A DNA stretch of 64,000 bases from Gleimia europaea (GTDB lineage: Bacteria; Actinomycetota; Actinomycetes; Actinomycetales; Actinomycetaceae): the NCBI GenBank assembly GCA_002871995.1, contig PNHW01000001.1:769517-833516 (forward strand). Reading direction: 5' to 3'. The position numbers and the translations under genes were made by a program. Under the pieces are notes generated by a model. It did not search any database and was not told the DNA's origin. It was given only the letters and a program-made list of their open reading frames with translations. This document shows positions 1 through 64,000 of this stretch, one piece after another (the first letter of the stretch is position 1; every line of letters starts with the position of its first letter).

Positions 1-2031
1 AACTTCTTCCCACTTGCCTAAGAACGGCAGGCCTACACGGTAGCCCTCGTGAGGGTTACCAGCGAAGTTGGAGATGCATACCAAAATGTCGGTGTCGCCT
101 GCCTCGTCCTTGCCCTTGCGGATGAAGGAGATGACGTTGTGGTCGGCGTCGCCAGCTTCAATCCACTCGTATCCCGTGTAGTTGTCATCCCACAGGGCAG
201 GGGAGTTCTTGTAGATGTTGTTCAAGCTGGCAACAAGGCGGTTTACGCCACGGTGGCCGGGGTCATCCATGAGCCACCAGTCAAGCGAGTACGCCTCGGA
301 CCATTCGGATTCTTGACCGAAGTCTTGGCCCATGAACAGTAGCTGCTTGCCCGGGTGTGACCACTGGTAGGCCAGTAGCGAGCGCAGGCCGGCGAGGCGG
401 CGCCACTTGTCGCCGGGCATCTTCGAAATGAGGGAGCCTTTGCCGTGCACAACTTCGTCGTGTGAGAGCGGCAGGACGTAGTTCTCAGAGAACGCGTATA
501 CGAGGGAGAACGTGAGCTCACCGTGGTGCCAGCGTCGGTTTACCGGGTCTTCCTGCATGTAGCGCAGGGTGTCGTTCATCCAGCCCATGTTCCATTTGAG
601 GCCAAAGCCCAGGCCGCCACCGGAGGTGGGGGCGGTAACGCCGGGCCATGCCGTGGATTCTTCGGCGACCATAACAATGCCGGGGTTGCGCCGGTAGGCG
701 GTGGCGTTGGCTTCTTGAATGAACTCGATGGCTTCGAGGTGCTCGCGGCCACCGTACTGGTTGGGACGCCATTCGCCGTCGTTTCGCGAGTAATCGAGGT
801 AGAGCATGGACGCCACGGCATCGACGCGCAGGCCGTCGATGTGGAACTCTTCGAGCCAGTACAAGGCGTTGGCCACTAGGAAGTTGCGCACCTCGCGGCG
901 TCCAAAGTTAAACACAAGCGTGCCCCAGTCTGGATGTTCGCCGCGCATTGGGTCCGGGTCCTCGTACAGGGCGGTGCCGTCAAACCTGGCAAGTGCCCAG
1001 CTGTCCTTGGGGAAGTGGGCGGGCACCCAGTCGAGGATGACGCCGATGCCGGCTTGGTGTAGCTTGTCGACGAGGTAGCGGAAGTCATCTGGCGTGCCAA
1101 ACCGAGAGGTCGGCGCGTAGTAGGACGTCACCTGGTAGCCCCATGAACCACCGAATGGGTGTTCTGCGACGGGCATGAACTCAACGTGCGTGTATCCCAT
1201 GCGCTTGAGGTAGGGGACCAGCTCGTCGGCCAGGGTGCGGTATCCCAGTCCTTGGCGCCATGATCCAATGTGCACCTCGTAGACGGACATGGGGCTGGTG
1301 TGCGGGTCTTTGGCGGCCCTAGCCTCCATCCACTCGTGGTCGGACCACTCGTGGAACTTGTCGGTAACAACAGAGGCGGTTGCGGGAGGAATCTCGGTGG
1401 CGCGAGCCATGGGATCCGCTTTTTGCATCCAGTTGCCGTCCGGCCCGCAGATTTCGAACTTGTAGCGGGCACCAACCTCAACGCCCGGAACGAACAGCTC
1501 CCACACACCCGAGGCACCCAGAGTGCGCATGGCGCTACCGGTGCCGTCCCAGTAGTTGAAGTCACCAACTACACGGACCGCGCGAGCGTTGGGAGCCCAG
1601 ACGGTGAACGACACTCCGTGTACTTCACCCAGTTCGCTATCGAAGGTGCGAACGTGTGCGCCCAGGGCTTCCCAGAGGTTCTCGTGGCGCCCTTCTCCGA
1701 TGAGATAGAGGTCCATTTCGCCGATGGTGGGCAAGAAGCGGTAGGGGTCGTCCGAGTCAACGATTTGATCCCCGTAGGTGACGCGCAGGCGGTAGTCGGG
1801 AACGGTTTCGTAGGGCAGAACTGCTGTCCAGATGCCGTCTTGCTCGTGGGTGGCTTTATACTCACCGGTTTTGGTGACAATGGTGACGGAATCTGCCAGG
1901 TGCCTGACCGTGCGGATGGTTACCGCACCGTCGTGGATGTGGCCACCGAGCACCGAGTGAGGTGAATGATGGGTTGCGTTAGCAACAGCTGAAAGGGTTG
2001 CTGAATCTACGGGGTATGGTGTCGCGTTCAT
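1..2031 (-). CDS. glgB: 1,4-alpha-glucan branching enzyme GlgB (C-terminus beyond the window)
   Basis: GlgB cuts alpha-1,4-glucan and re-joins the piece through an alpha-1,6 bond, here acting on polymer made by GlgE. The frame stays open from ATG 2031 to the left edge (677 codons), so the C-terminal beta domain is cut off. An N-terminal carbohydrate-binding module precedes the GH13 barrel. Visible catalytic motifs are [10 protein letters not shown] with the nucleophile Asp near residue 404, VAEEST with the acid/base Glu near 455, and [12 protein letters not shown] near 524. GGAAGA lies about 8 nt before the start. It is the last visible gene of the glgX-trpS-glgE-treS-mak-glgB run, 51 bp after mak. 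The identification is firm. Confidence 0.95.
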
Positions 2032-2082
2032 AGTTGCAATTCTTCCATGTATGAGCCCAGTTTTTGCGCTTATGAGAGTGTC

Positions 2083-3411
2083 TTATTTTGCAAGTCGAGT
2101 AAGCGCGTTTTCTGGAATCCAGATCCAGTCGGGCCGCATCCGGTATTCGTAGACGGCTTCGTAGGCCGCTTTTTCGATTTCGAGAACGGCGCTGAGCTCG
2201 CTCTCAGTTTTGCCAAGGCCTCCGCCACCGGTGTAGCCGTCGATGAAGGCTTCGCGCGCTGCATGTAGCCAGGCCTGGTTTGCGCCTCCCTTGGCAGCGG
2301 CGTAGTCAAAAGACCTGAGCATGCCGGCAACGTCGCGCAGTGCGAAGTCAGGTTCGCGGCGTTCTTCCAGTGGACGTAGTGGTTCGCCTTCGAAATCAAG
2401 GATTACCCACCCGTCCTCACCCAGGAGGGTTTGGCCTAGGTGGTAATCGCCGTGAATGCGAATCATGGGCGGCAAATTTTCGATATTCCCGATGCCTTCG
2501 ATTTTGGCTTCGAGGGGTTCGATGAGGTCACTTTCGCGGAGCCTAGGAACTTCAGCTGCGGCCGCAGCGAGGTTGACACGCAGGCGGTCCTTGAGCTGCT
2601 CAGCTTGTGCGGGTGCAGACTCGCCGAAGGCTTTTGCCATGTGTTCGTGTAGGCCCGCGGTTACAGTCCCGAGGTCGCGGGCAAGCGGTGCGGGATCCTC
2701 GTTCTTACCTGCGATTTCAACGAAGAGTTCAAAGCCATCGCGGCCGTTGTTAACCAGTGATCCGGCAAAGCCAAGTACCACGTTGCCACGCAGCCCTTCC
2801 AGCTGGAACTCTTCTTCCAAGTAGGCGATGGGCTTTGGCACATGCGTCCAACCCAGTTTTGCAAGCTCTAGGGTCACTTCCACTTCGGGGTGTAGACCGG
2901 GGTGAAGTACGCGAAGCAGTTTCAACACGCAGGCAAATGGGCCACCAAAGCGCACGGAGGTGTTGGATTGCTCTCCGGTAAGCACAAACGCCCTCGACGC
3001 TTCTGCAAGTAGGCTCGCTAGTGCTTCATCACCTCGCTGCGGCTCGATGGGGCTGAGCGTGCCGTTTTCGTGAGCTTTGCGTAGCCATGCCCTAAGGAAT
3101 GCGGGGGAGTACGCTCCGTCGATCAGGTAAGCGCCCTGAAGTTCGGTAATAAGGCCGAAGTCGGGTTTGGTCTCGGTGTATGCAAGCGGTATGGAAATGA
3201 AGGTTTCGCCCACTTGAATGATGGAGATCCAGACCGGCTCGAGCGCGTCCTCGCTTTCACCGCAGGCTGGGTCAGCTGAGTAGCTTGAGAGGTCAACGTT
3301 GGCAACCAGGCGAACCGATTCGCCGGTGCTTCCGGGGAACCAGCGTTGTTTGTACAGCCAGGTGTCGATTTGGTCTAGTAGGTTTACGTCTGCTGGCCAT
3401 GAAGCGCCCAT
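2083..3411 (-). CDS. mak: maltokinase Mak (Pep2)
   Basis: ATP-dependent kinase that makes maltose 1-phosphate, the donor used by GlgE. The 442-residue length is normal for the family. The N-terminus carries the maltokinase cap sequence (WLYKQRWFPG). The kinase core shows HGDYHLGQ near residue 321 and the metal-binding DFEGEP near 338, as in aminoglycoside-kinase-like enzymes. The ATG lies 2 nt after the treS stop, and the end of treS (GAGGAG) serves as its ribosome binding site, so the two are almost certainly translationally coupled. Here mak is a separate gene; in some actinobacteria it is fused to treS. Confidence 0.93.
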   Translation of the reverse strand: MGASWPADVNLLDQIDTWLYKQRWFPGSTGESVRLVANVDLSSYSADPACGESEDALEPVWISIIQVGETFISIPLAYTETKPDFGLITELQGAYLIDGAYSPAFLRAWLRKAHENGTLSPIEPQRGDEALASLLAEASRAFVLTGEQSNTSVRFGGPFACVLKLLRVLHPGLHPEVEVTLELAKLGWTHVPKPIAYLEEEFQLEGLRGNVVLGFAGSLVNNGRDGFELFVEIAGKNEDPAPLARDLGTVTAGLHEHMAKAFGESAPAQAEQLKDRLRVNLAAAAAEVPRLRESDLIEPLEAKIEGIGNIENLPPMIRIHGDYHLGQTLLGEDGWVILDFEGEPLRPLEERREPDFALRDVAGMLRSFDYAAAKGGANQAWLHAAREAFIDGYTGGGGLGKTESELSAVLEIEKAAYEAVYEYRMRPDWIWIPENALTRLAK

Positions 3412-3413
3412 GG

Positions 3414-5198
3414 TTACTCCTCTTCGTCTTCTTCGTTTAGGAATGTGGCTTCGAGCCAGTAGAAGCCGTGGCGTCCAAGCGTGATGTCGATAGTTTCGTC
3501 TTCGCGAACGTCAGGGAATCGATTGCCAGAGGCGGTGTCATACAGGTGCCAGCCGCCCATGCCGGGTAGCTGGATGGTGGCTGAGCGAGAAGTGGTAGAC
3601 AGGTTGTTTACGCACAGCACGGTTTGACGTTCGTCGCGACGCAGATAGGCGAGGACGGCATCGTCTGACGTGGACAGTAGCGTGAGCGATCCGATGCCGA
3701 ACACGGGGTAGCGTTTGCGTACTTCCAACATGCCGCGTAGCCAGTTGAGCATTGAGGTGGGCCGGGATCGGTGTTCTGCCACGTTGACAGCGGCCGGTGC
3801 GTACGGTCCGTCTTCGATTAGGGGCAGGTAGAACGTCTCGGGGTCGCCCTTAGAGAAGCCAGCGCCGGGAGTTGAATCCCACTGCATGGGTGTGCGCACC
3901 CCATCGCGGTCTTTGAGCCAAATGTTGTCTCCCATTCCGATCTCGTCACCGTAGTAGAGGAACGGGGATCCGGGGAATGAAAGGAGCATGGCATGCGCCA
4001 GTTCAACTTCGCGTCTGGAGCCGCGCAATAGTGGGGCGAGGCGGCGTCGGATACCCACGTTGGCCCGCATGCGCGGTTCGGGTGCGTACCAGCCGTACAT
4101 GGCTTGGCGCTCCTCGTCGGTGACCATTTCGAGGGTGAGTTCGTCATGATTACGCAAGAAAGTACCCCACTGTCCGCCCTTGGGAAGGGGCGGGGTTGCG
4201 GCAAAAGCTTCGCGCACTCCCTTGGAGGTTTCTTCGCGTAGCGCTGCGAAGATCTTGGGCATGATTGGGAAGTGGAAGCATACGTGGCATTCGGGCCTGG
4301 AATCGGATCCGAAGTATGCAACCACTTCGTGTGGGGGCTGGTTTGCTTCTGCAATCAGAAGGGTGCCGGGGTATTCCTCGTCGACCATGTCGCGTAGTTC
4401 GGCAATGAAGTCGTGGGTGCGCGGCAGGTTCTCGCAGTTGGTGCCGTCTTCCTCGTAGAGGTAGGGGATGGCGTCTAGGCGGAATCCATCCACGCCCGTG
4501 TCAGCCCAAAAGCGGATTGTGTTCTTGATAGCTTCACGCACGGCCGGGTTCTCGAAGTTGAGGTCGGGCTGATGGCTGAAGAAGCGGTGCCAGAAATACT
4601 GGCCGCGAACTTCGTCGTAAGTCCAGTTGGAATCTTCGGTGTCGATGAAGATGATGCGCGCGTCCAGGTACTCGGCGGGGCGGTCTCGCCATACGTAGAA
4701 GTCTCCGTACGGACCGGCTGGATCCTGTCGCGATGCTTGGAACCAGGGATGGGCACAGGAAGTGTGGTTCATGACCATGTCGATTACCACGCGGATGCGG
4801 CGCTTGTGAGCCTCCTCCATAAGCGTGCGGAAGTCATCCATCGTGCCGTAGCGAGGATCCACGTTGGTGTAATCCGAGATATCGTATCCGCCGTCGCCCA
4901 TGGGGGACGGGTAGAACGGGGGAATCCAGATCGCGTCGATGCCCAGCCACGCCAGATAATCGAGCTTTTCCGTGAGACCCTTGAAGTCGCCCGTTCCGTC
5001 GTTGTTGGAGTCAAAGAATGAGTGGGTGAGCACTTCGTAAAACACGGCGGTGCGGTACCACTGCGGATCTTCGGCTGGCGTAGGCAACGTGGCTACCACG
5101 CGTTCTTCGGGAACTTCGCGGGTGGTGGCATCGTCGCCACCCCGAGGAATCAAGGGGATAGCACCGGTTGGGGCACTGTCTCGCGGCGATAGGGTCAT
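3414..5198 (-). CDS. treS: trehalose synthase / maltose alpha-D-glucosyltransferase TreS
   Basis: GH13 enzyme that interconverts trehalose and maltose and so feeds the GlgE pathway. Its 594 residues open with a roughly 40-residue low-complexity stretch, then the barrel (WYRTAVFYEVLTHSFFDS). Motifs are DGFRLDAIPYLYEE (nucleophile Asp near 240), LLIAEAN (Glu near 283) and RNHDELT (Asp near 351). A C-terminal beta domain follows, and the protein ends in an acidic EDEEE tail. AAGGAC is 5 nt before the ATG. It sits between glgE and mak, which is the expected partner set. Confidence 0.95.
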   Translation of the reverse strand: MTLSPRDSAPTGAIPLIPRGGDDATTREVPEERVVATLPTPAEDPQWYRTAVFYEVLTHSFFDSNNDGTGDFKGLTEKLDYLAWLGIDAIWIPPFYPSPMGDGGYDISDYTNVDPRYGTMDDFRTLMEEAHKRRIRVVIDMVMNHTSCAHPWFQASRQDPAGPYGDFYVWRDRPAEYLDARIIFIDTEDSNWTYDEVRGQYFWHRFFSHQPDLNFENPAVREAIKNTIRFWADTGVDGFRLDAIPYLYEEDGTNCENLPRTHDFIAELRDMVDEEYPGTLLIAEANQPPHEVVAYFGSDSRPECHVCFHFPIMPKIFAALREETSKGVREAFAATPPLPKGGQWGTFLRNHDELTLEMVTDEERQAMYGWYAPEPRMRANVGIRRRLAPLLRGSRREVELAHAMLLSFPGSPFLYYGDEIGMGDNIWLKDRDGVRTPMQWDSTPGAGFSKGDPETFYLPLIEDGPYAPAAVNVAEHRSRPTSMLNWLRGMLEVRKRYPVFGIGSLTLLSTSDDAVLAYLRRDERQTVLCVNNLSTTSRSATIQLPGMGGWHLYDTASGNRFPDVREDETIDITLGRHGFYWLEATFLNEEDEEE

Positions 5199-5226
5199 GG
5201 TTGTCCTTAAGAAGTCTTTATGCGAC

Positions 5227-5250
5227 GGGGGCGCGGAACGCCGCGCCCCC
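5227..5250. other. perfect 10-bp GC-rich hairpin between glgE and treS
   Basis: GGGGGCGCGG and CCGCGCCCCC pair across the 4-nt loop AACG in the 59-bp gap between glgE (upstream) and treS. There is no T-tract on the transcript side, so it is not a canonical terminator. It may stabilise or partly stop the transcript between the two genes. Confidence 0.6.
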
Positions 5251-5257
5251 GCGGTGT

Positions 5258-7351
5258 TTAGTTGCTCGCAGGGCGCACTGCGAGGACGTGTGCGGTACGG
5301 ATTGATGGCTCAAGGCGAACGTAGTTGTGCTCGCCCCACTGGTATTCAACGCCATCGAGCTCGTCTACAACGTTCAGCACGGGACCGTTCGGCCCGTAGT
5401 TGATAGTGGCACCGAGTTTTGACAGGTCGATGTCGACAGAACCTTCAACCGCGTTGTGCGGATCGAGGTTTACAACAACGATGACGGTGTCTTCTTCACC
5501 GTTGGGGCTGAACTTTGCGGGCACGTGCTTTGAGAAGCACAGCAGCCGGTCATCCGAGGTCTCATGCACCTGGATGCGGTGCAACTGCTGGAGGGCCGGG
5601 TGGCGGCCTCGTGCGGTGTTTAGCAAAGTGAGTAGGTTTTCGATGCCGTACTTGTTTGCATCTTCCCAGTCGCGGGGGCGGTATTCGTACTTCTCGTTGT
5701 CGATTTGCTCTTCAAACCCGGGCCGCTGCACGTTCTCTACGAACTCGTATCCGGAGTAGATGCCCCACGAGGGGGATGCTGTGGCTGCAAGAATTGCGCG
5801 TAGGGCGAAGATTGCGGCGCCTCCGGTGGTCATCTGCGGGGTGAGAATGTCGTGCGTGGTGGGCCAGAAGTTCGGGCGCATCACGTGGGCGGTGTCCTTG
5901 GAAACCTCTTCAAAGTATTCCAGCAACTCCTTCTTGGTGGTTCTCCAAGTGAAGTATGTGTAGGACTGGTGGTAGCCGAGGGCTCCAAGCGTGCGCATCA
6001 TGGCAGGCCGCGTGAAGGCTTCGGCAAGGAAGATCACCTCGGGGTGCTTTTCGTTAAATTCGGCTAGGAAACGTTGCCAGAAGCTCAGTGGCTTGGTGTG
6101 GGGGTTGTCTACGCGGAACAGGGTTACTCCGTGGTCGATCCACTTTTGAACAACGTCGCGAACCGCCCGGTAGATACCTTCTGGATCGTTGTCGAAGTTC
6201 AGTGGGTAAATGTCCTGGTACTTCTTGGGCGGGTTTTCCGCGTAGGCAATAGAGCCATCTGCACGTTCGCTAAACCATTCGGGGTGTTCCTTAACCCACG
6301 GGTGGTCGGGCGAGCATTGCAGAGCAAGGTCAAGCGCTACCTCCATGCCGTGTTCGCGCGCTTTGGAAACAAATTTGTCGAAGTCTTCAAACGTGCCAAG
6401 GTCGGGATGGATGGCATCATGTCCGCCTTCTGGAGCGCCAATTCCGTATGGCGATCCCGGGTCCATCGGACCGGCTTCGAGGGTGTTGTTGCGTCCCTTC
6501 CTAAAGGTGGTGCCGATGGGGTGGATAGGGGTCAGGTAGATTACGCTGAAGCCCATGTTCGCAATGCGGGGAATCTGCTGGGCTGCTCCTGCTAGCGTGC
6601 CGGACACCCAGTCGCCATTCTCGTCGCGGTGTGCGCCGTAGGAGCGAGGGAAGATCTCATACCAGGAGGAAAACAGCGCGGCCTTGCGGTCTACCTTCAG
6701 CGGGTAGGTGCGTGTGCGCGTCCACAGCTCCCGCAGTGGGAAGTGGCGGAACACGTTACGCACTCTCGACGATAGGCCTGCGGATAGCCGCGTTTGGGGC
6801 GAGGCGCTTTCGTCGCGTAGTAATTTGGCCGCCTCTAATAGCACTGCCTTGCCGGCCTTGTCCGGTCCTTTTTGTTTGCGGCTACCCTTGGGGCGGGGGC
6901 GTCCATCGGCGGCGCGTTCCATAAGGCGGGCGCCTTCTTCAAGCATGAGCTCAACGTCCGTGTCGGCCGCTACTTTGATAGCGGCGTCATGTGCCCAGGA
7001 GGTGTATGGGTCGGACCAGGTGTCGATGCGGAACTGCCACGCGCCGGGGCGGTCAGGCATGAGCCACGCCTCATAGCGGTCAAGGCCCGGAGCGATGTCA
7101 TGCATGTAGGCACGCATGTGCTCGTTGCCTTCCGGGTCTATCAGAACGGCTTCTACACCGAGCGCGTCGTGTCCTTCACGGAACACGGTTGCGCGCACGG
7201 GGAAGGATTCACCTTCCGTTGCTTTTGCCGGCCAAAGTCCCTGTTCGATTACCGGGAACACCTCGGTTGCAGGGATGCGCGTTATCCGCGCTCGAGGGGG
7301 AACTGGATTCTTCATGGTCGAAGTGGTGTTCTTCGCTTTGGCTACTGACAT
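5258..7351 (-). CDS. glgE: alpha-1,4-glucan:maltose-1-phosphate maltosyltransferase GlgE
   Basis: Transfers maltosyl units from maltose 1-phosphate to the non-reducing ends of alpha-glucan. The 697-residue length is typical. An N-terminal beta-sandwich domain (IPATEVFPVIEQGLWPAKAT) is followed by the GH13_3 barrel. LFRVDNPHTKP carries the nucleophile Asp near 413 and FLAEAFTRP the Glu near 441; both are GlgE-specific forms. The start has AAGGAG 8 nt upstream. trpS ends 42 bp upstream and treS starts 59 bp downstream. The set glgE-treS-mak-glgB makes the full trehalose-to-glucan route in one unit. Confidence 0.96.
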   Translation of the reverse strand: MSVAKAKNTTSTMKNPVPPRARITRIPATEVFPVIEQGLWPAKATEGESFPVRATVFREGHDALGVEAVLIDPEGNEHMRAYMHDIAPGLDRYEAWLMPDRPGAWQFRIDTWSDPYTSWAHDAAIKVAADTDVELMLEEGARLMERAADGRPRPKGSRKQKGPDKAGKAVLLEAAKLLRDESASPQTRLSAGLSSRVRNVFRHFPLRELWTRTRTYPLKVDRKAALFSSWYEIFPRSYGAHRDENGDWVSGTLAGAAQQIPRIANMGFSVIYLTPIHPIGTTFRKGRNNTLEAGPMDPGSPYGIGAPEGGHDAIHPDLGTFEDFDKFVSKAREHGMEVALDLALQCSPDHPWVKEHPEWFSERADGSIAYAENPPKKYQDIYPLNFDNDPEGIYRAVRDVVQKWIDHGVTLFRVDNPHTKPLSFWQRFLAEFNEKHPEVIFLAEAFTRPAMMRTLGALGYHQSYTYFTWRTTKKELLEYFEEVSKDTAHVMRPNFWPTTHDILTPQMTTGGAAIFALRAILAATASPSWGIYSGYEFVENVQRPGFEEQIDNEKYEYRPRDWEDANKYGIENLLTLLNTARGRHPALQQLHRIQVHETSDDRLLCFSKHVPAKFSPNGEEDTVIVVVNLDPHNAVEGSVDIDLSKLGATINYGPNGPVLNVVDELDGVEYQWGEHNYVRLEPSIRTAHVLAVRPASN

Positions 7352-7393
7352 CGGTCCGGCTCCTTAGACTCGTCGAAGGCTTTGTGAATTGTT

Positions 7394-8509
7394 TTAGTAG
7401 TACTTCATATTCATAGCGGTTAGGACGTCACTTAGTGTCTCGTTTGCAACTTCGTTTGCACGTTCGTTGCCTTTTCGCAGGACTTCAAGCAGGTAGTCCT
7501 CGTTTTCAGAAAGCTCAGCGCGACGCGCCCTGATGGGGGCGAGCATGGTATTGAGGTCTTCGGTTACGCGGGCCTTGAGGGCGCCACCACCGCCGTCTCC
7601 GATCTGATCGGCAATGGCTTCGGGACTTTCCCCGCAGGCCATGGATGCCATCAGCAGAAGGTTGGAAACTTCGGGCCGGTTTTCCGGGTCATAGGTGATG
7701 ACACGATCGGCGTCCGTTTTCGCCTTCTTGAGACGTTTTGCGGTTTCGTCGGCACTCATTCGCAGCTCAATGGTGTTGCCGCGAGACTTGGACATCTTTT
7801 CGCCGTCGAGACCGAGGACGTGCGAAGCATTGGACAGTAGAGCTTCGGGACGCCTAAAGACAGGCTTGTTCTTGTCTGCGCGGCCGTAGCGACGGTCAAA
7901 GCGGTTCGCAATGACACGCGCTTGTTCGAGGTGCGGCAACTGGTCTTGCCCAACGGGAACGATGTTTGCGCGGCAGAAGAGAATGTCGGCTGCCTGGTGA
8001 ACCGGGTAGGTGAGGAGGAGCCCCGACATTGCTCGTCCGCCGGTGGCGTCAAGCTCAGCTTTGACAGTGGGGTTGCGGTGTAGTTCGGACTCGGTTACCA
8101 AAGACAGGAATGGGAGCATCAGCTGGTTCAGGGCAGGTACAGCGGAGTGCGTGAAGATAGTTGCGCGCTCGGGGTCCATTCCAGCTGCAATGTAGTCGGT
8201 AAGTAACGACAGCACGCGTTCGCGTAGCGGGCCAACGCCGTCGCGGTCGGTAATCACCTGGTAGTCAGCAATTAGCTGCCAGGTTTCAATACCGCGCTGC
8301 TGCTGCTCAATGCGGTTCTTAATGGTCCCAAAGTAGTGGCCGAGGTGCAGGTGGCCGGTTGGACGGTCACCGGTTAGCATGCGGAATCGGCTTGGGTCCT
8401 TGTCGATCTCTTTGTTGAGTTCGGCGGAACGCTCCACAGCGCGGGCCAAAGACGCGGAATCTGTACTCTTACTTAAGGTTTCTTCAGCTTTGTTGCTCAC
8501 GCGCCTCAT
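7394..8509 (-). CDS. trpS: tryptophan--tRNA ligase TrpS
   Basis: Class I aminoacyl-tRNA synthetase that charges tRNA-Trp. The HIGH-like motif HLGHYFG is near residue 56 and KMSKS near 238, with the family's GDRPTGHLHLGHY context. At 371 residues it carries an extra N-terminal helix of about 35 residues relative to the shortest TrpS proteins. The first ATG (8509) is 10 bp after the glgX stop; a GTG at 8500 (SNKAEE...) is an alternative start. Oddly for a translation gene, it lies inside the alpha-glucan gene run, between glgX and glgE. Confidence 0.95.
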   Translation of the reverse strand: MRRVSNKAEETLSKSTDSASLARAVERSAELNKEIDKDPSRFRMLTGDRPTGHLHLGHYFGTIKNRIEQQQRGIETWQLIADYQVITDRDGVGPLRERVLSLLTDYIAAGMDPERATIFTHSAVPALNQLMLPFLSLVTESELHRNPTVKAELDATGGRAMSGLLLTYPVHQAADILFCRANIVPVGQDQLPHLEQARVIANRFDRRYGRADKNKPVFRRPEALLSNASHVLGLDGEKMSKSRGNTIELRMSADETAKRLKKAKTDADRVITYDPENRPEVSNLLLMASMACGESPEAIADQIGDGGGGALKARVTEDLNTMLAPIRARRAELSENEDYLLEVLRKGNERANEVANETLSDVLTAMNMKYY

Positions 8510-8518
8510 CCTATCGCA

Positions 8519-10798
<2,280 letters not shown>

Positions 10799-10980
10799 TG
10801 TGATCCAACGTCTCCTTGTGAGTGGCTCTTAGCTTAGTTGCCACCTATTTCATATACCGCAAAGATGATACCCGCTCGCGGATAAACCTGCTCTTTCGTA
10901 GTGTTTGCACGCCCTTAAGGTTGGTCACAAGTGCATTTTGGATACGGCAACGTAGGGAAAATTGTGGCACTGTATTGGGT

Positions 10981-11769
10981 ATGAGAGTTTTGGTCAGTAT
11001 TAAGCATGTCCCCGATGTCATGTCTGAGCGCCGAATTGAAAATGGGCGTCTGGTTCGTGGCGAGGACGACACTCTAAATGAGCTTGATGAAAATGCGATC
11101 GAGGCGGCCGTAGCTGCTGTAGAAGAGCTTGGTGGCGAGGTCATTGCTGTGACTATGGGGCCAGAGGATGCCGAGGATTCGGCGATGCTTGCACTGCAAA
11201 AAGGTGCGGATCGCGCGATTGTTGTAACTGATGATCGTTTGGCTGGTTCTGATGCGATTGGTACCGCACAGGTTCTTGCGGCTGTGGCCCGCAAGCTCGC
11301 ACAGGAGGAACCGATTGACCTCTTTATTACGGGTATGGCTAGCTTGGACGGTATGACGTCGATGGTTCCAGCGGCTGTGGCTGCTGGTTTAGGTTGGCCC
11401 TATATTTCGCTTGCGTCTGAGCTTTCTATTGAAGAGGGCGCCGTGCAGGCTGTTCGCCACGCGGATGGTTTCACGGACACGTTGCGCTGTGGTTTGCCTG
11501 CTGTGGTTTCGGTGACGGACCAGGTAAATGAGCCGCGTTTCCCGAATTTCAAGGACATGCGCGCGGCGCGGAAGAAGCCGTTGGACGTGTGGTCGCTTGA
11601 TGATATTGACGATGTAGCTGATCCGGATGCCATGGTGATCGGCAAGCAGGGTGCGGGCACGATGGTGCTGGAGGCTAGTGAACAGTCAGAGCGCGCGGCC
11701 GGCGAGGTTGTGTCTGGCGTAGGTGGCGGCCTAAAGCTGGCTGAGTACATTGAGAAGGTGTTGAAGTAG
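10981..11769 (+). CDS. etfB: electron transfer flavoprotein beta subunit
   Basis: FixA/EtfB family; with EtfA it forms the FAD/AMP-binding heterodimer that passes electrons from acyl-CoA-type dehydrogenases. It begins MRVLVSIKHVPDV, the conserved family start. The open frame extends further upstream, but only this ATG fits the family N-terminus. The central signature region (ITGMASLDGMTSMVPAAVA) and the LPAVVSVTD segment are present. It is 262 residues. Its stop overlaps the etfA GTG by one base (TAGTG), so the subunits are translationally coupled. Confidence 0.93.
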   Translation: MRVLVSIKHVPDVMSERRIENGRLVRGEDDTLNELDENAIEAAVAAVEELGGEVIAVTMGPEDAEDSAMLALQKGADRAIVVTDDRLAGSDAIGTAQVLAAVARKLAQEEPIDLFITGMASLDGMTSMVPAAVAAGLGWPYISLASELSIEEGAVQAVRHADGFTDTLRCGLPAVVSVTDQVNEPRFPNFKDMRAARKKPLDVWSLDDIDDVADPDAMVIGKQGAGTMVLEASEQSERAAGEVVSGVGGGLKLAEYIEKVLK

Positions 11770-12761
11770 TGGAGAAGATTTCAGCTCCGATCCTGGTGAT
11801 CACGGATCATACGGGGAACATTGATGAAGGTTTTGTACTGACGGAACCGTCTAAGCAGTTGCTTACGTTGGCGGGTTCGCTCACTTCTGGTCGTATTGAC
11901 GCGATTGCGCTCAATCCTGCTCCGCAGGTCTCTGAGCTTGGTAAGTATGGCGTGGCGCGCGTCTTTACCCCTGATTTGGAGGGCTTTTCGCCGCGCGTAG
12001 CAGCAGTTGTGACGGATGCAGCGTTTGAGGTGGCGCGCCAGGAGGCCCAGTACGCTGCGGTGCTTAACGTTTCGAATTATCGCGGCCGGGAAGTAGCGGC
12101 AGCTCTAGCGGTTCGCTTGGGATCGGGCGCGGTTGTAGACGTGACATCTTGCGGCATTGTGGATGGTCAGATTGAGGCGCAAAAGAGCGTCCTGGCCGGC
12201 ACGTGGTCTACGAAGTTCAAGGTTACGCGAGGCACTCCTGTTATCGGTTTGCGCCCGTCCGCGGTGGAGGCCCAGGAAGTTGGCACTGCCACTGAACCTG
12301 AAATTGTTCCTATCAAGGTCGCGTACTCACAGCCTGCTGTTGGCGTTAAGGTCGTGGATTCGATTGAGGAGGGCGGCCAGGGCCGCGTGTCTTTGACAGA
12401 GGCCCCGATTGTGGTTTGTGGCGGTCGCGGCACAGACGGCGATTTCTCGCTGGTGAATGAGCTTGCGGATGCACTTGACGCGGCGGTGGGTTCCACCCGC
12501 GTGGCGGCGGATGAAGGGTGGATCGATCGCTCCACGCAGATTGGTCAAACAGGCGTGAGCGTTGCTCCTAACTTGTACATCGGCCTCGGCGTTTCCGGAG
12601 CGGTGCACCACGCGTGCGGTATCCAGGCATCCCGTCATATCGTGGCGGTCTGTGATGATCCGGATGCCCCGATTTTCGAGATTGCCGATTTCGGTGTTGT
12701 GGGTGACATTAATGAGGTTGTGCCCGAGGCGCTTGCTGCGCTGAGGCAGAAGGGTTTGTAG
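11769..12761 (+). CDS. etfA: electron transfer flavoprotein alpha subunit
   Basis: FixB/EtfA family, 330 residues, starting at a GTG that overlaps the etfB stop. The C-terminal FAD-binding domain is clear: VVCGGRGTDGDF, then a stretch with ASRHIVAVCDDPDAPIFEIADFGVVGDINEVVP at the end (read as consecutive short motifs). Together with EtfB it should supply reducing equivalents to, or take them from, a dehydrogenase not encoded here. mnmA follows 6 bp downstream. Confidence 0.93.
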   Translation: MEKISAPILVITDHTGNIDEGFVLTEPSKQLLTLAGSLTSGRIDAIALNPAPQVSELGKYGVARVFTPDLEGFSPRVAAVVTDAAFEVARQEAQYAAVLNVSNYRGREVAAALAVRLGSGAVVDVTSCGIVDGQIEAQKSVLAGTWSTKFKVTRGTPVIGLRPSAVEAQEVGTATEPEIVPIKVAYSQPAVGVKVVDSIEEGGQGRVSLTEAPIVVCGGRGTDGDFSLVNELADALDAAVGSTRVAADEGWIDRSTQIGQTGVSVAPNLYIGLGVSGAVHHACGIQASRHIVAVCDDPDAPIFEIADFGVVGDINEVVPEALAALRQKGL

Positions 12762-12767
12762 GCGCGT

Positions 12768-13913
12768 ATGAAGGTTATTGCAGCGCTTTCTGGCGGTGTT
12801 GATTCGGCTGTTGCTGCCGCGCGTGCGGTAGAAGCGGGCTATGACGTCACCGGCGTGCATATGGCTTTGAAAACCGAGGGGGATAGCTGCGCTGGCTCGC
12901 GTGGTTGCGCTAACCCGCAAGATCGTGCGGATGCGGCAAGGACGTGCGAGTTGCTGGGGATCCCGTTCGAGGTTTGGGACCTGGCCGACGAGTTTGAAGA
13001 GAACGTGATTTCAGATTTCGTAGAGCAATACCGCATTGGCCGCACACCTAACCCGTGCGTGCGTTGCAACGAGTTTGTGAAGTTCCGTGAGCTCACGGTC
13101 CGCGCCCGCGAGCGGGGTTACGACGCGGTTGTGACGGGCCACTATGCGCGTGCGGAGAAGCACGGAGATCACTATGAATTGTTGCGAGCGCGGGACGTGT
13201 CAAAGGATCAGTCTTACGTTCTTGCAGTGATGGGAGAAGAAGAGATCTCGCGCGTCATCTTTCCCTTGGGGGAGATGCCTTCCAAGGCGGCAGTGAGGGC
13301 GGAAGCGCAGGCACGCGGCCTGGAAGTGTCTAATAAGCCGGACTCGTTTGATATTTGTTTCATTCCCGATGGTGATACGCAGGGATTTTTGCGCCGTCGC
13401 CTTGGTGAATCTGCGGGCGAGATTGTGGATACGGACGGGAATGTGCTCGGTGAGCACCGTGGCTACTTTGAGTACACGGTTGGCCAGCGTAAGGGGCTTG
13501 GTATTGATCGGCCGGCTGTGGATGGACGTCCCCGTTACGTTTTGGGAACGCGTCCGGACGTGAATCAGGTTGTGGTGGGCCCGTCGGAGTTGCTGAGTGT
13601 AGACGTTGTTATCACTACCGATTTGACCTGGGATGCTAGCGACGATGAGGGTGACGTGCGCACAACTCAAGCGCAGCCCCTCGGTACGGATGATGACGAG
13701 TGTCTTTACGCACAGATGCGCGCGCATGGCAGGCCTGCTCCAATTCAGAGGTTGGAGCGTTTCGAAGACGGGTTGCGGGTGACGCTCGCGGAGTCTGTGC
13801 GCGGTATTGCGCCGGGACAGACGCTGGTGCTCTATCGCGGTAATCGGGTGCTTGCGCAGTCGATTATTGATGGAACGCAGCGCCTGGATAGACCCGCTGT
13901 GGCAGCGGGTTAA
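12768..13913 (+). CDS. mnmA: tRNA-specific 2-thiouridylase MnmA
   Basis: Adds the 2-thio group to U34 of tRNA-Lys, -Glu and -Gln. The PP-loop SGGVDS is at residues 8-13, the first catalytic Cys is in PNPCVRCNEF near 97 and the second in FDICFIPDGD near 196. The GQRKGLG motif precedes the C-terminal beta-barrel. Length is 381, near the family norm. It follows etfA by 6 bp. In many actinobacteria a nifS-type cysteine desulfurase sits between etfA and mnmA; none is present here, so the sulfur donor must be encoded elsewhere. Confidence 0.95.
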   Translation: MKVIAALSGGVDSAVAAARAVEAGYDVTGVHMALKTEGDSCAGSRGCANPQDRADAARTCELLGIPFEVWDLADEFEENVISDFVEQYRIGRTPNPCVRCNEFVKFRELTVRARERGYDAVVTGHYARAEKHGDHYELLRARDVSKDQSYVLAVMGEEEISRVIFPLGEMPSKAAVRAEAQARGLEVSNKPDSFDICFIPDGDTQGFLRRRLGESAGEIVDTDGNVLGEHRGYFEYTVGQRKGLGIDRPAVDGRPRYVLGTRPDVNQVVVGPSELLSVDVVITTDLTWDASDDEGDVRTTQAQPLGTDDDECLYAQMRAHGRPAPIQRLERFEDGLRVTLAESVRGIAPGQTLVLYRGNRVLAQSIIDGTQRLDRPAVAAG

Positions 13914-14040
13914 CGCGGACTTCGCGCGGCTGAAATGCCGCGCTTTGAACGACGCGGCGGGAAGAGCAAGCTGCGGGGTGTAGATCACGTTGGCTTGATT
14001 TGACGAGTCTGGCCTCACGCCTGGTATGCTTTTTCCTGTT

Positions 14041-14123
14041 GCCCGAGTGGCGGAATTGGTAGACGCGCCAGATTTAGGTTCTGGTGTCCTAGCGACGTGG
14101 GGGTTCAAGTCCCTTCTCGGGCA
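14041..14123 (+). tRNA. tRNA-Leu(TAG)
   Basis: An 83-nt class II tRNA with acceptor arms GCCCGAG/CTCGGGC, a long variable arm, T-loop TTCAAGT, and anticodon loop TTTAGGT reading TAG. CCA is not encoded. Confidence 0.95.
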
Positions 14124-14238
14124 CGTTTCAGCTCCGGCTTATGTCCGGGGCTTTTCTTTTCCCCGCCACCTTGTAACCGGGTGGCTACCCAACCATGTAG
14201 CCTGTGTGGGTAGGAGCTGCTACGGATGGGGGAGTTAC

Positions 14239-14811
14239 GTGGAACGCGTCGTTTTTAAGCCGGAAGATGAAGCGCCGGTTGATGGCTATAAGCTTGCAAT
14301 GAGTTTAGTTGTTCCGCGCCCTATCGCGTGGGTGGCAACGTTTAACGAGGATGGGTCTGCAAACCTCGCCCCGTATGCTCTATTTTCTGTGGTTTGTACG
14401 GATCCTTTGATGTTCCAGTTCACTTCGCGCGCTCCGAAGGATTCCTATCGCAACGCCAAGCGCGAGGGGGCTTTCACGGTGCATATTGCGAGTGTGGATC
14501 ACAAGCCACAGGTTGCGATGACGTCCAAGGAGTTGCCCGCCGGGGTATCTGAGGCAGACGCGGTGGGTATGACGTGGAAGAAGGCTCCGAACGTGAACGC
14601 GCCAATGCTGGATGACGCGCGCGTTGCAGTTGAGTGCGAGGTCCACTCATTCGTAGAGGTAGAAACGGCGATTCTTACCGTTGGCAAGGTGAAGGCGATT
14701 CATACGGACAGTCAAATTATGGCCGAGGACGGCATGGTTGCTTTCGCGAAGTTGAACCCGCTGTCTAAGCTGGGCCGGGCCCAGTGGGGACGTACTGAGG
14801 ATTTCGTATAG
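14239..14811 (+). CDS. flavin reductase-like FMN-binding protein
   Basis: 190-residue protein of the flavin reductase-like split-barrel family (DIM6/NTAB). The signature region is PRPIAWVATFNEDGSANLAPYALFSVVCTDP near the N-terminus (read as adjacent short motifs), followed by DSYRNAKREGAFTVHIAS. These proteins bind FMN and often reduce flavin or act as its carrier. The start is GTG 14239 with GGGGGAG just upstream; the open frame continues back into tRNA-Leu, but that part cannot be coding. The substrate is unknown. Confidence 0.85.
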   Translation: MERVVFKPEDEAPVDGYKLAMSLVVPRPIAWVATFNEDGSANLAPYALFSVVCTDPLMFQFTSRAPKDSYRNAKREGAFTVHIASVDHKPQVAMTSKELPAGVSEADAVGMTWKKAPNVNAPMLDDARVAVECEVHSFVEVETAILTVGKVKAIHTDSQIMAEDGMVAFAKLNPLSKLGRAQWGRTEDFV

Positions 14812-14867
14812 CGGCCAGATCTGGCTTTCAACGCGCTCGTTGCGCTGGCTTTGTGCACAATGGAGGC

Positions 14868-15341
14868 ATGACACGTTTTGAGGTGGGCCAGGTGGCCCCA
14901 GATTTTGAACTTGATTCGACCGAAGGCACAATCAGCCTGTACGACCAGCTTGAAAAGGCCGCAAAGGGCGTAGTCGTCTACTTTTATCCGCGCGCTTCCA
15001 CGCCGGGCTGTACCACGCAGGCCTGCGATTTTCGCGATAGCCTGTCTTCTTTGAAGTCTTGTGGTTACACGGTGATTGGCGTGAGCCCGGATAAGATGCC
15101 GGCCCTGGAGAAGTTCCGCGATAAGCAAGGATTGAACTTCCCGTTGGCGTCGGACCCTGACAAGAGCGTCATGGAGCCGTGGGGTGCATTTGGAGAGAAG
15201 AAGAACTACGGCAAGCTAGTGCGCGGCGTTATCCGTTCCACCGTGGTGATTGGCAAGGATAAGAAGGTTACTCACGCGATGTATAACGTTCGCGCGAAGG
15301 GTCACGTGGCTCGTCTGCGCAGCGAACTTGGCTGTGAGTAG
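14868..15341 (+). CDS. bcp: thiol peroxidase of the Bcp/AhpC family
   Basis: Reduces hydroperoxides with thioredoxin as the usual donor. FYPRASTPGCTTQACDFRD contains the peroxidatic Cys (PGCT) and a second Cys five residues later, the pattern of atypical 2-Cys Bcp enzymes. It is 157 residues from ATG 14868 (TRFEVGQVAPDF, the family start). GGAGG is only 1 nt before this ATG, and a GTG at 14853 in the same frame is an alternative. Confidence 0.92.
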   Translation: MTRFEVGQVAPDFELDSTEGTISLYDQLEKAAKGVVVYFYPRASTPGCTTQACDFRDSLSSLKSCGYTVIGVSPDKMPALEKFRDKQGLNFPLASDPDKSVMEPWGAFGEKKNYGKLVRGVIRSTVVIGKDKKVTHAMYNVRAKGHVARLRSELGCE

Positions 15342-15366
15342 TTTGCTGTAGGAGTTGCCGGGCTAC

Positions 15367-15870
15367 CTAGCGGTGCTTGCGGGCGAGGAGTTCGGCAACT
15401 CGTACGGCGCTTCGTACCTCGCGCCCCTGCTGCAACCATTTGGCGGGGGAGAGCCCCTCTAGCTCGGGGTGTGCGGATATGAACCAGCGGCCGATCTCAA
15501 CGGTGCTGATGGCTCCATCAAGGCGGCCCAGAACCTCGGGTAGGCCGTTTACGATTTGGAAGTTAGACGTGAGTTGCCAGGTGGGGTACATCCACGAGCC
15601 GTTGCCCTCGCGGACACCAAAAATGCGGCACTCTTTAACGGCTTTGTTTACGGCTTGACGCGAAATGCCCATCCAATCAACGAGGTCTGCCGTGGAGCAC
15701 ACGGGGCCAACCGCGTCGGTGATCGATTTGCGGGGGCCGGTGAGAGATTTTACGAGGCGGGTTACTTGCTCGATAACCTCGTCGTTAATCTGGGTTTTCT
15801 TTCGCGAGGCTAGTTGCGCACGAACAGCATTAATCAGGCGCTCTTCATCGGATGTTAAACGACGCACCAT
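15367..15870 (-). CDS. putative DNA-binding protein with an antitoxin-like C-terminus
   Basis: 167 residues. Residues ~60-95 (TADLVDWMGISRQAVNKAVKE) look like a winged helix-turn-helix. The C-terminus (AISTVEIGRWF...LEGLSPAKWLQQGREVRSAVRVAELL) resembles the toxin-binding domain of Xre/MbcA/ParS antitoxins (DUF2384), where an LxGxSPxxWL pattern precedes a Gly-containing helix. No RES-type toxin gene is next to it. The family call is a pattern judgement and the function is unproven. Confidence 0.5.
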   Translation of the reverse strand: MVRRLTSDEERLINAVRAQLASRKKTQINDEVIEQVTRLVKSLTGPRKSITDAVGPVCSTADLVDWMGISRQAVNKAVKECRIFGVREGNGSWMYPTWQLTSNFQIVNGLPEVLGRLDGAISTVEIGRWFISAHPELEGLSPAKWLQQGREVRSAVRVAELLARKHR

Positions 15871-15916
15871 AGATTGCTCTCAGTGAAGACGGAAATGCTG
15901 ATGGGGATATGTAAAG

Positions 15917-15989
15917 TGCGCCGTGAGGGAATCGAACCCCCAACCCGCTGGTTAAGAGCCAGCTGCTCTGCCAATTGAGCTAACGGCGC
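15917..15989 (-). tRNA. tRNA-Lys(CTT), copy 1
   Basis: 73 nt, anticodon loop CTCTTAA (CTT), T-loop TTCGATT, acceptor GCGCCGT/ACGGCGC. It is identical over its whole length to the tRNA at 21381-21453. Confidence 0.95.
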
Positions 15990-16200
15990 ATGTTGCCAAG
16001 AACGCTCTTGAATGCAACTTGAAAATCATAACACTGGCGAAGTTGAAAATACAAACGCGCAAAGTGCGATCTTGGGAACACCGCCAAACGAAAAACTGCG
16101 CAAAATAACTCAAAATATGAACTGGAGAAGTTTGAAGTGTAAGACGAAGTCGCGCGGCTTGGCTACTTTGAAGGGGTTATTTTATGCCCGCTAAGTTGGA

Positions 16201-16206
16201 TATAAT
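16201..16206 (+). promoter_or_regulatory. candidate -10 box upstream of the EamA gene
   Basis: A perfect TATAAT about 45 nt before the GTG at 16250, in the AT-rich gap 15990-16249. A TG pair lies two bases upstream, and no convincing -35 is visible. Apart from this box the 260-bp gap shows nothing I recognise. Confidence 0.4.
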
Positions 16207-16249
16207 CACTTAGTCGTTAGTGTTTTCTGCGATGAGTTGAAGGGAAGCT

Positions 16250-17239
16250 GTGTTGAGGCAGGGTGAAAACAGGTTAGAAACAGCAACTACAACTTTTATG
16301 GGACTTAACTGGGATTCCGGTGAAAAGTTCTGGTGGCGAGGATTCGATTCAGAAAAGATTGCCACTGTGCTTGCTGTCTTGGCCTTTGTTTTTATTACTG
16401 CCGTGTGGGGCTCTACTTTCTTCCTGATTAAGGATCTTGTGAGCGCTGTTCCGCCGCTGGATTTTCTGGGAACGCGTTTCGTTATTGCCGCAGTTGTGGT
16501 ATTGGCGGTGCGCTATCGTGCTCTGAAAAAGGTCTCGAAGGATCTTTGGGGCAAGGGAATGTTGCTTGGAGCGATCTTCATGCTTGGCCAGTTGTTCCAG
16601 GTGGTTGGTCTGCAGTACACGGACGCCTCTGTGTCTGGATTTATTACCGGCATGTATGTGGTTCTTACTCCCGTCGTTTTGATGCTCATGTTTGGGGTGC
16701 AGATCCCTCGGGCAACGTGGGGGTGCATTGCGATCGCCACGGGTGGTTTGATGGTGCTGACGTTGGATGGTCTGGCGGTTGGCTTTGGCGAGCTTTTGAC
16801 GTTGCTCGGCGCTCTCATGTTCACCCTCCACATCGTGGTGTTAGGACACTGGACCAGTAAGGAGAACGCACTCGACCTGACGGTGATTCAGCTGATTAGT
16901 ATGGGCGCCCTCGGGTTCCTATTTGCTTTGCCCGGTGGTGTTACGTTGCCTTCTACTGCGGGACAGTGGGCTTCGCTGCTTTATATGGCGTTTGTGGCAA
17001 GCTTGCTTGCGTTGTTCTTGCAAACTTGGGCGCAGGCGCATATTAATCCAACCTCAACCGCGATTATCTTCACGTTGGAACCGTTGTTCGCCGCAGCCTT
17101 CGCGGTGGCGTTCGGCGGCGAAAGCCTGACCTTCCGGTTGATCTTGGGTGGGACCTTGATTGTTGCGGCTATGGCTGGAGCTGAACTATTGCCGCTACGC
17201 ATCCAGCGCAGACGCGAGGCTGCTCTGGTAGCGGCTTAA
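16250..17239 (+). CDS. EamA/DMT-family transporter
   Basis: 329-residue integral membrane protein with about ten hydrophobic segments and two internally similar halves. The first segment shows FITAVWGSTFFLIKD and the last half HINPTSTAIIFTLEPLFAAAF, both typical of drug/metabolite exporters. Family members move amino acids, nucleosides or drugs; the substrate here cannot be told. The start is GTG 16250 after AAGGGAAG; TTG 16253 and ATG 16298 are in-frame alternatives. It lies just inside the left tRNA-Lys copy. Confidence 0.85.
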   Translation: MLRQGENRLETATTTFMGLNWDSGEKFWWRGFDSEKIATVLAVLAFVFITAVWGSTFFLIKDLVSAVPPLDFLGTRFVIAAVVVLAVRYRALKKVSKDLWGKGMLLGAIFMLGQLFQVVGLQYTDASVSGFITGMYVVLTPVVLMLMFGVQIPRATWGCIAIATGGLMVLTLDGLAVGFGELLTLLGALMFTLHIVVLGHWTSKENALDLTVIQLISMGALGFLFALPGGVTLPSTAGQWASLLYMAFVASLLALFLQTWAQAHINPTSTAIIFTLEPLFAAAFAVAFGGESLTFRLILGGTLIVAAMAGAELLPLRIQRRREAALVAA

Positions 17240-17305
17240 CCGGTTAAGGACGGAAGTGTAGGTTCACTGCGCCGGCGATAACTTTGGCCAGTGTCTACGT
17301 AACTT

Positions 17306-18007
17306 CTAGAGGGTGATTTCGATGTGCTCGCCCAGGAACTTGCTTGTGATCTCTGCGCACGTTTTCCCTGCTTCGTCGAGAAAAGAGGTCTCAAGAGCTA
17401 GCAGGGGCGCTGGTTCGGCGATATGTAGTTGTTCAGCTTCAAGTTTGTTAGACATGGTTGCACGAATGGTCTGCGACGTTGTTATCTCTCGTTTAGGTTC
17501 CCAATGGTCGCTTAAAAGAAGCTCGCTGAGGTTTTGAGATAGATCGAGTCCGAGTATGCCTGGGAAGACGTCGCCTCTAACAATTCCAACCTCTATGCCC
17601 ACGAGTTTTGTATGGTTCTCGTCAAGGTAGTGGGAGCGCTGGATGCGCGCAATAAAAGGTTCTTCAGTGGTATTCAAGAGCTTCCGTTCAGTGTCGTCCG
17701 CCTTCTGTAGTAGTGCGGAGACGAGTCTGGGATAAGTGAGGAGTGTAGCTGAAGCATTCCAACTGTTCTCCGCGGCCAGAGGAGACGTGTTGGGCGTTGA
17801 TTTGGGGTCTGTTACGAAGGTGCCCCGTCCGGGAATGCCAACTGTTAAACCGTCTTGATTAAGCAGCATGAGCGCGCGACGGACGGTCATTGGGGAAACG
17901 TTGAATGAAGAGGCGAGCTTGACTTCGCTGTCCAATCGCTCGCCAGGGTTCATCTTTGCGATGCGCTCCAATAGAGCGTCGTAGACCTTCGCGTATTTTG
18001 GTTCCAT
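17306..18007 (-). CDS. GntR-family transcriptional regulator with UTRA domain
   Basis: 233 residues. The N-terminal winged helix (YAKVYDALLERIAKMNPGERL, then VKLASSFNVSPMTVRRALMLL) is a GntR DNA-binding domain; the rest, ending in PAPLLALETSFLDEAGKTCA, matches the HutC/UTRA ligand-binding fold. It is transcribed away from the double-hydrolase gene, and the shared 109-bp gap holds a perfect inverted repeat. The likely role is control of the hydrolase and MFS genes by their substrate. The ligand is unknown. Confidence 0.88.
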   Translation of the reverse strand: MEPKYAKVYDALLERIAKMNPGERLDSEVKLASSFNVSPMTVRRALMLLNQDGLTVGIPGRGTFVTDPKSTPNTSPLAAENSWNASATLLTYPRLVSALLQKADDTERKLLNTTEEPFIARIQRSHYLDENHTKLVGIEVGIVRGDVFPGILGLDLSQNLSELLLSDHWEPKREITTSQTIRATMSNKLEAEQLHIAEPAPLLALETSFLDEAGKTCAEITSKFLGEHIEITL

Positions 18008-18032
18008 TAGGAGGCCTCCGATAAATCAGTGC

Positions 18033-18061
18033 TTGACAGCCAGTATACAGCGCCCTAGGGT
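18033..18061 (+). promoter_or_regulatory. candidate promoter of the hydrolase-MFS genes
   Basis: TTGACA at 18033-18038 and TAGGGT at 18056-18061 are separated by 17 bp. The -10 matches the consensus weakly and lies inside the left arm of the inverted repeat, so a repressor there would block it. On the other strand TATACT (18043-18048) may serve gntR. Confidence 0.45.
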
Positions 18062-18084
18062 GGTTTGTGTCACCCTAGGGCGCT
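18049..18084. promoter_or_regulatory. perfect 14-bp inverted repeat, candidate operator
   Basis: AGCGCCCTAGGGTG (18049-18062) and its exact reverse complement (18071-18084) are separated by 8 bp. Each arm contains the palindrome CCCTAGGG. It lies between the divergent gntR and hydrolase genes and overlaps the candidate -10, as expected for a GntR operator. An RNA hairpin in the 5' leader is the alternative reading. Confidence 0.6.
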
Positions 18085-18116
18085 GGTGCCCTTGTTTCTC
18101 GATTAAGGAAATCTTG

Positions 18117-19847
18117 ATGGCTAATCACGGAATATCGTATTCGGTATCGGGCCGCGAGGTTAAGGGCGTTATCGTCGCTTTGCATGGCGTGACCGATAAC
18201 GCCGCGTCTTTGTCCGACATTTCTCAGCATTGGAAAGACGAGTGGAAAATATACCTGCTTGACACCCTTGGACATGGTTTATCGCGACATTTCTTCGATG
18301 CCGAACTGGCTGATCCTTTTAAGGCCATCGTCGCTGAAATTCGTTCAGTTGTAGTGGAGGCAGCCAGGCAGAGCACAAGTCGCAAGGTCGTGCTCATGGG
18401 GCACTCTCTAGGCGGGGCGGTTGCTTCCGTGATCGCTCGTGATGTTCCAGAAATAGTCCAGGCGCTAGTGCTCGAGGATCCCGCGCTTCTAACGGACGAG
18501 CAGTGGGAGCTGTACCGTAAGGCAGCAGATGGGTTGGTTAAACGTCAAGAATTGGTCACGGAGCACGTCGGTGAGGCCATCACTGAACTCATGAAGGTGT
18601 ATACGGCGTGGCCGGCGTCAGAATATGGTGCGTGGGCTCAAGGGAAGACACAGGTGGATCGCCGTTTTGCCGCCACCGGTGTCGTTGGAATGCGCGGTCG
18701 CGACGTGCTTAAGGAACTCAAGGTTCCCACGCTTTTGGTTACGGGAGATAAAGATGATGTGCTCTTCGGCAAAGAGGGGCTTTCAGAGCTTGAGAACCTG
18801 GGAAGCTCTCAGATCAGCTCGGTGCTGATTTCCGACGCTTCACATACTGTTCGTAGGGATCAACCTGAAGAGTTTTATCGCCTTGTGGGCTCATTCCTCG
18901 ATCGCTACGCAAAGTCCGGGCCTCTGCCTGAGCCCTACATTGCGCCGGAACTGCGAGATGTTATTGAAGCGACCCCGAAGCAAAATACTGATGACTATCT
19001 GACCATGCGTCAACGCGGCGAAGAGCTTTTGTCTGACGTGTCTCCTGCGGAAGGTGTTGAAGTCGATGAGGTTGTGCTCGACAGTGGGGAGCAGACAGAT
19101 AATGACAGTTTCGTGTTGCGATGTCTGAGACGTGCGGGTAATCCGCGATCTGTTGTTCTCTCAATTCATGGCGGTGGGTACATAGCTGGGGCTGCCCGTT
19201 ACGATGATGCTCGCAATAGTGAGCTGATTGATGTATTTGATGGTGCGGTTGTCGCTAGCCCGGACTATCGCTTGGCGCCAGAGCACCCATGGCCGGCTGC
19301 GGCTCTAGATTGCCTCAGTTCTTTGCGCTATCTTGCGCAAACCTATCCGAAAATACCGCTCTATGTTTACGGCGATTCGGCCGGCGCAGGTTTGGCGCAG
19401 CAGGCTCTAGCACTGGGGGCAGAACAGGGGATGGTCGCGAATGTCGATCGAATTGTTTTGCTAGAGCCGTGCCTCGAACCGGGTATGGTTACGAAGTCTT
19501 TCGACACCTATCAGGATGGTCCAATCTGGACACGCGCTGCTTCAACGTCAGCATGGCGTCATTATCTGGGTGATCCGACCACCGTCCCGCCTTATGTGCC
19601 TTCGCGGGAAGTAGCAGCGAAGATGCCTCCGGCTCTCATCGTTGTCAATCCTGCCGATCCTCTTCGGGACGAAGGCGTGCGTTTCGCCCAGGATTTAGCC
19701 GATGCGGGCATTCCCGTGGAGTTGCATATGTTCCCGGGTACTTTTCATGGTGCGCTCTCCGTGCCAAACACCGTTACGTGGACGCGGGTTAAGGAAACAA
19801 TACGTTCTTTTCTTGCCACACCAATTAGCTCACACTCAAGCCTTTGA
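18117..19847 (+). CDS. two-domain alpha/beta hydrolase (tandem esterase fusion)
   Basis: 576 residues, apparently two complete alpha/beta-hydrolase domains in one chain. Residues 1-~275 have the nucleophile elbow GHSLGG near 94, GDKDDVLF (Asp near 210) and ASHTV (His near 241). Residues ~285-576 have the HSL/acetyl-esterase oxyanion motif HGGG near 350, nucleophile GDSAGAG near 418, Asp in PADPLRDEG near 511 and His in GTFHGAL near 543. Both triads look intact. The start is ATG 18117, 6 nt after AAGGAA. There is no signal peptide, so it acts in the cytoplasm. An MFS sugar-porter-like gene follows 11 bp after its stop, so the pair may import and de-esterify a carbohydrate-like ester. That role is inference. 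Confidence 0.82.
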   Translation: MANHGISYSVSGREVKGVIVALHGVTDNAASLSDISQHWKDEWKIYLLDTLGHGLSRHFFDAELADPFKAIVAEIRSVVVEAARQSTSRKVVLMGHSLGGAVASVIARDVPEIVQALVLEDPALLTDEQWELYRKAADGLVKRQELVTEHVGEAITELMKVYTAWPASEYGAWAQGKTQVDRRFAATGVVGMRGRDVLKELKVPTLLVTGDKDDVLFGKEGLSELENLGSSQISSVLISDASHTVRRDQPEEFYRLVGSFLDRYAKSGPLPEPYIAPELRDVIEATPKQNTDDYLTMRQRGEELLSDVSPAEGVEVDEVVLDSGEQTDNDSFVLRCLRRAGNPRSVVLSIHGGGYIAGAARYDDARNSELIDVFDGAVVASPDYRLAPEHPWPAAALDCLSSLRYLAQTYPKIPLYVYGDSAGAGLAQQALALGAEQGMVANVDRIVLLEPCLEPGMVTKSFDTYQDGPIWTRAASTSAWRHYLGDPTTVPPYVPSREVAAKMPPALIVVNPADPLRDEGVRFAQDLADAGIPVELHMFPGTFHGALSVPNTVTWTRVKETIRSFLATPISSHSSL

Positions 19848-19858
19848 AAGGAACTCTT

Positions 19859-21259
19859 ATGAGCAAGAACAATAGACTCCTGCAGATTGCTGGAGCGGCC
19901 GCGCTCGGCGGCTTCTTATTCGGCTTTGACGTAGCCGTTATTAATGGGGCGATAGGATCCGTTTCGGGAGCCGACACCGGGTTCTCTCTAGCGTCGTGGC
20001 AGACGGGCTTAGTTGTCTCAATCGTGAGCTTGGGCGCTGCCGTTGGTGCTGCTATCGCGGGCGGAATTGCGAACCGCATCGGGCGTGTCAAAGTCATGGT
20101 TACCGCAGCGGTTCTGTTCGCTATCTCTGCTCTAATGAGTGGTTTGTCGTTCAGCTTCGAAGCATTGACGTGGTGGCGCCTATTGGGTGGCCTGGGTGTG
20201 GGTATCTCGGCGGTAATCGCTCCTGCGTACATTGCTGAAATCGCACCTGCGGATAAGCGTGGAAGGCTTGGAACATTACAGCAGCTGGCAATCGCTTTCG
20301 GTATCTTCGGTGCTTTTATTACGAATTTCATTTTGGTTAAAGTGACCGGTTCGGCCGACGCAGTTGCTTGGTTTGGGCTACATACTTGGAGATGGATGTT
20401 CATCAGTGAGCTAATTCCTGCTTTGCTGTATGGCTTCTTCGTTCTTTCGTTGCCGGAATCTCCGCGTTATCTCGTCTCAATCGGAGAAGAAGACCACGCC
20501 GAAAAGATAATCGCTTCGGTTGGTTCAGATTCGGACCCCAAGGGGCGCATCGCTGAGATTCGTGCTTCGCTTTCGGGTCACCGGCCGAGGTTTGCTGACC
20601 TACGTGACGACAAATATGGCCTGCGCCCCGTGGTTTGGATCGCACTCGCTTTTGCGTTCCTAATTCAGATGGCTGGAATCAATAACGTTTTGCTCTATGC
20701 AACAGACCTGTGGACGACTGTAGGGTTCACTGGAAATCTATCTGTCTTTATTCCTGTCCTGACCTCAGTCATTGGCATCATTATGACCTTGATTGGCATG
20801 GCGGTGATTGACAGGATCGGACGTCGTCCGCTTTTGCTCTGGGGAGCGGTTGGCATGTTCGTTTCCATGCTCGTAGCTGCTATCACCTTCACTCAGGGAA
20901 CCACCACCGACACGGGCGCACTCAACCTGACGGGAGCTTGGGCATTCGTCGCCCTTGTTAGTGTTCATCTCGTTTACATCATTTTCTGTGGTACCTGGGG
21001 CGTGGTCCTCTGGGTGTTCCTCGGAGAGATCTTCCCGAACCAGATTCGAACCGCTGGCTTGGGACTGGCAACCGCAGGAAACTGGATTGGTGGAACACTA
21101 ATCACCTTCCTGTTCCCGGTCACCAAGGAATACATCGGCCTATCCGGTACTTACTTCTCGTATGCAGTCGTGGGCGCGATCTTGATCTGGCTGGTGGTTA
21201 AACATATTCCAGAAACGAAGGGTGTCGAACTCGAAGACATGACCTACAACTTGAAGTAG
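19859..21259 (+). CDS. MFS transporter, sugar porter family
   Basis: 466 residues with 12 predicted membrane segments. Sugar-porter signatures are present: FGFDVAVINGA in helix 1, RRLLGG-like sequence in the first half, PESPRYL after helix 6, DRIGRRPLL in the second half, and PETKGVELEDM near the C-terminus. Family members import hexoses, pentoses or inositol, usually with protons. ATG 19859 is chosen because AAGGA precedes it. It is co-directional with, and 11 bp from, the double hydrolase. The substrate is not determinable. Confidence 0.88.
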   Translation: MSKNNRLLQIAGAAALGGFLFGFDVAVINGAIGSVSGADTGFSLASWQTGLVVSIVSLGAAVGAAIAGGIANRIGRVKVMVTAAVLFAISALMSGLSFSFEALTWWRLLGGLGVGISAVIAPAYIAEIAPADKRGRLGTLQQLAIAFGIFGAFITNFILVKVTGSADAVAWFGLHTWRWMFISELIPALLYGFFVLSLPESPRYLVSIGEEDHAEKIIASVGSDSDPKGRIAEIRASLSGHRPRFADLRDDKYGLRPVVWIALAFAFLIQMAGINNVLLYATDLWTTVGFTGNLSVFIPVLTSVIGIIMTLIGMAVIDRIGRRPLLLWGAVGMFVSMLVAAITFTQGTTTDTGALNLTGAWAFVALVSVHLVYIIFCGTWGVVLWVFLGEIFPNQIRTAGLGLATAGNWIGGTLITFLFPVTKEYIGLSGTYFSYAVVGAILIWLVVKHIPETKGVELEDMTYNLK

Positions 21260-21286
21260 CTAATGGCTCTCGAGTGTTGAGCTACT

Positions 21287-21327
21287 ATCTGGGCCGGTCT
21301 TGGCGTTTTACGAAGACCGGCCCAGAT
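21287..21327 (+). terminator. strong hairpin after the MFS gene
   Basis: Perfect 15-bp stem (21287-21301 with 21313-21327; arm ATCTGGGCCGGTCTT) about 28 bp after the MFS stop. Only a short T-run follows. Confidence 0.7.
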
Positions 21328-21346
21328 AAGTTTCGACAGCGGGCAG

Positions 21347-21372
21347 TAAAAAAACCCCGACCGGAGTCGGGG
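21347..21372 (-). terminator. Rho-independent terminator of tRNA-Lys copy 2
   Basis: Read on the minus strand, CCCCGAC-loop-GTCGGGG followed by seven T residues, directly downstream of the tRNA at 21381-21453. Confidence 0.85.
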
Positions 21373-21380
21373 AAATTTGG

Positions 21381-21453
21381 TGCGCCGTGAGGGAATCGAA
21401 CCCCCAACCCGCTGGTTAAGAGCCAGCTGCTCTGCCAATTGAGCTAACGGCGC
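21381..21453 (-). tRNA. tRNA-Lys(CTT), copy 2
   Basis: 73 nt with anticodon CTT, identical to copy 1 at 15917-15989 and in the same orientation. The flanks beyond the gene differ between copies. Confidence 0.95.
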
Positions 21454-21595
21454 CTGCAGATAAAAACCTTACGCGTTTCTTAATAAGACTGCAAAATCAT
21501 CCAATGCGGTCTTAGACACATCAGCCGTTTGGTACAAAAGAAGCGAGGGGAGCGTCCTATCTCGTAGTATTTGGGAGTCGAGGTAAGGAAATCAC

Positions 21596-22195
21596 GTGGA
21601 TAAAGCGGTTGTTAAAGATTCCGTTCCGGTTGGCTTCATAAACACTGCTGTAGTTGTTTTGGGTGCGGCAATGGGATTGCTCGCTTCCCTTGGGCTACTT
21701 GAAACAGAGCTGGGTCACTTGCGAGACCCGGACGGCGCGCTCGGGTGTGACCTGAATTCGCTGATCAGTTGCGGCAGTTCCCTGATGTCGCCGCAGGCGC
21801 ACCTGCTCACTGTGCCCAATTCCGCGCTCGGAATCGCGGCTTTTGGTGCACTGGTTGCAATCGGCGCGGTGATGCTACTCGGCACTCGCCTGAGCAAACC
21901 GGCAACAATGCTACTGGGTTTAGGATCGGCCTGCGGCCTTGTTTTTGTGGGCTACTTCTTGTACCAGTCGGCAACAAACTTTTTTGCGCTTTGCCCGTAC
22001 TGCATGGTGGTGTGGTCGGCAACGATTATCGTGAGCGCGGTACTCATACCCGCGGCTCTGACCGCATTCGAGGGTACACGCGCAACGGGCAAAACGATGC
22101 TGCGCTACTCGTGGGCAACAATCGTATGCTTGCACCTAGTGGTGTTTATCGTCGTGCTGTTTACAATGACTGAACAAATCGGAGGCCTCCTGTGA
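21596..22195 (+). CDS. vitamin K epoxide reductase (VKOR) family membrane protein
   Basis: 199 residues with about five membrane segments. The quinone-side redox motif CPYC is near residue 132, and the loop pair appears as GCDLNSLISCGS near 50-60. Bacterial VKOR re-oxidises the periplasmic or extracytoplasmic disulfide catalyst DsbA using menaquinone. The start is GTG 21596 after AAGGAA. The stop overlaps the start of the metalloregulator gene by 4 bp. No DsbA-like gene is adjacent. Confidence 0.9.
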   Translation: MDKAVVKDSVPVGFINTAVVVLGAAMGLLASLGLLETELGHLRDPDGALGCDLNSLISCGSSLMSPQAHLLTVPNSALGIAAFGALVAIGAVMLLGTRLSKPATMLLGLGSACGLVFVGYFLYQSATNFFALCPYCMVVWSATIIVSAVLIPAALTAFEGTRATGKTMLRYSWATIVCLHLVVFIVVLFTMTEQIGGLL

Positions 22196-22878
22196 CCGGA
22201 AAGCGTGAGCTGTCAACCGTTAGGGAAGACTACCTGCGGGCCGTTTATTCGGTAGAGGAGTGGGACGATGAGGGCGTTAGCGTAACTGAACTAGCTGCGA
22301 TTATGGAGGTTGTTCCTTCCACAGCCTCAGAAAACGTGCGCAAGCTGAGGGATGCTGGCCTGTTGGATCACCAGCCGTATCAAAAGGTCAGGCTCACCGA
22401 AGCAGGTCGCAAAGAAGCCATTGAGATGGTGCGTCGCCACCGTATTTTAGAAACTTTCTTGTACAAGTCCCTCGGCTATTCCTGGGACGAGTTACATTTT
22501 GAGGCACACGAGCTTGAACACGCGGTTTCTGACCGGTTCATAGACAAGCTTGATGAGGCTCTGGGCTTCCCCCGTTTTGACCCGCACGGGGATCCGATTC
22601 CCGGTAAGGACGGCTCTGTACACAGGTGTTCGTGCTTCACATTGCCTGCCGCGCCGTTGGATGAGGTCGTGCAGATTGTGCGTATTCGTGACGGGGAGCC
22701 CGAAGTACTGCGCTACTTTGAGCAGCGCGACATCTTGCCCGGAGCGAAGCTGCGCGTAGTCGAGCGCGCGGATATTGCTGGCCAGGTAACTGTGGAACTG
22801 GAGGGCACCCGGCTCGATATTTCCACGGCTCTGGCCGCGCGCATCAAAGTAACGCCGGAACGGGCTGAGTCAGCCTAA
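22192..22878 (+). CDS. DtxR/MntR-family metal-dependent regulator
   Basis: 228 residues: an N-terminal winged helix (VSVTELAAIMEVVPSTASENVRKL), dimerisation helices and a C-terminal SH3-like domain. Metal-site residues are mixed. VREDYL has Asp where MntR has its ligand Asp (DtxR has Met); RRHRILETFL keeps the His and Glu; EAHELEH keeps Glu-His but has His where DtxR has Cys and MntR has Glu. The ligand set is closer to MntR than to IdeR, so manganese sensing is a reasonable inference. It starts with a GTG overlapping the VKOR stop. Confidence 0.9.
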   Translation: MTGKRELSTVREDYLRAVYSVEEWDDEGVSVTELAAIMEVVPSTASENVRKLRDAGLLDHQPYQKVRLTEAGRKEAIEMVRRHRILETFLYKSLGYSWDELHFEAHELEHAVSDRFIDKLDEALGFPRFDPHGDPIPGKDGSVHRCSCFTLPAAPLDEVVQIVRIRDGEPEVLRYFEQRDILPGAKLRVVERADIAGQVTVELEGTRLDISTALAARIKVTPERAESA

Positions 22879-22892
22879 GCAGTTTGAAACAG

Positions 22893-22925
22893 TTCGGCCG
22901 GTCGGGAACATTCCGACCGGCCGAA
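22893..22925. terminator. bidirectional hairpin between convergent genes
   Basis: TTCGGCCGGTCGG pairs with CCGACCGGCCGAA across 7 nt, between the DtxR-family gene (+) and the HIT gene (-). Confidence 0.75.
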
Positions 22926-22945
22926 TCGTTTGAATTGGCTAAGGC

Positions 22946-23389
22946 TTAGGCAAGTTCTGCGCTGTCAATGCGCGGGGGAACATTGTTTCCATACCCGAGG
23001 GCGCGAAGAGCCTCGCGCAGAGCTTCGGTGCTCTCGGTCAGTTCCTCATTCGTCGCCTGCTTCGCGTTTGCCGGGTTCATATCCGCCTCGCTTCGCAGGG
23101 GAACGACGTGCAGGTGCGTGTGGGGAACTTCAAAGCCGAGGATGGACAGGCCGGCTCGCTCCACACCAAAGGCCTTCTTTTGCGCTTCTCCAATGCGCTT
23201 GGCCACGTTAAACAGGTGCGCGGCTACCTCGTCGGAAAGGGAAGTCCACTCACTGATCGCCTCACGCGGAACCACGAGTGCGTGGCCGGGGCGAACGGGG
23301 GAGATGTCAGCAAAAACAACGCAAATTTCGTCGGAGTAGATGAACTTGCCGGGAATGTCGCCGGAAATAATTTTTTCAAAAATTGTCAT
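22946..23389 (-). CDS. HIT-family nucleotide-binding protein
   Basis: 147 residues from ATG 23389 (TIFEKIISGDIPGKFIYSDE, the family start; a longer reading from 23407 has no support). The histidine triad is HTHLHVVP at about residues 91-98. Such proteins hydrolyse or transfer nucleoside monophosphates from small conjugates such as adenosine phosphoramidates. The exact substrate is not known. Confidence 0.9.
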   Translation of the reverse strand: MTIFEKIISGDIPGKFIYSDEICVVFADISPVRPGHALVVPREAISEWTSLSDEVAAHLFNVAKRIGEAQKKAFGVERAGLSILGFEVPHTHLHVVPLRSEADMNPANAKQATNEELTESTEALREALRALGYGNNVPPRIDSAELA

Positions 23390-23497
23390 ACTTCCATTGT
23401 GGTACAAGCTTGCCCATTTTTCGCCCCACCCGATTCTAAAGAACCCCCATTAGTGGGGTAGTGTAAATGTCGGATTGACAGATGAAACGAGGTCAAA

Positions 23498-26395
23498 TTG
23501 AGCATGCAAACCGCAGGGGATAATCCTTACCGCTACGACGCGGCGCTCGCGGCCAAAATTGAGGCCCGCTGGCAGCAGTACTGGCAGGAGAATCAGACGT
23601 TCGCGGCTGATAACCCAGAAGGCGATCTTGAAGGTTCGCTAGCCCAGAAGGAAAAGTTCTATCTGCTAGACATGTTCCCGTACCCGTCGGGTGCAGGTCT
23701 GCATGTGGGCCACCCCCTCGGCTACATCGCCACGGACACGGTTGCGCGCTACAAGCGCATGCAGGATAAGAACGTGTTGTACACGCTTGGCTTCGACTCG
23801 TTTGGTTTGCCAGCTGAGCAGTACGCCGTGCAGACGGGCCAGCATCCACGTATCACTACCGAGAACAATATTGCGAACATGCGCCGCCAGCTCGCCCGCA
23901 TTGGCCTGTCGCATGATAAGCGTCGTTCGATTTCAACAACCGATGACGAGTTTGTGCGCTGGACGCAGTGGATCTTCTTGCAGATTTACAACTCGTGGTA
24001 TGACCCGCAGGCTAAGCGTCGTGATGGCAAGGTAGGTTCGGCTCGCCCCATTAGCGAGCTCGTTGCAGAGTTCGAATCCGGCAAATGCGAAACGCCGCAC
24101 AAGCCGTGGGCGCAGATGAGCGAGGGGGAGCGTAGCGACCTTCTGGACGAGTACCGCCTGGCATACGTGGCGTACTCCCCGGTTAACTGGTGCCCGGGCC
24201 TCGGAACTGTTTTGGCAGATGAAGAGGTAACTGCCGATGGCCGCTCCGAGCGCGGCAACTACCCGGTTTTCAAGTCGCGTCTGCGTCAGTGGATGATGCG
24301 TATCACCGCTTATGCTGATCGCTTGGCCGAGGATTTGGATACGGTTGATTGGCCCCACAAGGTGGTGGCGCAGCAGCGCAACTGGATTGGTCGCTCCACT
24401 GGCGCAACCGTGCATTTTGAGGTTGAGGAAGGCCAGGTCACTGAATCCACCCAGCTGACGGTGTTCACCACGCGCCCCGATACCTTGTTTGGTGCAACTT
24501 TCATGGTGGTTGCTCCCGAGCATGAGCTGGTGGGCGGCGAAGACGCGCCGGCACAAGAACTTACGGTTCCAAGCCAGTGGCCGGCAGGCACGCGCGAAGA
24601 GTGGACGGGCGGCTATGCCTCCCCGCGCGAGGCCGTGGCGGCGTATCGTTCGTGGGCGAAGTCCCGCACCGATGATGAGCGCCTCGCGGAGGGTACTGAA
24701 AAGACGGGTGTGTTCACCGGTATTTTTGGTACCAACCCGGTTAATGGAAATAAGATCCCGGTGTTCGTTGCGGACTACGTGCTGATGGGTTACGGCACGG
24801 GCGCGATTATGGCTGTGCCGGCCCACGATGATCGTGACTTTGCGTTCGCGCAGCGTTTCAACATTGACGTGGTGACCACTATCCAGCCGGATGAGGATTT
24901 TGACGGTGAGGGCGCTTGGACTGGCGATGGTCTGATTGTTAACTCGCAAAACGATGAAATCTCGCTCAACGGCCTGAACAAGGCTGACGCGATCGCTCGT
25001 ATCACGAAATGGTTGGAAGAAAAGGGCGTTGGCCACTCGACGGTTACGTATCGCCTGCGTGACTGGTTGTTCTCTCGCCAGCGCTACTGGGGCGAACCCT
25101 TCCCGGTTGTGTATGACGAGGAGGGGCGCGTGCATGCTCTTCCAGAGTCGATGCTGCCGGTGCAGCTACCGGAGTTGGATAACTTCCAGCCCCGCACTTT
25201 CGATCCTAATGATGCGGATACCACGCCGGAGGCAGCGCTTTCGCGCGCAACGGATTGGATTGAGGTGGAGCTGGACCTTGGCGACGGTTTGAAGAAGTAC
25301 CACCGTGATACGAACACGATGCCAAACTGGGCGGGTTCGTCTTGGTATGAGCTTCGCTATACGGATCCAAATAACACTGAGTATGCTTCGTCTGAGGCCA
25401 ACGAGGCCTACTGGATGGGCCCGAAGGGCAAGGGCGAGTCGGGAGGCGCTGACCTCTACATCGGTGGCGTGGAGCACGCGGTGCTTCACTTGCTGTACGC
25501 GCGTTTTTGGCACAAGGTGCTGTTCGATCTGGGCCACGTGTCTTCGTCGGAACCGTTCCACAAGTTGTTTAACCAGGGTTACATCCAGGCTTACGCTTTC
25601 AAGGATGCCCGCGGTGAGTACGTGCCGGCCGATGAGGTCGAGGGCGATGAGGAAACCGGTTGGACCTATAAGGGTCGCGAGGTGTTCCGCGAGTACGGCA
25701 AGATGGGTAAGTCGCTTAAGAACATCGTGACGCCCGATGACATGTGTGAAGAGTACGGTGCGGACACGTTCCGCATGTACGAAATGTCTATGGGCCCCCT
25801 CGAGGTTTCGCGCCCGTGGGATACGCGCGCGGTGGTGGGCTCCTACCGCTTCTTGCAGCGCCTGTGGCGCAACGTGGTTGATGAGGAGACCGGTGCGGTT
25901 ACCGTGACGGATGATCCTGCTGACCTCGAAACGAAGAAGCTGGTTGCCCGCACCATTGCGGACGTTACCGAAGAGTACGAGAACATGCGGATGAACACCG
26001 CGGCTGCTCGCATGATCGTCCTCAATAATCACCTGACGGGTATTGACCGCGTGCCGCGCGAAGCCATTGAACCGCTGGTGCTGATGGCCTCGCCGCTCGC
26101 TCCGCACATCGCAGAGGAACTGTGGAACAAGCTGGGGCATGAGGGCACGCTTGCGCGCGAGCCGTTCCCGGTTGTAGAGGATGAGTCGCTACTTGAAGAA
26201 GAGAAGGTCACTTGCGTTGTCCAGATTGCCGGCAAGGTGAGGGCTCGTCTTGAGGTGGCGCCATCGATCAGTGCCGAAGATCTAGAGAAGTTGGCTTTGC
26301 AAACTGAAGCCGCGGTTAAAGCTCTGGATGGCCGTGATCCGCTGAAGGTGATTGTGCGGGCTCCGAAGCTCGTAAGTATCGTACTTCCGAAGTAA
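23498..26395 (+). CDS. leuS: leucine--tRNA ligase LeuS
   Basis: 965-residue class I synthetase. HVGHPLGY (HIGH) is near 68 and KMGKSLKN (KMSKS) near 735, with a full editing domain between them ([21 protein letters not shown]). The start is TTG 23498, 5 nt after CGAGG; an in-frame ATG at 23504 would be 11 nt away. Large open frames on the opposite strand are a by-product of codon bias. Confidence 0.96.
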
Positions 26396-26462
26396 AGATC
26401 CGCGTCCCGGTGCCATGTTGCCCGGGGCGCTATATCTTATAAGCAACCAGTTAGGGGGAGCC

Positions 26463-27473
26463 GTGAGTAATATCGAGTTCGTTGAAATCCAGGCCGGGGA
26501 ATCTACCGCAACATTTTGCACGCGCGGGGGGCTTATCACCTCGTGGGTGGTGCCCGCGGGTGAGCGGCGTTTCGATGTGATTGACGGATATCAAAACGCC
26601 GAAGAGGTTGAGGAGAGAAACGGTGCTCGCTCGGCGCTGCTGGCCCCGTGGTCTAACCGTATTAGAGACGCGAAGTATTCCTGGCAGGGAGAAAACTTTG
26701 ACCTCGGCCCCGATAAGGACGGGATACGTGAAGGCTTGCACGGGCTGTTCCTGGATCGTACTTTTGAGGTGATTGGTACGGGCCCGGGCTGGATCACGAT
26801 GTCAGCCGCAGTCCGGCAGGATGAGCTTGCAAACTCGTTTGAAGATGGCGTGGCCTACCCCTGCCCGGTGAGCCTGCAGGTGCGCTACGAGATCGCGCAA
26901 ACGCCCGCTGGTTGGCAGCTGAATATGCGTCTTGCGGCAACTAACCGTGGAACCACTCCCGCTCCGATTGGACTCGGCTGGCACCCATACGTGCGCTACG
27001 ACGGTGGGCGCGAGGGTGCTTACCTCACCATGCAGGCGCGCACGGAGATCATGACCAATGATGCTCTTATTCCGTTCGAGGGAGACGAGGCATTCGCTCC
27101 GGCGCCAACATTCGACCCGAACAAGGGAGTGTTGGTGCTAGATGATCTGAGCGGGATGGACAAGGCGTTTACTGACCTAACTGTTAGCACGGGTGGTGAA
27201 GCTACGTCGGTAGCCACCTTGCATCACCCGAGCGGCGCAACTACGCAACTCAAAGCTGCGGTTTCGGGATCAGGCGCGCGCGGTTTTGGTATCTTCCATT
27301 TGTTTACTGGTGAGGCGCTAAAGCACCGTCAGTGTGAGGCTCTTGCCTTGGAGTACTGCCAGTTCATGACCAACGCTTACAACCGGCCCGAGTTTGCTAA
27401 AGAGCTACTTGTCGAGCCGAACAAGTCCGCGGTCATGAATGTAAGTCTGATCCACACGCCCCATCAAAAATAG
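26463..27473 (+). CDS. aldose 1-epimerase family protein
   Basis: 336 residues from GTG 26463, which follows AGGGGGAG closely. Conserved features are LAPWSNRIRDAKYSW, HGLFLD, the catalytic His of LGWHPYVRYDGG and the Glu of LEYCQFMTNAYNRPE. It interconverts alpha and beta anomers of an aldose, plausibly for glucose or maltose from the glucan enzymes. Its last 41 bp overlap the GH13 gene on the other strand. Confidence 0.88.
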   Translation: MSNIEFVEIQAGESTATFCTRGGLITSWVVPAGERRFDVIDGYQNAEEVEERNGARSALLAPWSNRIRDAKYSWQGENFDLGPDKDGIREGLHGLFLDRTFEVIGTGPGWITMSAAVRQDELANSFEDGVAYPCPVSLQVRYEIAQTPAGWQLNMRLAATNRGTTPAPIGLGWHPYVRYDGGREGAYLTMQARTEIMTNDALIPFEGDEAFAPAPTFDPNKGVLVLDDLSGMDKAFTDLTVSTGGEATSVATLHHPSGATTQLKAAVSGSGARGFGIFHLFTGEALKHRQCEALALEYCQFMTNAYNRPEFAKELLVEPNKSAVMNVSLIHTPHQK

Positions 27474-28776
27474 CGTAGGCGTTTGGGCGTAGTGCGTTGT
27501 TGTCAAACTGGCCGGCAATGGGCTCGCCGCACCCTTGTAATACTTCACTGCCGCGAGGTAACGAAGCGTCAGAAATGTTCAGCACAACCGTGATCGCCTG
27601 GTCGCCGTTGTAGCTGACAAAGCGCATCACCTCGTTCTCCAGGTGAACAACCTTGGTTCGCGCATGCCACAGCCAAGGGCGTTGGCGCCGCATCGCGCAT
27701 AGTGAGGCGTACCAGTGGAAGAAGCGCTGCGCTCGCGGGTCTTGCATGGCCTGCTCGGGGGAGGCGGGCAGTGGCTGACGGATCGCATCATCGCCGCCCA
27801 GGCGTTCCTCTTTAAGGCCGGTAAAGCCCATTTCGTCCCCGTAGTAGATGGAAGGCACCCCGCCCACACTGAACAAGATGGCAGCTGCCACGCCAACCTG
27901 CTCCTCGTTTTCAAGTTGGGTAGCAATGCGCGTGACGTCGTGGTTTCCAATGAAGGTTTGGGGAACGAACGTGTCCAGCAGTTCATTGTGACGTCCCAGA
28001 GTCCAGTCAAGTTCGTAGAAGTTCGCGTCGTTTAACGCGGACCAGGTGGCTTTCCATAGCTCGTATTCAGTGAGGCAATCCCATCCTGATTCGCTGACCA
28101 TGTCCGCGTATTCGCCGTGGATGACTTCGGCCACGATCCACGCGTCTGCATGGCGGCTTCGCACTTTTGGCAAAATGTCGGTCCAAACACTCGGAGCCAT
28201 GGCGTACGCGGCGTCCAGCCGCCAGCCGTCAGCGCCCAGGTCTAGCCAGTGGTTCATCACGTTTGTAATGGCTTCGCGCACCCTCGGATTGGCGTGATTC
28301 AGTGTGGCGAGGCCGGTGTGGCCCTCAAAACAGTGGTAGGAGGGCAATTCTCCCTCAGCCCACCCATCCCAGTTGGGCAGAAGCATTTGCGCGTCCTCAG
28401 ATGGGCCATTGCGCAGTCCCTCCACCAGAGGGTGGCGCGAGCCAACGTGGTTGAACACCCCGTCCAGCACGATTTTCACCCCGCGCGCATGAGCGGCCTC
28501 GACGAGTGATTTGAAGTCCGCAAGCGTGCCCAGGCGCGGATCAATTCGGTAGTAGTCAATCGTGTCGTATCCGTGCGAATAAGAGTGGAAGATGGGCCCT
28601 AAAGACAATACATTCGCGCCGATTCTGACCGCGTGATCCAGCCAGGGCTCAAGGTCGCGTAGTGTGCGCGGCGGCTGGTAATCCCGCCCCTCAACTTCCG
28701 GATTTGTACCCGGTGCGCCAAGAGCGCCGAGGGGAAATACCTGCCACAAAATTGCGCTACCACTAAAACTACTCAT
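27433..28776 (-). CDS. GH13 alpha-amylase-family glycosidase
   Basis: 447 residues, no signal peptide, so cytoplasmic. The barrel shows ILDGVFNHVG-type strand 3 (KIVLDGVFNHVG), DGWRLDAAYAM (Asp near 186), VAEVIHGEY (Glu near 217) and IGNHDVTRIA (Asp near 278), followed by a short beta domain. The intact triad implies activity on alpha-glucosides; it could be a maltogenic or neopullulanase-like amylase, but the specificity cannot be read. The gene overlaps the epimerase gene tail to tail by 41 bp. Confidence 0.88.
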   Translation of the reverse strand: MSSFSGSAILWQVFPLGALGAPGTNPEVEGRDYQPPRTLRDLEPWLDHAVRIGANVLSLGPIFHSYSHGYDTIDYYRIDPRLGTLADFKSLVEAAHARGVKIVLDGVFNHVGSRHPLVEGLRNGPSEDAQMLLPNWDGWAEGELPSYHCFEGHTGLATLNHANPRVREAITNVMNHWLDLGADGWRLDAAYAMAPSVWTDILPKVRSRHADAWIVAEVIHGEYADMVSESGWDCLTEYELWKATWSALNDANFYELDWTLGRHNELLDTFVPQTFIGNHDVTRIATQLENEEQVGVAAAILFSVGGVPSIYYGDEMGFTGLKEERLGGDDAIRQPLPASPEQAMQDPRAQRFFHWYASLCAMRRQRPWLWHARTKVVHLENEVMRFVSYNGDQAITVVLNISDASLPRGSEVLQGCGEPIAGQFDNNALRPNAYAIFDGACGSDLHS

Positions 28777-28840
28777 GTTTTAATCATCTCATTTTGTGCT
28801 CCCGTTTGAGCCGGGCTGATCCCCTTGATATCAATGTGTC

Positions 28841-29647
28841 ATGCCTGAAGGACACGTTTTGCATCGTCTTGCCCGCCGCTTTTCCCACGATTTTGCGGGC
28901 CAAAGCTTGGTGGTGGAGTCACCGCAGGGGCGTTTCGAGGCCGGCGCAAACCTGGTGAATGGGAGCGAACTGGTTGGTGCGCGCGCACACGGCAAGCACC
29001 TGTTCTTAGAGTTCGAGGGGGAGCGCTTTGTCCATATCCACCTGGGGCTTTACGGCAAGTGGCGTTTTCGCGAGGTACATGGGAATCTGCCTGCGCCTAT
29101 TGGTCAGGTGCGGTTGCGCATTGCATCTGCCGGTGAGGTTGCGGATCTGGCCGGACCGAATCGCTGCGCACTTGTATCAGCGGGCGAGGTCGAGGACGTG
29201 ATTGCCCGCCTGGGGCCAGACCCGTTAGATCCCACGCCAAATGCGCGTAGCCAGTTCATCGCTAACGTGCGCGGGCGCAAGCGAGACATAGGGGAACTGG
29301 TGATGGACCAGTCGATAATCGCCGGGCCAGGCAATATTTATCGCGCCGAGTCGCTGTTTCGCGTGGGCATATCTCCGTTTCGCAAGGGCGTAAACACCTC
29401 GATAAAACGAATCGGTCAGCTGTGGGATGACCTTGTGATCCTCATGGAAGATGGCGTGCAAACGGGCATTATCACCACGGTCGATCCCAGCGATGCGCCA
29501 AATCCGCCCTTGGAAGCGGATCCAGAGGCCTCGCGCTTCTACGTTTATCACCGCACGGGCAAGCCTTGCTTGCACTGCGGGGCGCCCGTGCAAGAAAAGC
29601 GCGTTGCCACCAGGCGCCTGTTCTGGTGCCCCTCCTGCCAGCGGTAG
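28841..29647 (+). CDS. Fpg/Nei-family DNA glycosylase (endonuclease VIII-like)
   Basis: Base-excision repair enzyme for oxidised bases. The N-terminus MPEGHVLHRLARRF gives the catalytic Pro and Glu after Met removal, and the His at position 5 points to the Nei branch of the family. The helix-two-turn-helix segment is DQSIIAGPGNIYRAESLF, and the zinc finger CLHCG...FWCPSCQR closes the protein. 268 residues, complete. Confidence 0.92.
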   Translation: MPEGHVLHRLARRFSHDFAGQSLVVESPQGRFEAGANLVNGSELVGARAHGKHLFLEFEGERFVHIHLGLYGKWRFREVHGNLPAPIGQVRLRIASAGEVADLAGPNRCALVSAGEVEDVIARLGPDPLDPTPNARSQFIANVRGRKRDIGELVMDQSIIAGPGNIYRAESLFRVGISPFRKGVNTSIKRIGQLWDDLVILMEDGVQTGIITTVDPSDAPNPPLEADPEASRFYVYHRTGKPCLHCGAPVQEKRVATRRLFWCPSCQR

Positions 29648-29669
29648 GAGCGTGAGCCACGCCCAGCGT

Positions 29670-30161
29670 TTAGGCCTCTTGGAACCCCAAGTAGTCGTAG
29701 AGCCGGGTAGCGCTCGCGGCCTCGCGCATATCCAGTTGCAGGCACATGTCTTCGTATCCGGCAGCGGCCACGCGTCCGGCGGCCTCGCCGATAAGGGCGG
29801 TTGCGATGCCCCGTCCGCGATAGTCGGGGTGGACCATCAGGTCAAGGATGTATGGACTCTTATCGGCATCGTCCCAAGGCGTCCCGATTGTCACGAAGAT
29901 CGCGCCAATGAGATCACCATCGGCCCAAGCGCCGATGAATGAATCGTCGAGGGGAGTGCCGAACTCTCCGCCAAAGCACATGCGCATCTGGTCGATTGAC
30001 TCGTACAGGCTTTCCGCGGTCTCCGGCAGGTCATATGCAACCACGTTGAGGGCTGCGAGGGCCGGAATGTCATAGCGGGTTATGGTCGCTAGCTCAATTC
30101 CGGCCGGGCGTGCAAAGTCGGTTAGCGACTTCAGTCTGGCATTAAGTGTGAGCTGTGACAT
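29670..30161 (-). CDS. GNAT-family N-acetyltransferase
   Basis: 163 residues. The acetyl-CoA binding motif A is LMVHPDYRGRGIATALIGEA (residues ~100-120) and motif B follows with LQLDMREAASATRLYDYLGF. The acceptor substrate cannot be deduced. It is convergent with the Nei gene, with 22 bp between stops. Confidence 0.85.
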   Translation of the reverse strand: MSQLTLNARLKSLTDFARPAGIELATITRYDIPALAALNVVAYDLPETAESLYESIDQMRMCFGGEFGTPLDDSFIGAWADGDLIGAIFVTIGTPWDDADKSPYILDLMVHPDYRGRGIATALIGEAAGRVAAAGYEDMCLQLDMREAASATRLYDYLGFQEA

Positions 30162-30216
30162 ATCTATACTTTAGTTCCGTTTGCGTGATTTGTGGGTTAA
30201 AACCACTCGGGCAACA

Positions 30217-30252
30217 CAAACGCGCACCCAAAAAGTTATGGATGCGCGTTTG
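30217..30252 (-). terminator. hairpin downstream of cysE
   Basis: CAAACGCGCA (30217-30226) pairs with TGCGCGTTTG (30243-30252), about 25 bp after the cysE stop. The T-run is weak. Confidence 0.5.
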
Positions 30253-30277
30253 ATCAGCGGCGTAAAAGCGTAGCCGC

Positions 30278-30859
30278 TCAGATGTATAGTGTGGGATCCA
30301 CAATCAGGTCGGCTTCGCGTGATTGGTCGCAAAGCGGCTGGTTATGCGCCGGGATGCCAACCGCTACGTGTTCGGTTGGAACCTCGCGCACCACTACCGC
30401 ATTTGCGCCGATCTTGCTGTGATCACCAATCTTGATGGGGCCAAGCACTTTTGCGCCCGCGCCAATCATCACGTTTGACCCCACGGTTGGGTGTCGCTTG
30501 CCCTTCACCATGGCCACGCCGCCCAGGGTGACGCCGTGGAAGATCACCACGTTTTCACCAACACTCGTGGTCTCGCCAATCACTACGCCCGTGCCGTGGT
30601 CAATGAATACACGGCGGCCAATACGTGCACCGGGGTGAATGTCAATGCCGGTGAAGGACCTCGTGATCGATGAGAGTACGCGAGCGGGTAGGCGCGCTCC
30701 CGACCTCCACATCTTGTGTGCTACTCGGTGTGACCACATGGCGTGGACGCCGGGGTAGGCCAGTGCAACCTCAAGGTTGGACCTCGCGGCCGGATCACGC
30801 TGGCGCGCCGTCTCGAGGTCCTCGCGCAAGACGGAGGGCAGGGACGCTTTCTTAGACAT
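30278..30859 (-). CDS. cysE: serine O-acetyltransferase CysE
   Basis: Acetylates L-serine with acetyl-CoA, the first committed step to cysteine. 193 residues with the left-handed beta-helix hexapeptide repeats ([20 protein letters not shown] then [20 protein letters not shown], and [20 protein letters not shown]). It is the short-N-terminus type. It starts 5 bp after cysK, and the two products form the cysteine synthase complex. Confidence 0.95.
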
Positions 30860-30864
30860 GGCTC

Positions 30865-31797
30865 CTACTTCTTAATGTCCGCCCACAGGGGAGTGGAGAG
30901 GTAGCGCTCGCCCGTGTCAGGTAGAACCGTGACAATAGTTTTGCCTGCAAACTCGGGGCGCTTTGCAACCTCGAGGGCCGCCCAAAGGGCAGCGCCAGCG
31001 GAGATTCCTACAAATAGGCCTTCCTCGCTGGCTGCGCGGCGGGCGGTCTTCAGGGCGTCCTCGGTTTTCACCGTTACGACCTCGTCAACCACGCTGCGGT
31101 CAAGGTTGTCCGGTACGAAGTTCGCACCGATGCCCTGAATGCCGTGCGGTCCAGCAGTGCCCTCGGTAAGTAGGGGAGACTCAGCCGGCTCAACCGCAAT
31201 GGCCTTGAGGTTCGGGTTCTTCTTCTTGAGGGCGCGCGTAACTCCAGAGATCGTGCCGCCCGTTCCCACGCCGGCTACAACCACGTCAACGTTTCCGTCG
31301 GTGTCTGCCCAAATCTCGGGCCCGGTGGTCTCTTCGTGCATCTGCACGTTAGCCGGGTTGGAGAACTGGGAGGCTAGGATCGAGCCGGGGCGCTCCGCAA
31401 CGATCTTCTTCGCAGCCTCTACCGCGCCTGCCATGCCGGCCTTCGGGTCGGTAAGTACAAGCTCGGCGCCAAATGCGCGCATAAGCTTCTTGCGCTCGTC
31501 GCTCATTGAGGAGGGCATTGCGATGACTACCTTGTAGCCGCGCGCCGCGCCAACCATGGCAAGTGCGATACCAGTGTTTCCCGAGGTTGCTTCAACGATT
31601 GTGCCGCAAGGGGTGAGTTCCCCCGACTTCTCGGCGGCATCTACGATTGCCACGCCGATGCGGTCTTTAACTGATGATCCCGGGTTGAAGTATTCCAGTT
31701 TTGCCAGGACATTCGTGCTTTCCCCGGCCATACGGTTAATGCGAACGAGGGGAGTGCGTCCTACGGTTTCAGTGACATTGTTGGCAATGTTAGCCAT
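30865..31797 (-). CDS. cysK: cysteine synthase A CysK
   Basis: PLP-dependent O-acetylserine sulfhydrylase, 310 residues. The PLP Lys is in [11 protein letters not shown] near residue 41, the asparagine loop is [12 protein letters not shown], and the PLP phosphate loop is [15 protein letters not shown]. Together with CysE it makes cysteine from serine. The 180-bp region upstream should hold the promoter, but no clear box is seen. Confidence 0.96.
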
Positions 31798-31979
31798 GTG
31801 AAATCTCCTGTGTGTCTGTCTTCTAAAGTTTCAAATTTGTGAACTTAAGCTGGGTGCCGGCGCCGTCGATTTCCGGGCAAGCGGGCACCCTAAAGACACT
31901 GTGTGCACACAAAGGTGCTAGAAAGTCGCGTAAAAACAATTTTCTTAATGGTCACGTGCCCATAATAGTGGTGCTATCG

Positions 31980-32612
31980 TTACGCGTCGACTTCAACGGT
32001 TGTTGACTCGATCGCACGTGGGATTATTTCTCCGCCGGAAAGCTCGGCAACCAGGCTCGCAAACTCGCTTTCACGTGCGGGTTCTAGAGCGACGGTGATA
32101 GTTGCGAACTGTCCGTATTCCACGTCTATGATGTTGAAGTCGCGGGCGCGCAGGTCCGCTTCGATTCGTCCAGCGTAAGCGTGAGGAGCGTCCAGTTCAA
32201 AGCGGAGTACGTCCTTAAACTCAACGATTTGGGCAAGTTTTAACGCTTCGGAGACGGAGGATGAGTACGCCCGAATCAGGCCGCCCGCGCCCAGTAGCAC
32301 GCCGCCAAAATAGCGGGTCACAACGGCGGTTACGCCCACCAGGTTTTCGCGTAGAAACACCTCGAGCATGGGAGCGCCAGCCGTTCCAGAGGGTTCGCCG
32401 TCGTCATTCGAGTGCCCGATTTCATTAGAGCCTTCAGGTCTGACAACAAAAGCAGAGCAGTTGTGCGTAGCGTCAGGGAACTCCTCGCGGATGCTGGCAA
32501 TGAAAGCGCGTGCATCTTCTTCGGTAGCTGTCTGTGCCAAAGTAGTGATGAACTCAGACCGCTGGATTTCTAACCGGTTGCGAACCCAGGTTCCCGTCTT
32601 AACGCCGCGCAT
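31980..32612 (-). CDS. YigZ/IMPACT-family protein
   Basis: 210 residues with the signature (SNDDGEPSGTAGAPMLEVFL, then TRYFGGVLLGAGGLIRAYS) of the UPF0029/IMPACT N-terminal domain and a C-terminal DUF1949-like half. Relatives are linked to translation control, but the bacterial role is not settled. Confidence 0.88.
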   Translation of the reverse strand: MRGVKTGTWVRNRLEIQRSEFITTLAQTATEEDARAFIASIREEFPDATHNCSAFVVRPEGSNEIGHSNDDGEPSGTAGAPMLEVFLRENLVGVTAVVTRYFGGVLLGAGGLIRAYSSSVSEALKLAQIVEFKDVLRFELDAPHAYAGRIEADLRARDFNIIDVEYGQFATITVALEPARESEFASLVAELSGGEIIPRAIESTTVEVDA

Positions 32613-32862
32613 GTGCCCTCCTTACCTCCTATTGTATGCAGGGCGTTGCAGATATCTGGCACAGCGGCGGTGCCCAACTCAAGATGCGCGAGATTGCGCA
32701 CGTTCTTTGGTGGCTGGGGGCGAATTTGCTAAGCTAGAACAGTTGCCAACGCGCCTATCACGCGAATCACACTGTTTACAGTGGTGTTTTAGGCGCGATT
32801 CGTGGCAAAGTGTACCTTGGTAATTGATCGATTCTTTTTGATTGTGAAGGAGCGGGCGGGCT

Positions 32863-33033
32863 ATGGCAGTACCTAAGCGCAAGATGTCCCGGTCGAACAC
32901 TCGCACTCGCCGGTCGTCGTGGAAGGCTAAGCTCCCTGAGCTTCAGACTATCCGTGTGCAGGGCCGCGAAGTCCGAGTGCCTCGTCACCTTGTAAAGGCT
33001 TACAAGGCTGGTGCCATCGAGATTGAGGACTAG
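32863..33033 (+). CDS. rpmF: 50S ribosomal protein L32
   Basis: Short gene of 56 residues: [21 protein letters not shown] after the Met, ending AGAIEIED. It has no cysteines, so it is the zinc-independent form of L32. AAGGAG lies about 11 nt before the ATG. It stands alone here, without the yceD/DUF177 gene that often precedes rpmF. The 250 bp upstream show no other gene. Confidence 0.95.
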
Positions 33034-33050
33034 TCTTAGATAGTTAAAGA

Positions 33051-33079
33051 ACGAGCCTGGGTTTTCCCAGGCTCGTTTT
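33051..33079 (+). terminator. Rho-independent terminator of rpmF
   Basis: 11-bp stem ACGAGCCTGGG/CCCAGGCTCGT with a 4-nt loop and a TTTT tail, 17 bp after the stop. Confidence 0.9.
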
Positions 33080-33097
33080 GTATTCTCATTTTCTACG

Positions 33098-33170
33098 CAC
33101 CCCCGACAGGATTCGAACCTGCGACCAATTGCTTAGAAGGCAACTGCTCTATCCACTGAGCTACGGAGGC
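33098..33170 (-). tRNA. tRNA-Arg(TCT)
   Basis: 73 nt with anticodon loop CTTCTAA (TCT), T-loop TTCGAAT, and acceptor GCCTCCG pairing with CGGGGGT through two G-U wobbles. CCA is not encoded. Confidence 0.93.
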
Positions 33171-33235
33171 TCTTGGCGCTTTCGCGCCTGTTTGCACGCC
33201 TATTCTAGGTGCTTCACCGAAGTGAGCCAAATGCG

Positions 33236-34492
33236 TTAAATGAGCAGTCGGAATATTTCTGAATCTAGAGGCACCGGCTCAACGTGCAGGGGCGAGGATG
33301 CCATCCTGCGTCGCAACTGATGAATGTCTGCGGCGCGACCAAGGTCGATGCCTACGAGTGCTGGGCCCGTGTCACGGTTGTTTTTCTTGGTGTACTCGAA
33401 GTGGATGATGTCTTGATCTTCAGCGAGTACATCGCGAACGAATCCGAGGAGGGCGCCCGGCTCTTGGGGAAAGGTCACCAGGAAGTAGTGACGCAACCCC
33501 TCATGACGCAGGGACCGTTCCTGCACTTCAGCGTAGCGAGACAGGTCATTGTTGCCTCCGGAAACCATGGCTACAACAGGTCCGTTGGGAATGTGGGGGA
33601 GGTATCGGCGTGCAGCAGCGGAGGCGAGAGCGCCGGCCGGCTCGGCAATAATGCCTTCGGAATGGTACAGGTCAAGCATTTCAGAGCACACTGCGCCTTC
33701 GGGAATAACGATTACGTCGCCAAGGCATTCGCGCAGGATCGGGAATGTAACGTCACCAACGCGTCCCACGGCTGTGCCATCCACGAAGTTATCAACCTGG
33801 TCTAGTGATACGGGTTTGCCCGCGCGCAATGCTGCTTTGATGGAGGCAGCCCCTTCGGGCTCTACGCCAATCACTTTGATGGAGGGGCGCATAGTTTTAA
33901 GCCACAGCGCGATTCCGGCAGCGAGGCCTCCGCCTCCCATTGGAAGCAGAACACAGTCGGTATCTGCAGGAATTTGCTCGGCTAGCTCCACGGCGATGGT
34001 GCCCTGGCCAGCGATAACCATCGGATCATTGTAGGCGGGAACAAACACTAGGTTTTCTCGCTCAGATACTTCCATAGCCTGCGCGTTCGCGGCGTCAAAC
34101 GTGCCGTCAACTATGATCTGCTCAACCCATCCGTCACCGATGGTGGCAATGCGATCGCGTTTTTGCCGCGGAGTGTTGGAAGGCAGGAAGATCTTGCCGC
34201 GGATCTTCAACGTCGCACACGCATATGCCACGCCCTGAGCGTGGTTTCCAGCGGACGCAGCTACAACACCTCGTGCCGCCTCGCTATCGCTGAGGGACGC
34301 AATCTTGTTGTATGCCCCGCGAACCTTGAACGAGCGGCACAGCTGAATGTCTTCGCGCTTCAAATAAACCGGTACGCCCACTTCCTCGCTGAGCCTGGGG
34401 GAGTATTCCAAAGGTGTTTTCTTTGCCACTTTGGCCAGGCGCTGCGCAGCCTCGTCAATATCTTTTGCACTGAGTTGAAAATCGGATTCCAT
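33236..34492 (-). CDS. ilvA: threonine ammonia-lyase IlvA (with ACT-like domain)
   Basis: PLP enzyme that deaminates threonine to 2-oxobutanoate for isoleucine synthesis or threonine breakdown. 418 residues. The PLP Lys is in CRSFKVRGAYN near 55, the phosphate loop is PMGGGGLAAG, and the C-terminal ~75 residues (HYFLVTFPQEPGALLGFVRD) form an ACT-like regulatory domain. This is the shorter form with one ACT-like unit. The open frame runs on upstream, but homology starts at ATG 34492; ATG 34501 is the alternative. Neither has a clear ribosome binding site. Confidence 0.9.
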   Translation of the reverse strand: MESDFQLSAKDIDEAAQRLAKVAKKTPLEYSPRLSEEVGVPVYLKREDIQLCRSFKVRGAYNKIASLSDSEAARGVVAASAGNHAQGVAYACATLKIRGKIFLPSNTPRQKRDRIATIGDGWVEQIIVDGTFDAANAQAMEVSERENLVFVPAYNDPMVIAGQGTIAVELAEQIPADTDCVLLPMGGGGLAAGIALWLKTMRPSIKVIGVEPEGAASIKAALRAGKPVSLDQVDNFVDGTAVGRVGDVTFPILRECLGDVIVIPEGAVCSEMLDLYHSEGIIAEPAGALASAAARRYLPHIPNGPVVAMVSGGNNDLSRYAEVQERSLRHEGLRHYFLVTFPQEPGALLGFVRDVLAEDQDIIHFEYTKKNNRDTGPALVGIDLGRAADIHQLRRRMASSPLHVEPVPLDSEIFRLLI

Positions 34493-34628
34493 GGCCCACA
34501 TCTTATGGAAATATACGAATACGTAGTCTTGCCGTCCCACATGTGAACGCCGGCAATAACCAGGCGCGTATCTCCCACGGTAGTAACGACGGTAAAAAGT
34601 TTGCCTAAAAATCACTAGAGTAGAAGGC

Positions 34629-35255
34629 ATGAGTAAAAAACCACGCCGTCCGCTCGTGTGGATTGACTGCGAAATGACCGGCCTTGATCTTGACAAAGAT
34701 GGGCTTGTTGAAGTAGCTGTCGTGATCACTGACGAGCAGCTAAACGTTGTAGACCCCGGAATAGACATTGTCATTAGGCCTTCGCAAGAAGCGCTGGACA
34801 ACATGGGGGATTTTGTACGCAACATGCACACCGAATCCGGCCTGATCGACGAGTTTGAAACCGGTGTTTCACTTGAGGAAGCCCAGCGCGAGGTTTTGGA
34901 CTACGTAAAGAAATTTGTACCGCAGCCACGCCAGGCGCTCCTTGCCGGTAACTCGATTGGGACCGACAAGGCGTTCTTAGAGCGCGACATGCCCGAGCTC
35001 ATCGACTACTTGCACTATCGGGTAGTCGACGTGTCTTCCATCAAAGAGCTCGCCAAACGCTGGTATCACCGCACGTTTGAGGAAGCCCCGGCTAAGCACG
35101 GTGGCCATCGCGCTCTTGCGGACATCCTCGAATCCATCCAAGAACTCGTCTACTATCGTCGCGTTCTCTTCCCGCAGGGGGAGGGGCCCAGCAGACAAGA
35201 GGCCAGGCAGGTTGCCGCCGAGGTTGTAGCCCTTGGCATTCCAAACATCGAGTAA
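34629..35255 (+). CDS. orn: oligoribonuclease Orn
   Basis: DEDDh 3'-5' exonuclease that degrades 2-5-nt RNA and the linear dinucleotide pGpG. 208 residues. Motif I is WIDCEMTGLDL, motif II GNSIGTDKAFLERDMP, and motif III HGGHRALADILES. Divergent from ilvA. Confidence 0.95.
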   Translation: MSKKPRRPLVWIDCEMTGLDLDKDGLVEVAVVITDEQLNVVDPGIDIVIRPSQEALDNMGDFVRNMHTESGLIDEFETGVSLEEAQREVLDYVKKFVPQPRQALLAGNSIGTDKAFLERDMPELIDYLHYRVVDVSSIKELAKRWYHRTFEEAPAKHGGHRALADILESIQELVYYRRVLFPQGEGPSRQEARQVAAEVVALGIPNIE

Positions 35256-35286
35256 GGCAACCTCGAGACGTAGCTCTTAACGCCTA

Positions 35287-35320
35287 CTTTGCGCGGTTTC
35301 CACAAGGAGGCCGCGCAAAG
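35287..35320 (+). terminator. hairpin after orn
   Basis: CTTTGCGCGG (35287-35296) pairs with CCGCGCAAAG (35311-35320), about 32 bp past the stop. Confidence 0.55.
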
Positions 35321-35408
35321 CTGTATCCACAGCCAAAACCTCGCGGTGTTTCCAGCGTGGTTTGCGCTTCGCATCATGAAGTCACCCACCTAGTTGAGAG
35401 GACTTCAT

Positions 35409-36506
35409 ATGAAAACTGGAACGCGCCGAATCCTAGCGGCCTCAACGGCTCTGTTTGCGACACTAACCCTAAGTGCGCCGGCGGCGCTCGCGGCGGAAGA
35501 ACCGTGGCAACTGCTCGGACAGGGGCAACTATTCGTTGCTAAATCAGGAGATTATTACGGGGTGTGTGCCGGCGATGATCAGCTTCGTAAAGGCGCTCCG
35601 GTAGCGCCAAAAGACGCTGCGTTCAAGACCTATCAGGTTGGTCAAGCAACCCCGCGAAATACCGCAACATCCATTGGCAATACCGATATTAAGACGGTGA
35701 TGAGCGCGGATAAGACTTGGGTAGTTGCCGCGCTCTACCACCTTTATGCAAAGGACGTTACCAAGAGCGGGCATCACGCGAAGTCGTTTAGCTTTGCGGT
35801 GCAGAGCCAGCTTTCAACCTATGGCAGGTTTCCCATGGAGAACCTTGACGACGGTGGCGCGCTTGCTCGCCAGATGGTTGCCGAGGCCGAAAAGATTGCT
35901 GGCCCATACACGCTAAAACCGTGGGTTTCATACAAGGACGGCGTGGTTACTATCGAAAACCTAGGGGTCAAGGGCAAATCTGGGTGGATCAAGGGGCTAC
36001 CCATGGAAGTGACTTTCACACACGCAAGTGCCGGCGAGGTGAAGAAGACCCTTACAAGCGCCGCAGAGCCTATCAGTGCCCAGGCAGAATATTCGGATCC
36101 TGGCGAGGTGTCGGTTCGCGTTAAGGTCAGTGGCTTGCCCGCGGACAAAATCAACATTTGGGAACACCCTGAACACCAGGATCTGGTGGTAGTGCCGTGG
36201 GGTAAAAGCTCACTTGAGGCGAGCGGAACCGTGAGCGTTCCGCCTCCTCCCACGCAGCCAACCACGCAGCCAACAGAGCCGGAAACCGAGCCCACAACTC
36301 AGCCGACTACCGAACCGTCACAGCCGGAAACTGAGCCCACTACTCAGCCCGAAACTGAGCCAACTACCACGCCAACTACAGCCACTGTCGACCAGCCGCC
36401 AACACTTGCAAAAACCGGAGCTACCAGCCTGTTCTTGCCCGCGTTTGGCCTTGCATCCCTAGGCAGCGGATTCCTGCTGTTTAGGCGCAGCGGTGGCGAA
36501 GCATAG
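35409..36506 (+). CDS. cell-wall-anchored surface protein with LAKTG sorting signal
   Basis: 365 residues. A signal peptide (MKTGTRRILAASTALFATL, cleavage after ALAA near 30) is followed by a ~220-residue domain I do not recognise. Next comes a wall-spanning linker of Thr/Pro/Glu/Gln repeats (TQPT and ETEPTT units, residues ~280-335). The C-terminus has LAKTG, a hydrophobic segment and FRRSGGEA. LAKTG fits the LAXTG preference of class E sortases of actinobacteria. ATG 35409 follows GAGAGGA. An adhesin-like or thioester-type function is possible, but nothing confirms it. Confidence 0.85.
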   Translation: MKTGTRRILAASTALFATLTLSAPAALAAEEPWQLLGQGQLFVAKSGDYYGVCAGDDQLRKGAPVAPKDAAFKTYQVGQATPRNTATSIGNTDIKTVMSADKTWVVAALYHLYAKDVTKSGHHAKSFSFAVQSQLSTYGRFPMENLDDGGALARQMVAEAEKIAGPYTLKPWVSYKDGVVTIENLGVKGKSGWIKGLPMEVTFTHASAGEVKKTLTSAAEPISAQAEYSDPGEVSVRVKVSGLPADKINIWEHPEHQDLVVVPWGKSSLEASGTVSVPPPPTQPTTQPTEPETEPTTQPTTEPSQPETEPTTQPETEPTTTPTTATVDQPPTLAKTGATSLFLPAFGLASLGSGFLLFRRSGGEA

Positions 36507-36514
36507 GAGAGATC

Positions 36515-36994
36515 ATGGAAGAAACTTGGAACACCGATACCGTGGTTGCAGATAGCAACACCACAACTGCAACTGTTGCAGTGCCAACCTCGTCGAGGTT
36601 GAAGACGTTCTCAGCAGACGCAGTGACCATTACCGTTCGTGGCCGCCTCGGGTCGCACATTGATCTGAAAACCCTGCCGTCAGGATCAAAGCTGGCGAGG
36701 GCGCGTATGGCCGTAACCAGACGCGGGCGTGATGATGCCGGGAACTGGCATGATGCGTCTACGGCCTGGTACACGGTCAAAATGTGGGGTCAGCTAGCCG
36801 AGAACGCGGCCCAGTCTTTACAAAAGGGACAGCCGGTGATTGTAACTGGTCGGCTCGAAGTCAACGAGTGGTCCAACCCGCAGAGTGGAAGCAGAGGGAC
36901 AGAGCTGGTCATAACCGCTACGACCATCGGACACGACCTCGGGTATGGCACGGCCGCATACAGCCGTCCCGTGAAGGAACTAGCTACCCGCTAA
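36515..36994 (+). CDS. single-stranded DNA-binding protein paralogue
   Basis: 159 residues with an OB-fold SSB core (ITVRGRLGSHIDLK ... STAWYTVKMWGQLAENAAQSL ... GQPVIVTGRLEVNEW). It has a polar N-terminal extension of about 35 residues. It lacks the acidic C-terminal tip used to recruit replication proteins, ending PVKELATR. It is therefore more likely an accessory SSB (SsbB-like, e.g. for DNA uptake or repair) than the main replication protein. The start is 8 bp after the surface-protein stop. Confidence 0.85.
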   Translation: MEETWNTDTVVADSNTTTATVAVPTSSRLKTFSADAVTITVRGRLGSHIDLKTLPSGSKLARARMAVTRRGRDDAGNWHDASTAWYTVKMWGQLAENAAQSLQKGQPVIVTGRLEVNEWSNPQSGSRGTELVITATTIGHDLGYGTAAYSRPVKELATR

Positions 36995-37005
36995 ACCGTG
37001 AAAAT

Positions 37006-37035
37006 CCGCCGGCCCGCGTTGGATCGGGCCGGCGG
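37006..37035 (+). terminator. hairpin after ssb paralogue
   Basis: CCGCCGGCCCG pairs with CGGGCCGGCGG across 8 nt, 11 bp after the stop. The tail has few T residues. Confidence 0.6.
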
Positions 37036-37084
37036 TTCACGTACACTAGGCTCGACTAAGCCTAGTTAAACGTGAAGGTATGGC

Positions 37085-38767
37085 ATGGCTGAATACATCT
37101 ACCAAATGATTCGTGCGCGCAAGACGCACGGAGACAAAGTAATTCTTGATGACGTGACGATGGCGTTCTTCCCGGGCGCTAAGATCGGCATGGTTGGCCC
37201 CAACGGTGCCGGCAAATCCTCGATTTTGAAAATCATGGCCGGCCTGGACGAGCCGTCAAACGGTGAAGCTCGTCTGTCACCCGGATACACGGTTGGTATC
37301 TTGCAGCAGGAGCCCCCGCTGGATGAGGACAAAACTGTTCTTGAAAACGTGGAGCTTGGTGTTGGTGATACGGTAGCGAAACTGAAGCGCTACAACGAGG
37401 TTTCGGAAGAGATGGCTAATCCGGATGCGGATTTTGATGCCCTCATGGAAGAGATGGGCAAGCTACAAACCGAGATCGACGCGGTGAATGGTTGGGATCT
37501 TGAGTCGCAGCTCAACCAGGCAATGGATGCGCTCCGTTGCCCGCCGCCAGACACGCCCGTGAATGTGCTGTCCGGTGGTGAGCGTCGCCGCGTGGCGCTG
37601 TGCCGTCTACTTCTCGAGGCCCCGGACCTGCTCCTGCTGGACGAGCCTACTAACCACCTTGACGCTGAGTCCGTACTGTGGTTGGAACAGCACCTGGCGT
37701 CCTATCAGGGTGCGGTTATTGCAGTAACTCACGACCGCTACTTCCTAGATCATGTGGCCCAGTGGATTGCTGAGGTTGACCGTGGGCGTTTGTACCCGTA
37801 CGAGGGTAACTACACCACCTACCTCGAAACTAAGAAGGAACGTCTTCAGATTCAGGGCAAGAAGGACGCCAAGCTCGCGAAGCGTTTGAAGGACGAGCTC
37901 GAGTGGGTTCGCACTTCTGCGAAGGGTAGGCAGGCTAAGCAAAAGGCCCGTCTGGCTCGCTATGAAGAGATGGCTGAAGAGGCCGAGCGCACCCGCAAAC
38001 TGGACTTTGAAGAGATCCAGATTCCGCCGGGCCCGCGCCTCGGTAACGTCGTTATCGACGCTTCGAACCTGCAAAAGGGCTTCGGGGATCGCAAGCTCAT
38101 TGACGGCCTGTCATTCTCGCTACCGCGTAATGGCATCGTTGGTGTGATTGGCCCCAACGGTGTTGGTAAGACCACGCTGTTCAAGACGATCGTTGGGCTT
38201 GAACCACTCGATGGTGGCGATCTGAAGATCGGCGAGACGGTCAAGATTTCTTACGTGGATCAAACCCGTGCAGGCATTGACCCGAACAAGACGCTGTGGG
38301 AAGTCGTGTCTGATGGCCTCGACTACTTGGAGGTTGGCAACGTTGAGGTTCCCTCACGCGCATACGTGTCTGCGTTCGGATTCAAGGGTGCCGACCAGCA
38401 AAAGCCCGCGGGCGTGCTTTCCGGTGGTGAGCGCAACCGTCTGAACCTGGCCCTAACGCTCAAACAGGGCGGCAACTTGCTTCTATTGGACGAGCCAACT
38501 AACGACCTCGACGTTGAAACCTTGGCGTCCCTAGAAAACGCTCTCCTGGAGTTCCCCGGCTGTGCTGTTGTGGTTACTCACGACCGTTGGTTCCTTGACC
38601 GCGTAGCCAGCCACATTCTTGCCTGGGAAGGCACCGAAGAGAACCCCGCAAACTGGTACTGGTTTGAAGGTAACTTCGAAGCTTACGAGAAGAACAAGAT
38701 TGAGCGCCTCGGCCCAGAAGCCGCGCGCCCACACCGCGTAACGCACCGTCGCCTAACCCGCGACTAA
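37085..38767 (+). CDS. ettA: energy-dependent translational throttle protein EttA
   Basis: ABC-F protein, 560 residues, with two ATPase domains and no membrane segments. Walker A motifs are GPNGAGKSS and GPNGVGKTT; signature motifs LSGGERRRVALCRLL and LSGGERNRLNLALTL; Walker B ends in LDEPTNHLD and LDEPTNDLD. The arm and P-site tRNA-interaction linker (near 240-310) are of the EttA type. It binds the ribosomal E site and gates elongation according to ATP/ADP. Confidence 0.95.
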   Translation: MAEYIYQMIRARKTHGDKVILDDVTMAFFPGAKIGMVGPNGAGKSSILKIMAGLDEPSNGEARLSPGYTVGILQQEPPLDEDKTVLENVELGVGDTVAKLKRYNEVSEEMANPDADFDALMEEMGKLQTEIDAVNGWDLESQLNQAMDALRCPPPDTPVNVLSGGERRRVALCRLLLEAPDLLLLDEPTNHLDAESVLWLEQHLASYQGAVIAVTHDRYFLDHVAQWIAEVDRGRLYPYEGNYTTYLETKKERLQIQGKKDAKLAKRLKDELEWVRTSAKGRQAKQKARLARYEEMAEEAERTRKLDFEEIQIPPGPRLGNVVIDASNLQKGFGDRKLIDGLSFSLPRNGIVGVIGPNGVGKTTLFKTIVGLEPLDGGDLKIGETVKISYVDQTRAGIDPNKTLWEVVSDGLDYLEVGNVEVPSRAYVSAFGFKGADQQKPAGVLSGGERNRLNLALTLKQGGNLLLLDEPTNDLDVETLASLENALLEFPGCAVVVTHDRWFLDRVASHILAWEGTEENPANWYWFEGNFEAYEKNKIERLGPEAARPHRVTHRRLTRD

Positions 38768-38811
38768 ACGGTTTCGCCTCGCGCGGCGCTAACCTACTTC
38801 AAGTAGATATA

Positions 38812-38848
38812 GTTTTGGCCCGGATGTTTCAAACATCCGGGCCAAAAC
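38812..38848. terminator. bidirectional terminator between ettA and the nucleotidase gene
   Basis: Perfect 18-bp stem with a 1-nt loop (38812-38829 with 38831-38848; arm starts GTTTTGGCCCGGATG) between two convergent genes. The A/T ends of the stem can act as U-tracts either way. Confidence 0.85.
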
Positions 38849-38878
38849 CTTATCTGTAGCTAGTTCAGCTAGATGAGC

Positions 38879-41365
38879 CTACGCCTGCTTGCGGCGAAGC
38901 GCTAGCATCGTGCCACCTGCGAACAGAAGGGCAAGTGCGCCAGCAGCCGTGCCAAGCACGGAGACACCGGTCTTAGCCAGTGGTTTGCTTACACCCGTGT
39001 TGCACTTGTCGTTCATCATTGCGGTCCAAGACCATTCGGTCTTAGCGTTTGGTGCGAACGTGAATCCGTCCACCGGCTCGGCCTTGACGATGATCGTCTT
39101 GCCGTAGGGGTAGACGAACTTGCCCTCGGCGTTGGCCTTGAGTTCCTTGCCGTCCACGGTGACCGTGTACTTCACGCCCTCCATGTCCTTAACCGTTGCG
39201 TAAGGCTTTACCGTGCACGAGGCCGGATCAGAGGCAGACGGATTGATGAACTCCGGCGCAGCTGGGGTCACAACCATGCCCTCACCGGGCTCTTCACCAG
39301 CCGGACCACAGTCTACCGTGAGGGTCAGGCCAGAGGCTTGCGAGATGAGTTCCGGCGCGTCAGCGCTCTGCTCATCGGCGGTGCCGGCCTTAACCGTTAG
39401 CGGCAGGTTCACGGTTCCCGAGCGGTCCTCGCAAACCCCCGTGACGCTGAACTCAATCGGAGCGTCCGTGTAGCCAACGCCGTCAGCAGTTACGATTGCG
39501 TTTGCGTTCGCTGCATTTGCGTCTTCCAGCGTGTTGTTGACCGCGCCGGTTGCCACGTTCTTGCCATCAACATAAAGCGTGACGTTCTTCGGCGCTGCTT
39601 CGCCCGGTCCGGAGAACGAGAGACCGCGTAGTGCCAGCGTGCCGGAGACAACCGGCTTGCCGTCTACACTCTCTTCACTCTGAGTTAGCGTGGCGCCAAC
39701 GGAGGAAACTGCTGCGCGAGGAGCAACCTTCGGGTTATCTTCTAGGTACTTTTGGATCCACTCGCGGTCCAAACCATCCGGGATGGTCGTAAGCGTGGCC
39801 TTGATCGAGTCTTCTTTAAGGACGTCAAATGAGTCGCCACCAGCAAGGAGGAAGGTTACCGAACCTACCGAGTAGGTAGCCTGCGGATCAATCGGCTGGC
39901 CATCGAGCAGGATCGAAGTAATACGATCGCCCATCGGGCGAGCTGGATCGTACGTGTACTTCACGTTCTCAGACAGGCCGAGCTTCAGCATGGGACGCGT
40001 GGAGTTTTCGCCAATTTCCTTCCACTGCTGTTCAAGCAGCGTCTTGAACTGTGCTCCGGTCATCTCAACGTAGCCAACTTCGTTGGAGAACGGCGCTACC
40101 GCAAAAACGTCGCCAACGGTGAGCTTGCCGTCCTTTGGAACGAGGTCTGCGCGCAGGCCACCAGCGTTGATGATGCCAATGTCGATCGGCTTGCCATCAA
40201 GCTTGGTGAAGGAACCCTTCATCGCGTCAGCAACAAGGCTACCCAGGGTGGATTCGGTACCACGGTTTTCACCGGATGCCTGCTTGCCGCGGTAGAAAGC
40301 GCTGTCGGTTTCTAAAACGACCTTCTCCTTGGCTTCTTTAGCCTTGGTTACGGCCTCGTCTACAACGCCCTTCACGTCGGCGTCTTCGCCACAAGCTACA
40401 ACGTCGGCTGCGGGGATCTGGACAGCCTTGGCTTCTACGATCTTCTTCTCGACCTTGTTGTACTTCACCTCAACGTTTGCGAGGTTGTCCGTGAAGCTAC
40501 CCGACGCAGTGGTAGCAACGATCGGCTTACCGTCCTTGTTCGTAAGAGCGTTATCGCCAGAGAAGTAGTACGGCTTGTGCGTATCGCCACCCATGAGGAT
40601 GTCAACATCACTGGAGAGGCGCGGGGCGGAGATCAGAACGTCGTTGTCGTACAGTGCAACGACGATGTCGGCCTCACCGTTCCCCTCTTGACCGTCCTTG
40701 AGGATTGCGGCGTACTTGTTTACTGTCTCAGCTGCCGGCAGGAAGTTAACTTCGTCAAAAGTGCCGGGTGCTACCTTAGTGGGCGCATCCTCTTCAATGG
40801 CGGCGATGAAGCCTACCTTCACACCAGAGGGAGACTCCCAGATCTTGAACGGATCAAACAGGGTTTCACCGGTGGCCTTGGAAACAATGTTGGCGGCCAG
40901 GTAGGGGAACCCGATCTTGATGTATCCGCCTTCACCGTTCACGCGCTTCATGAGCACGTCGAGGCCCTTATCGAACTCGTGGTTACCAATCGCTGAAGCG
41001 AAAACGGCCGAATGGTTCAGTGCTGCAATGGTTGGGTTGTCGTCTTGCGAGCCCGAAGTGAACGGGGAAGCACCGATGTTGTCGCCAAGAAGGGTGAACA
41101 CAGAGTTCTCGTTCTTGGCTTTCTCGTTCTTCACGTAGCAGGCGGTGGAAGCCAGACCGGCCTCGGTCACCTTGCGCTTGTATTCCGACTTTTCAATGTG
41201 ACCGTGGATGTCGGTCATATTGAAAAGGTTCATTGTGACAACGTCACCTTCCGCGCCACTTCCGGATTCGCTGACGGGATCCTCAGCAAATGCGGCGAGT
41301 GGAGAGACAACTAGTGCGGCGGTTGCGATTGCGCCTGCGACTAGGGTCTTCACAGATCTCCTCAT
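38879..41365 (-). CDS. cell-wall-anchored 5'-nucleotidase / metallophosphoesterase
   Basis: 828 residues. A signal peptide (RRSVKTLVAGAIATAALVV, cleavage near AFA) is followed by the calcineurin-like phosphatase domain (TDIHGHIEKSEY near 51, GDNIGAS, GNHEFDKG near 125). The 5'-nucleotidase C-terminal domain runs ~345-530 (NRGTESTLGSLVADAMKGSF, INAGGLRADL). Then come ~250 residues of Ig-like wall-spanning sequence, and finally LAKTG, a hydrophobic helix and RRKQA. It should release nucleosides and phosphate outside the cell; in Staphylococcus a related anchored enzyme makes adenosine. The start is ATG 41365 after AAGGAG. Confidence 0.9.
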   Translation of the reverse strand: MRRSVKTLVAGAIATAALVVSPLAAFAEDPVSESGSGAEGDVVTMNLFNMTDIHGHIEKSEYKRKVTEAGLASTACYVKNEKAKNENSVFTLLGDNIGASPFTSGSQDDNPTIAALNHSAVFASAIGNHEFDKGLDVLMKRVNGEGGYIKIGFPYLAANIVSKATGETLFDPFKIWESPSGVKVGFIAAIEEDAPTKVAPGTFDEVNFLPAAETVNKYAAILKDGQEGNGEADIVVALYDNDVLISAPRLSSDVDILMGGDTHKPYYFSGDNALTNKDGKPIVATTASGSFTDNLANVEVKYNKVEKKIVEAKAVQIPAADVVACGEDADVKGVVDEAVTKAKEAKEKVVLETDSAFYRGKQASGENRGTESTLGSLVADAMKGSFTKLDGKPIDIGIINAGGLRADLVPKDGKLTVGDVFAVAPFSNEVGYVEMTGAQFKTLLEQQWKEIGENSTRPMLKLGLSENVKYTYDPARPMGDRITSILLDGQPIDPQATYSVGSVTFLLAGGDSFDVLKEDSIKATLTTIPDGLDREWIQKYLEDNPKVAPRAAVSSVGATLTQSEESVDGKPVVSGTLALRGLSFSGPGEAAPKNVTLYVDGKNVATGAVNNTLEDANAANANAIVTADGVGYTDAPIEFSVTGVCEDRSGTVNLPLTVKAGTADEQSADAPELISQASGLTLTVDCGPAGEEPGEGMVVTPAAPEFINPSASDPASCTVKPYATVKDMEGVKYTVTVDGKELKANAEGKFVYPYGKTIIVKAEPVDGFTFAPNAKTEWSWTAMMNDKCNTGVSKPLAKTGVSVLGTAAGALALLFAGGTMLALRRKQA

Positions 41366-41494
41366 TAAAACTTCTCCTTTTGGGATGAAACGCAAAATCG
41401 TTGCACTTCATTTTAAGGGGCAGAGGAAACCGCTGTACAGAAAACAAAAGTTTGGACGCGCAAACTTCGTTGCTCGTTTACTGTGGTGAAACAC

Positions 41495-42430
41495 TTATGA
41501 AACGGGTGGGACTTCAAAACCCCAGCTTGAGGGCGCGCAACCTTCTTCGGGAAGGCGAAGCATTGCCTCTTGCATGGCCTCAGCAACAAGCTCGCCGCTC
41601 TCGGTAAACACGCGCACATGTCCCGTGGCACGCGCGCCGTTTGCGGACGGGGATTCTTGGTCGTAAAGCAGCCACTGGTTGATGTCGAAATCTTGGTGGA
41701 ACCACATTGCGTGGTCGAGGCTGGCTAGCGCGAGGCCGGGAGTGAGCCACGATAGGCCGTGGGTGCGCAGTGCGGGTTCCATCATGACTTGGTCTATAAC
41801 GTAGGCCAGCAGAGCGCGCGAGATCAGGGGAGTGGTACCAGTTATTTCGGCGCGCGGTTTCATCCAGAGCTGTTGGCAGCGGCTCTTGTTGGGCGAGGCG
41901 TTGATATACAGGTTCTCTTGGACGTGTCGCACGTCAAACGCGGCGGTTTTACCCAGGAACTTGCCAACCGGGTGGTTAAGGGAGCGGAAGTATTCGAGGG
42001 CGGAGATAAGCTCTTCCGGGCCGGGAACATCCGGGATTTGCGAGGAGTGTTCAACGCCGGATTGGCGTAGCTGAAAACTGGCCATGAGGGTGAGCAGGTC
42101 GCGCCCGTCTTGCGTGGCGCTCACCTGCCTGGAGGTGAATGAGCGTCCGTCATGGGTGCGCGCCACATCGAAACTGATCGGGCAGGCTGGATCGCCGCCG
42201 CGCAGGAAGTACGCGTGTAGTGAGTGGGGTGGTCGCTCGTTGTTATCTTCGATTGTTGCGGCCGCGGCCAGCAGGGCCTGGGAGAGCACTTGCCCGCCGT
42301 ACACTCGATTCATCTGCGGCAGTGAATCAGCTTCGAAGCGATCTTTATCGCCGCCGCGTAGCTGTAGAACTCGCAGAACGGAGGCGAGGGGTTCGCTGGT
42401 GATAGTGGGAACGCCAATCGGAGCAGTCAT
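41495..42430 (-). CDS. tesB: acyl-CoA thioesterase II TesB-like
   Basis: 311 residues forming a double hotdog fold: N-terminal VYGGQVLSQALLAAAATI and LHAYFLRGGDP, C-terminal half with SWLTPGLALASLDHAMWFHQ. The hotdog Asp of the second half appears in LASLDHAMW. Hydrolyses acyl-CoAs. ATG 42430 gives the conserved N-terminus; the frame is open 21 codons further but without support. Confidence 0.9.
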   Translation of the reverse strand: MTAPIGVPTITSEPLASVLRVLQLRGGDKDRFEADSLPQMNRVYGGQVLSQALLAAAATIEDNNERPPHSLHAYFLRGGDPACPISFDVARTHDGRSFTSRQVSATQDGRDLLTLMASFQLRQSGVEHSSQIPDVPGPEELISALEYFRSLNHPVGKFLGKTAAFDVRHVQENLYINASPNKSRCQQLWMKPRAEITGTTPLISRALLAYVIDQVMMEPALRTHGLSWLTPGLALASLDHAMWFHQDFDINQWLLYDQESPSANGARATGHVRVFTESGELVAEAMQEAMLRLPEEGCAPSSWGFEVPPVS

Positions 42431-42548
42431 AGCCCTTATTCTCCCGTGAATCGACGCGGTCTGCACGCCGGCTGGTACTTTTGCCACTTCCAATTTGTAA
42501 TCTGAGACACTATCATGTGAGTCGGGTTACATGTGTGGAGGAGTGAAA

Positions 42549-42797
42549 GTGACGATTGCAGAGAAACTCGTTGAAGGGCTCGGGGGCGCTCAAAATATTG
42601 AGGACCTTGAGTCTTGCATCGTGCGTATCCGCGCCATCGTTTCGGAGCCGGCACTTGTTAGTGAAGCCGTCATTCGTGAGACCAGCCCGATTGGCGTTGT
42701 GTCGTCGGGCCGCTACGTGCAGATTATTGTGGGACCGTCTTCTGATGTCCTCGTGGCTGAAATGAACGAGACCATTAAAGCAACAGTGTTTTGCTAG
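42549..42797 (+). CDS. stand-alone PTS EIIB-like domain (degenerate)
   Basis: 82 residues covering only a glucose-type EIIB domain: EKLVEGLGGAQNIEDLESCIVRIR with the candidate phospho-Cys in ESC, and GRYVQIIVGPSSDVLVAEM. In true EIIB the motif is usually CxTRLR; here it is CIVRIR, so phosphorylation may be altered. No EIIC permease is nearby. It starts at GTG 42549 after GGAGGAG, and malQ begins 107 bp downstream in the same direction. It may act as a regulator or as a mobile phospho-carrier. Confidence 0.75.
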   Translation: MTIAEKLVEGLGGAQNIEDLESCIVRIRAIVSEPALVSEAVIRETSPIGVVSSGRYVQIIVGPSSDVLVAEMNETIKATVFC

Positions 42798-42904
42798 ACG
42801 TTTCGCACACTTACCTTCCCGAGGGGAGTAGGTGCGCAATAATTTTGGGCCTGAGCGTTATCAGACTAAAATTGGTGTGATACCCACCGCACCGGGAGTT
42901 TTCA

Positions 42905-45052
42905 ATGACGCAGCTTTCATTCGATGTAGCCAATATGGGCCGTTTGCAGCACCTTGCTCAGCTAAATGGCGTATCTACTAGTTTTTGGGATTGGCACGGC
43001 AACCTGCTGGATGTGAGTGCAGAAACGTTGATTACAACGTTGCAGGTGCTGGGCGTGGGCATATCGGACGCTCCGGATGCGACTGAGTTGGATCGCTGCA
43101 TTGCGGGTTTTGAAGATGACAAGTGGCTGACGGTTTTGCCACCCACTACCGTGCTGCGCGGCGGAAATTATGGCGAGCTACTGGTGCACGTTCCCGATGG
43201 GGAGAGCGTAAGTGTTTCGGTGGCATTTGAGGACGGCTCGGTGCGTGAGCTTCGCCAGGTGGACAACTGGGATCCTCCTCGTGAAGTGAATGGAGCTATG
43301 CGGGGCCGGGCAGCGTTTGCTTTGGAGACGGATTTTCCACTGGGTTATCACAAGCTTTACGCGCATTTAGGCAGTGGTGAAGAGGTCGAATCTCACCTCA
43401 TTGTGGTTCCGAGCGCGCTCAATCTGGATGAGAAGCTCGCGGGTAAGAAGTGGGGCATTTCTAGCCAGCTGTACTCGGTTCGAGCTAACGATAGTTGGGG
43501 CATGGGTGATGCTCGGGTTCTGGCGGCAATGAACCGCACGTTTGCGCAGATTGGCGCGGATTTCCATTTGATCAACCCGTTGCACGCGTCGGCTCCGGTG
43601 GTGCCGATTGAGGCCTCCCCGTATCTGCCGGTTACTCGCCAGTTCATTTCCCCTCTTTACATTGCACCGCGCCTGGTTGCTGAGTATGCGGATCTTACCG
43701 ATACCGCGAAGGCGTATGTGGAGGAGCTCAACGAGGCCTCGCGCACGGAAGATTCGGACCACATTGGTCTGATTGATCGGGACTCGTCATGGTCGGCAAA
43801 GGTCCGGGCGCTGTGGGAGATTTTCACGATTGGGCGCAGCGCGCAGCGTGAAGCCGAGTTCAATAGTTTCATTGCTGAGGGCGGTCCGGCGCTGTACAAG
43901 TTTGCCGTGTGGTGTGCGCTGGTGGAGCGTTACGGGCTGCATTTGCCCGAAAAGTACGCGGATTCAGATTCTCTTGCGGTTGCCGCGTATGCGGAGGCGA
44001 ACAACAAGCAGGTGCGCTTCCACATGTGGATGCAGTGGATTGCTCGAAATCAGCTGGATAATGCGCAGGAGGTCGCTCTTGGCGATGGCATGAGTGTTGG
44101 CATCATGTCGGACCTCGCGGTTGGCGTGCACCCGTATGGGTCCGAAACCTGGTCGCAGCCCGAATTGTTTGCGCGCGGCATGACGGTTGGTGCGCCGCCG
44201 GATATGTATTCCCAACTGGGCCAGGATTGGTCACAGCCACCGTGGAATCCGCGATCGCTTGCGCAGGCTGGTTATGAGCCGCTGCGCCTGATGATTCGCG
44301 CGGCCGCGCGGTTCTCTGGCGCGATCCGTATCGACCACATTTTGGGCCTGTTCCGCCTGTGGTGGATTCCTAACGGTAAGACCGCGAATTTTGGCACGTA
44401 CGTGAATTACGATCATGAAGCGATGGTTGGCGTCCTCCTGCTGGAGGCCTACCGGAATAACTCGATCGTGATTGGAGAGGACCTGGGCACGGTCGAACCG
44501 TGGGTTCGTGGGTACTTGAATGATCGCGGAGTGCTCGGCACGTCAATCCTGTGGTTTGAGCGTGAGGATGACGGTTCGCCGCGGCGTCCGGAGAACTATC
44601 GCCGCGACGTTCTCGCTGCTGTAAACACGCATGATCTTCCGCCAACGGCAGGATATTTGGAGGGTATCCAAACGTCGATCCGCGAGGAGCTTGGACTTCT
44701 TGTGGAGCCGGTGGAAGTGGTGCGTGCAGCTGATAGTGCGGAGCTGGAAATGTTCACCTCACGCATGATCGAGTACGGCCTGTTGGATGAGGAGCGCCGC
44801 TACGACGAACAGCCCCTGATCGACGCGTTGCACCGCTATATTGCTATGACGCCCTCACGCCTGCTGGTGGTGTCTTTGGTTGATATTGTGCGCGAGCGCC
44901 GCCCGCAGAACTTCCCGGGCACGAGCACGCAGTATCCGAACTGGCAGATTCCGCTGGGCGATGAGAGCGGCCGGGAGATCCTGGTGGAGCAACTAACGCC
45001 CGCCGCGCTGGCGCGGTTCGCGGATGTAATGAATGAGGCCGTCCATAGCTGA
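42905..45052 (+). CDS. malQ: 4-alpha-glucanotransferase MalQ (amylomaltase)
   Basis: GH77 enzyme that disproportionates maltodextrins and frees glucose. 715 residues, the long actinobacterial type with an N-terminal ~150-residue beta-rich region. Motifs are IRIDHILGLFRLWW (Asp near 475), IGEDLGTVEPWV (Glu near 525) and NTHDLPPTAGY (Asp near 574). It links maltose breakdown to the glucan enzymes at the window's left end. Confidence 0.95.
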   Translation: MTQLSFDVANMGRLQHLAQLNGVSTSFWDWHGNLLDVSAETLITTLQVLGVGISDAPDATELDRCIAGFEDDKWLTVLPPTTVLRGGNYGELLVHVPDGESVSVSVAFEDGSVRELRQVDNWDPPREVNGAMRGRAAFALETDFPLGYHKLYAHLGSGEEVESHLIVVPSALNLDEKLAGKKWGISSQLYSVRANDSWGMGDARVLAAMNRTFAQIGADFHLINPLHASAPVVPIEASPYLPVTRQFISPLYIAPRLVAEYADLTDTAKAYVEELNEASRTEDSDHIGLIDRDSSWSAKVRALWEIFTIGRSAQREAEFNSFIAEGGPALYKFAVWCALVERYGLHLPEKYADSDSLAVAAYAEANNKQVRFHMWMQWIARNQLDNAQEVALGDGMSVGIMSDLAVGVHPYGSETWSQPELFARGMTVGAPPDMYSQLGQDWSQPPWNPRSLAQAGYEPLRLMIRAAARFSGAIRIDHILGLFRLWWIPNGKTANFGTYVNYDHEAMVGVLLLEAYRNNSIVIGEDLGTVEPWVRGYLNDRGVLGTSILWFEREDDGSPRRPENYRRDVLAAVNTHDLPPTAGYLEGIQTSIREELGLLVEPVEVVRAADSAELEMFTSRMIEYGLLDEERRYDEQPLIDALHRYIAMTPSRLLVVSLVDIVRERRPQNFPGTSTQYPNWQIPLGDESGREILVEQLTPAALARFADVMNEAVHS

Positions 45053-45070
45053 GTTTGATTAGTTTCTGAA

Positions 45071-45105
45071 TTGTTTGATCCCACGCAACGCGTGGGATCA
45101 AACAA
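45071..45105 (+). terminator. terminator of malQ
   Basis: Perfect 16-bp stem (45071-45086 with 45090-45105; arm TTGTTTGATCCCACGC) with a 3-nt loop, 18 bp after the malQ stop. Confidence 0.8.
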
Positions 45106-45158
45106 TTTGCCAGAGCCTAAAGCGGGCCTCGGGTCGCTTTAGTCGCGGTTAGTTGCCG

Positions 45159-45620
45159 CTATCCGCTCTTGACGGTGTAAAGGTGATCCTCCCGGGCGAT
45201 ACTGTTGCCGGGTGAGGTGTGCATGGTCAGCATTTCTGCGGGCAGATCGCATGCGATGACGGATACGGAGGTGGACAGGCCGGCTTCTTTCGCAACGGCG
45301 GAGTCCCACCTGACAATGGCTTCACCCTTGTGCACGGTATCGCCCTCGGCTCTTAGAACTTCGAAGCCTTTGCCGCGCAACTTGACGGTGTCGATGCCAA
45401 GGTGCACGAGGATTCCAATGCCGGAGGGGCAAAACACGATGAAGGCGTGCGGGTGGACTTTGAGCAGCTTGCCATCAGTGGGGCAGACCACGTCGTGCCA
45501 GCGTTCTTCCACCGGAGCTACGGCTATTCCTGATCCAACGATGCCCTGGGCGAGGACGGGATCATCAACGTCCTCGAGTGCGATTATGGTTCCGCTTAGG
45601 GGCGAGCAGACTTCCAGCAT
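45159..45620 (-). CDS. PTS glucose-type EIIA domain protein
   Basis: 153 residues homologous to EIIA-Glc (Crr). The core shows SPLSGTIIALEDVDDPVLAQG, the first His in VHPHAFIVF, and the phosphorylated His in GILVHLGIDTVKL. It should take phosphate from HPr and pass it to an EIIB. Its ATG shares one base with the stop of the upstream EIIB gene (TAATG), so the two are coupled. No membrane EIIC is in the window. Confidence 0.9.
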   Translation of the reverse strand: MLEVCSPLSGTIIALEDVDDPVLAQGIVGSGIAVAPVEERWHDVVCPTDGKLLKVHPHAFIVFCPSGIGILVHLGIDTVKLRGKGFEVLRAEGDTVHKGEAIVRWDSAVAKEAGLSTSVSVIACDLPAEMLTMHTSPGNSIAREDHLYTVKSG

Positions 45621-45865
45621 TACGGTAGTTGTCCGATTTCGTCGGCGATTTCGTCTGCTTCTGGGCCCACTACTACCTGGATGACAGTACCAACTTTGAC
45701 GACTCCGAAAGCACCCGCAGATTTAAGGGCGTCATCGTCTACCAGGGCGCGGTCGCGAACCTGTACGCGTAGGCGCGTGATGCAGGCTTCGAAAAATTCG
45801 ATGTTTTCTTTCCCGCCAAGACCGGCAACGATGGCTTCAGCCTGAGTCGCGTGTTGGTCGCTCAT
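45620..45865 (-). CDS. PTS glucose-type EIIB domain protein
   Basis: 81 residues from ATG 45865, 5 nt after AGGAG. AGLGGKENIEFFEACITRLR carries the canonical phospho-Cys motif CITRLR, and VGTVIQVVVGPEADEIADEI completes the small EIIB fold. It precedes and overlaps the EIIA gene. The permease EIIC must be elsewhere if the pair is used for transport. Confidence 0.9.
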   Translation of the reverse strand: MSDQHATQAEAIVAGLGGKENIEFFEACITRLRVQVRDRALVDDDALKSAGAFGVVKVGTVIQVVVGPEADEIADEIGQLP

Positions 45866-45947
45866 TTCCACTCCTATGCTTTGCGTCTCTATTTAGGATA
45901 CTACGCGTCATCTTGCTGGATTGCTCGATTGGCGGGCGTGGCACAAA

Positions 45948-45975
45948 GCGGGCCCGCTCGATCAAGCGGGCCCGC
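45948..45975 (-). terminator. terminator of pepN
   Basis: GCGGGCCCGCT pairs with AGCGGGCCCGC across 6 nt, just downstream of the pepN stop, with TTTG following on the minus strand. Confidence 0.75.
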
Positions 45976-45997
45976 GGTTGTCAGTGTTTACCTGGTG

Positions 45998-48547
45998 TCA
46001 CAGCTGCTGGATAGCTACGGCTCGTTGCGCCTCTGAAATGCTTTCGGAGAGTAGGCGGACGAGGCCGGCGGGCGCATCCTTGTGTTCTTCAAGCCACTGC
46101 TCGCCAATGGCTACGACATCTACATCGTCGAGGCGGCCAGCAAGCGGCGTGGGGAAGCCCAGTGCCATGATGGACTGCGCGGTGTGTGGCGTGTTGGTGT
46201 TCCACACGTCCAGGGCGGTGTCGAAGAACTTCTTGGCGCCAGTGGCAAACAGCTCGGGCTTTGTGGAAGCTCCGGCCCAGTACCCACGGCCTGCGGCTAT
46301 GCGCATGTCGTTGGAAAGGTCGGGGTTGTACATGAAGTTTTCGAACGCGGCGTCCTTGACGGCCTGGTCCGTTTTGGCGGCGCGGGCTTGAGTGGCCTTC
46401 TGCTCGCCGGTCATGGTGGCGTCTTCGGCCAGCATCTGGTCAATCTGGAGGTCCCCAGCAATACCGGCAGTAACGGAGGCGGTAAGGAATGCCCAACGTA
46501 GTTCTACATCTAGGTCAAGTCCCATCAGAGTATCTTCGCTGCTCCGCAGGTGCTCGATCGCTTCGCTCTGCTCTTGCGTTGTTGCGCGCCGGGCAGCGGC
46601 GAAGGCAAGGAGCCTCTGCTGGTCCGAGCCAGACGAGGCTGCGCGCAGAAGTAGCAGCAACCTGCCTGCGACGCGCTCCAAAACCTCGCGGCGCTCCTCG
46701 TTTGACGTGTAGTAGGCAGCTGCGGTGTCCAGTTGACGCAGCCATAGGCCCATAACCGTGATGTCTTGTTCAACGGGTAGGGCAGCCATGACCAGGTCAA
46801 TGAACTTGCGGGCCGGCATTTGCGCGTCGCGAACCATGTCCCAAGCGGAGGCGATAATGATCGACCTCGTCAAGGAATCTTCAAACTTATCGATGTTCGC
46901 GGTTGCGAACCGCAGGGAGTCTTCGTCCATGCGAATCTTCGCGTAAGCGAGGTCGCCATCATTCACCAGGATCAGCGCGGGGCGCTTGATTCCACGGGCG
47001 CTTTCAACGATGGTGCGTTCGCCTGCAACGTCGAGTTCTTCGTGGAACGTGCGTTCAATACGGCCATCCACGAGGTCGTAGCCGGCCACTGCCAGGCGGT
47101 GTGGGCGCAGGGAGGAGCCGGGGGTGAAGGTTTCTTGCACAACGGCAAGTTCGCCCAAGGTGCCGTCCTCGTTCAAGTTGAAATCAGGGCGAAGCAGGGT
47201 GACGCCGGCTTCTTCCAGCCAGACTTTAGACCAGGCTTCAAGGTCACGCCCCGAGGCCGCTTCAAGCTCACCCATGAGGTCGGGCAGGGTGGTGTTTTGC
47301 CAAGCGTGCTTTTCAAAGTATTTGCCGAGAGCGGCAAAGAAGTTGTCACGGCCAACGTAGGACACCAGCTGGCGAAGCACGGCCGCGCCCTTAGCATAGG
47401 TGATGCCGTCGAAGTTTACTTCCACGTCTGCCAGGTCGCGGATGGGAGCGACGATGGGGTGCGTGGTGGGCATTTGGTCTTGTCTCATGCCCCAGTCTTT
47501 GCGGGCCATGAAGCCGATCCACGCGTTCTTCCATTCCTCGGTGCCTTCGGCTAGGCACAGGTGAGACATGAACTCGGCAAAGGACTCGTTGAGCCACAGG
47601 TCGTTCCACCAGCGCATCGTGACCAGGTCGCCAAACCACATGTGGGCAAGCTCGTGCAGGATCGTGTTGGCTAGGCCCTCGAGCTCGGCTGCGGTGGGCT
47701 TAGCGCGGAAGATGTACTGGTCGCGGAAGGTTACGCACCCGGCATTCTCCATTGCGCCCGCGTTGTATTCGGGCACGAAAATCTGGTCGTACTTGCGGAA
47801 CGGGTAGGGGCGGCCATATTCCTTTTCGAAGAAGGCAAAGCCCTTACGGGTTACGTCCATGACCCAGTCGGCATCAAGGTATGACTCAAGGGACTGACGG
47901 CAGTACACGCCGAGGGGGATTTCTCGCCCGTCGGTTGATACAAGCGATCCGGTTTTGCCAACGTACGGGCCGGCAATGATCGCGGTGATGTAGGAGGAGA
48001 TTTGTTCGGTGGGGGTGAAGTCCCACCTCTTCAGCCCGTCCACGTCGTTAGGTACAGGCGTGGGGGAGTTGGAGAACACTACCCAGTCGGCGGGCGTGAT
48101 CACGTGGAAGGTGAACTGTGCCTTCATGTCGGGCTGTTCGAACACGGCAAAAACGCGGCGCGAGTCTGGTACTTCGAACTGGGAGTAGCAGTAGGACTTG
48201 CCATCGGCCGGGTCGGTAAAGCGGTGTAGGCCCTCGCCGGTGTGCATGTAGCGGCATTTGGCTACCACGGTCACGCGGTTGCGGTCTTTTAGGCCGTCCA
48301 GGTGGATACGCGAGTCTTGGAATGCGGCGGTGTCTCTTTGCTCCCCATTTACTTCCAGCGAGTAGACCTCGTCGGCAATCAGGTCCAGGAAGGTTTCAGC
48401 GCCTTCGTGCGCGTCGAAGTCCACCACGGTTTTGGAGGTGAAGGTCTCGTCATTCTCAGCCAGGTTCAGTTCCACGTCGTAGTGGTAGACGGTTGCAATT
48501 TTTGATCTTTCTTCAGCTTCAGCGCGCGTCAGGTTTTGCCCTGGCAT
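45998..48547 (-). CDS. pepN: aminopeptidase N (M1 family) PepN
   Basis: Zinc aminopeptidase, 849 residues from ATG 48547 with AGGAGG 5 nt upstream. The exopeptidase motif GAMEN is near 264, HELAHMW near 296, and the third zinc ligand Glu is in WLNESFAEF. The C-terminal helical ERAP1-like domain fills the last ~350 residues. Cytoplasmic, since no signal peptide is seen. Confidence 0.95.
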   Translation of the reverse strand: MPGQNLTRAEAEERSKIATVYHYDVELNLAENDETFTSKTVVDFDAHEGAETFLDLIADEVYSLEVNGEQRDTAAFQDSRIHLDGLKDRNRVTVVAKCRYMHTGEGLHRFTDPADGKSYCYSQFEVPDSRRVFAVFEQPDMKAQFTFHVITPADWVVFSNSPTPVPNDVDGLKRWDFTPTEQISSYITAIIAGPYVGKTGSLVSTDGREIPLGVYCRQSLESYLDADWVMDVTRKGFAFFEKEYGRPYPFRKYDQIFVPEYNAGAMENAGCVTFRDQYIFRAKPTAAELEGLANTILHELAHMWFGDLVTMRWWNDLWLNESFAEFMSHLCLAEGTEEWKNAWIGFMARKDWGMRQDQMPTTHPIVAPIRDLADVEVNFDGITYAKGAAVLRQLVSYVGRDNFFAALGKYFEKHAWQNTTLPDLMGELEAASGRDLEAWSKVWLEEAGVTLLRPDFNLNEDGTLGELAVVQETFTPGSSLRPHRLAVAGYDLVDGRIERTFHEELDVAGERTIVESARGIKRPALILVNDGDLAYAKIRMDEDSLRFATANIDKFEDSLTRSIIIASAWDMVRDAQMPARKFIDLVMAALPVEQDITVMGLWLRQLDTAAAYYTSNEERREVLERVAGRLLLLLRAASSGSDQQRLLAFAAARRATTQEQSEAIEHLRSSEDTLMGLDLDVELRWAFLTASVTAGIAGDLQIDQMLAEDATMTGEQKATQARAAKTDQAVKDAAFENFMYNPDLSNDMRIAAGRGYWAGASTKPELFATGAKKFFDTALDVWNTNTPHTAQSIMALGFPTPLAGRLDDVDVVAIGEQWLEEHKDAPAGLVRLLSESISEAQRAVAIQQL

Positions 48548-48733
48548 GTTGCCTCCTGTGTCCTGTTGGTTTGCAAAATCTGCGTGATGGATATTTATCA
48601 CGTGTTCTACACAATTCTTACACTTTTTTACAAAATTTGCCCCGCCGAACATGTGTTTAGTGTTCAGCGGGGCAAATTTCGTGAGTTATGCGCGCTCCAT
48701 CTGTGTGAGAATGAGACAGTGGGCGCGGGTCTG

Positions 48734-50734
48734 TTACCAGATTTCCACGCGTTCGCTGGGGTCTAGCCACATGCCGTCGCCAGGCTGGGTGTGGAACGTT
48801 TCGTGGAAGGCATCCACGTTGCGTAGCACGCCATTGCAGCGGAATTCCGAGGGGGAGTGCGGGTCGATGGCCAGCAGTTGCAACGCCCACTCGTCACGTG
48901 ACTTGGAGCGCCAGATACGCGCCCACGAGTAGAAGAACTGCTGGGCGGCGGTCAGGCCGCCGCGCTCCTCATCGGCTTCGGTGCGCCCGGATTCTTCGAG
49001 GGCAATGTGGTAGGCCTTCCACGCGATGCCAAGGCCGCCAAGGTCACCAATGTTCTCACCGATTGTGAGCTTGCCGTTCACCTTGTGTGAATCGTCAAGC
49101 TGTTCGGGGGAGAACGCATCGTATTGGGCAATGAGGCTTGACGTGCGCTCTTCGAAAGCCTTGCGATCTTGCTCGGTCCACCAGTTGTTGAGTTTGCCTT
49201 CACCGTCATAGTGCGAGCCTTGGTCGTCAAAACCGTGGCCGATCTCGTGGCCAATAACGGCGCCGATCGCTGCGAAGTTAACCGCGTCAGTCTCGCTTGG
49301 ATCAAAGAACGGGTTTTGCAAAATGGCAGCGGGGAACACGATCTCGTTCATCGTGGGGTGGTAGTAGGCGTTGACCGTTTGCGGGGTCATGAACCATTCC
49401 TTCTTGTTGACCGGGCCAGACAGCTTGCCGGCCTCCTCGTCAACGTGGAACTGTGCAACCGCGCGCACGGACTCAACCAGGGTGGCGCCAGGCGTGAGCT
49501 TTGAGTAGTCCTTCCACTCGTCCGGGTAGCCAACCTTGGGGGTGAATCCCGCTAGCTTTTGAAGGGCGCGCTCGCGGGTTTCCTCACCCATCCACTCCAG
49601 CTGCGAAATGGAGCGACGGTAGGCCTGAAGCAAGTGCTCTACCAGTTTGTTCATCTGCTGTTTGTATTCGGGTGGGAAGTGCTTGGCAACGTACTTCTTG
49701 CCCAGCGCCTCGCCCATGGCTCCTTCAACAAATGAAACGCCGCGCTTCCAGCGGGGGCGCTGCTCGGTGGCGCCGGTGAGTAGGCGGTTGAACTCGAACC
49801 CATTGTCAACAAACGCCTTAGAAAGGTATGCCGAACGCGCCTGGATGACTTTCGCGTACGCCCACTTCTTCAGCGTTTCCAAGGCGGTGTCATTCCAGAG
49901 GGAGGGGACCGCCTCAACGTAGGAGGGCTGGCGCACGTTAACGGACGTGTCACCGGCGGTGGGTAGGCCGGTGGCTTCCCACCAGGTGGCCCAAGGGTAG
50001 TTGCCCGAGCTTTCAGCGAACTTGCTGAACGTAGTGGGGTTGTTGGAAGCCACGGCGTCGCGGGTCTTCACATTGTCCCAGTGGTGGGACGCAACTTTGG
50101 TTTCGAATGCCAGCACGTCTGCGCCAAACGCTTCGCCCACAGCGCTAGCCCAGTCCTCAAACTGCGCATCGGCGGAGATGATCTCATGGGCCTTATTCAG
50201 GTAGGTGACCAGGCCTTGGCGTACGGTTTCGTACTGATCTTCGCGGTAGTAGGCCTCGTCGGGTAGCGAGATACCGCTCTGGTAAGTGAACACCGTGTAG
50301 CGAGCCGGATCATTCATATCCGCGTCGATGATGGCCTCGAGAATTCCTCCAACGCCCGTGGTAGCAAGCTTGCCCATCGTGACGGCAAGCTCCGCGTGAG
50401 TTTCTGCCTGATCAATGAGGGCAAAGTCGGGGGCCAGGGGCTTTGCGCCGAGTGCCTCCACGGCCTCCTCGTCCATAAACTGGCTATAGAGAGCGGCGAG
50501 TTTCTGTTCTTCTGCGTCCGCGCTGGCCGGGTCTAGGGCCTCGACGATGGTGTGAATGTGCTCTTCGGCTTCGTCACGTAGCTTGTAAAACGCGCCATCA
50601 CTGGGACGGTCGGAGGGAATCTCATGTTCCTTTAACCACGTTCCGTTGGCGTGACGGTAGAAGTCTTCGGTCGGTTTGATGGACTGATCCATGATCTTCG
50701 GATCAGTCAGTGAGTCTGAATAAGAAATTGTCAT
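48734..50734 (-). CDS. pepO: M13 family metallopeptidase (PepO-like)
   Basis: Neprilysin-type zinc endopeptidase, 666 residues. The zinc motif HEIGHGFDD is near 495, the third ligand is in GENIGDLGG near 560, and NAYYHPTMNEIVFPAAIL is the substrate-binding NAYY segment. It begins MTISYSDSLTDPKIMD without a signal peptide, so it is intracellular and likely degrades peptides. Transcribed toward pepN with 186 bp between them. Confidence 0.93.
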   Translation of the reverse strand: MTISYSDSLTDPKIMDQSIKPTEDFYRHANGTWLKEHEIPSDRPSDGAFYKLRDEAEEHIHTIVEALDPASADAEEQKLAALYSQFMDEEAVEALGAKPLAPDFALIDQAETHAELAVTMGKLATTGVGGILEAIIDADMNDPARYTVFTYQSGISLPDEAYYREDQYETVRQGLVTYLNKAHEIISADAQFEDWASAVGEAFGADVLAFETKVASHHWDNVKTRDAVASNNPTTFSKFAESSGNYPWATWWEATGLPTAGDTSVNVRQPSYVEAVPSLWNDTALETLKKWAYAKVIQARSAYLSKAFVDNGFEFNRLLTGATEQRPRWKRGVSFVEGAMGEALGKKYVAKHFPPEYKQQMNKLVEHLLQAYRRSISQLEWMGEETRERALQKLAGFTPKVGYPDEWKDYSKLTPGATLVESVRAVAQFHVDEEAGKLSGPVNKKEWFMTPQTVNAYYHPTMNEIVFPAAILQNPFFDPSETDAVNFAAIGAVIGHEIGHGFDDQGSHYDGEGKLNNWWTEQDRKAFEERTSSLIAQYDAFSPEQLDDSHKVNGKLTIGENIGDLGGLGIAWKAYHIALEESGRTEADEERGGLTAAQQFFYSWARIWRSKSRDEWALQLLAIDPHSPSEFRCNGVLRNVDAFHETFHTQPGDGMWLDPSERVEIW

Positions 50735-50930
50735 AACTCAACTTTAACGAAAGTGGACGGCTGGTGAATTCTGGCTCTGCCTGCCCGTGATCAACTGGTG
50801 AGGATTTAAGGCGTCGGCACACGAATCCGAACTCAGGCTCACAGCTGAATAATCGCACAAGTGAAGCGAGGCTCTAAACCGGTGACTAAATTTGAAAGCG
50901 AAAAAGAACACGCGTTTTTAGGAGGCCACG

Positions 50931-51686
50931 ATGGGTAGCAAACTTGCGATCGTTACGGGCGCGTCAACAGGCATTGGGCGCGCAACGGCAGTGAAATTGG
51001 CCGGCCAAGGTTGGAAAGTCATTGCGGTGGCTCGACGTGAAGAAAGGCTCCGTGAACTCGCCGAACAGGTGGGGTGCTACACGTTCACCGCAGACCTAAC
51101 GAGTGAAAAACGCATTCGAGAACTCGTTGCATACGTCGCAACAATCGGGCACGTAGACGCCCTAGTAAACGTTGCGGGTGGCGCTCGCGGTGTGGACGCT
51201 GTGGCGGATGCCCAGATTGATCGCTGGAAAACGATGTATGAGATAAACGTGATTACAGCGCTTCGCATGACGCGGGCGTTTTTGCCGCAGATGCGTACGG
51301 GCGGCGGAACGCTCGTGTTTGTGACATCGACGGCTGCGCATGACACGTATCCGGGCGGAGGAGGATATGTTGCCGCTAAGCACGCGGAGCGCATGATCCC
51401 ACTTACATTACGTCAGGAGCTGGTTGGAGAGCCGGTGCGGGTGATCGAGATTGCTCCTGGAATGGTGCGCACAGAAGAATTCTCGCTGAACCGGCTGGGC
51501 AGTCGAGATGCTGCCGATGCGGTGTATGCGGGTATTGAGAAGCCGTTGGTTGGCGAAGACGTGGCGGAGGCGATTGTCTGGACGATGAACCTTCCGGAGC
51601 ACGTGAACATTGATTCAATGATTATTCGCCCGGTTGAGCAGGGGACTAACACCCTGACACGCCGTATGGGGAGCTCTAGCGAGTAG
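50931..51686 (+). CDS. SDR-family oxidoreductase
   Basis: 251 residues, classical short-chain dehydrogenase. The NAD(P) motif is TGASTGIG at residues 9-16, with NVAGGARG (NNAG variant), the catalytic Ser in FVTSTAAHDT, and YVAAK (Tyr-x3-Lys). Arg residues after strand 2 (VARREERL) suggest NADP preference. The closest known types are serine/3-hydroxy acid dehydrogenases (YdfG-like). The start follows AGGAGG. Confidence 0.9.
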   Translation: MGSKLAIVTGASTGIGRATAVKLAGQGWKVIAVARREERLRELAEQVGCYTFTADLTSEKRIRELVAYVATIGHVDALVNVAGGARGVDAVADAQIDRWKTMYEINVITALRMTRAFLPQMRTGGGTLVFVTSTAAHDTYPGGGGYVAAKHAERMIPLTLRQELVGEPVRVIEIAPGMVRTEEFSLNRLGSRDAADAVYAGIEKPLVGEDVAEAIVWTMNLPEHVNIDSMIIRPVEQGTNTLTRRMGSSSE

Positions 51687-51732
51687 CGAGTATCAGGAAC
51701 CAGATGCGCGTCCGCGACTAGTAGCAAACGAA

Positions 51733-51764
51733 CAGGGGCTGACAGAACAATCTGTCAGCCCCTG
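51733..51764. terminator. hairpin between the SDR and lipoprotein genes
   Basis: CAGGGGCTGACAG pairs with CTGTCAGCCCCTG across 6 nt, between two convergent genes. Confidence 0.7.
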
Positions 51765-51851
51765 CGTCAGTCCGGTTCGTCTAGCCGGCTTTAATCAGCC
51801 TTTTGTGCTGGTGTGTGGCCTATGGACGGGTTACTTGCCTCGGTGGCGTAG

Positions 51852-52439
51852 TTAGTTGTCTTTTACCTCTACAACAGAGCCGGACTGGTAGTCTAGGCGG
51901 ACCTTCTTGTAGTCCTTGGCGTTAGCGTCGTCAAAGTCTATTTGCCAGGTGACAGTGCCGTTGTCTTCATCAAGCTCTACCTCGTCGATGTAGCCGTCTG
52001 GGACGTCCGCTAAGGCCTTTTCGATCGCGTCGATCATGGGTAGGGCCTGCGCAACGTATTTCTTGTCATCGCCATCAGCGTTGTCAGTTTCGTGTTTAGT
52101 GACCTTACCGGCCGCATCAGCGTAGTATTCGATTTCGTTTTCGCCGTGAATAACGGTGACTTTCCACAGGCTCTTGGAGTCTTCACGGTCTAGGCTCACA
52201 GCCTTTCCACCAGATTCAGCTTCAACGGCCTTGATCGCGTCGATAGCGGCCTGGTTGTCGGCGAACGGGATGATATCGGAGGATGAATCGCCCGTAGTTT
52301 CAGATGTCTCCTGCGCCTGGGTGGCTGTTTGCGATGGGGCCGTTGTGTGCGCTTCTTCATTCGAGCTGGCAGTGCAACCGGTTAGGCCAAATGCGAGAGC
52401 GCTGGCAGATACTAGTGCGATGTACTTTGTTTTAATCAT
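51852..52439 (-). CDS. PepSY-domain lipoprotein
   Basis: 195 residues. The signal sequence ends in a lipobox (AFGLTGC, Cys near 22), then a Ser/Thr/Glu-rich linker, then two PepSY-like repeats (AAIDAIKAVEAESGGKAVSLD ... WKVTVIHGENEIEYYADA; and MIDAIEKALADVP ... VTWQIDFDDANA). PepSY proteins often inhibit proteases or modulate wall or metal enzymes at the surface. The role here is unknown. Confidence 0.85.
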   Translation of the reverse strand: MIKTKYIALVSASALAFGLTGCTASSNEEAHTTAPSQTATQAQETSETTGDSSSDIIPFADNQAAIDAIKAVEAESGGKAVSLDREDSKSLWKVTVIHGENEIEYYADAAGKVTKHETDNADGDDKKYVAQALPMIDAIEKALADVPDGYIDEVELDEDNGTVTWQIDFDDANAKDYKKVRLDYQSGSVVEVKDN

Positions 52440-52497
52440 GCCAATAGTCTTTCGAACATATTGGGGTAGCGCATCTTGAGGGTGGTGAAATGAGGAA

Positions 52498-52522
52498 GGT
52501 CCTCAGCGGTTTGCTGAGGACC
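52498..52522 (-). terminator. terminator of tRNA-Pro
   Basis: GGTCCTCAGC pairs with GCTGAGGACC, immediately downstream of the minus-strand tRNA-Pro, with a T-rich tail. Confidence 0.75.
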
Positions 52523-52528
52523 CAACTG

Positions 52529-52602
52529 TCGGGGTGGCGGGATTTGAACCCACGACCTTCCGCTCCCAAAGCGGACGCGCTACCAAGCTGCGCCACACCC
52601 CG
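52529..52602 (-). tRNA. tRNA-Pro(TGG)
   Basis: 74 nt with acceptor CGGGGTG/CACCCCG, anticodon loop TTTGGGA (TGG) and T-loop TTCAAAT. Confidence 0.93.
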
Positions 52603-52704
52603 TGCCAAGAGACAATCATAGCGGGTAACTGCCCGCATTTCACAACTCGGAGGTTTTCCGGTAACATTTCCATTTGTCGAAGCGGTGAATGCCAGCTTCG
52701 CCGC

Positions 52705-52778
52705 GCGAGTGTAGCTCAATGGTAGAGCCTCTGCCTTCCAAGCAGATAGTGCGGGTTCGATTCCCGTCACTCGCTCCA
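52705..52778 (+). tRNA. tRNA-Gly(TCC)
   Basis: Acceptor GCGAGTG/CACTCGC, anticodon loop CTTCCAA (TCC) and T-loop TTCGATT. Genomically encoded CCA follows the discriminator at 52776-52778, which is not seen in the other tRNAs here. The prophage recombinases lie right after it. Confidence 0.93.
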
Positions 52779-52807
52779 CTTGGACGTCGAAAATGATAAG
52801 TAGGCGT

Positions 52808-52859
52808 TTGCGTTAGCGCGTACGCCCCAAGGGGGTCAAGAAAATCGCTTGCGTTAGCG
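52808..52859. repeat. direct repeat TTGCGTTAGCG, two copies
   Basis: Exact 11-bp copies at 52808-52818 and 52849-52859 in the gap between tRNA-Gly and the recombinase terminator. They may belong to the attachment site or bind a recombination factor. Nothing else in 52779-52943 is recognisable. Confidence 0.5.
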
Positions 52860-52943
52860 AGTGTGTAGCGCGTTTGCCCTGACCTGCGGAAATGCTTCCT
52901 GAGCACTATCGCTTCCCCTGTTGCCATGATTTCTGGGCATGAG

Positions 52944-52975
52944 AAAAGCCCGTCCGCGCTCATGCACGAACGGGC
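52944..52975 (-). terminator. terminator of the recombinase operon
   Basis: Read on the minus strand, GCCCGT...ACGGGC followed by TTTTC, 20 bp after the second recombinase stop. Confidence 0.7.
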
Positions 52976-52994
52976 CAGAATCTTCATCTCAAAT

Positions 52995-54566
52995 CTAAAG
53001 CTGAACCCTCACTACCTCACCAACTCGGAATACGAACCGGATCGTATCTTCGCCTACGATGGCGTGGTCGATGAGTGCGCTCCATTGTGCGGGGTGAAAC
53101 TCGCTCACCGGTTCCCCTGTCAGATCATTCAGGGTTGTGGTGATGGCGGCGTGCTTGGCGGTGTTCGCTGCGATATCTGCCTCTAGGCTCGCTTTGCGTG
53201 CGAGCGTCTTACGGTAGGCAGTATCGAGCTCTGTGTAGTGGGCTTGGTAGGCGTCTTGGTCGAGCGCGCGTTGCTGGTTTTCCGCAATCAGTGCTTCGAT
53301 CTGCTCGGTCAGCTCCACGATTTTCGCCTGGCAGGCGGCGGCTTGTTCTTCCAAACGGCTCGTATCGAACATGTCGCCAAGCACCTGCGGTAGGTGGCTT
53401 TCGTACCGGTGGCGGGCGATCAGTTGGTTGAGCGCTTGCACGAAAGAATCCTTGATCTGCTCGTCTTTCACTGTCGCGCTGCTGCAAGGGTGCTGCCCTG
53501 CGTATTTGTGGTTGCATTGCCAGACTGTGTACTTGTATTTCGTGTTCGATGCCCACGTTTTACGCCCATACCACGCACCACACTGAAAGCATTTGAGCCG
53601 GGTGGAGAACAACCCGACTTTCGCTGATGATATGTTGCCATGTCTGGTGGAGAGTTCGTATTGCACCTGATCCCAGATATGCGGAGCAATAATCGGCTCG
53701 TGATTGCCTGTTACGTAGTATTGGGGTACTTCGCCTTCGTTGACCTTCATCTTTTTAGTAAGGAAATCGGTGGTGAACGTCTTTTGGAGAAGAGCGTCGC
53801 CTTTGTATTTTTCGTTGGATAGAATGGAGCGCACTGTCGATGTTGACCATACTTCTTTCCCGCGCGGGGTGAGAATCTTGCGGGCAGCGAGTTCGGTTTT
53901 AATCTCACTGATCGCCATCCCGTCAAGGAACAGCTGGTAGATCAGCCTGACGGTCGGTGCCTGGGTTTCGTCGATGACGAGACTGCCGTCCGCTCCTTTC
54001 TTATATCCGAGTAGTGATGCGTAGGGAACCATAATCTTCCCATCGGCAAAACGTTTCCTGTGTCCCCAGGTGACGTTTTCGGAGATCGAGCGGGATTCTT
54101 CTTGCGCCAGACTCGACATGATCGTGATGAGTAATTCGCCTTTGGTGTCAAAGGTGTAAATATTTTCCTTCTGAAAATAGACCTCGACGCCTGCGTCTTT
54201 GAGCTTGCGCACGGTGGTCAAGGAGTCGACGGTGTTGCGTGCGAACCGGGAGACGCTTTTGGTGAGGATGAGATCGATTTTGCCTGCCAGGGCGTCATCG
54301 ATCATGGTTTGGAATCCCTCACGGTGCTTCATAGAGGTGCCAGAGATACCTTCGTCGCAGTACATGCCCGCGAACTGCCAATCATTACGGGAATGAATGT
54401 AGGTGGTGTAGTAGTCGATCTGAGCCTCATACGAGGAGGTTTGTTCTTCCATCTCGGTAGAGACGCGAGCGTAGGCAGCGACCCGTCTGCGTGCCGGTGC
54501 GCCAGATGAGGCTGTGGCAGATCGAAGCTTCTTTGTTGCGGGTATCGCTGTGACGGTGCGGCTCAT
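52995..54566 (-). CDS. large serine recombinase 1
   Basis: 523 residues. The resolvase-type catalytic domain begins VAAYARVSTEMEEQTSSYEAQ with the nucleophile Ser in ARVS; RFARNTVDSLTTVRKLKD and the DGMAISEIKTELAARK recombinase domain follow. The zinc ribbon has CFQCGAWYGRKTW and CNHKYAGQHPC, and a long coiled coil follows (near 400-480), the hallmark of integrases that need synapsis control. Its ATG overlaps the stop of recombinase 2 by 4 bp (ATGA). It probably carries out phage integration and/or excision. Confidence 0.92.
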   Translation of the reverse strand: MSRTVTAIPATKKLRSATASSGAPARRRVAAYARVSTEMEEQTSSYEAQIDYYTTYIHSRNDWQFAGMYCDEGISGTSMKHREGFQTMIDDALAGKIDLILTKSVSRFARNTVDSLTTVRKLKDAGVEVYFQKENIYTFDTKGELLITIMSSLAQEESRSISENVTWGHRKRFADGKIMVPYASLLGYKKGADGSLVIDETQAPTVRLIYQLFLDGMAISEIKTELAARKILTPRGKEVWSTSTVRSILSNEKYKGDALLQKTFTTDFLTKKMKVNEGEVPQYYVTGNHEPIIAPHIWDQVQYELSTRHGNISSAKVGLFSTRLKCFQCGAWYGRKTWASNTKYKYTVWQCNHKYAGQHPCSSATVKDEQIKDSFVQALNQLIARHRYESHLPQVLGDMFDTSRLEEQAAACQAKIVELTEQIEALIAENQQRALDQDAYQAHYTELDTAYRKTLARKASLEADIAANTAKHAAITTTLNDLTGEPVSEFHPAQWSALIDHAIVGEDTIRFVFRVGEVVRVQL

Positions 54567-55813
54567 GCCAGCCTCCCCTCACTGGTTAACCCCACTGGTG
54601 CAATGGTTCCATCCGCGAGGTGGAAGGTGAGCTGATGCTCGAAGGCCTCAATCATCACGACCTGCTCAGCAACCGCAGCGGGGTCGAAACTTTGGGTGCC
54701 GAGCATGTCTGCGCAGGCTTGTTCGAGGAGTGTTTCGCGCAGGTTGTGCCCCCTACAGGGGTTGCCATTCCCGGTGCAGGCACTCCAGCACCGCCAAAAC
54801 TTATACGAGGTTCCAGACTTGTAGGTGCGGGTTTTGCGTTGATAGTTCTTCCCGCACGCCGCGCAGCAGATCCGCCCGGTGAATACGCCCGTGTTCTTCG
54901 ACGGGGTCGCAGCCGGGCCCACCTCACGCCTGTACGCGATTTCTGCTTGCACCGCGTCAAACATCGCCTCGTCAATGATTGGCGGGAGGGCTTGCTCGAC
55001 CCAGTAGCGTGGCAGCTCCCCGTTGTTGAGGGAGCATGTGGGTGCTTGGATTGTGGGGCGGTACATTTTCTGTAGCATTTGGCAGCCCTTGTAGCGCTCG
55101 TTTTCGAGCATGCGACGAAACACTGACCCGTAGAACCGTCCCCCTCCCCGAGAGCGTTTACCTTCAGCATTGAGCATCGTCGCGGTTTTCTCCGGGCTAA
55201 TCCCATCGAGATAATTGGCAAACAGTAAGCGCACAATCTTGGCTTCTTCGTCAATGATGGTGAACTCGCCGTCTGTCCAGTGGTAGCCATAGACAACGAA
55301 GGAGTTCGTGCCCCCGTTCTTGTATCGGTTGCGGATCGCCCATTTCACGTTGTGGGATAGCGAGCGGGATTCTTCCTGGGCGAACGACGCCAACAAAGTC
55401 AGCAACAGTTCCCCGTCAGCGCTAAGGGTGTCGATGCGTTCGCGTTCGAACCGTACGGCCACGCCAAGGTCTTTGAGCTCACGGACCGTAGCCAGTAGAT
55501 CGACAGTGTTGCGGGCCAGGCGTGAGATTGATTTACACAACACAATATCGACACCCCCGCGCCTGGCTGCGTCCATCAGGTCTGCCAGGCCTTGTCGGGA
55601 TTTTGTTGACGTGCCGGTGATACCCTCGTCGGTAAACACCCCGACATAGGCCCATCCGGGTGTGGACTGGATCAGGCGCGAGTAATACGACACTTGCGCC
55701 GATAGGGATGCTAACTGCTCTGTGCCGTTCGTTGAGACCCTCGCGTATGCCGCCACGTTGACCAGTTTTGGGGTCGGCGGCCGAACTGGTGTCACCACAC
55801 TGATGTGTGCCAC
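54563..55813 (-). CDS. large serine recombinase 2
   Basis: 416 residues from GTG 55813, which follows AAAGGAG; a longer reading to 55843 is less likely. AYARVSTNGTEQLASLSAQVS holds the catalytic Ser; ISRLARNTVDLLATVRELKD and a zinc ribbon (CCAACGKNYQRKT ... CWSACTGNGNPC) follow. It lacks the long coiled coil seen in recombinase 1. The two proteins are only distantly similar, so this is a pair of different enzymes, not a recent duplication. They may act as a heteromer. Confidence 0.9.
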   Translation of the reverse strand: MAHISVVTPVRPPTPKLVNVAAYARVSTNGTEQLASLSAQVSYYSRLIQSTPGWAYVGVFTDEGITGTSTKSRQGLADLMDAARRGGVDIVLCKSISRLARNTVDLLATVRELKDLGVAVRFERERIDTLSADGELLLTLLASFAQEESRSLSHNVKWAIRNRYKNGGTNSFVVYGYHWTDGEFTIIDEEAKIVRLLFANYLDGISPEKTATMLNAEGKRSRGGGRFYGSVFRRMLENERYKGCQMLQKMYRPTIQAPTCSLNNGELPRYWVEQALPPIIDEAMFDAVQAEIAYRREVGPAATPSKNTGVFTGRICCAACGKNYQRKTRTYKSGTSYKFWRCWSACTGNGNPCRGHNLRETLLEQACADMLGTQSFDPAAVAEQVVMIEAFEHQLTFHLADGTIAPVGLTSEGRLA

Positions 55814-55859
55814 GTTTTCTCCTTTCGCGTTAGGTCTATACACGCTCTAAAGGCGGTGT

Positions 55860-56069
55860 TTATCCAGTCGTTTTGCCCACAATCTGTGGTTGATAGATCG
55901 GGCTCCACGCCTGGAACAACAACCGGTGAGCACGCTGATGCTCTGCGGGTGTGAGCACGCCCCGACCTGCCAGCATGCTCAAGATGTGAGCGTCCGTGAT
56001 GAAGGCGAGTTCTCGGGCGAACACGTCAGGTTGGGCCAGTTGATCAACAGGAGCGGCGAGCGTGTTCAT
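55860..56069 (-). CDS. small SHOCT-like protein of the recombinase operon
   Basis: 69 residues from ATG 56069, which overlaps the stop of the zinc-finger gene (ATGA). The core LAFITDAHILSMLAGRGVLTPAEHQRAHRLLF resembles the short helical SHOCT motif (a GxLTxxEF-like turn). Such small genes recur beside serine recombinases in Gram-positive elements. It may be a recombination directionality factor; this is inference. Confidence 0.65.
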   Translation of the reverse strand: MNTLAAPVDQLAQPDVFARELAFITDAHILSMLAGRGVLTPAEHQRAHRLLFQAWSPIYQPQIVGKTTG

Positions 56070-56449
56070 GGTCGTCCGCCCCTGGTGCCGAAGCGAGCAC
56101 GTACATAGCAGGCGTGACAGCAAAACTTTTGACCTGGCTTGTCCACGATCGCGAAGCAGCGTCCGCAGTGCGTACAGGTCTGCTCGCGCATAGGCTCAGT
56201 TTTCTGTCGATGCCGCCAAGCTTTATGCCTGCAGGCGGGCGAGCAAAACCGAGCCCGAGCTGCTCCCTGTATAGGGTTGGCACACCACTGGCACACGTGC
56301 TCGACCATCACCGGAGCAGCGTCAAGGTTTCGGGTTGTGCAGTACGAGCGGATCTGGTCACGAGTCAGGGCGCAAAACTCGGCAATCGCTTTATACCCCC
56401 AGCCCGCCGTGCGCAGGTTACGGATACGTTGTTCATCAAGATCATTCAC
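56066..56449 (-). CDS. HTH and double zinc-finger protein of the recombinase operon
   Basis: 127 residues from GTG 56449 (AAGGGAG upstream). The N-terminus LDEQRIRNLRTAGWGYKAIA-EFCALTRDQIRSYC looks like a sigma-type helix-turn-helix. Two treble-clef fingers follow: CQWCANPIQ...FCSPACRHKAW and CTHCGRCFA...FCCHACYVRARFG. It heads the four-gene coupled operon that ends with the two recombinases, so DNA binding for control or direction of recombination is plausible. Confidence 0.7.
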   Translation of the reverse strand: MNDLDEQRIRNLRTAGWGYKAIAEFCALTRDQIRSYCTTRNLDAAPVMVEHVCQWCANPIQGAARARFCSPACRHKAWRHRQKTEPMREQTCTHCGRCFAIVDKPGQKFCCHACYVRARFGTRGGRP

Positions 56450-56517
56450 AGTGGGGTCACTCCCTTCACCCCACTGCCGACGAACCCCCGTTTGTTAAAT
56501 CCATCCATGAAACGACG

Positions 56518-56575
56518 AAAAGCCCCGCCACCACCGGCTCCCCGAGGATTGGGAAGTCACAGTGGTGACGGGGCT
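56518..56575 (-). terminator. phage late-operon terminator
   Basis: AGCCCCG-C-CACCAC (56521-56534) pairs with GTGGTG-A-CGGGGCT (56562-56575) with one mismatch; TTTT follows on the minus strand. It lies upstream of the recombinase operon and downstream of the lysis genes, but the tet(W) cassette now separates it from the endolysin gene. Of the gap 56450-56781, this hairpin, the two terminators below and the cassette edge are all that I see. Confidence 0.7.
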
Positions 56576-56612
56576 CGTATGAGCAGATAGATAACTGCCC
56601 GAAAAAAGGACA

Positions 56613-56651
56613 TAAAAAAATCCCTCCAAATTTAAAAACAAATTCAGAGGG
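56613..56651 (-). terminator. distal terminator of the tet(W) cassette
   Basis: On the minus strand CCCTC...GAGGG-type stem (56622-56627 with 56647-56651, with an A/T-rich inner stem) followed by a run of seven T residues. Confidence 0.65.
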
Positions 56652-56733
56652 TAATTTAGGGTATAACAAAATAACCCACCCGAATATCGTTTTTTTTATT
56701 TGGTGAGTTTGTTCTTTCAAATACGAAACAAAA

Positions 56734-56776
56734 AGAGCCGATGATTCGTGAATTGTTCCACAATTTCATCGGCTCT
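56734..56776 (-). terminator. terminator after the Cys-rich KTR gene
   Basis: AGAGCCGATGA (56734-56744) pairs with TCATCGGCTCT (56766-56776); TTTTTG follows on the minus strand. Confidence 0.8.
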
Positions 56777-56781
56777 GCGTC

Positions 56782-56955
56782 TTAAGCGTCTGGCTCTTTG
56801 ATGACAGTTATCTTCAAGTTGTCAACTTTAATCAATCTTTCTTGTCTGCATTTTGGACAATAAAGGGGATAATTCTCCAAAACAGTGTCCTTCCTAATTT
56901 TATTACGGGTTTTGCTCCCACAAACAGGACACAATATCCATTCGCATTTCATCAT
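56782..56955 (-). CDS. cysteine-rich KTR protein (small tet-associated gene)
   Basis: 57 residues: it begins with MMKCEWILCPVCGSKTR, then NKIRKDTVLENYPLYCPKCR, and ends VIKEPDA. Two CxxC pairs suggest a zinc ribbon. The CPxCGSKTR motif defines the 'cysteine-rich KTR' proteins commonly found downstream of ribosomal-protection tet genes in Firmicutes. It begins 51 bp after tet(W). Function unknown. Two adjacent ATG codons could start it. Confidence 0.85.
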   Translation of the reverse strand: MMKCEWILCPVCGSKTRNKIRKDTVLENYPLYCPKCRQERLIKVDNLKITVIKEPDA

Positions 56956-57006
56956 AATTAGTCTCTAATCCTTTCAAATCTCATTTTATATGACTTTTGC
57001 AAGCTG

Positions 57007-58926
57007 TTAAGCTAACTTGTGGAACATATGCCGAACCTTATCTATACGGCTATTCGGGCGGCGGGGTTGGCAAATAAATTTACCAATAGCTGGATGGTAT
57101 CCTTTTAACTCTGTCAAGCAGACTCCCTGCCCATTTGTGAAATAAGTTAAATCGTTCCTGTATTCTTGAATACATCTAGCAGGGATTTCTCCTTTCAGAA
57201 TGACCTCGTCATTCTTTATCTGAGTACTTACAATATCTGCACAATACCTTGGAGCATCATGATACGCCCGTGAGAGATATTCCTGCGGTGCATAAATTTC
57301 AAAGTGGAGATATGGCTCTAATAGTTCTGTCCCTGCTTTTTTTAAAGCCTGCTCCAATACGATAGGGGAAAGCAGCCGAAAGTCTGCGGGGGTACTTACA
57401 GGACTATAATACAATCCATATTCAAAACAGATTTTACAGTCTGTCACTTTCCATCCATACAGCCCCTGCTCGCAGCCATAAAGAACCCCCTCCATAACCG
57501 CATTTTGGAACGATTGATTTAAATATCCAAGTGAAACTCTGCTTTCATACTGCACTCCGCTTCCAATAGGGAGCGGCTCTATGGACAACCCGACAGAAGC
57601 CCAGAAAGGATTTGGCGGGACTTCTATGTGGATGGTATATTCTGCTTTTCTAAGCGGTCTTTCCATATATATAACAGTAGGCTCTTTTATTTCTGCCTCC
57701 ACATGATATTTTTCCTCAAGGATGGCACAAATGACTTCCATTTGCACATTCCCCAAAAAAGAAAGTATAATCTCATGCGTTGTAGTATCCACATAATATT
57801 TTAAAAGAGGGTCGCCATCTGAAATTTCTGTAAGTGCCCCAAGCAATATTTCCCGCTGTTCAGATTTCTTTACTGCAATCGTTGTTTGGAGCATAGGGAG
57901 AGGATTTTCAATAAATTTTCTCTGCGGCAACAGTATTTCGTTCCCCAAAATACTGTTTAGCTGCAAAACATCATTTGGTAAAATTACAATATCACCAGAG
58001 CAGGCTGTATCGGATGAATATAATTCACCGTTTGTCGGAACACACATCTCTGTGATTTTTATTTTCTCTTTTTCAGATATTCTAATAACATCCCTCAAAT
58101 GCAATGTTCCGCTATATATACGCACATAAACAAAACGCCGCCTTTTCTCTGAATATTCAATCTTAAAAACCTGCCCGCATAGTTCAGATTGACCTTCAGG
58201 CGTTGATGAATAAAATTTACTGGCAATTACTTCTATAAGCTGCCGAATCCCCAGATTGTTTTTAGCGCTTCCGTGATAAACGGGAAATAACGTTCCGTTT
58301 TGGAATCTCCTGTTTTCTTCCTGTTCCAGTTCTGACATTTTAAACGGTTTCCCTGACATATATTTCTCTAATAGTTCATCGTTTCCCATAATTACCGCAT
58401 CCCACTGTTCCATATCGTCATTGTCCGTTACATTTATATGGGGATGCTGCCCAACCTTTTGCTTCACTATAATTTCCGAAGAAAGCTTTGCTTTCATTTC
58501 CCGATATACCATTGGCAAATCAATCCCCTCTTGGTCAATTTTATTGATGAAAAAAATTGTCGGAATCTTCATTATCTGTAGTGCATGAAACAGTATACGG
58601 GTCTGTGCCTGTATGCCATCCTTTGCAGAAACTAATAATACTGCTCCGTCTAATACGGATAAAGAACGGTATACTTCCGCCAAAAAATCCATATGGCCTG
58701 GCGTATCTATAATGTTGACTTTTACATCCTCCCACTGAAAAGATGTCACTGCTGTCTGGATAGTGATTCCCCTTTGACGCTCCAAATTCATTGTATCTGT
58801 CCTTGTTGTGCCTTCATCTACGCTCCCTAGTTCTGCAATTGCACCACTGGTATACAATAAACTTTCCGTTAATGTTGTCTTTCCTGCGTCAACGTGAGCC
58901 AGAATGCCTAAGTTAATTATTTTCAT
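57007..58926 (-). CDS. tet(W): tetracycline resistance ribosomal protection protein Tet(W)
   Basis: EF-G-like GTPase that releases tetracycline from the 30S subunit. 639 residues, the full Tet(W) length and N-terminus ([20 protein letters not shown]). G1 is AHVDAGKT (10-17), G2 includes GITIQTAV, G3 DTPGHMDF near 75, G4 NKID near 128. Domains II-V are complete. AGGAGG precedes the ATG. Codon use and GC are unlike the surrounding phage and host genes, which indicates recent transfer from a Firmicutes-type source. Nothing is broken, so the host should be tetracycline resistant if it is expressed. Confidence 0.97.
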
Positions 58927-58969
58927 GTGATTTTCCTCCTATCAACACCCAAAAAAGGGCATAAAAATA

Positions 58970-58999
58970 CCCAGTGATAAATACTCCTATCACTGGGTA
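58970..58999 (-). promoter_or_regulatory. attenuator hairpin in the tet(W) leader
   Basis: TACCCAGTGATA pairs with TATCACTGGGTA across 6 nt and is followed on the minus strand by TTTTTATG, as in the attenuator of tet(M)-type leaders. It lies between the leader peptide and tet(W). Confidence 0.8.
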
Positions 59000-59150
59000 A
59001 ATAACTCCAATAGCCCCAAAACACTTATATGTTTTCGGGCATATAAAATTACATGATAAAAGTATTCTTAAACTGGGTACAAAAAACTAAGCCCCATATT
59101 AAAAGTGAAACGGGACTGCTACTTTTTGTTCCCACTATCAAATTGACAGT

Positions 59151-59174
59151 TTATTTAAGAATACCTTGCCGCAT
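59151..59174 (-). CDS. tet(W) leader peptide
   Basis: Seven codons (MRQGILK) then TAA, with AAGGAG 9 nt upstream. The codons GGT ATT CTT AAA overlap a sequence that can pair with the later stretch TTTAAGAATAC near 59060. In the known tet(M) model, translation of such a leader in tetracycline disrupts the terminator so that transcription proceeds into the resistance gene. Confidence 0.75.
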   Translation of the reverse strand: MRQGILK

Positions 59175-59206
59175 ATTTATTAACTCCTTGTATAATACTG
59201 AATCTA

Positions 59207-59235
59207 ATTATATTCCTTAACCCTTTATTTGTCAA
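59207..59235 (-). promoter_or_regulatory. tet(W) promoter
   Basis: Consensus sigma-70 promoter: TTGACA (59230-59235) and TATAAT (59207-59212) with exactly 17 bp between, about 33 nt before the leader peptide start. It is the only perfect -35/-10 pair I see in the window. Confidence 0.9.
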
Positions 59236-59253
59236 GCTGACAAACTAAAGCAG

Positions 59254-59279
59254 AAAAAGCGGCAGGATTTCCCCCTGCC
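59254..59279 (-). terminator. terminator of tnpV
   Basis: GGCAGG...CCTGCC stem followed by TTTTT on the minus strand, between the tnpV stop and the tet(W) promoter. It separates the two transcripts. Confidence 0.75.
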
Positions 59280-59292
59280 ACTAATCATCTGT

Positions 59293-59667
59293 TTATGCAA
59301 AAATAATTTCCTTTTCCACAATCTCCCTCGCACAAGCCCTTATGTTATTGAGGCATCCTGTCCATTCTAAGGCGTTTTCTGCCTTTAGCTGTTCCGTTAT
59401 GCCCTGTGCCTGTTTCATACCCTCTATGAGCCTTTCAAAGCGTTCCTGTGCCTGTCTGTTGATGTCGGCAAGGTAGGCGTTTAGCCTGCCGCTTGTAAGA
59501 AGATTGGTGTATGTAACTTTACGGTACTGTTTTAGATAATCTAAATGCCGTTGCCCCCAGATGCCTATTGCCTGTTCTTCTTCGGCGGGTACAGTTAAGC
59601 ACGGTATCAAATAATCCCCTTGCCTTTCGTATTTGCCGCCCAGTTCCTCAAATAATGATTTTGCCAT
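59293..59667 (-). CDS. TnpV-family transposon-encoded protein
   Basis: 124 residues, highly helical and polar: EELGGKYERQGDYLIPCLTV ... IGIWGQRHLDYLKQYRKVTYTNLL ... FERLIEGMKQAQGITEQLKAEN. This matches the TnpV proteins of Firmicutes transposons, whose function is undefined. It is the upstream neighbour of tet(W) and shares its low GC. No transposase accompanies it. Confidence 0.8.
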   Translation of the reverse strand: MAKSLFEELGGKYERQGDYLIPCLTVPAEEEQAIGIWGQRHLDYLKQYRKVTYTNLLTSGRLNAYLADINRQAQERFERLIEGMKQAQGITEQLKAENALEWTGCLNNIRACAREIVEKEIIFA

Positions 59668-59750
59668 TGTCTGTTACCTCCACATTCTTTTTTATTTTGA
59701 ATGTCCGCAAAATCCGTCCTACATCAGTCGCTCCGACGTGGCGCGGATGT

Positions 59751-60563
59751 TTAGTAGCCGAGCTTGGCATTCACGCGCGCCTGAACAGCGGCGTAGAGGT
59801 TGCCCAAGCGGCGCTTACGCTCCTCACCATTGCCATAGTCGCCACGGATCACGGCGTCGGCAAGCGCGTCGATGTTGGGCCCTGCTGGCTTCGTCGGCGT
59901 GTTGCCAGAGAGCTTCTCGTTCACTCGCTGCTGGACAGCCGCGTAGTTGGCTCCGAGGCGGAGCTTACGCTCCTCCCCGTTCCCGTAATCACCGCGAATG
60001 ACAGCGTCAGCCAATGCGTCGATGTTCGGTGCTGCAGGAGCGGGTGCTGGTGCGCTACCGCTCATCTGGTCATACCAAGACTGTGCGCGGGACATGTAGG
60101 CGGCATGCTGGGAACCAGCAAGAGAAGCCGGGCAAGCCGTGGCAGAGAAGTCTTTGTGCCCGAACACGTTCTTGCCCCACTGGGGTCGGCCAAGGCCGTA
60201 GAACTTGCAGATCGCGGCGACGAGGTGTGCTCCGTTATCGAGGCACGCCTCCGACACAGCCCACGGGCTGGAGCTCACGTCGGCGTGTTCGATGCCGATA
60301 CTGGTGGTGTTGGCTGCAAAGTTGCCTGCATGCCAGGCGGTATCGCGATCCCATACGAGCTGGCCAATTGTGCCGTCGGTTTGGACTTGGTAGTGGGCCG
60401 ATGCAGGACGGGTTTGCCACACGTCGTAACAGCCCCTAATGGTGAGGTTTCCGGCGTTGTGGTGAATGATGACCTTATCGATCCGCCTGCCGTTGCGGCC
60501 GGGTGTGTAGTGTGTGTTCATGATGAGGTCGATGTCGGCCTCAAGCGTGTTCCAATTCTTCAT
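59751..60563 (-). CDS. phage endolysin: N-acetylmuramoyl-L-alanine amidase with two Cpl-7-like repeats
   Basis: 270 residues. The Amidase_2 domain (1-~165) has zinc ligands in IIHHNAG and FGHKDFSATACPAS. A Pro/Ala linker leads to two near-identical CW_7 wall-binding repeats (IDALADAVIRGDYGNGEERK, near 185 and 230), each ending in VNxKL. It cuts peptidoglycan at lysis. Its ATG overlaps the holin stop by 4 bp, giving a standard holin-endolysin cassette. It is complete, and the cassette begins only after its stop. Confidence 0.92.
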   Translation of the reverse strand: MKNWNTLEADIDLIMNTHYTPGRNGRRIDKVIIHHNAGNLTIRGCYDVWQTRPASAHYQVQTDGTIGQLVWDRDTAWHAGNFAANTTSIGIEHADVSSSPWAVSEACLDNGAHLVAAICKFYGLGRPQWGKNVFGHKDFSATACPASLAGSQHAAYMSRAQSWYDQMSGSAPAPAPAAPNIDALADAVIRGDYGNGEERKLRLGANYAAVQQRVNEKLSGNTPTKPAGPNIDALADAVIRGDYGNGEERKRRLGNLYAAVQARVNAKLGY

Positions 60564-61021
60564 GACTGGTTCTCCTTTGTGTTTTCAGTGGTCGTTTCGG
60601 TCAGTGAGGGCCTGGTTTCGGCGCGGTTGGCGATCGCATCGAGCGCCCCACGCATCTGGGATGGGACAGGCAGTCCCAAGCGGGTGGCGTTCTCCACCAG
60701 CGAGATGCCTTCGTTGGACAGGTAGAAGAAAATGACCGCCGCGCGTAGCACGCCGGGTGCTCCGAGAATATGGACGTCGATGAGGTGGGCCAGGCCGACG
60801 AGAGTGAAGATGAGGATCTTTCGGCTGATACCCCTAAAACCGACGGATGAGCTGAGGCGGCGCTCGTTGATGGCGGCCAGCACCCCGGTGATGTAGTCGG
60901 CGATAGCGAAGACGATCAGCGCATAGACGAGGCCGTCGAGGCCTCCAAGATAAGCGGCGAGCCAGGCACCAATACCAGCGATCCCGGTTTGGATGGCGTG
61001 CCAGATGGCGTGAAGAGACAT
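60560..61021 (-). CDS. phage holin
   Basis: 153 residues from ATG 61021 (AAGGA upstream; a longer start at 61045 exists). Three hydrophobic segments (YALIVFAIADYITGVLAA, ILIFTLVGLAHLIDVHI, LRAAVIFFYLSNEGISLVEN) match the phage holin family exemplified by phi-LC3/TcdE proteins (ADYITG motif). It permits the endolysin to reach the wall. The C-terminus is polar. Confidence 0.88.
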   Translation of the reverse strand: MSLHAIWHAIQTGIAGIGAWLAAYLGGLDGLVYALIVFAIADYITGVLAAINERRLSSSVGFRGISRKILIFTLVGLAHLIDVHILGAPGVLRAAVIFFYLSNEGISLVENATRLGLPVPSQMRGALDAIANRAETRPSLTETTTENTKENQS

Positions 61022-61103
61022 GGGAATGATTCCTTTCGTGGGCATAAAAAATTGCCCACACCCATCTGGGGTGAAGGCATCTAAAAATTGGTGTAGTACT
61101 GGG

Positions 61104-61325
61104 CTACATGGTCGGGTCGGTGAGGACCTCGAGAATTGGCAGGCTCAAGTCGAAGGACGCCGCCTTGGGCGCTGGGAGTTCTTGGGCTTCGATGGTCTCT
61201 GCTGGTGGTGAGGGCGTGGCATCGGATTCGACCGGGACGATGGGTAGCTGCACTTCTTCGCTAGGCGTTGACTCATTGCCGTTGGGCTCAATCAGCTCCG
61301 TGTTCGTTTCTTCCTCGGTGGTCAT
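61104..61325 (-). CDS. small acidic phage protein of unknown function
   Basis: 73 residues, rich in Glu, Pro and Thr (EEETNTELIEPNGNESTPSEEV), ending LSLPILEVLTDPTM. No known domain. The ATG overlaps the upstream gene's stop by 4 bp, so it is likely a real translated gene of the late operon. Confidence 0.6.
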   Translation of the reverse strand: MTTEEETNTELIEPNGNESTPSEEVQLPIVPVESDATPSPPAETIEAQELPAPKAASFDLSLPILEVLTDPTM

Positions 61326-61744
61326 TGGCCACCCTTGGTGATCGCGTCGTAAAGGACGTCATAGGCCTCGGCCGCTTCGCCAGAAAGCTCACCCTCATAG
61401 CCATCAAGAAATGCTTTCACGTCCTTGTCGTGGCCGTCGTAGGTTGGCCCCGATACTTCAGCGATCGACGCGAGCAGGGCTTGACGGGCTTCGAGGAATT
61501 CACTGGCCTTGTCAGGGTCGGCGAGGACGAACGTGCCATCGTCGGCGAACACTGGGCGACCCTGATCGTCAAGTGTTGCGAATTGGGCGACGAGGTCGTA
61601 TTCATCTTCCCCGAATCGCGCAATCGCTTCCTTCACTAGCGTGAGGAGTTTCGAGCGGGCACGGGACTGCGCCGCCTTGAGCGGCATATTGGTGAGTAGG
61701 TCTGCGATGGGTTGCAAATACTGGTTTGCGAGCATGATCTTCAT
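61322..61744 (-). CDS. phage protein, possibly DUF1617-like
   Basis: 140 residues, mostly helical: KIMLANQYLQPIADLLTNMP then LKAAQSRARSKLLTLVKEAI, with an FADDGTFVLAD turn in the middle. Small proteins of this type lie between tail-fibre and holin genes in Gram-positive siphophages. The family match is a guess from the N-terminal pattern. Confidence 0.6.
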   Translation of the reverse strand: MKIMLANQYLQPIADLLTNMPLKAAQSRARSKLLTLVKEAIARFGEDEYDLVAQFATLDDQGRPVFADDGTFVLADPDKASEFLEARQALLASIAEVSGPTYDGHDKDVKAFLDGYEGELSGEAAEAYDVLYDAITKGGQ

Positions 61745-61760
61745 CAGTGTTTCCTTTTAC

Positions 61761-64000
61761 TTATGCGAGGTTGGTGGACATGGCCGACAGGCCAGTGTTG
61801 GAGAAGTACCGCCAGGTGATGTTCGACCCGGTTCCGGAGATGGATGTGATCCAGCCTTGATTGAGTAAGCTCAGGATTGCGTTCATTCGCGACATCAAAT
61901 CCTTGGTGCGGTCGAATAGGCGGGTCATGTTGTAATACGACCCATTGGTGACCACCATCAGGTCGTAGGTGTGAAACACGATCTTCGACAGCCCGCTTTG
62001 CCCCACCCAGCCCGAATAGGTTCCCTTGCCCGTCAGCGTGCAGTCCTGCAAGGTCACATATCGTGAGCCCGTCGTGTAGAACTTGTAGCCACCTGTTCGC
62101 AGATCGGAGCCGAGGTGGATACCTGCCTGCCCGTAAAACAGGCCTTTCGGGTCAAGGGTGAGACAGGTGTAGTAGGTGCCGCCGTCTGCCTTCTGGTAGG
62201 TCCAGGCGACGTAGTCGCCTTTGTAAGCAAGTTGGTTGACGATGCCTTGCACATTCGGCTTGTCCTTATGAGCCCGCCGAGCAAACTCACCGATATAGCG
62301 GGTTCCGTACCAAAACTGCATCCCAGCGCTCGTGATCTTGCCTTCCAGGGTGGTCCCGTCATACCAGGCGATCTGCGTGGGCGTAATGCGGATCGATTGC
62401 GTCCAGTCTGCCAGGCCTACTTGGATGGCGTTGGTCGCGAGCTTGTCGGCCGTAATCGACCGCGCCCCAATCCGAGCGGCGTTCAGATACCCGGTGGTGA
62501 TCTTCCCAGCATCCAGCGAAGCAATCTTGGCCGATGTGACCGCAGCGTCCTTGATCATCGTGGACTGGATAAAACCGTTAGCGATCGTCAACTTGTCCGA
62601 GGTAATCGAACCGGCAGCGATCCGTGCCGCCGACAAGGTACCGGTCGTAATCTTCGACGCCGATAGACTGCCAACCTTTGCGTCCGTGATCGCGGCGTTG
62701 GCAATCATTGCGGTGGTGATGAACCCACTCGCGATGGTCAGCTTGTCGGAGGTAATACTTCCCGTGGCGATACGGTCAGCCGCCAAGAACCCAGCCGTGA
62801 TTTTGGCTGCCGACAGTGAACTGATTTTCGCGTCGGTGATAGCGGCATCAGCGATGTGTGCGGTGCCGATGGCGGCATCTGCGATGTGTGCTTGGCTGAT
62901 CGCTTTCGGCCCGATCATCGCGGCACCGACCGGTGTTTGTTCCCATTGGTTGTTGGTGAGGAGATATTGGCGGGCGATCACTCCGTCTACGCGCACTTGC
63001 CACAGCGCACCCTCCGGTCGGCCAGCCGCATCCGCTACGCTAGGATCAACAACGGCAACCGTGAGCCGCCCATCCGAGGTTACCGCGATGTCGTGGGCAT
63101 CCTGCGCCAACTGGGTAGCACCAGCGGCTGCGGTCTTGGCCTGGTCAATCTCCACCTGCGCCGACGCCATCTGAGTGGCGACAGCATCGGCGGCGGTTTG
63201 TGCATCCTGGGCCGCAAGCAGGGCGTGGCCGACTTGTGTGCGGACGGCATCGAGTTCCGCACCGAGCTGGGCATGATTCAGATCAGTAGCGAGTGCCACC
63301 CAGCCGGGCTGCCCGGTATCAGTGAGCTGGTAGATCCAGATCTCGACCTGTTCGCCATTTTGCCGGAACCACGTGTCACCCAGCTTGGCCTTGGCGGGCT
63401 GGATGCTGCCGTAGTGGTTGGTGTTCTTCCCATCCGCTGAAGCGAGTGCGAATCCTGCCGCATCCGACGCAGCCACCGCCGTATTGACGGCGGTTTTGAC
63501 CTGCCGGGTGACAGACGTGAACTTCCGAGCAGTAGAACCCAGCTCAACGGAGATGTACTGGAGCGTGAGCGGGTTGTATTCGTAAGCGACCACCCGTGCC
63601 GTGAGCGCAATCCCAAGATCAGCGTGACGGACGGTCACGGTGTCGCCAATTTCGACGGTTTCCAGGCGTGCAAGATCAGCGTATTCACGGGTGGTGGCGA
63701 GATCGACGAACCGCACCTTATACGAGCCCGACGGCTCATCGACATGTCTTGCGCTGAATTCTGCTGCAGCTAGTCGGCGCAGCTCAGAGTGGGCTTGGTC
63801 GAGTGGGAGTTCACCCTCACGCGGGTTGTCTTTGTCGGTGATGGCTTTGACTTGTCCGTAGCGGATGACGCGGATACGCGGCACCACATAATCACCCAAC
63901 TTCGGACTATCGACATACAGTTCAGGCAGGAGTAGGCCGTCGTATCCGACTGGCAGAATCCGCGTCACCACCGTCGAAAAATCAATGGATGATTCGAAGC
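61761..64000 (-). CDS. phage tail-tip/fibre protein (N-terminus beyond the window)
   Basis: At least 746 residues; the frame is open to the right edge, upstream of GTG 63971. The visible start (FSTVVTRILPVGYDGLLLPE) is typical of the tail-associated endopeptidase family of siphophages. The middle (residues ~230-300) is Ala/Gln-rich coiled coil, followed by three imperfect repeats with the pattern ITDAKISSLSAAKITxG...AARIA-GSITSDKLTIA, likely a trimeric fibre shaft. The C-terminus (WYDGTTLEGKITSAGMQFWY then a Gly/Tyr-rich end) could contact the host. Tail length and receptor are unknown. Confidence 0.85.
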   Translation of the reverse strand, partial: FESSIDFSTVVTRILPVGYDGLLLPELYVDSPKLGDYVVPRIRVIRYGQVKAITDKDNPREGELPLDQAHSELRRLAAAEFSARHVDEPSGSYKVRFVDLATTREYADLARLETVEIGDTVTVRHADLGIALTARVVAYEYNPLTLQYISVELGSTARKFTSVTRQVKTAVNTAVAASDAAGFALASADGKNTNHYGSIQPAKAKLGDTWFRQNGEQVEIWIYQLTDTGQPGWVALATDLNHAQLGAELDAVRTQVGHALLAAQDAQTAADAVATQMASAQVEIDQAKTAAAGATQLAQDAHDIAVTSDGRLTVAVVDPSVADAAGRPEGALWQVRVDGVIARQYLLTNNQWEQTPVGAAMIGPKAISQAHIADAAIGTAHIADAAITDAKISSLSAAKITAGFLAADRIATGSITSDKLTIASGFITTAMIANAAITDAKVGSLSASKITTGTLSAARIAAGSITSDKLTIANGFIQSTMIKDAAVTSAKIASLDAGKITTGYLNAARIGARSITADKLATNAIQVGLADWTQSIRITPTQIAWYDGTTLEGKITSAGMQFWYGTRYIGEFARRAHKDKPNVQGIVNQLAYKGDYVAWTYQKADGGTYYTCLTLDPKGLFYGQAGIHLGSDLRTGGYKFYTTGSRYVTLQDCTLTGKGTYSGWVGQSGLSKIVFHTYDLMVVTNGSYYNMTRLFDRTKDLMSRMNAILSLLNQGWITSISGTGSNITWRYFSNTGLSAMSTNLA

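What the first reader, a model, noticed from the sequence alone, without database searches (positions are those of the whole stretch)
52995..60563. tet(W) cassette inserted in a prophage between the lysis genes and the recombinase module
The window shows phage endolysin-holin genes, then low-GC tnpV-tet(W)-KTR, then a phage-type terminator and a dual-recombinase operon. The insertion breaks no phage gene, so the phage could still be functional and move tetracycline resistance. A tet(W)-carrying phage is known in Streptococcus suis (phi SsUD.1), but this arrangement in an actinobacterial host is noteworthy.
Basis: partly seen in the sequence, partly recalled or inferred. Interest (0 to 1): 0.75.

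Follow-up and report, generated by a model that had tools for sequence, protein, structure and literature searches.

The report
tet(O) prophage shared across actinobacterial genera
A bacterial virus integrated in this genome carries a tetracycline-resistance gene, tet(O) rather than tet(W), and nearly the same resistance-carrying virus sits in two Mobiluncus species, which suggests that it moves between different genera of bacteria.

Summary
The arrangement is real, but the gene is tet(O), not tet(W). A 3,147-bp, 39% GC TnpV-tet(O)-KTR segment (56577-59723) sits in a prophage between the amidase stop codon and the late-operon terminator. Three natural relatives show the empty site (GGGGC-TC-AGTC); the insert has TC at both junctions and no phage base is lost. 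The prophage runs about 56.4 kb from tRNA-Gly to beyond the window and is largely colinear with the circular corynephage PhiCATYP2070I, which lacks the cassette; 37 of 39 PhiCATYP proteins sought are present without stop codons. Mobiluncus mulieris ATCC 35243 and M. curtisii ATCC 35241 carry the same junction, with one mismatch in 10,784 phage bases each, in a tRNA-Gly and a tRNA-Thr gene. Their 16S is 88% identical to the window host's, a different genus. Best reading: one insertion, then cross-genus movement of a recombining phage lineage. The cassette is the right end of a known tet(O) mobilizable element (serine integrase, MobV relaxase, TnpV, 11-bp TTTTGCGGACA repeat), cut at an internal TC; insertion by a serine recombinase with a TC/GA core is favoured. 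Known kind (phi-m46.1 precedent), new vehicle. Phage activity and resistance are not shown.

The parts
52705..52778 (+). tRNA-Gly(TCC), integration site; TC of attL core at 52775-52776
52783..52799 (+). phage att arm GACGTCGAAAATGATAA at attL; attR TC at window coordinate 109213, outside the window
52995..54566 (-). large serine recombinase 1 (523 aa)
   Evidence: Pfam Resolvase, Recombinase, Zn_ribbon_recom; 100% in both Mobiluncus loci
54563..55843 (-). large serine recombinase 2 (426 aa)
   Evidence: same three Pfam domains
55860..56069 (-). small phage ORF, 69 aa, no Pfam match
   Evidence: 79.7% to PhiCATYP2070I homologue
56066..56449 (-). small phage ORF, 127 aa, no Pfam match
   Evidence: inside the stretch aligned with PhiCATYP2070I
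56520..56576 (-). terminator hairpin of the late operon, now downstream of the cassette
   Evidence: fold, z -6.1
56575..56576 (.). TC at left junction
   Evidence: empty site against filled site
56577..59723 (-). inserted cassette, 3,147 bp
   Evidence: empty sites in L094, L096, L240
56782..56955 (-). cysteine-rich KTR protein, 57 aa
   Evidence: Pfam PF14205
57007..58926 (-). tet(O), 639 aa
59293..59667 (-). TnpV, 124 aa
   Evidence: Pfam PF14198
59702..59712 (.). right-end copy of the 11-bp repeat (TGTCCGCAAAA, reverse complement of TTTTGCGGACA)
   Evidence: repeat described in PMC9815147
59724..59725 (.). TC at right junction
59751..60563 (-). amidase endolysin with CW_7 repeats
60560..61045 (-). 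holin
61104..64000 (-). small ORF, DUF1617 protein and tail spike gene (the last runs on to about 64592)

Best explanation
A temperate actinobacterial phage of the PhiCATYP2070I type (about 56.4 kb here, two large serine recombinases) integrates at the 3' ends of tRNA-Gly and tRNA-Thr genes, apparently through a TC/GA core. An ancestor of this lineage received a 3.15-kb TnpV-tet(O)-KTR segment between the endolysin gene and the late-operon terminator. The segment is the right end of an 11-kb serine-integrase mobilizable element, with the element's true end on the right and an internal TC on the left; most likely it went in as a circle through a serine recombinase with a TC/GA core. The phage then carried tet(O) between hosts of at least two genera while exchanging other parts with related phages. 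Shown: extent of the prophage, empty and filled sites, open genes, the shared junction in three host species, att sites. Inferred: the recombinase that made the insertion, transfer in phage particles, resistance of the host.
For: Colinearity with a circular corynephage; 37 of 39 proteins sought without stops; natural empty sites in L094, L096 and L240; same junction in M. mulieris and M. curtisii with one mismatch in 10,784 phage bases each although 16S is 88% identical and host DNA beside the prophage is 67% or not alignable; attL at tRNA ends; right end and 11-bp repeat of the parent element; 15 of 17 distinct right flanks and 7 of 11 non-natural left junctions at TC.
Against: No induction, particle or excision data. 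ImmA and HTH homologues of PhiCATYP2070I were not found, and about 10 kb at the right end plus three inner stretches do not align with it. Prophages of the three hosts are mosaic, so module exchange as well as whole-phage transfer occurred. Two right flanks read TT and four left junctions are not TC. The cassette has no left copy of the 11-bp repeat and no recombinase of its own. In 396 genomes drawn from the order only the window's own has the exact left junction, and viral contigs have none.
Confidence: 0.75

Rival explanations
1. The phage's own recombinases, which also appear to use a TC/GA core, captured the cassette at a cryptic site, rather than the integrase of the parent mobilizable element.
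For: M. curtisii attL and attR share only TC at the core, and TC is central in the attP of PhiCATYP2070I. The insertion target in the phage is also TC.
Against: The same right end followed by TC occurs in plasmids and chromosomal loci where no such phage was seen at the junction, and the parent element has its own DUF4368 serine recombinase.
Confidence: 0.15
2. The insertion is an illegitimate end-joining event with 2-bp TC microhomology at both junctions; no site-specific enzyme was involved.
For: The left end lies inside the parent element and has no 11-bp repeat. Some other left junctions are not at TC.
Against: TC at both junctions and in the empty site; 7 of 11 left and 15 of 17 right junctions at TC against a background of 0.083. 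The 7 of 11 falls to 4 of 8 (p 0.0025) if three placed by eye are dropped, and look-alike right flanks merged give 11 of 13.
Confidence: 0.25
3. The prophage is defective; tet(O) spread among these hosts by exchange of chromosomal or prophage DNA through other routes, and the phage is only a landing pad.
For: The prophages are mosaic: window and M. mulieris share about 33 kb at 99.3-100% but mostly 82-98% beyond it, and M. curtisii differs also at about 67-73.5 kb. No functional data.
Against: M. curtisii has the prophage in a tRNA-Thr gene and the other two in tRNA-Gly, each with an exact attL; little host DNA beside it is shared; 37 of 39 proteins sought are open.
Confidence: 0.2

Closest known systems
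Streptococcus phage phi-m46.1 and S. suis relatives with tet(O)
   Same: tet(O)-TnpV unit 98.7% identical, beside a pair of serine recombinases downstream of lysis genes.
   Different: In phi-m46.1 the unit follows the recombinases instead of preceding them, and its left end is another TC. Recombinases are about 38-46% identical. Integration is in rum, not tRNA (PMC4288039, passages). Streptococcal host; transduction shown there, not here.
Corynephage PhiCATYP2070I (NZ_CP008945)
   Same: Colinear, mostly 81-89% DNA identity in aligned stretches, same att arms, lysis genes followed by both recombinases.
   Different: No cassette; 48.1 kb; other early and defence genes.
Class 6 integrative mobilizable elements with tet(O) in snf2 or ppi of S. 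suis
   Same: TnpV, tet(O) and the right-end 11-bp repeat; a full copy in L205 has the serine recombinase and Mob_Pre relaxase.
   Different: The window cassette lacks integrase, relaxase and left end.
phi-SsUD.1 with tet(W)
   Same: A tetracycline ribosomal-protection gene on a prophage.
   Different: Tet protein 67.1% identical; in the megablast search only part of the tet gene matched.

Membership tests
tet(W) | sequence identity to Tet(W) | tested here: not met
   67.1% to Tet(W) of phi-SsUD.1, 97.97% to Tet(O) of phi-m46.1
PhiCATYP2070I-type temperate phage | colinear structural, replication and lysis genes | tested here: met
PhiCATYP2070I-type temperate phage | matching att arms at both ends | tested here: met
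PhiCATYP2070I-type temperate phage | excision, particles, infection | not testable with these tools
   no bench data
phi-m46.1-like resistance phages | tet(O) unit beside lysis genes and recombinase pair | tested here: met
phi-m46.1-like resistance phages | integration at the 3' end of rum | tested here: not met
   tRNA-Gly here
Class 6 IME | serine integrase and MobV relaxase genes inside the element | tested here: not met
   insert holds KTR, tet(O) and TnpV among its larger ORFs
Class 6 IME | 11-bp repeat at both ends | tested here: not met
   right end only
CIME (decayed IME that keeps both att ends) | both att ends kept | tested here: not met
   left end is an internal TC of the parent
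TC/GA-core serine-recombinase insertion (mechanism, not family) | one target dinucleotide found at both junctions with no loss | tested here: met
TC/GA-core serine-recombinase insertion (mechanism, not family) | circular intermediate with a single TC | not testable with these tools
   needs PCR

The most novel reading that the evidence does not exclude
A phage family whose paired TC/GA-core serine recombinases accept the 3' ends of several tRNA genes acts as a cross-genus vehicle among Actinomycetaceae, and its own recombinases can also capture GA-bounded resistance cassettes at the foot of the late-operon terminator, where the cargo is read together with the lysis genes.
Probability: 0.15. 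Interest if true: 0.8.

Novelty: new variant of a known kind. Interest (0 to 1): 0.6.

Why it matters
Resistance genes on apparently intact temperate phages are thought to be uncommon (recalled), and the experimentally shown tet(O) case that I read about is streptococcal (PMC4288039). Here one insertion event is found in prophages of two genera, in tRNA-Gly and tRNA-Thr genes, with one mismatch in 10.8 kb: comparative evidence that a phage moved resistance across genera. It could account for tet(O) in Mobiluncus (that tet(O) was reported there is recalled, not looked up). The TC/GA junction pattern gives a simple test of how pieces of the tet(O) mobilizable element come to be bounded in plasmids, phages and chromosomes.

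Tried and rejected
tet(W): rejected by protein and DNA identity.

Two unrelated phage fragments: rejected by colinearity and by relatives with the empty site.

Tn916 origin of the left flank: my notes call the left extension Tn916-like because of sigma-factor and KTR genes. The full copy in L205 shows these genes inside the mobilizable element itself, so I dropped it.

A Bacillota host for the close relatives L020, L023 and L024 (titled Tissierella sp. Marseille-P2918): dropped, because G218, whose contig length equals that of record FQLW01000006, is placed in the window's own family.

IS-type transposition with a random 2-bp target duplication: not favoured, because the dinucleotide beside the right end is TC in 15 of 17 distinct flanks.

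Empty site for phi-m46.1: its left flank alone was searched; all 11 records found also appear with a tet gene, so no empty site was found.

Wholly different tRNA genes in all three carriers: not so. Window and M. mulieris both use tRNA-Gly(TCC) next to tRNA-Pro(TGG); only M. curtisii uses tRNA-Thr(CGT).

Host species: not named. 16S was compared with 11 genomes behind named loci; 9 matched, at 83-88%.

Literature: searches used 'tet o', which cannot match the printed tet(O), so their zero results mean nothing. Searches gave lists; no listed title or abstract start, and no passage that I read in PMC9294530, PMC9854608 or PMC10160630, reports a tet(O) phage in Actinomycetaceae. PMC10160630 reports tetO in Winkia neuii. 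This is no proof of absence from print.
Full report
What is there. On the minus strand lie tail genes, a holin (60560-61045), an amidase (59751-60563), TnpV (59293-59667), a ribosomal-protection gene (57007-58926), KTR (56782-56955), a terminator hairpin (56520-56576), two small phage ORFs and two large serine recombinases (54563-55843, 52995-54566). The resistance gene is tet(O): 97.97% protein identity to Tet(O) of phi-m46.1 against 67.1% to Tet(W) of phi-SsUD.1, and 99.9% DNA identity of the unit to tet(O) units of Enterococcus faecalis plasmids. The insert has 39.4% GC, the phage beside it 56.3% and 59.2%.

One phage, not two fragments. The window is part of contig C1 of a 2.07-Mb genome. 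With the DNA beyond the window, 52783-109216 is colinear with the circular record PhiCATYP2070I of Corynebacterium atypicum; long aligned stretches are 81-89% identical, some short ones 69-80%, and about 10 kb at the right end plus three inner stretches do not align. The genome announcement calls that record a circular corynephage (PMC4153484, one passage read). I sought 39 of its 51 annotated proteins; 37 are found with no stop in the aligned part, two (ImmA, HTH) are not found. The 12 not sought are small ORFs, type I restriction genes, a hydrolase and an antitoxin.

Att sites. attL is at the 3' end of tRNA-Gly(TCC), with TC at 52775-52776; the TC of attR is at 109213. The attP of PhiCATYP2070I has two inverted 17-bp arms 14 bp apart with TC in the middle. 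In M. curtisii attL and attR share only TC there. In one search, 11 distinct sites have a tRNA-like end before the att arm; ARAGORN calls a tRNA-Gly or tRNA-Thr gene in 10 of the 11 (not L016). One of the 11 (L003) is a second site in the window's own genome, and in L014, L015, L018 and L019 the site lies 0.7-6 kb from the recombinase.

Empty and filled sites. Viral contigs L094 and L096 and a prophage of genome G218 (L240) have the uninterrupted GTGACGGGGC-TC-AGTC sequence. The window has TC at 56575-56576, then 3,147 bp, then TC at 59724-59725. Other relatives (L001, L014-L017, L093, L095) are empty too but differ around the site. Read in the direction of transcription the cassette comes after the amidase stop codon and before the terminator. 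Among 160 loci examined (PhiCATYP2070I and 159 recombinase relatives), 53 passed a filter for an amidase and a second-recombinase hit on the plus strand, many with weak amidase matches; only L021 and L029 of the 160 hold tet. Closest relatives without it have 741-784 bases between amidase and recombinase hits, the carriers 3,911.

The same junction in Mobiluncus. L021 is M. mulieris ATCC 35243 and L029 M. curtisii subsp. curtisii ATCC 35241. Each has one mismatch, the same one at 57742, in 10,784 phage bases. In M. mulieris the prophage is in tRNA-Gly(TCC) beside tRNA-Pro(TGG), the same pair as in the window; in M. curtisii it is in tRNA-Thr(CGT). The M. mulieris host DNA beside it is 67% identical over 260 bp and M. 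curtisii gave no match, so common descent of the locus does not explain the identity of the phage. Window 16S matches 9 of 11 named genomes at 83-88%, both Mobiluncus at 88%. In a family search 20 of 213 genomes match the query; three have the insert with phage flanks (G000, G142, G140) and G218, G214, G217 have the unit at 99-100% without them. G142 and G140 look like the two Mobiluncus genomes by contig number and coordinates and are placed in another genus than the window. G218 holds both an empty relative of the phage and the unit (three mismatches in 3,151 bases) on one contig. Viral contig L201/L236 is identical to the M. curtisii phage where compared and is no independent case. In 396 genomes drawn from the order the left junction is in the window's own only, and viral contigs have no exact match.

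A mosaic lineage. Per kb, window and M. mulieris prophages are 99.9-100% identical from 53.5 to 85.5 kb, 99.3% in the next kb, and then mostly 82-98%; M. curtisii is 97.9% at 63.5 kb, does not align or is 86-94% at about 67-73.5 kb, and otherwise follows M. mulieris. Exchange between prophages therefore contributes.

Origin of the cassette. Its right end, TGTCCGCAAAATCCGTCCTACA then TC, recurs widely. Of 17 distinct right flanks 15 begin TC and two TT (L012, L221) (repeats of the window and phi-m46.1 junctions dropped). Five of the 15 look like one another, probably homologous snf2 sites, so they are not independent; merged, the count is 11 of 13. A nearly full copy of the parent in L205 has a 629-aa serine recombinase with DUF4368, a Mob_Pre relaxase, ParB, AAA and sigma-like proteins, KTR, tet(O) and TnpV. 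Its left end starts TC AGTCGGTCATTTTTTGCGGACA, with different flanks in L205 and L211. The 11-bp repeat TTTTGCGGACA with TnpV is described for cargo in snf2 of S. suis, including Class 6 mobilizable elements (PMC9815147, passages), and tet(O) elements in snf2 or ppi are in PMC7168690 (passages). The window cassette keeps only the right end. Of 11 distinct non-natural left junctions, seven are at TC (window, L237, L238, L208, L239, L011, L012) and four are not (L009, where an IS6 gene is close; L010; L210; L209). L238, L208 and L239 were placed by eye; without them it is 4 of 8. L204's internal deletion and loci that begin inside the unit were left out. Against a TC frequency of 0.083 the probabilities are 6.7e-6 for 7 of 11, 0.0025 for 4 of 8 and 7e-15 for 15 of 17, treating junctions as independent, which is only roughly true. 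This favours a serine recombinase with a TC/GA core; microhomology is not excluded.

How it probably works. Tet(O) protects ribosomes from tetracycline (established for the family; NCBIfam match). The cassette is on the strand of the lysis genes, so late transcription should pass through it to the phage terminator, while a lysogen would need the gene's own promoter (inferred). Spread would be by infection and site-specific integration at tRNA 3' ends that leaves the tRNA sequence whole. Everything after the sequence comparison is inference.

Known or new. tet(O) phages are known in streptococci, and phi-m46.1 moved between species in the laboratory (PMC4288039, passages). New here are an actinobacterial phage as vehicle, one insertion shared across two genera, and natural empty sites that show its exact borders. 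I rate it a new variant of a known kind.

Noticed in passing
L003 1501-1756 (G000 C5 about 16806-17060) and L007 from about 18730 (window coordinate 109213 on): A second tRNA-Gly (CCC) in the same genome is followed by a phage-like att arm, and the DNA right of attR also resembles that arm; these may be scars of earlier integrations.
   Followed up: partly
L007 2801-3745 and 10774-18547 (window coordinates about 93284-94228 and 101257-109030): The prophage carries an AbiD-like gene, a type III restriction-modification pair and a HamA-HamB (Hachiman) pair near its right end.
   Followed up: partly
   Followed up: partly
L213 (Ligilactobacillus salivarius plasmid) 5692-6147: TnpV with the same right end stands beside tet(M) and tet(L) instead of tet(O), with a bacitracin-resistance operon on the other side.
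   Followed up: no
L006 13228-15717 (window coordinates about 83711-86200): An 829-aa protein with an Rv2525c-like glycoside-hydrolase domain and a peptidoglycan-binding domain lies in a stretch of about 4 kb that does not align with PhiCATYP2070I.
   Followed up: no
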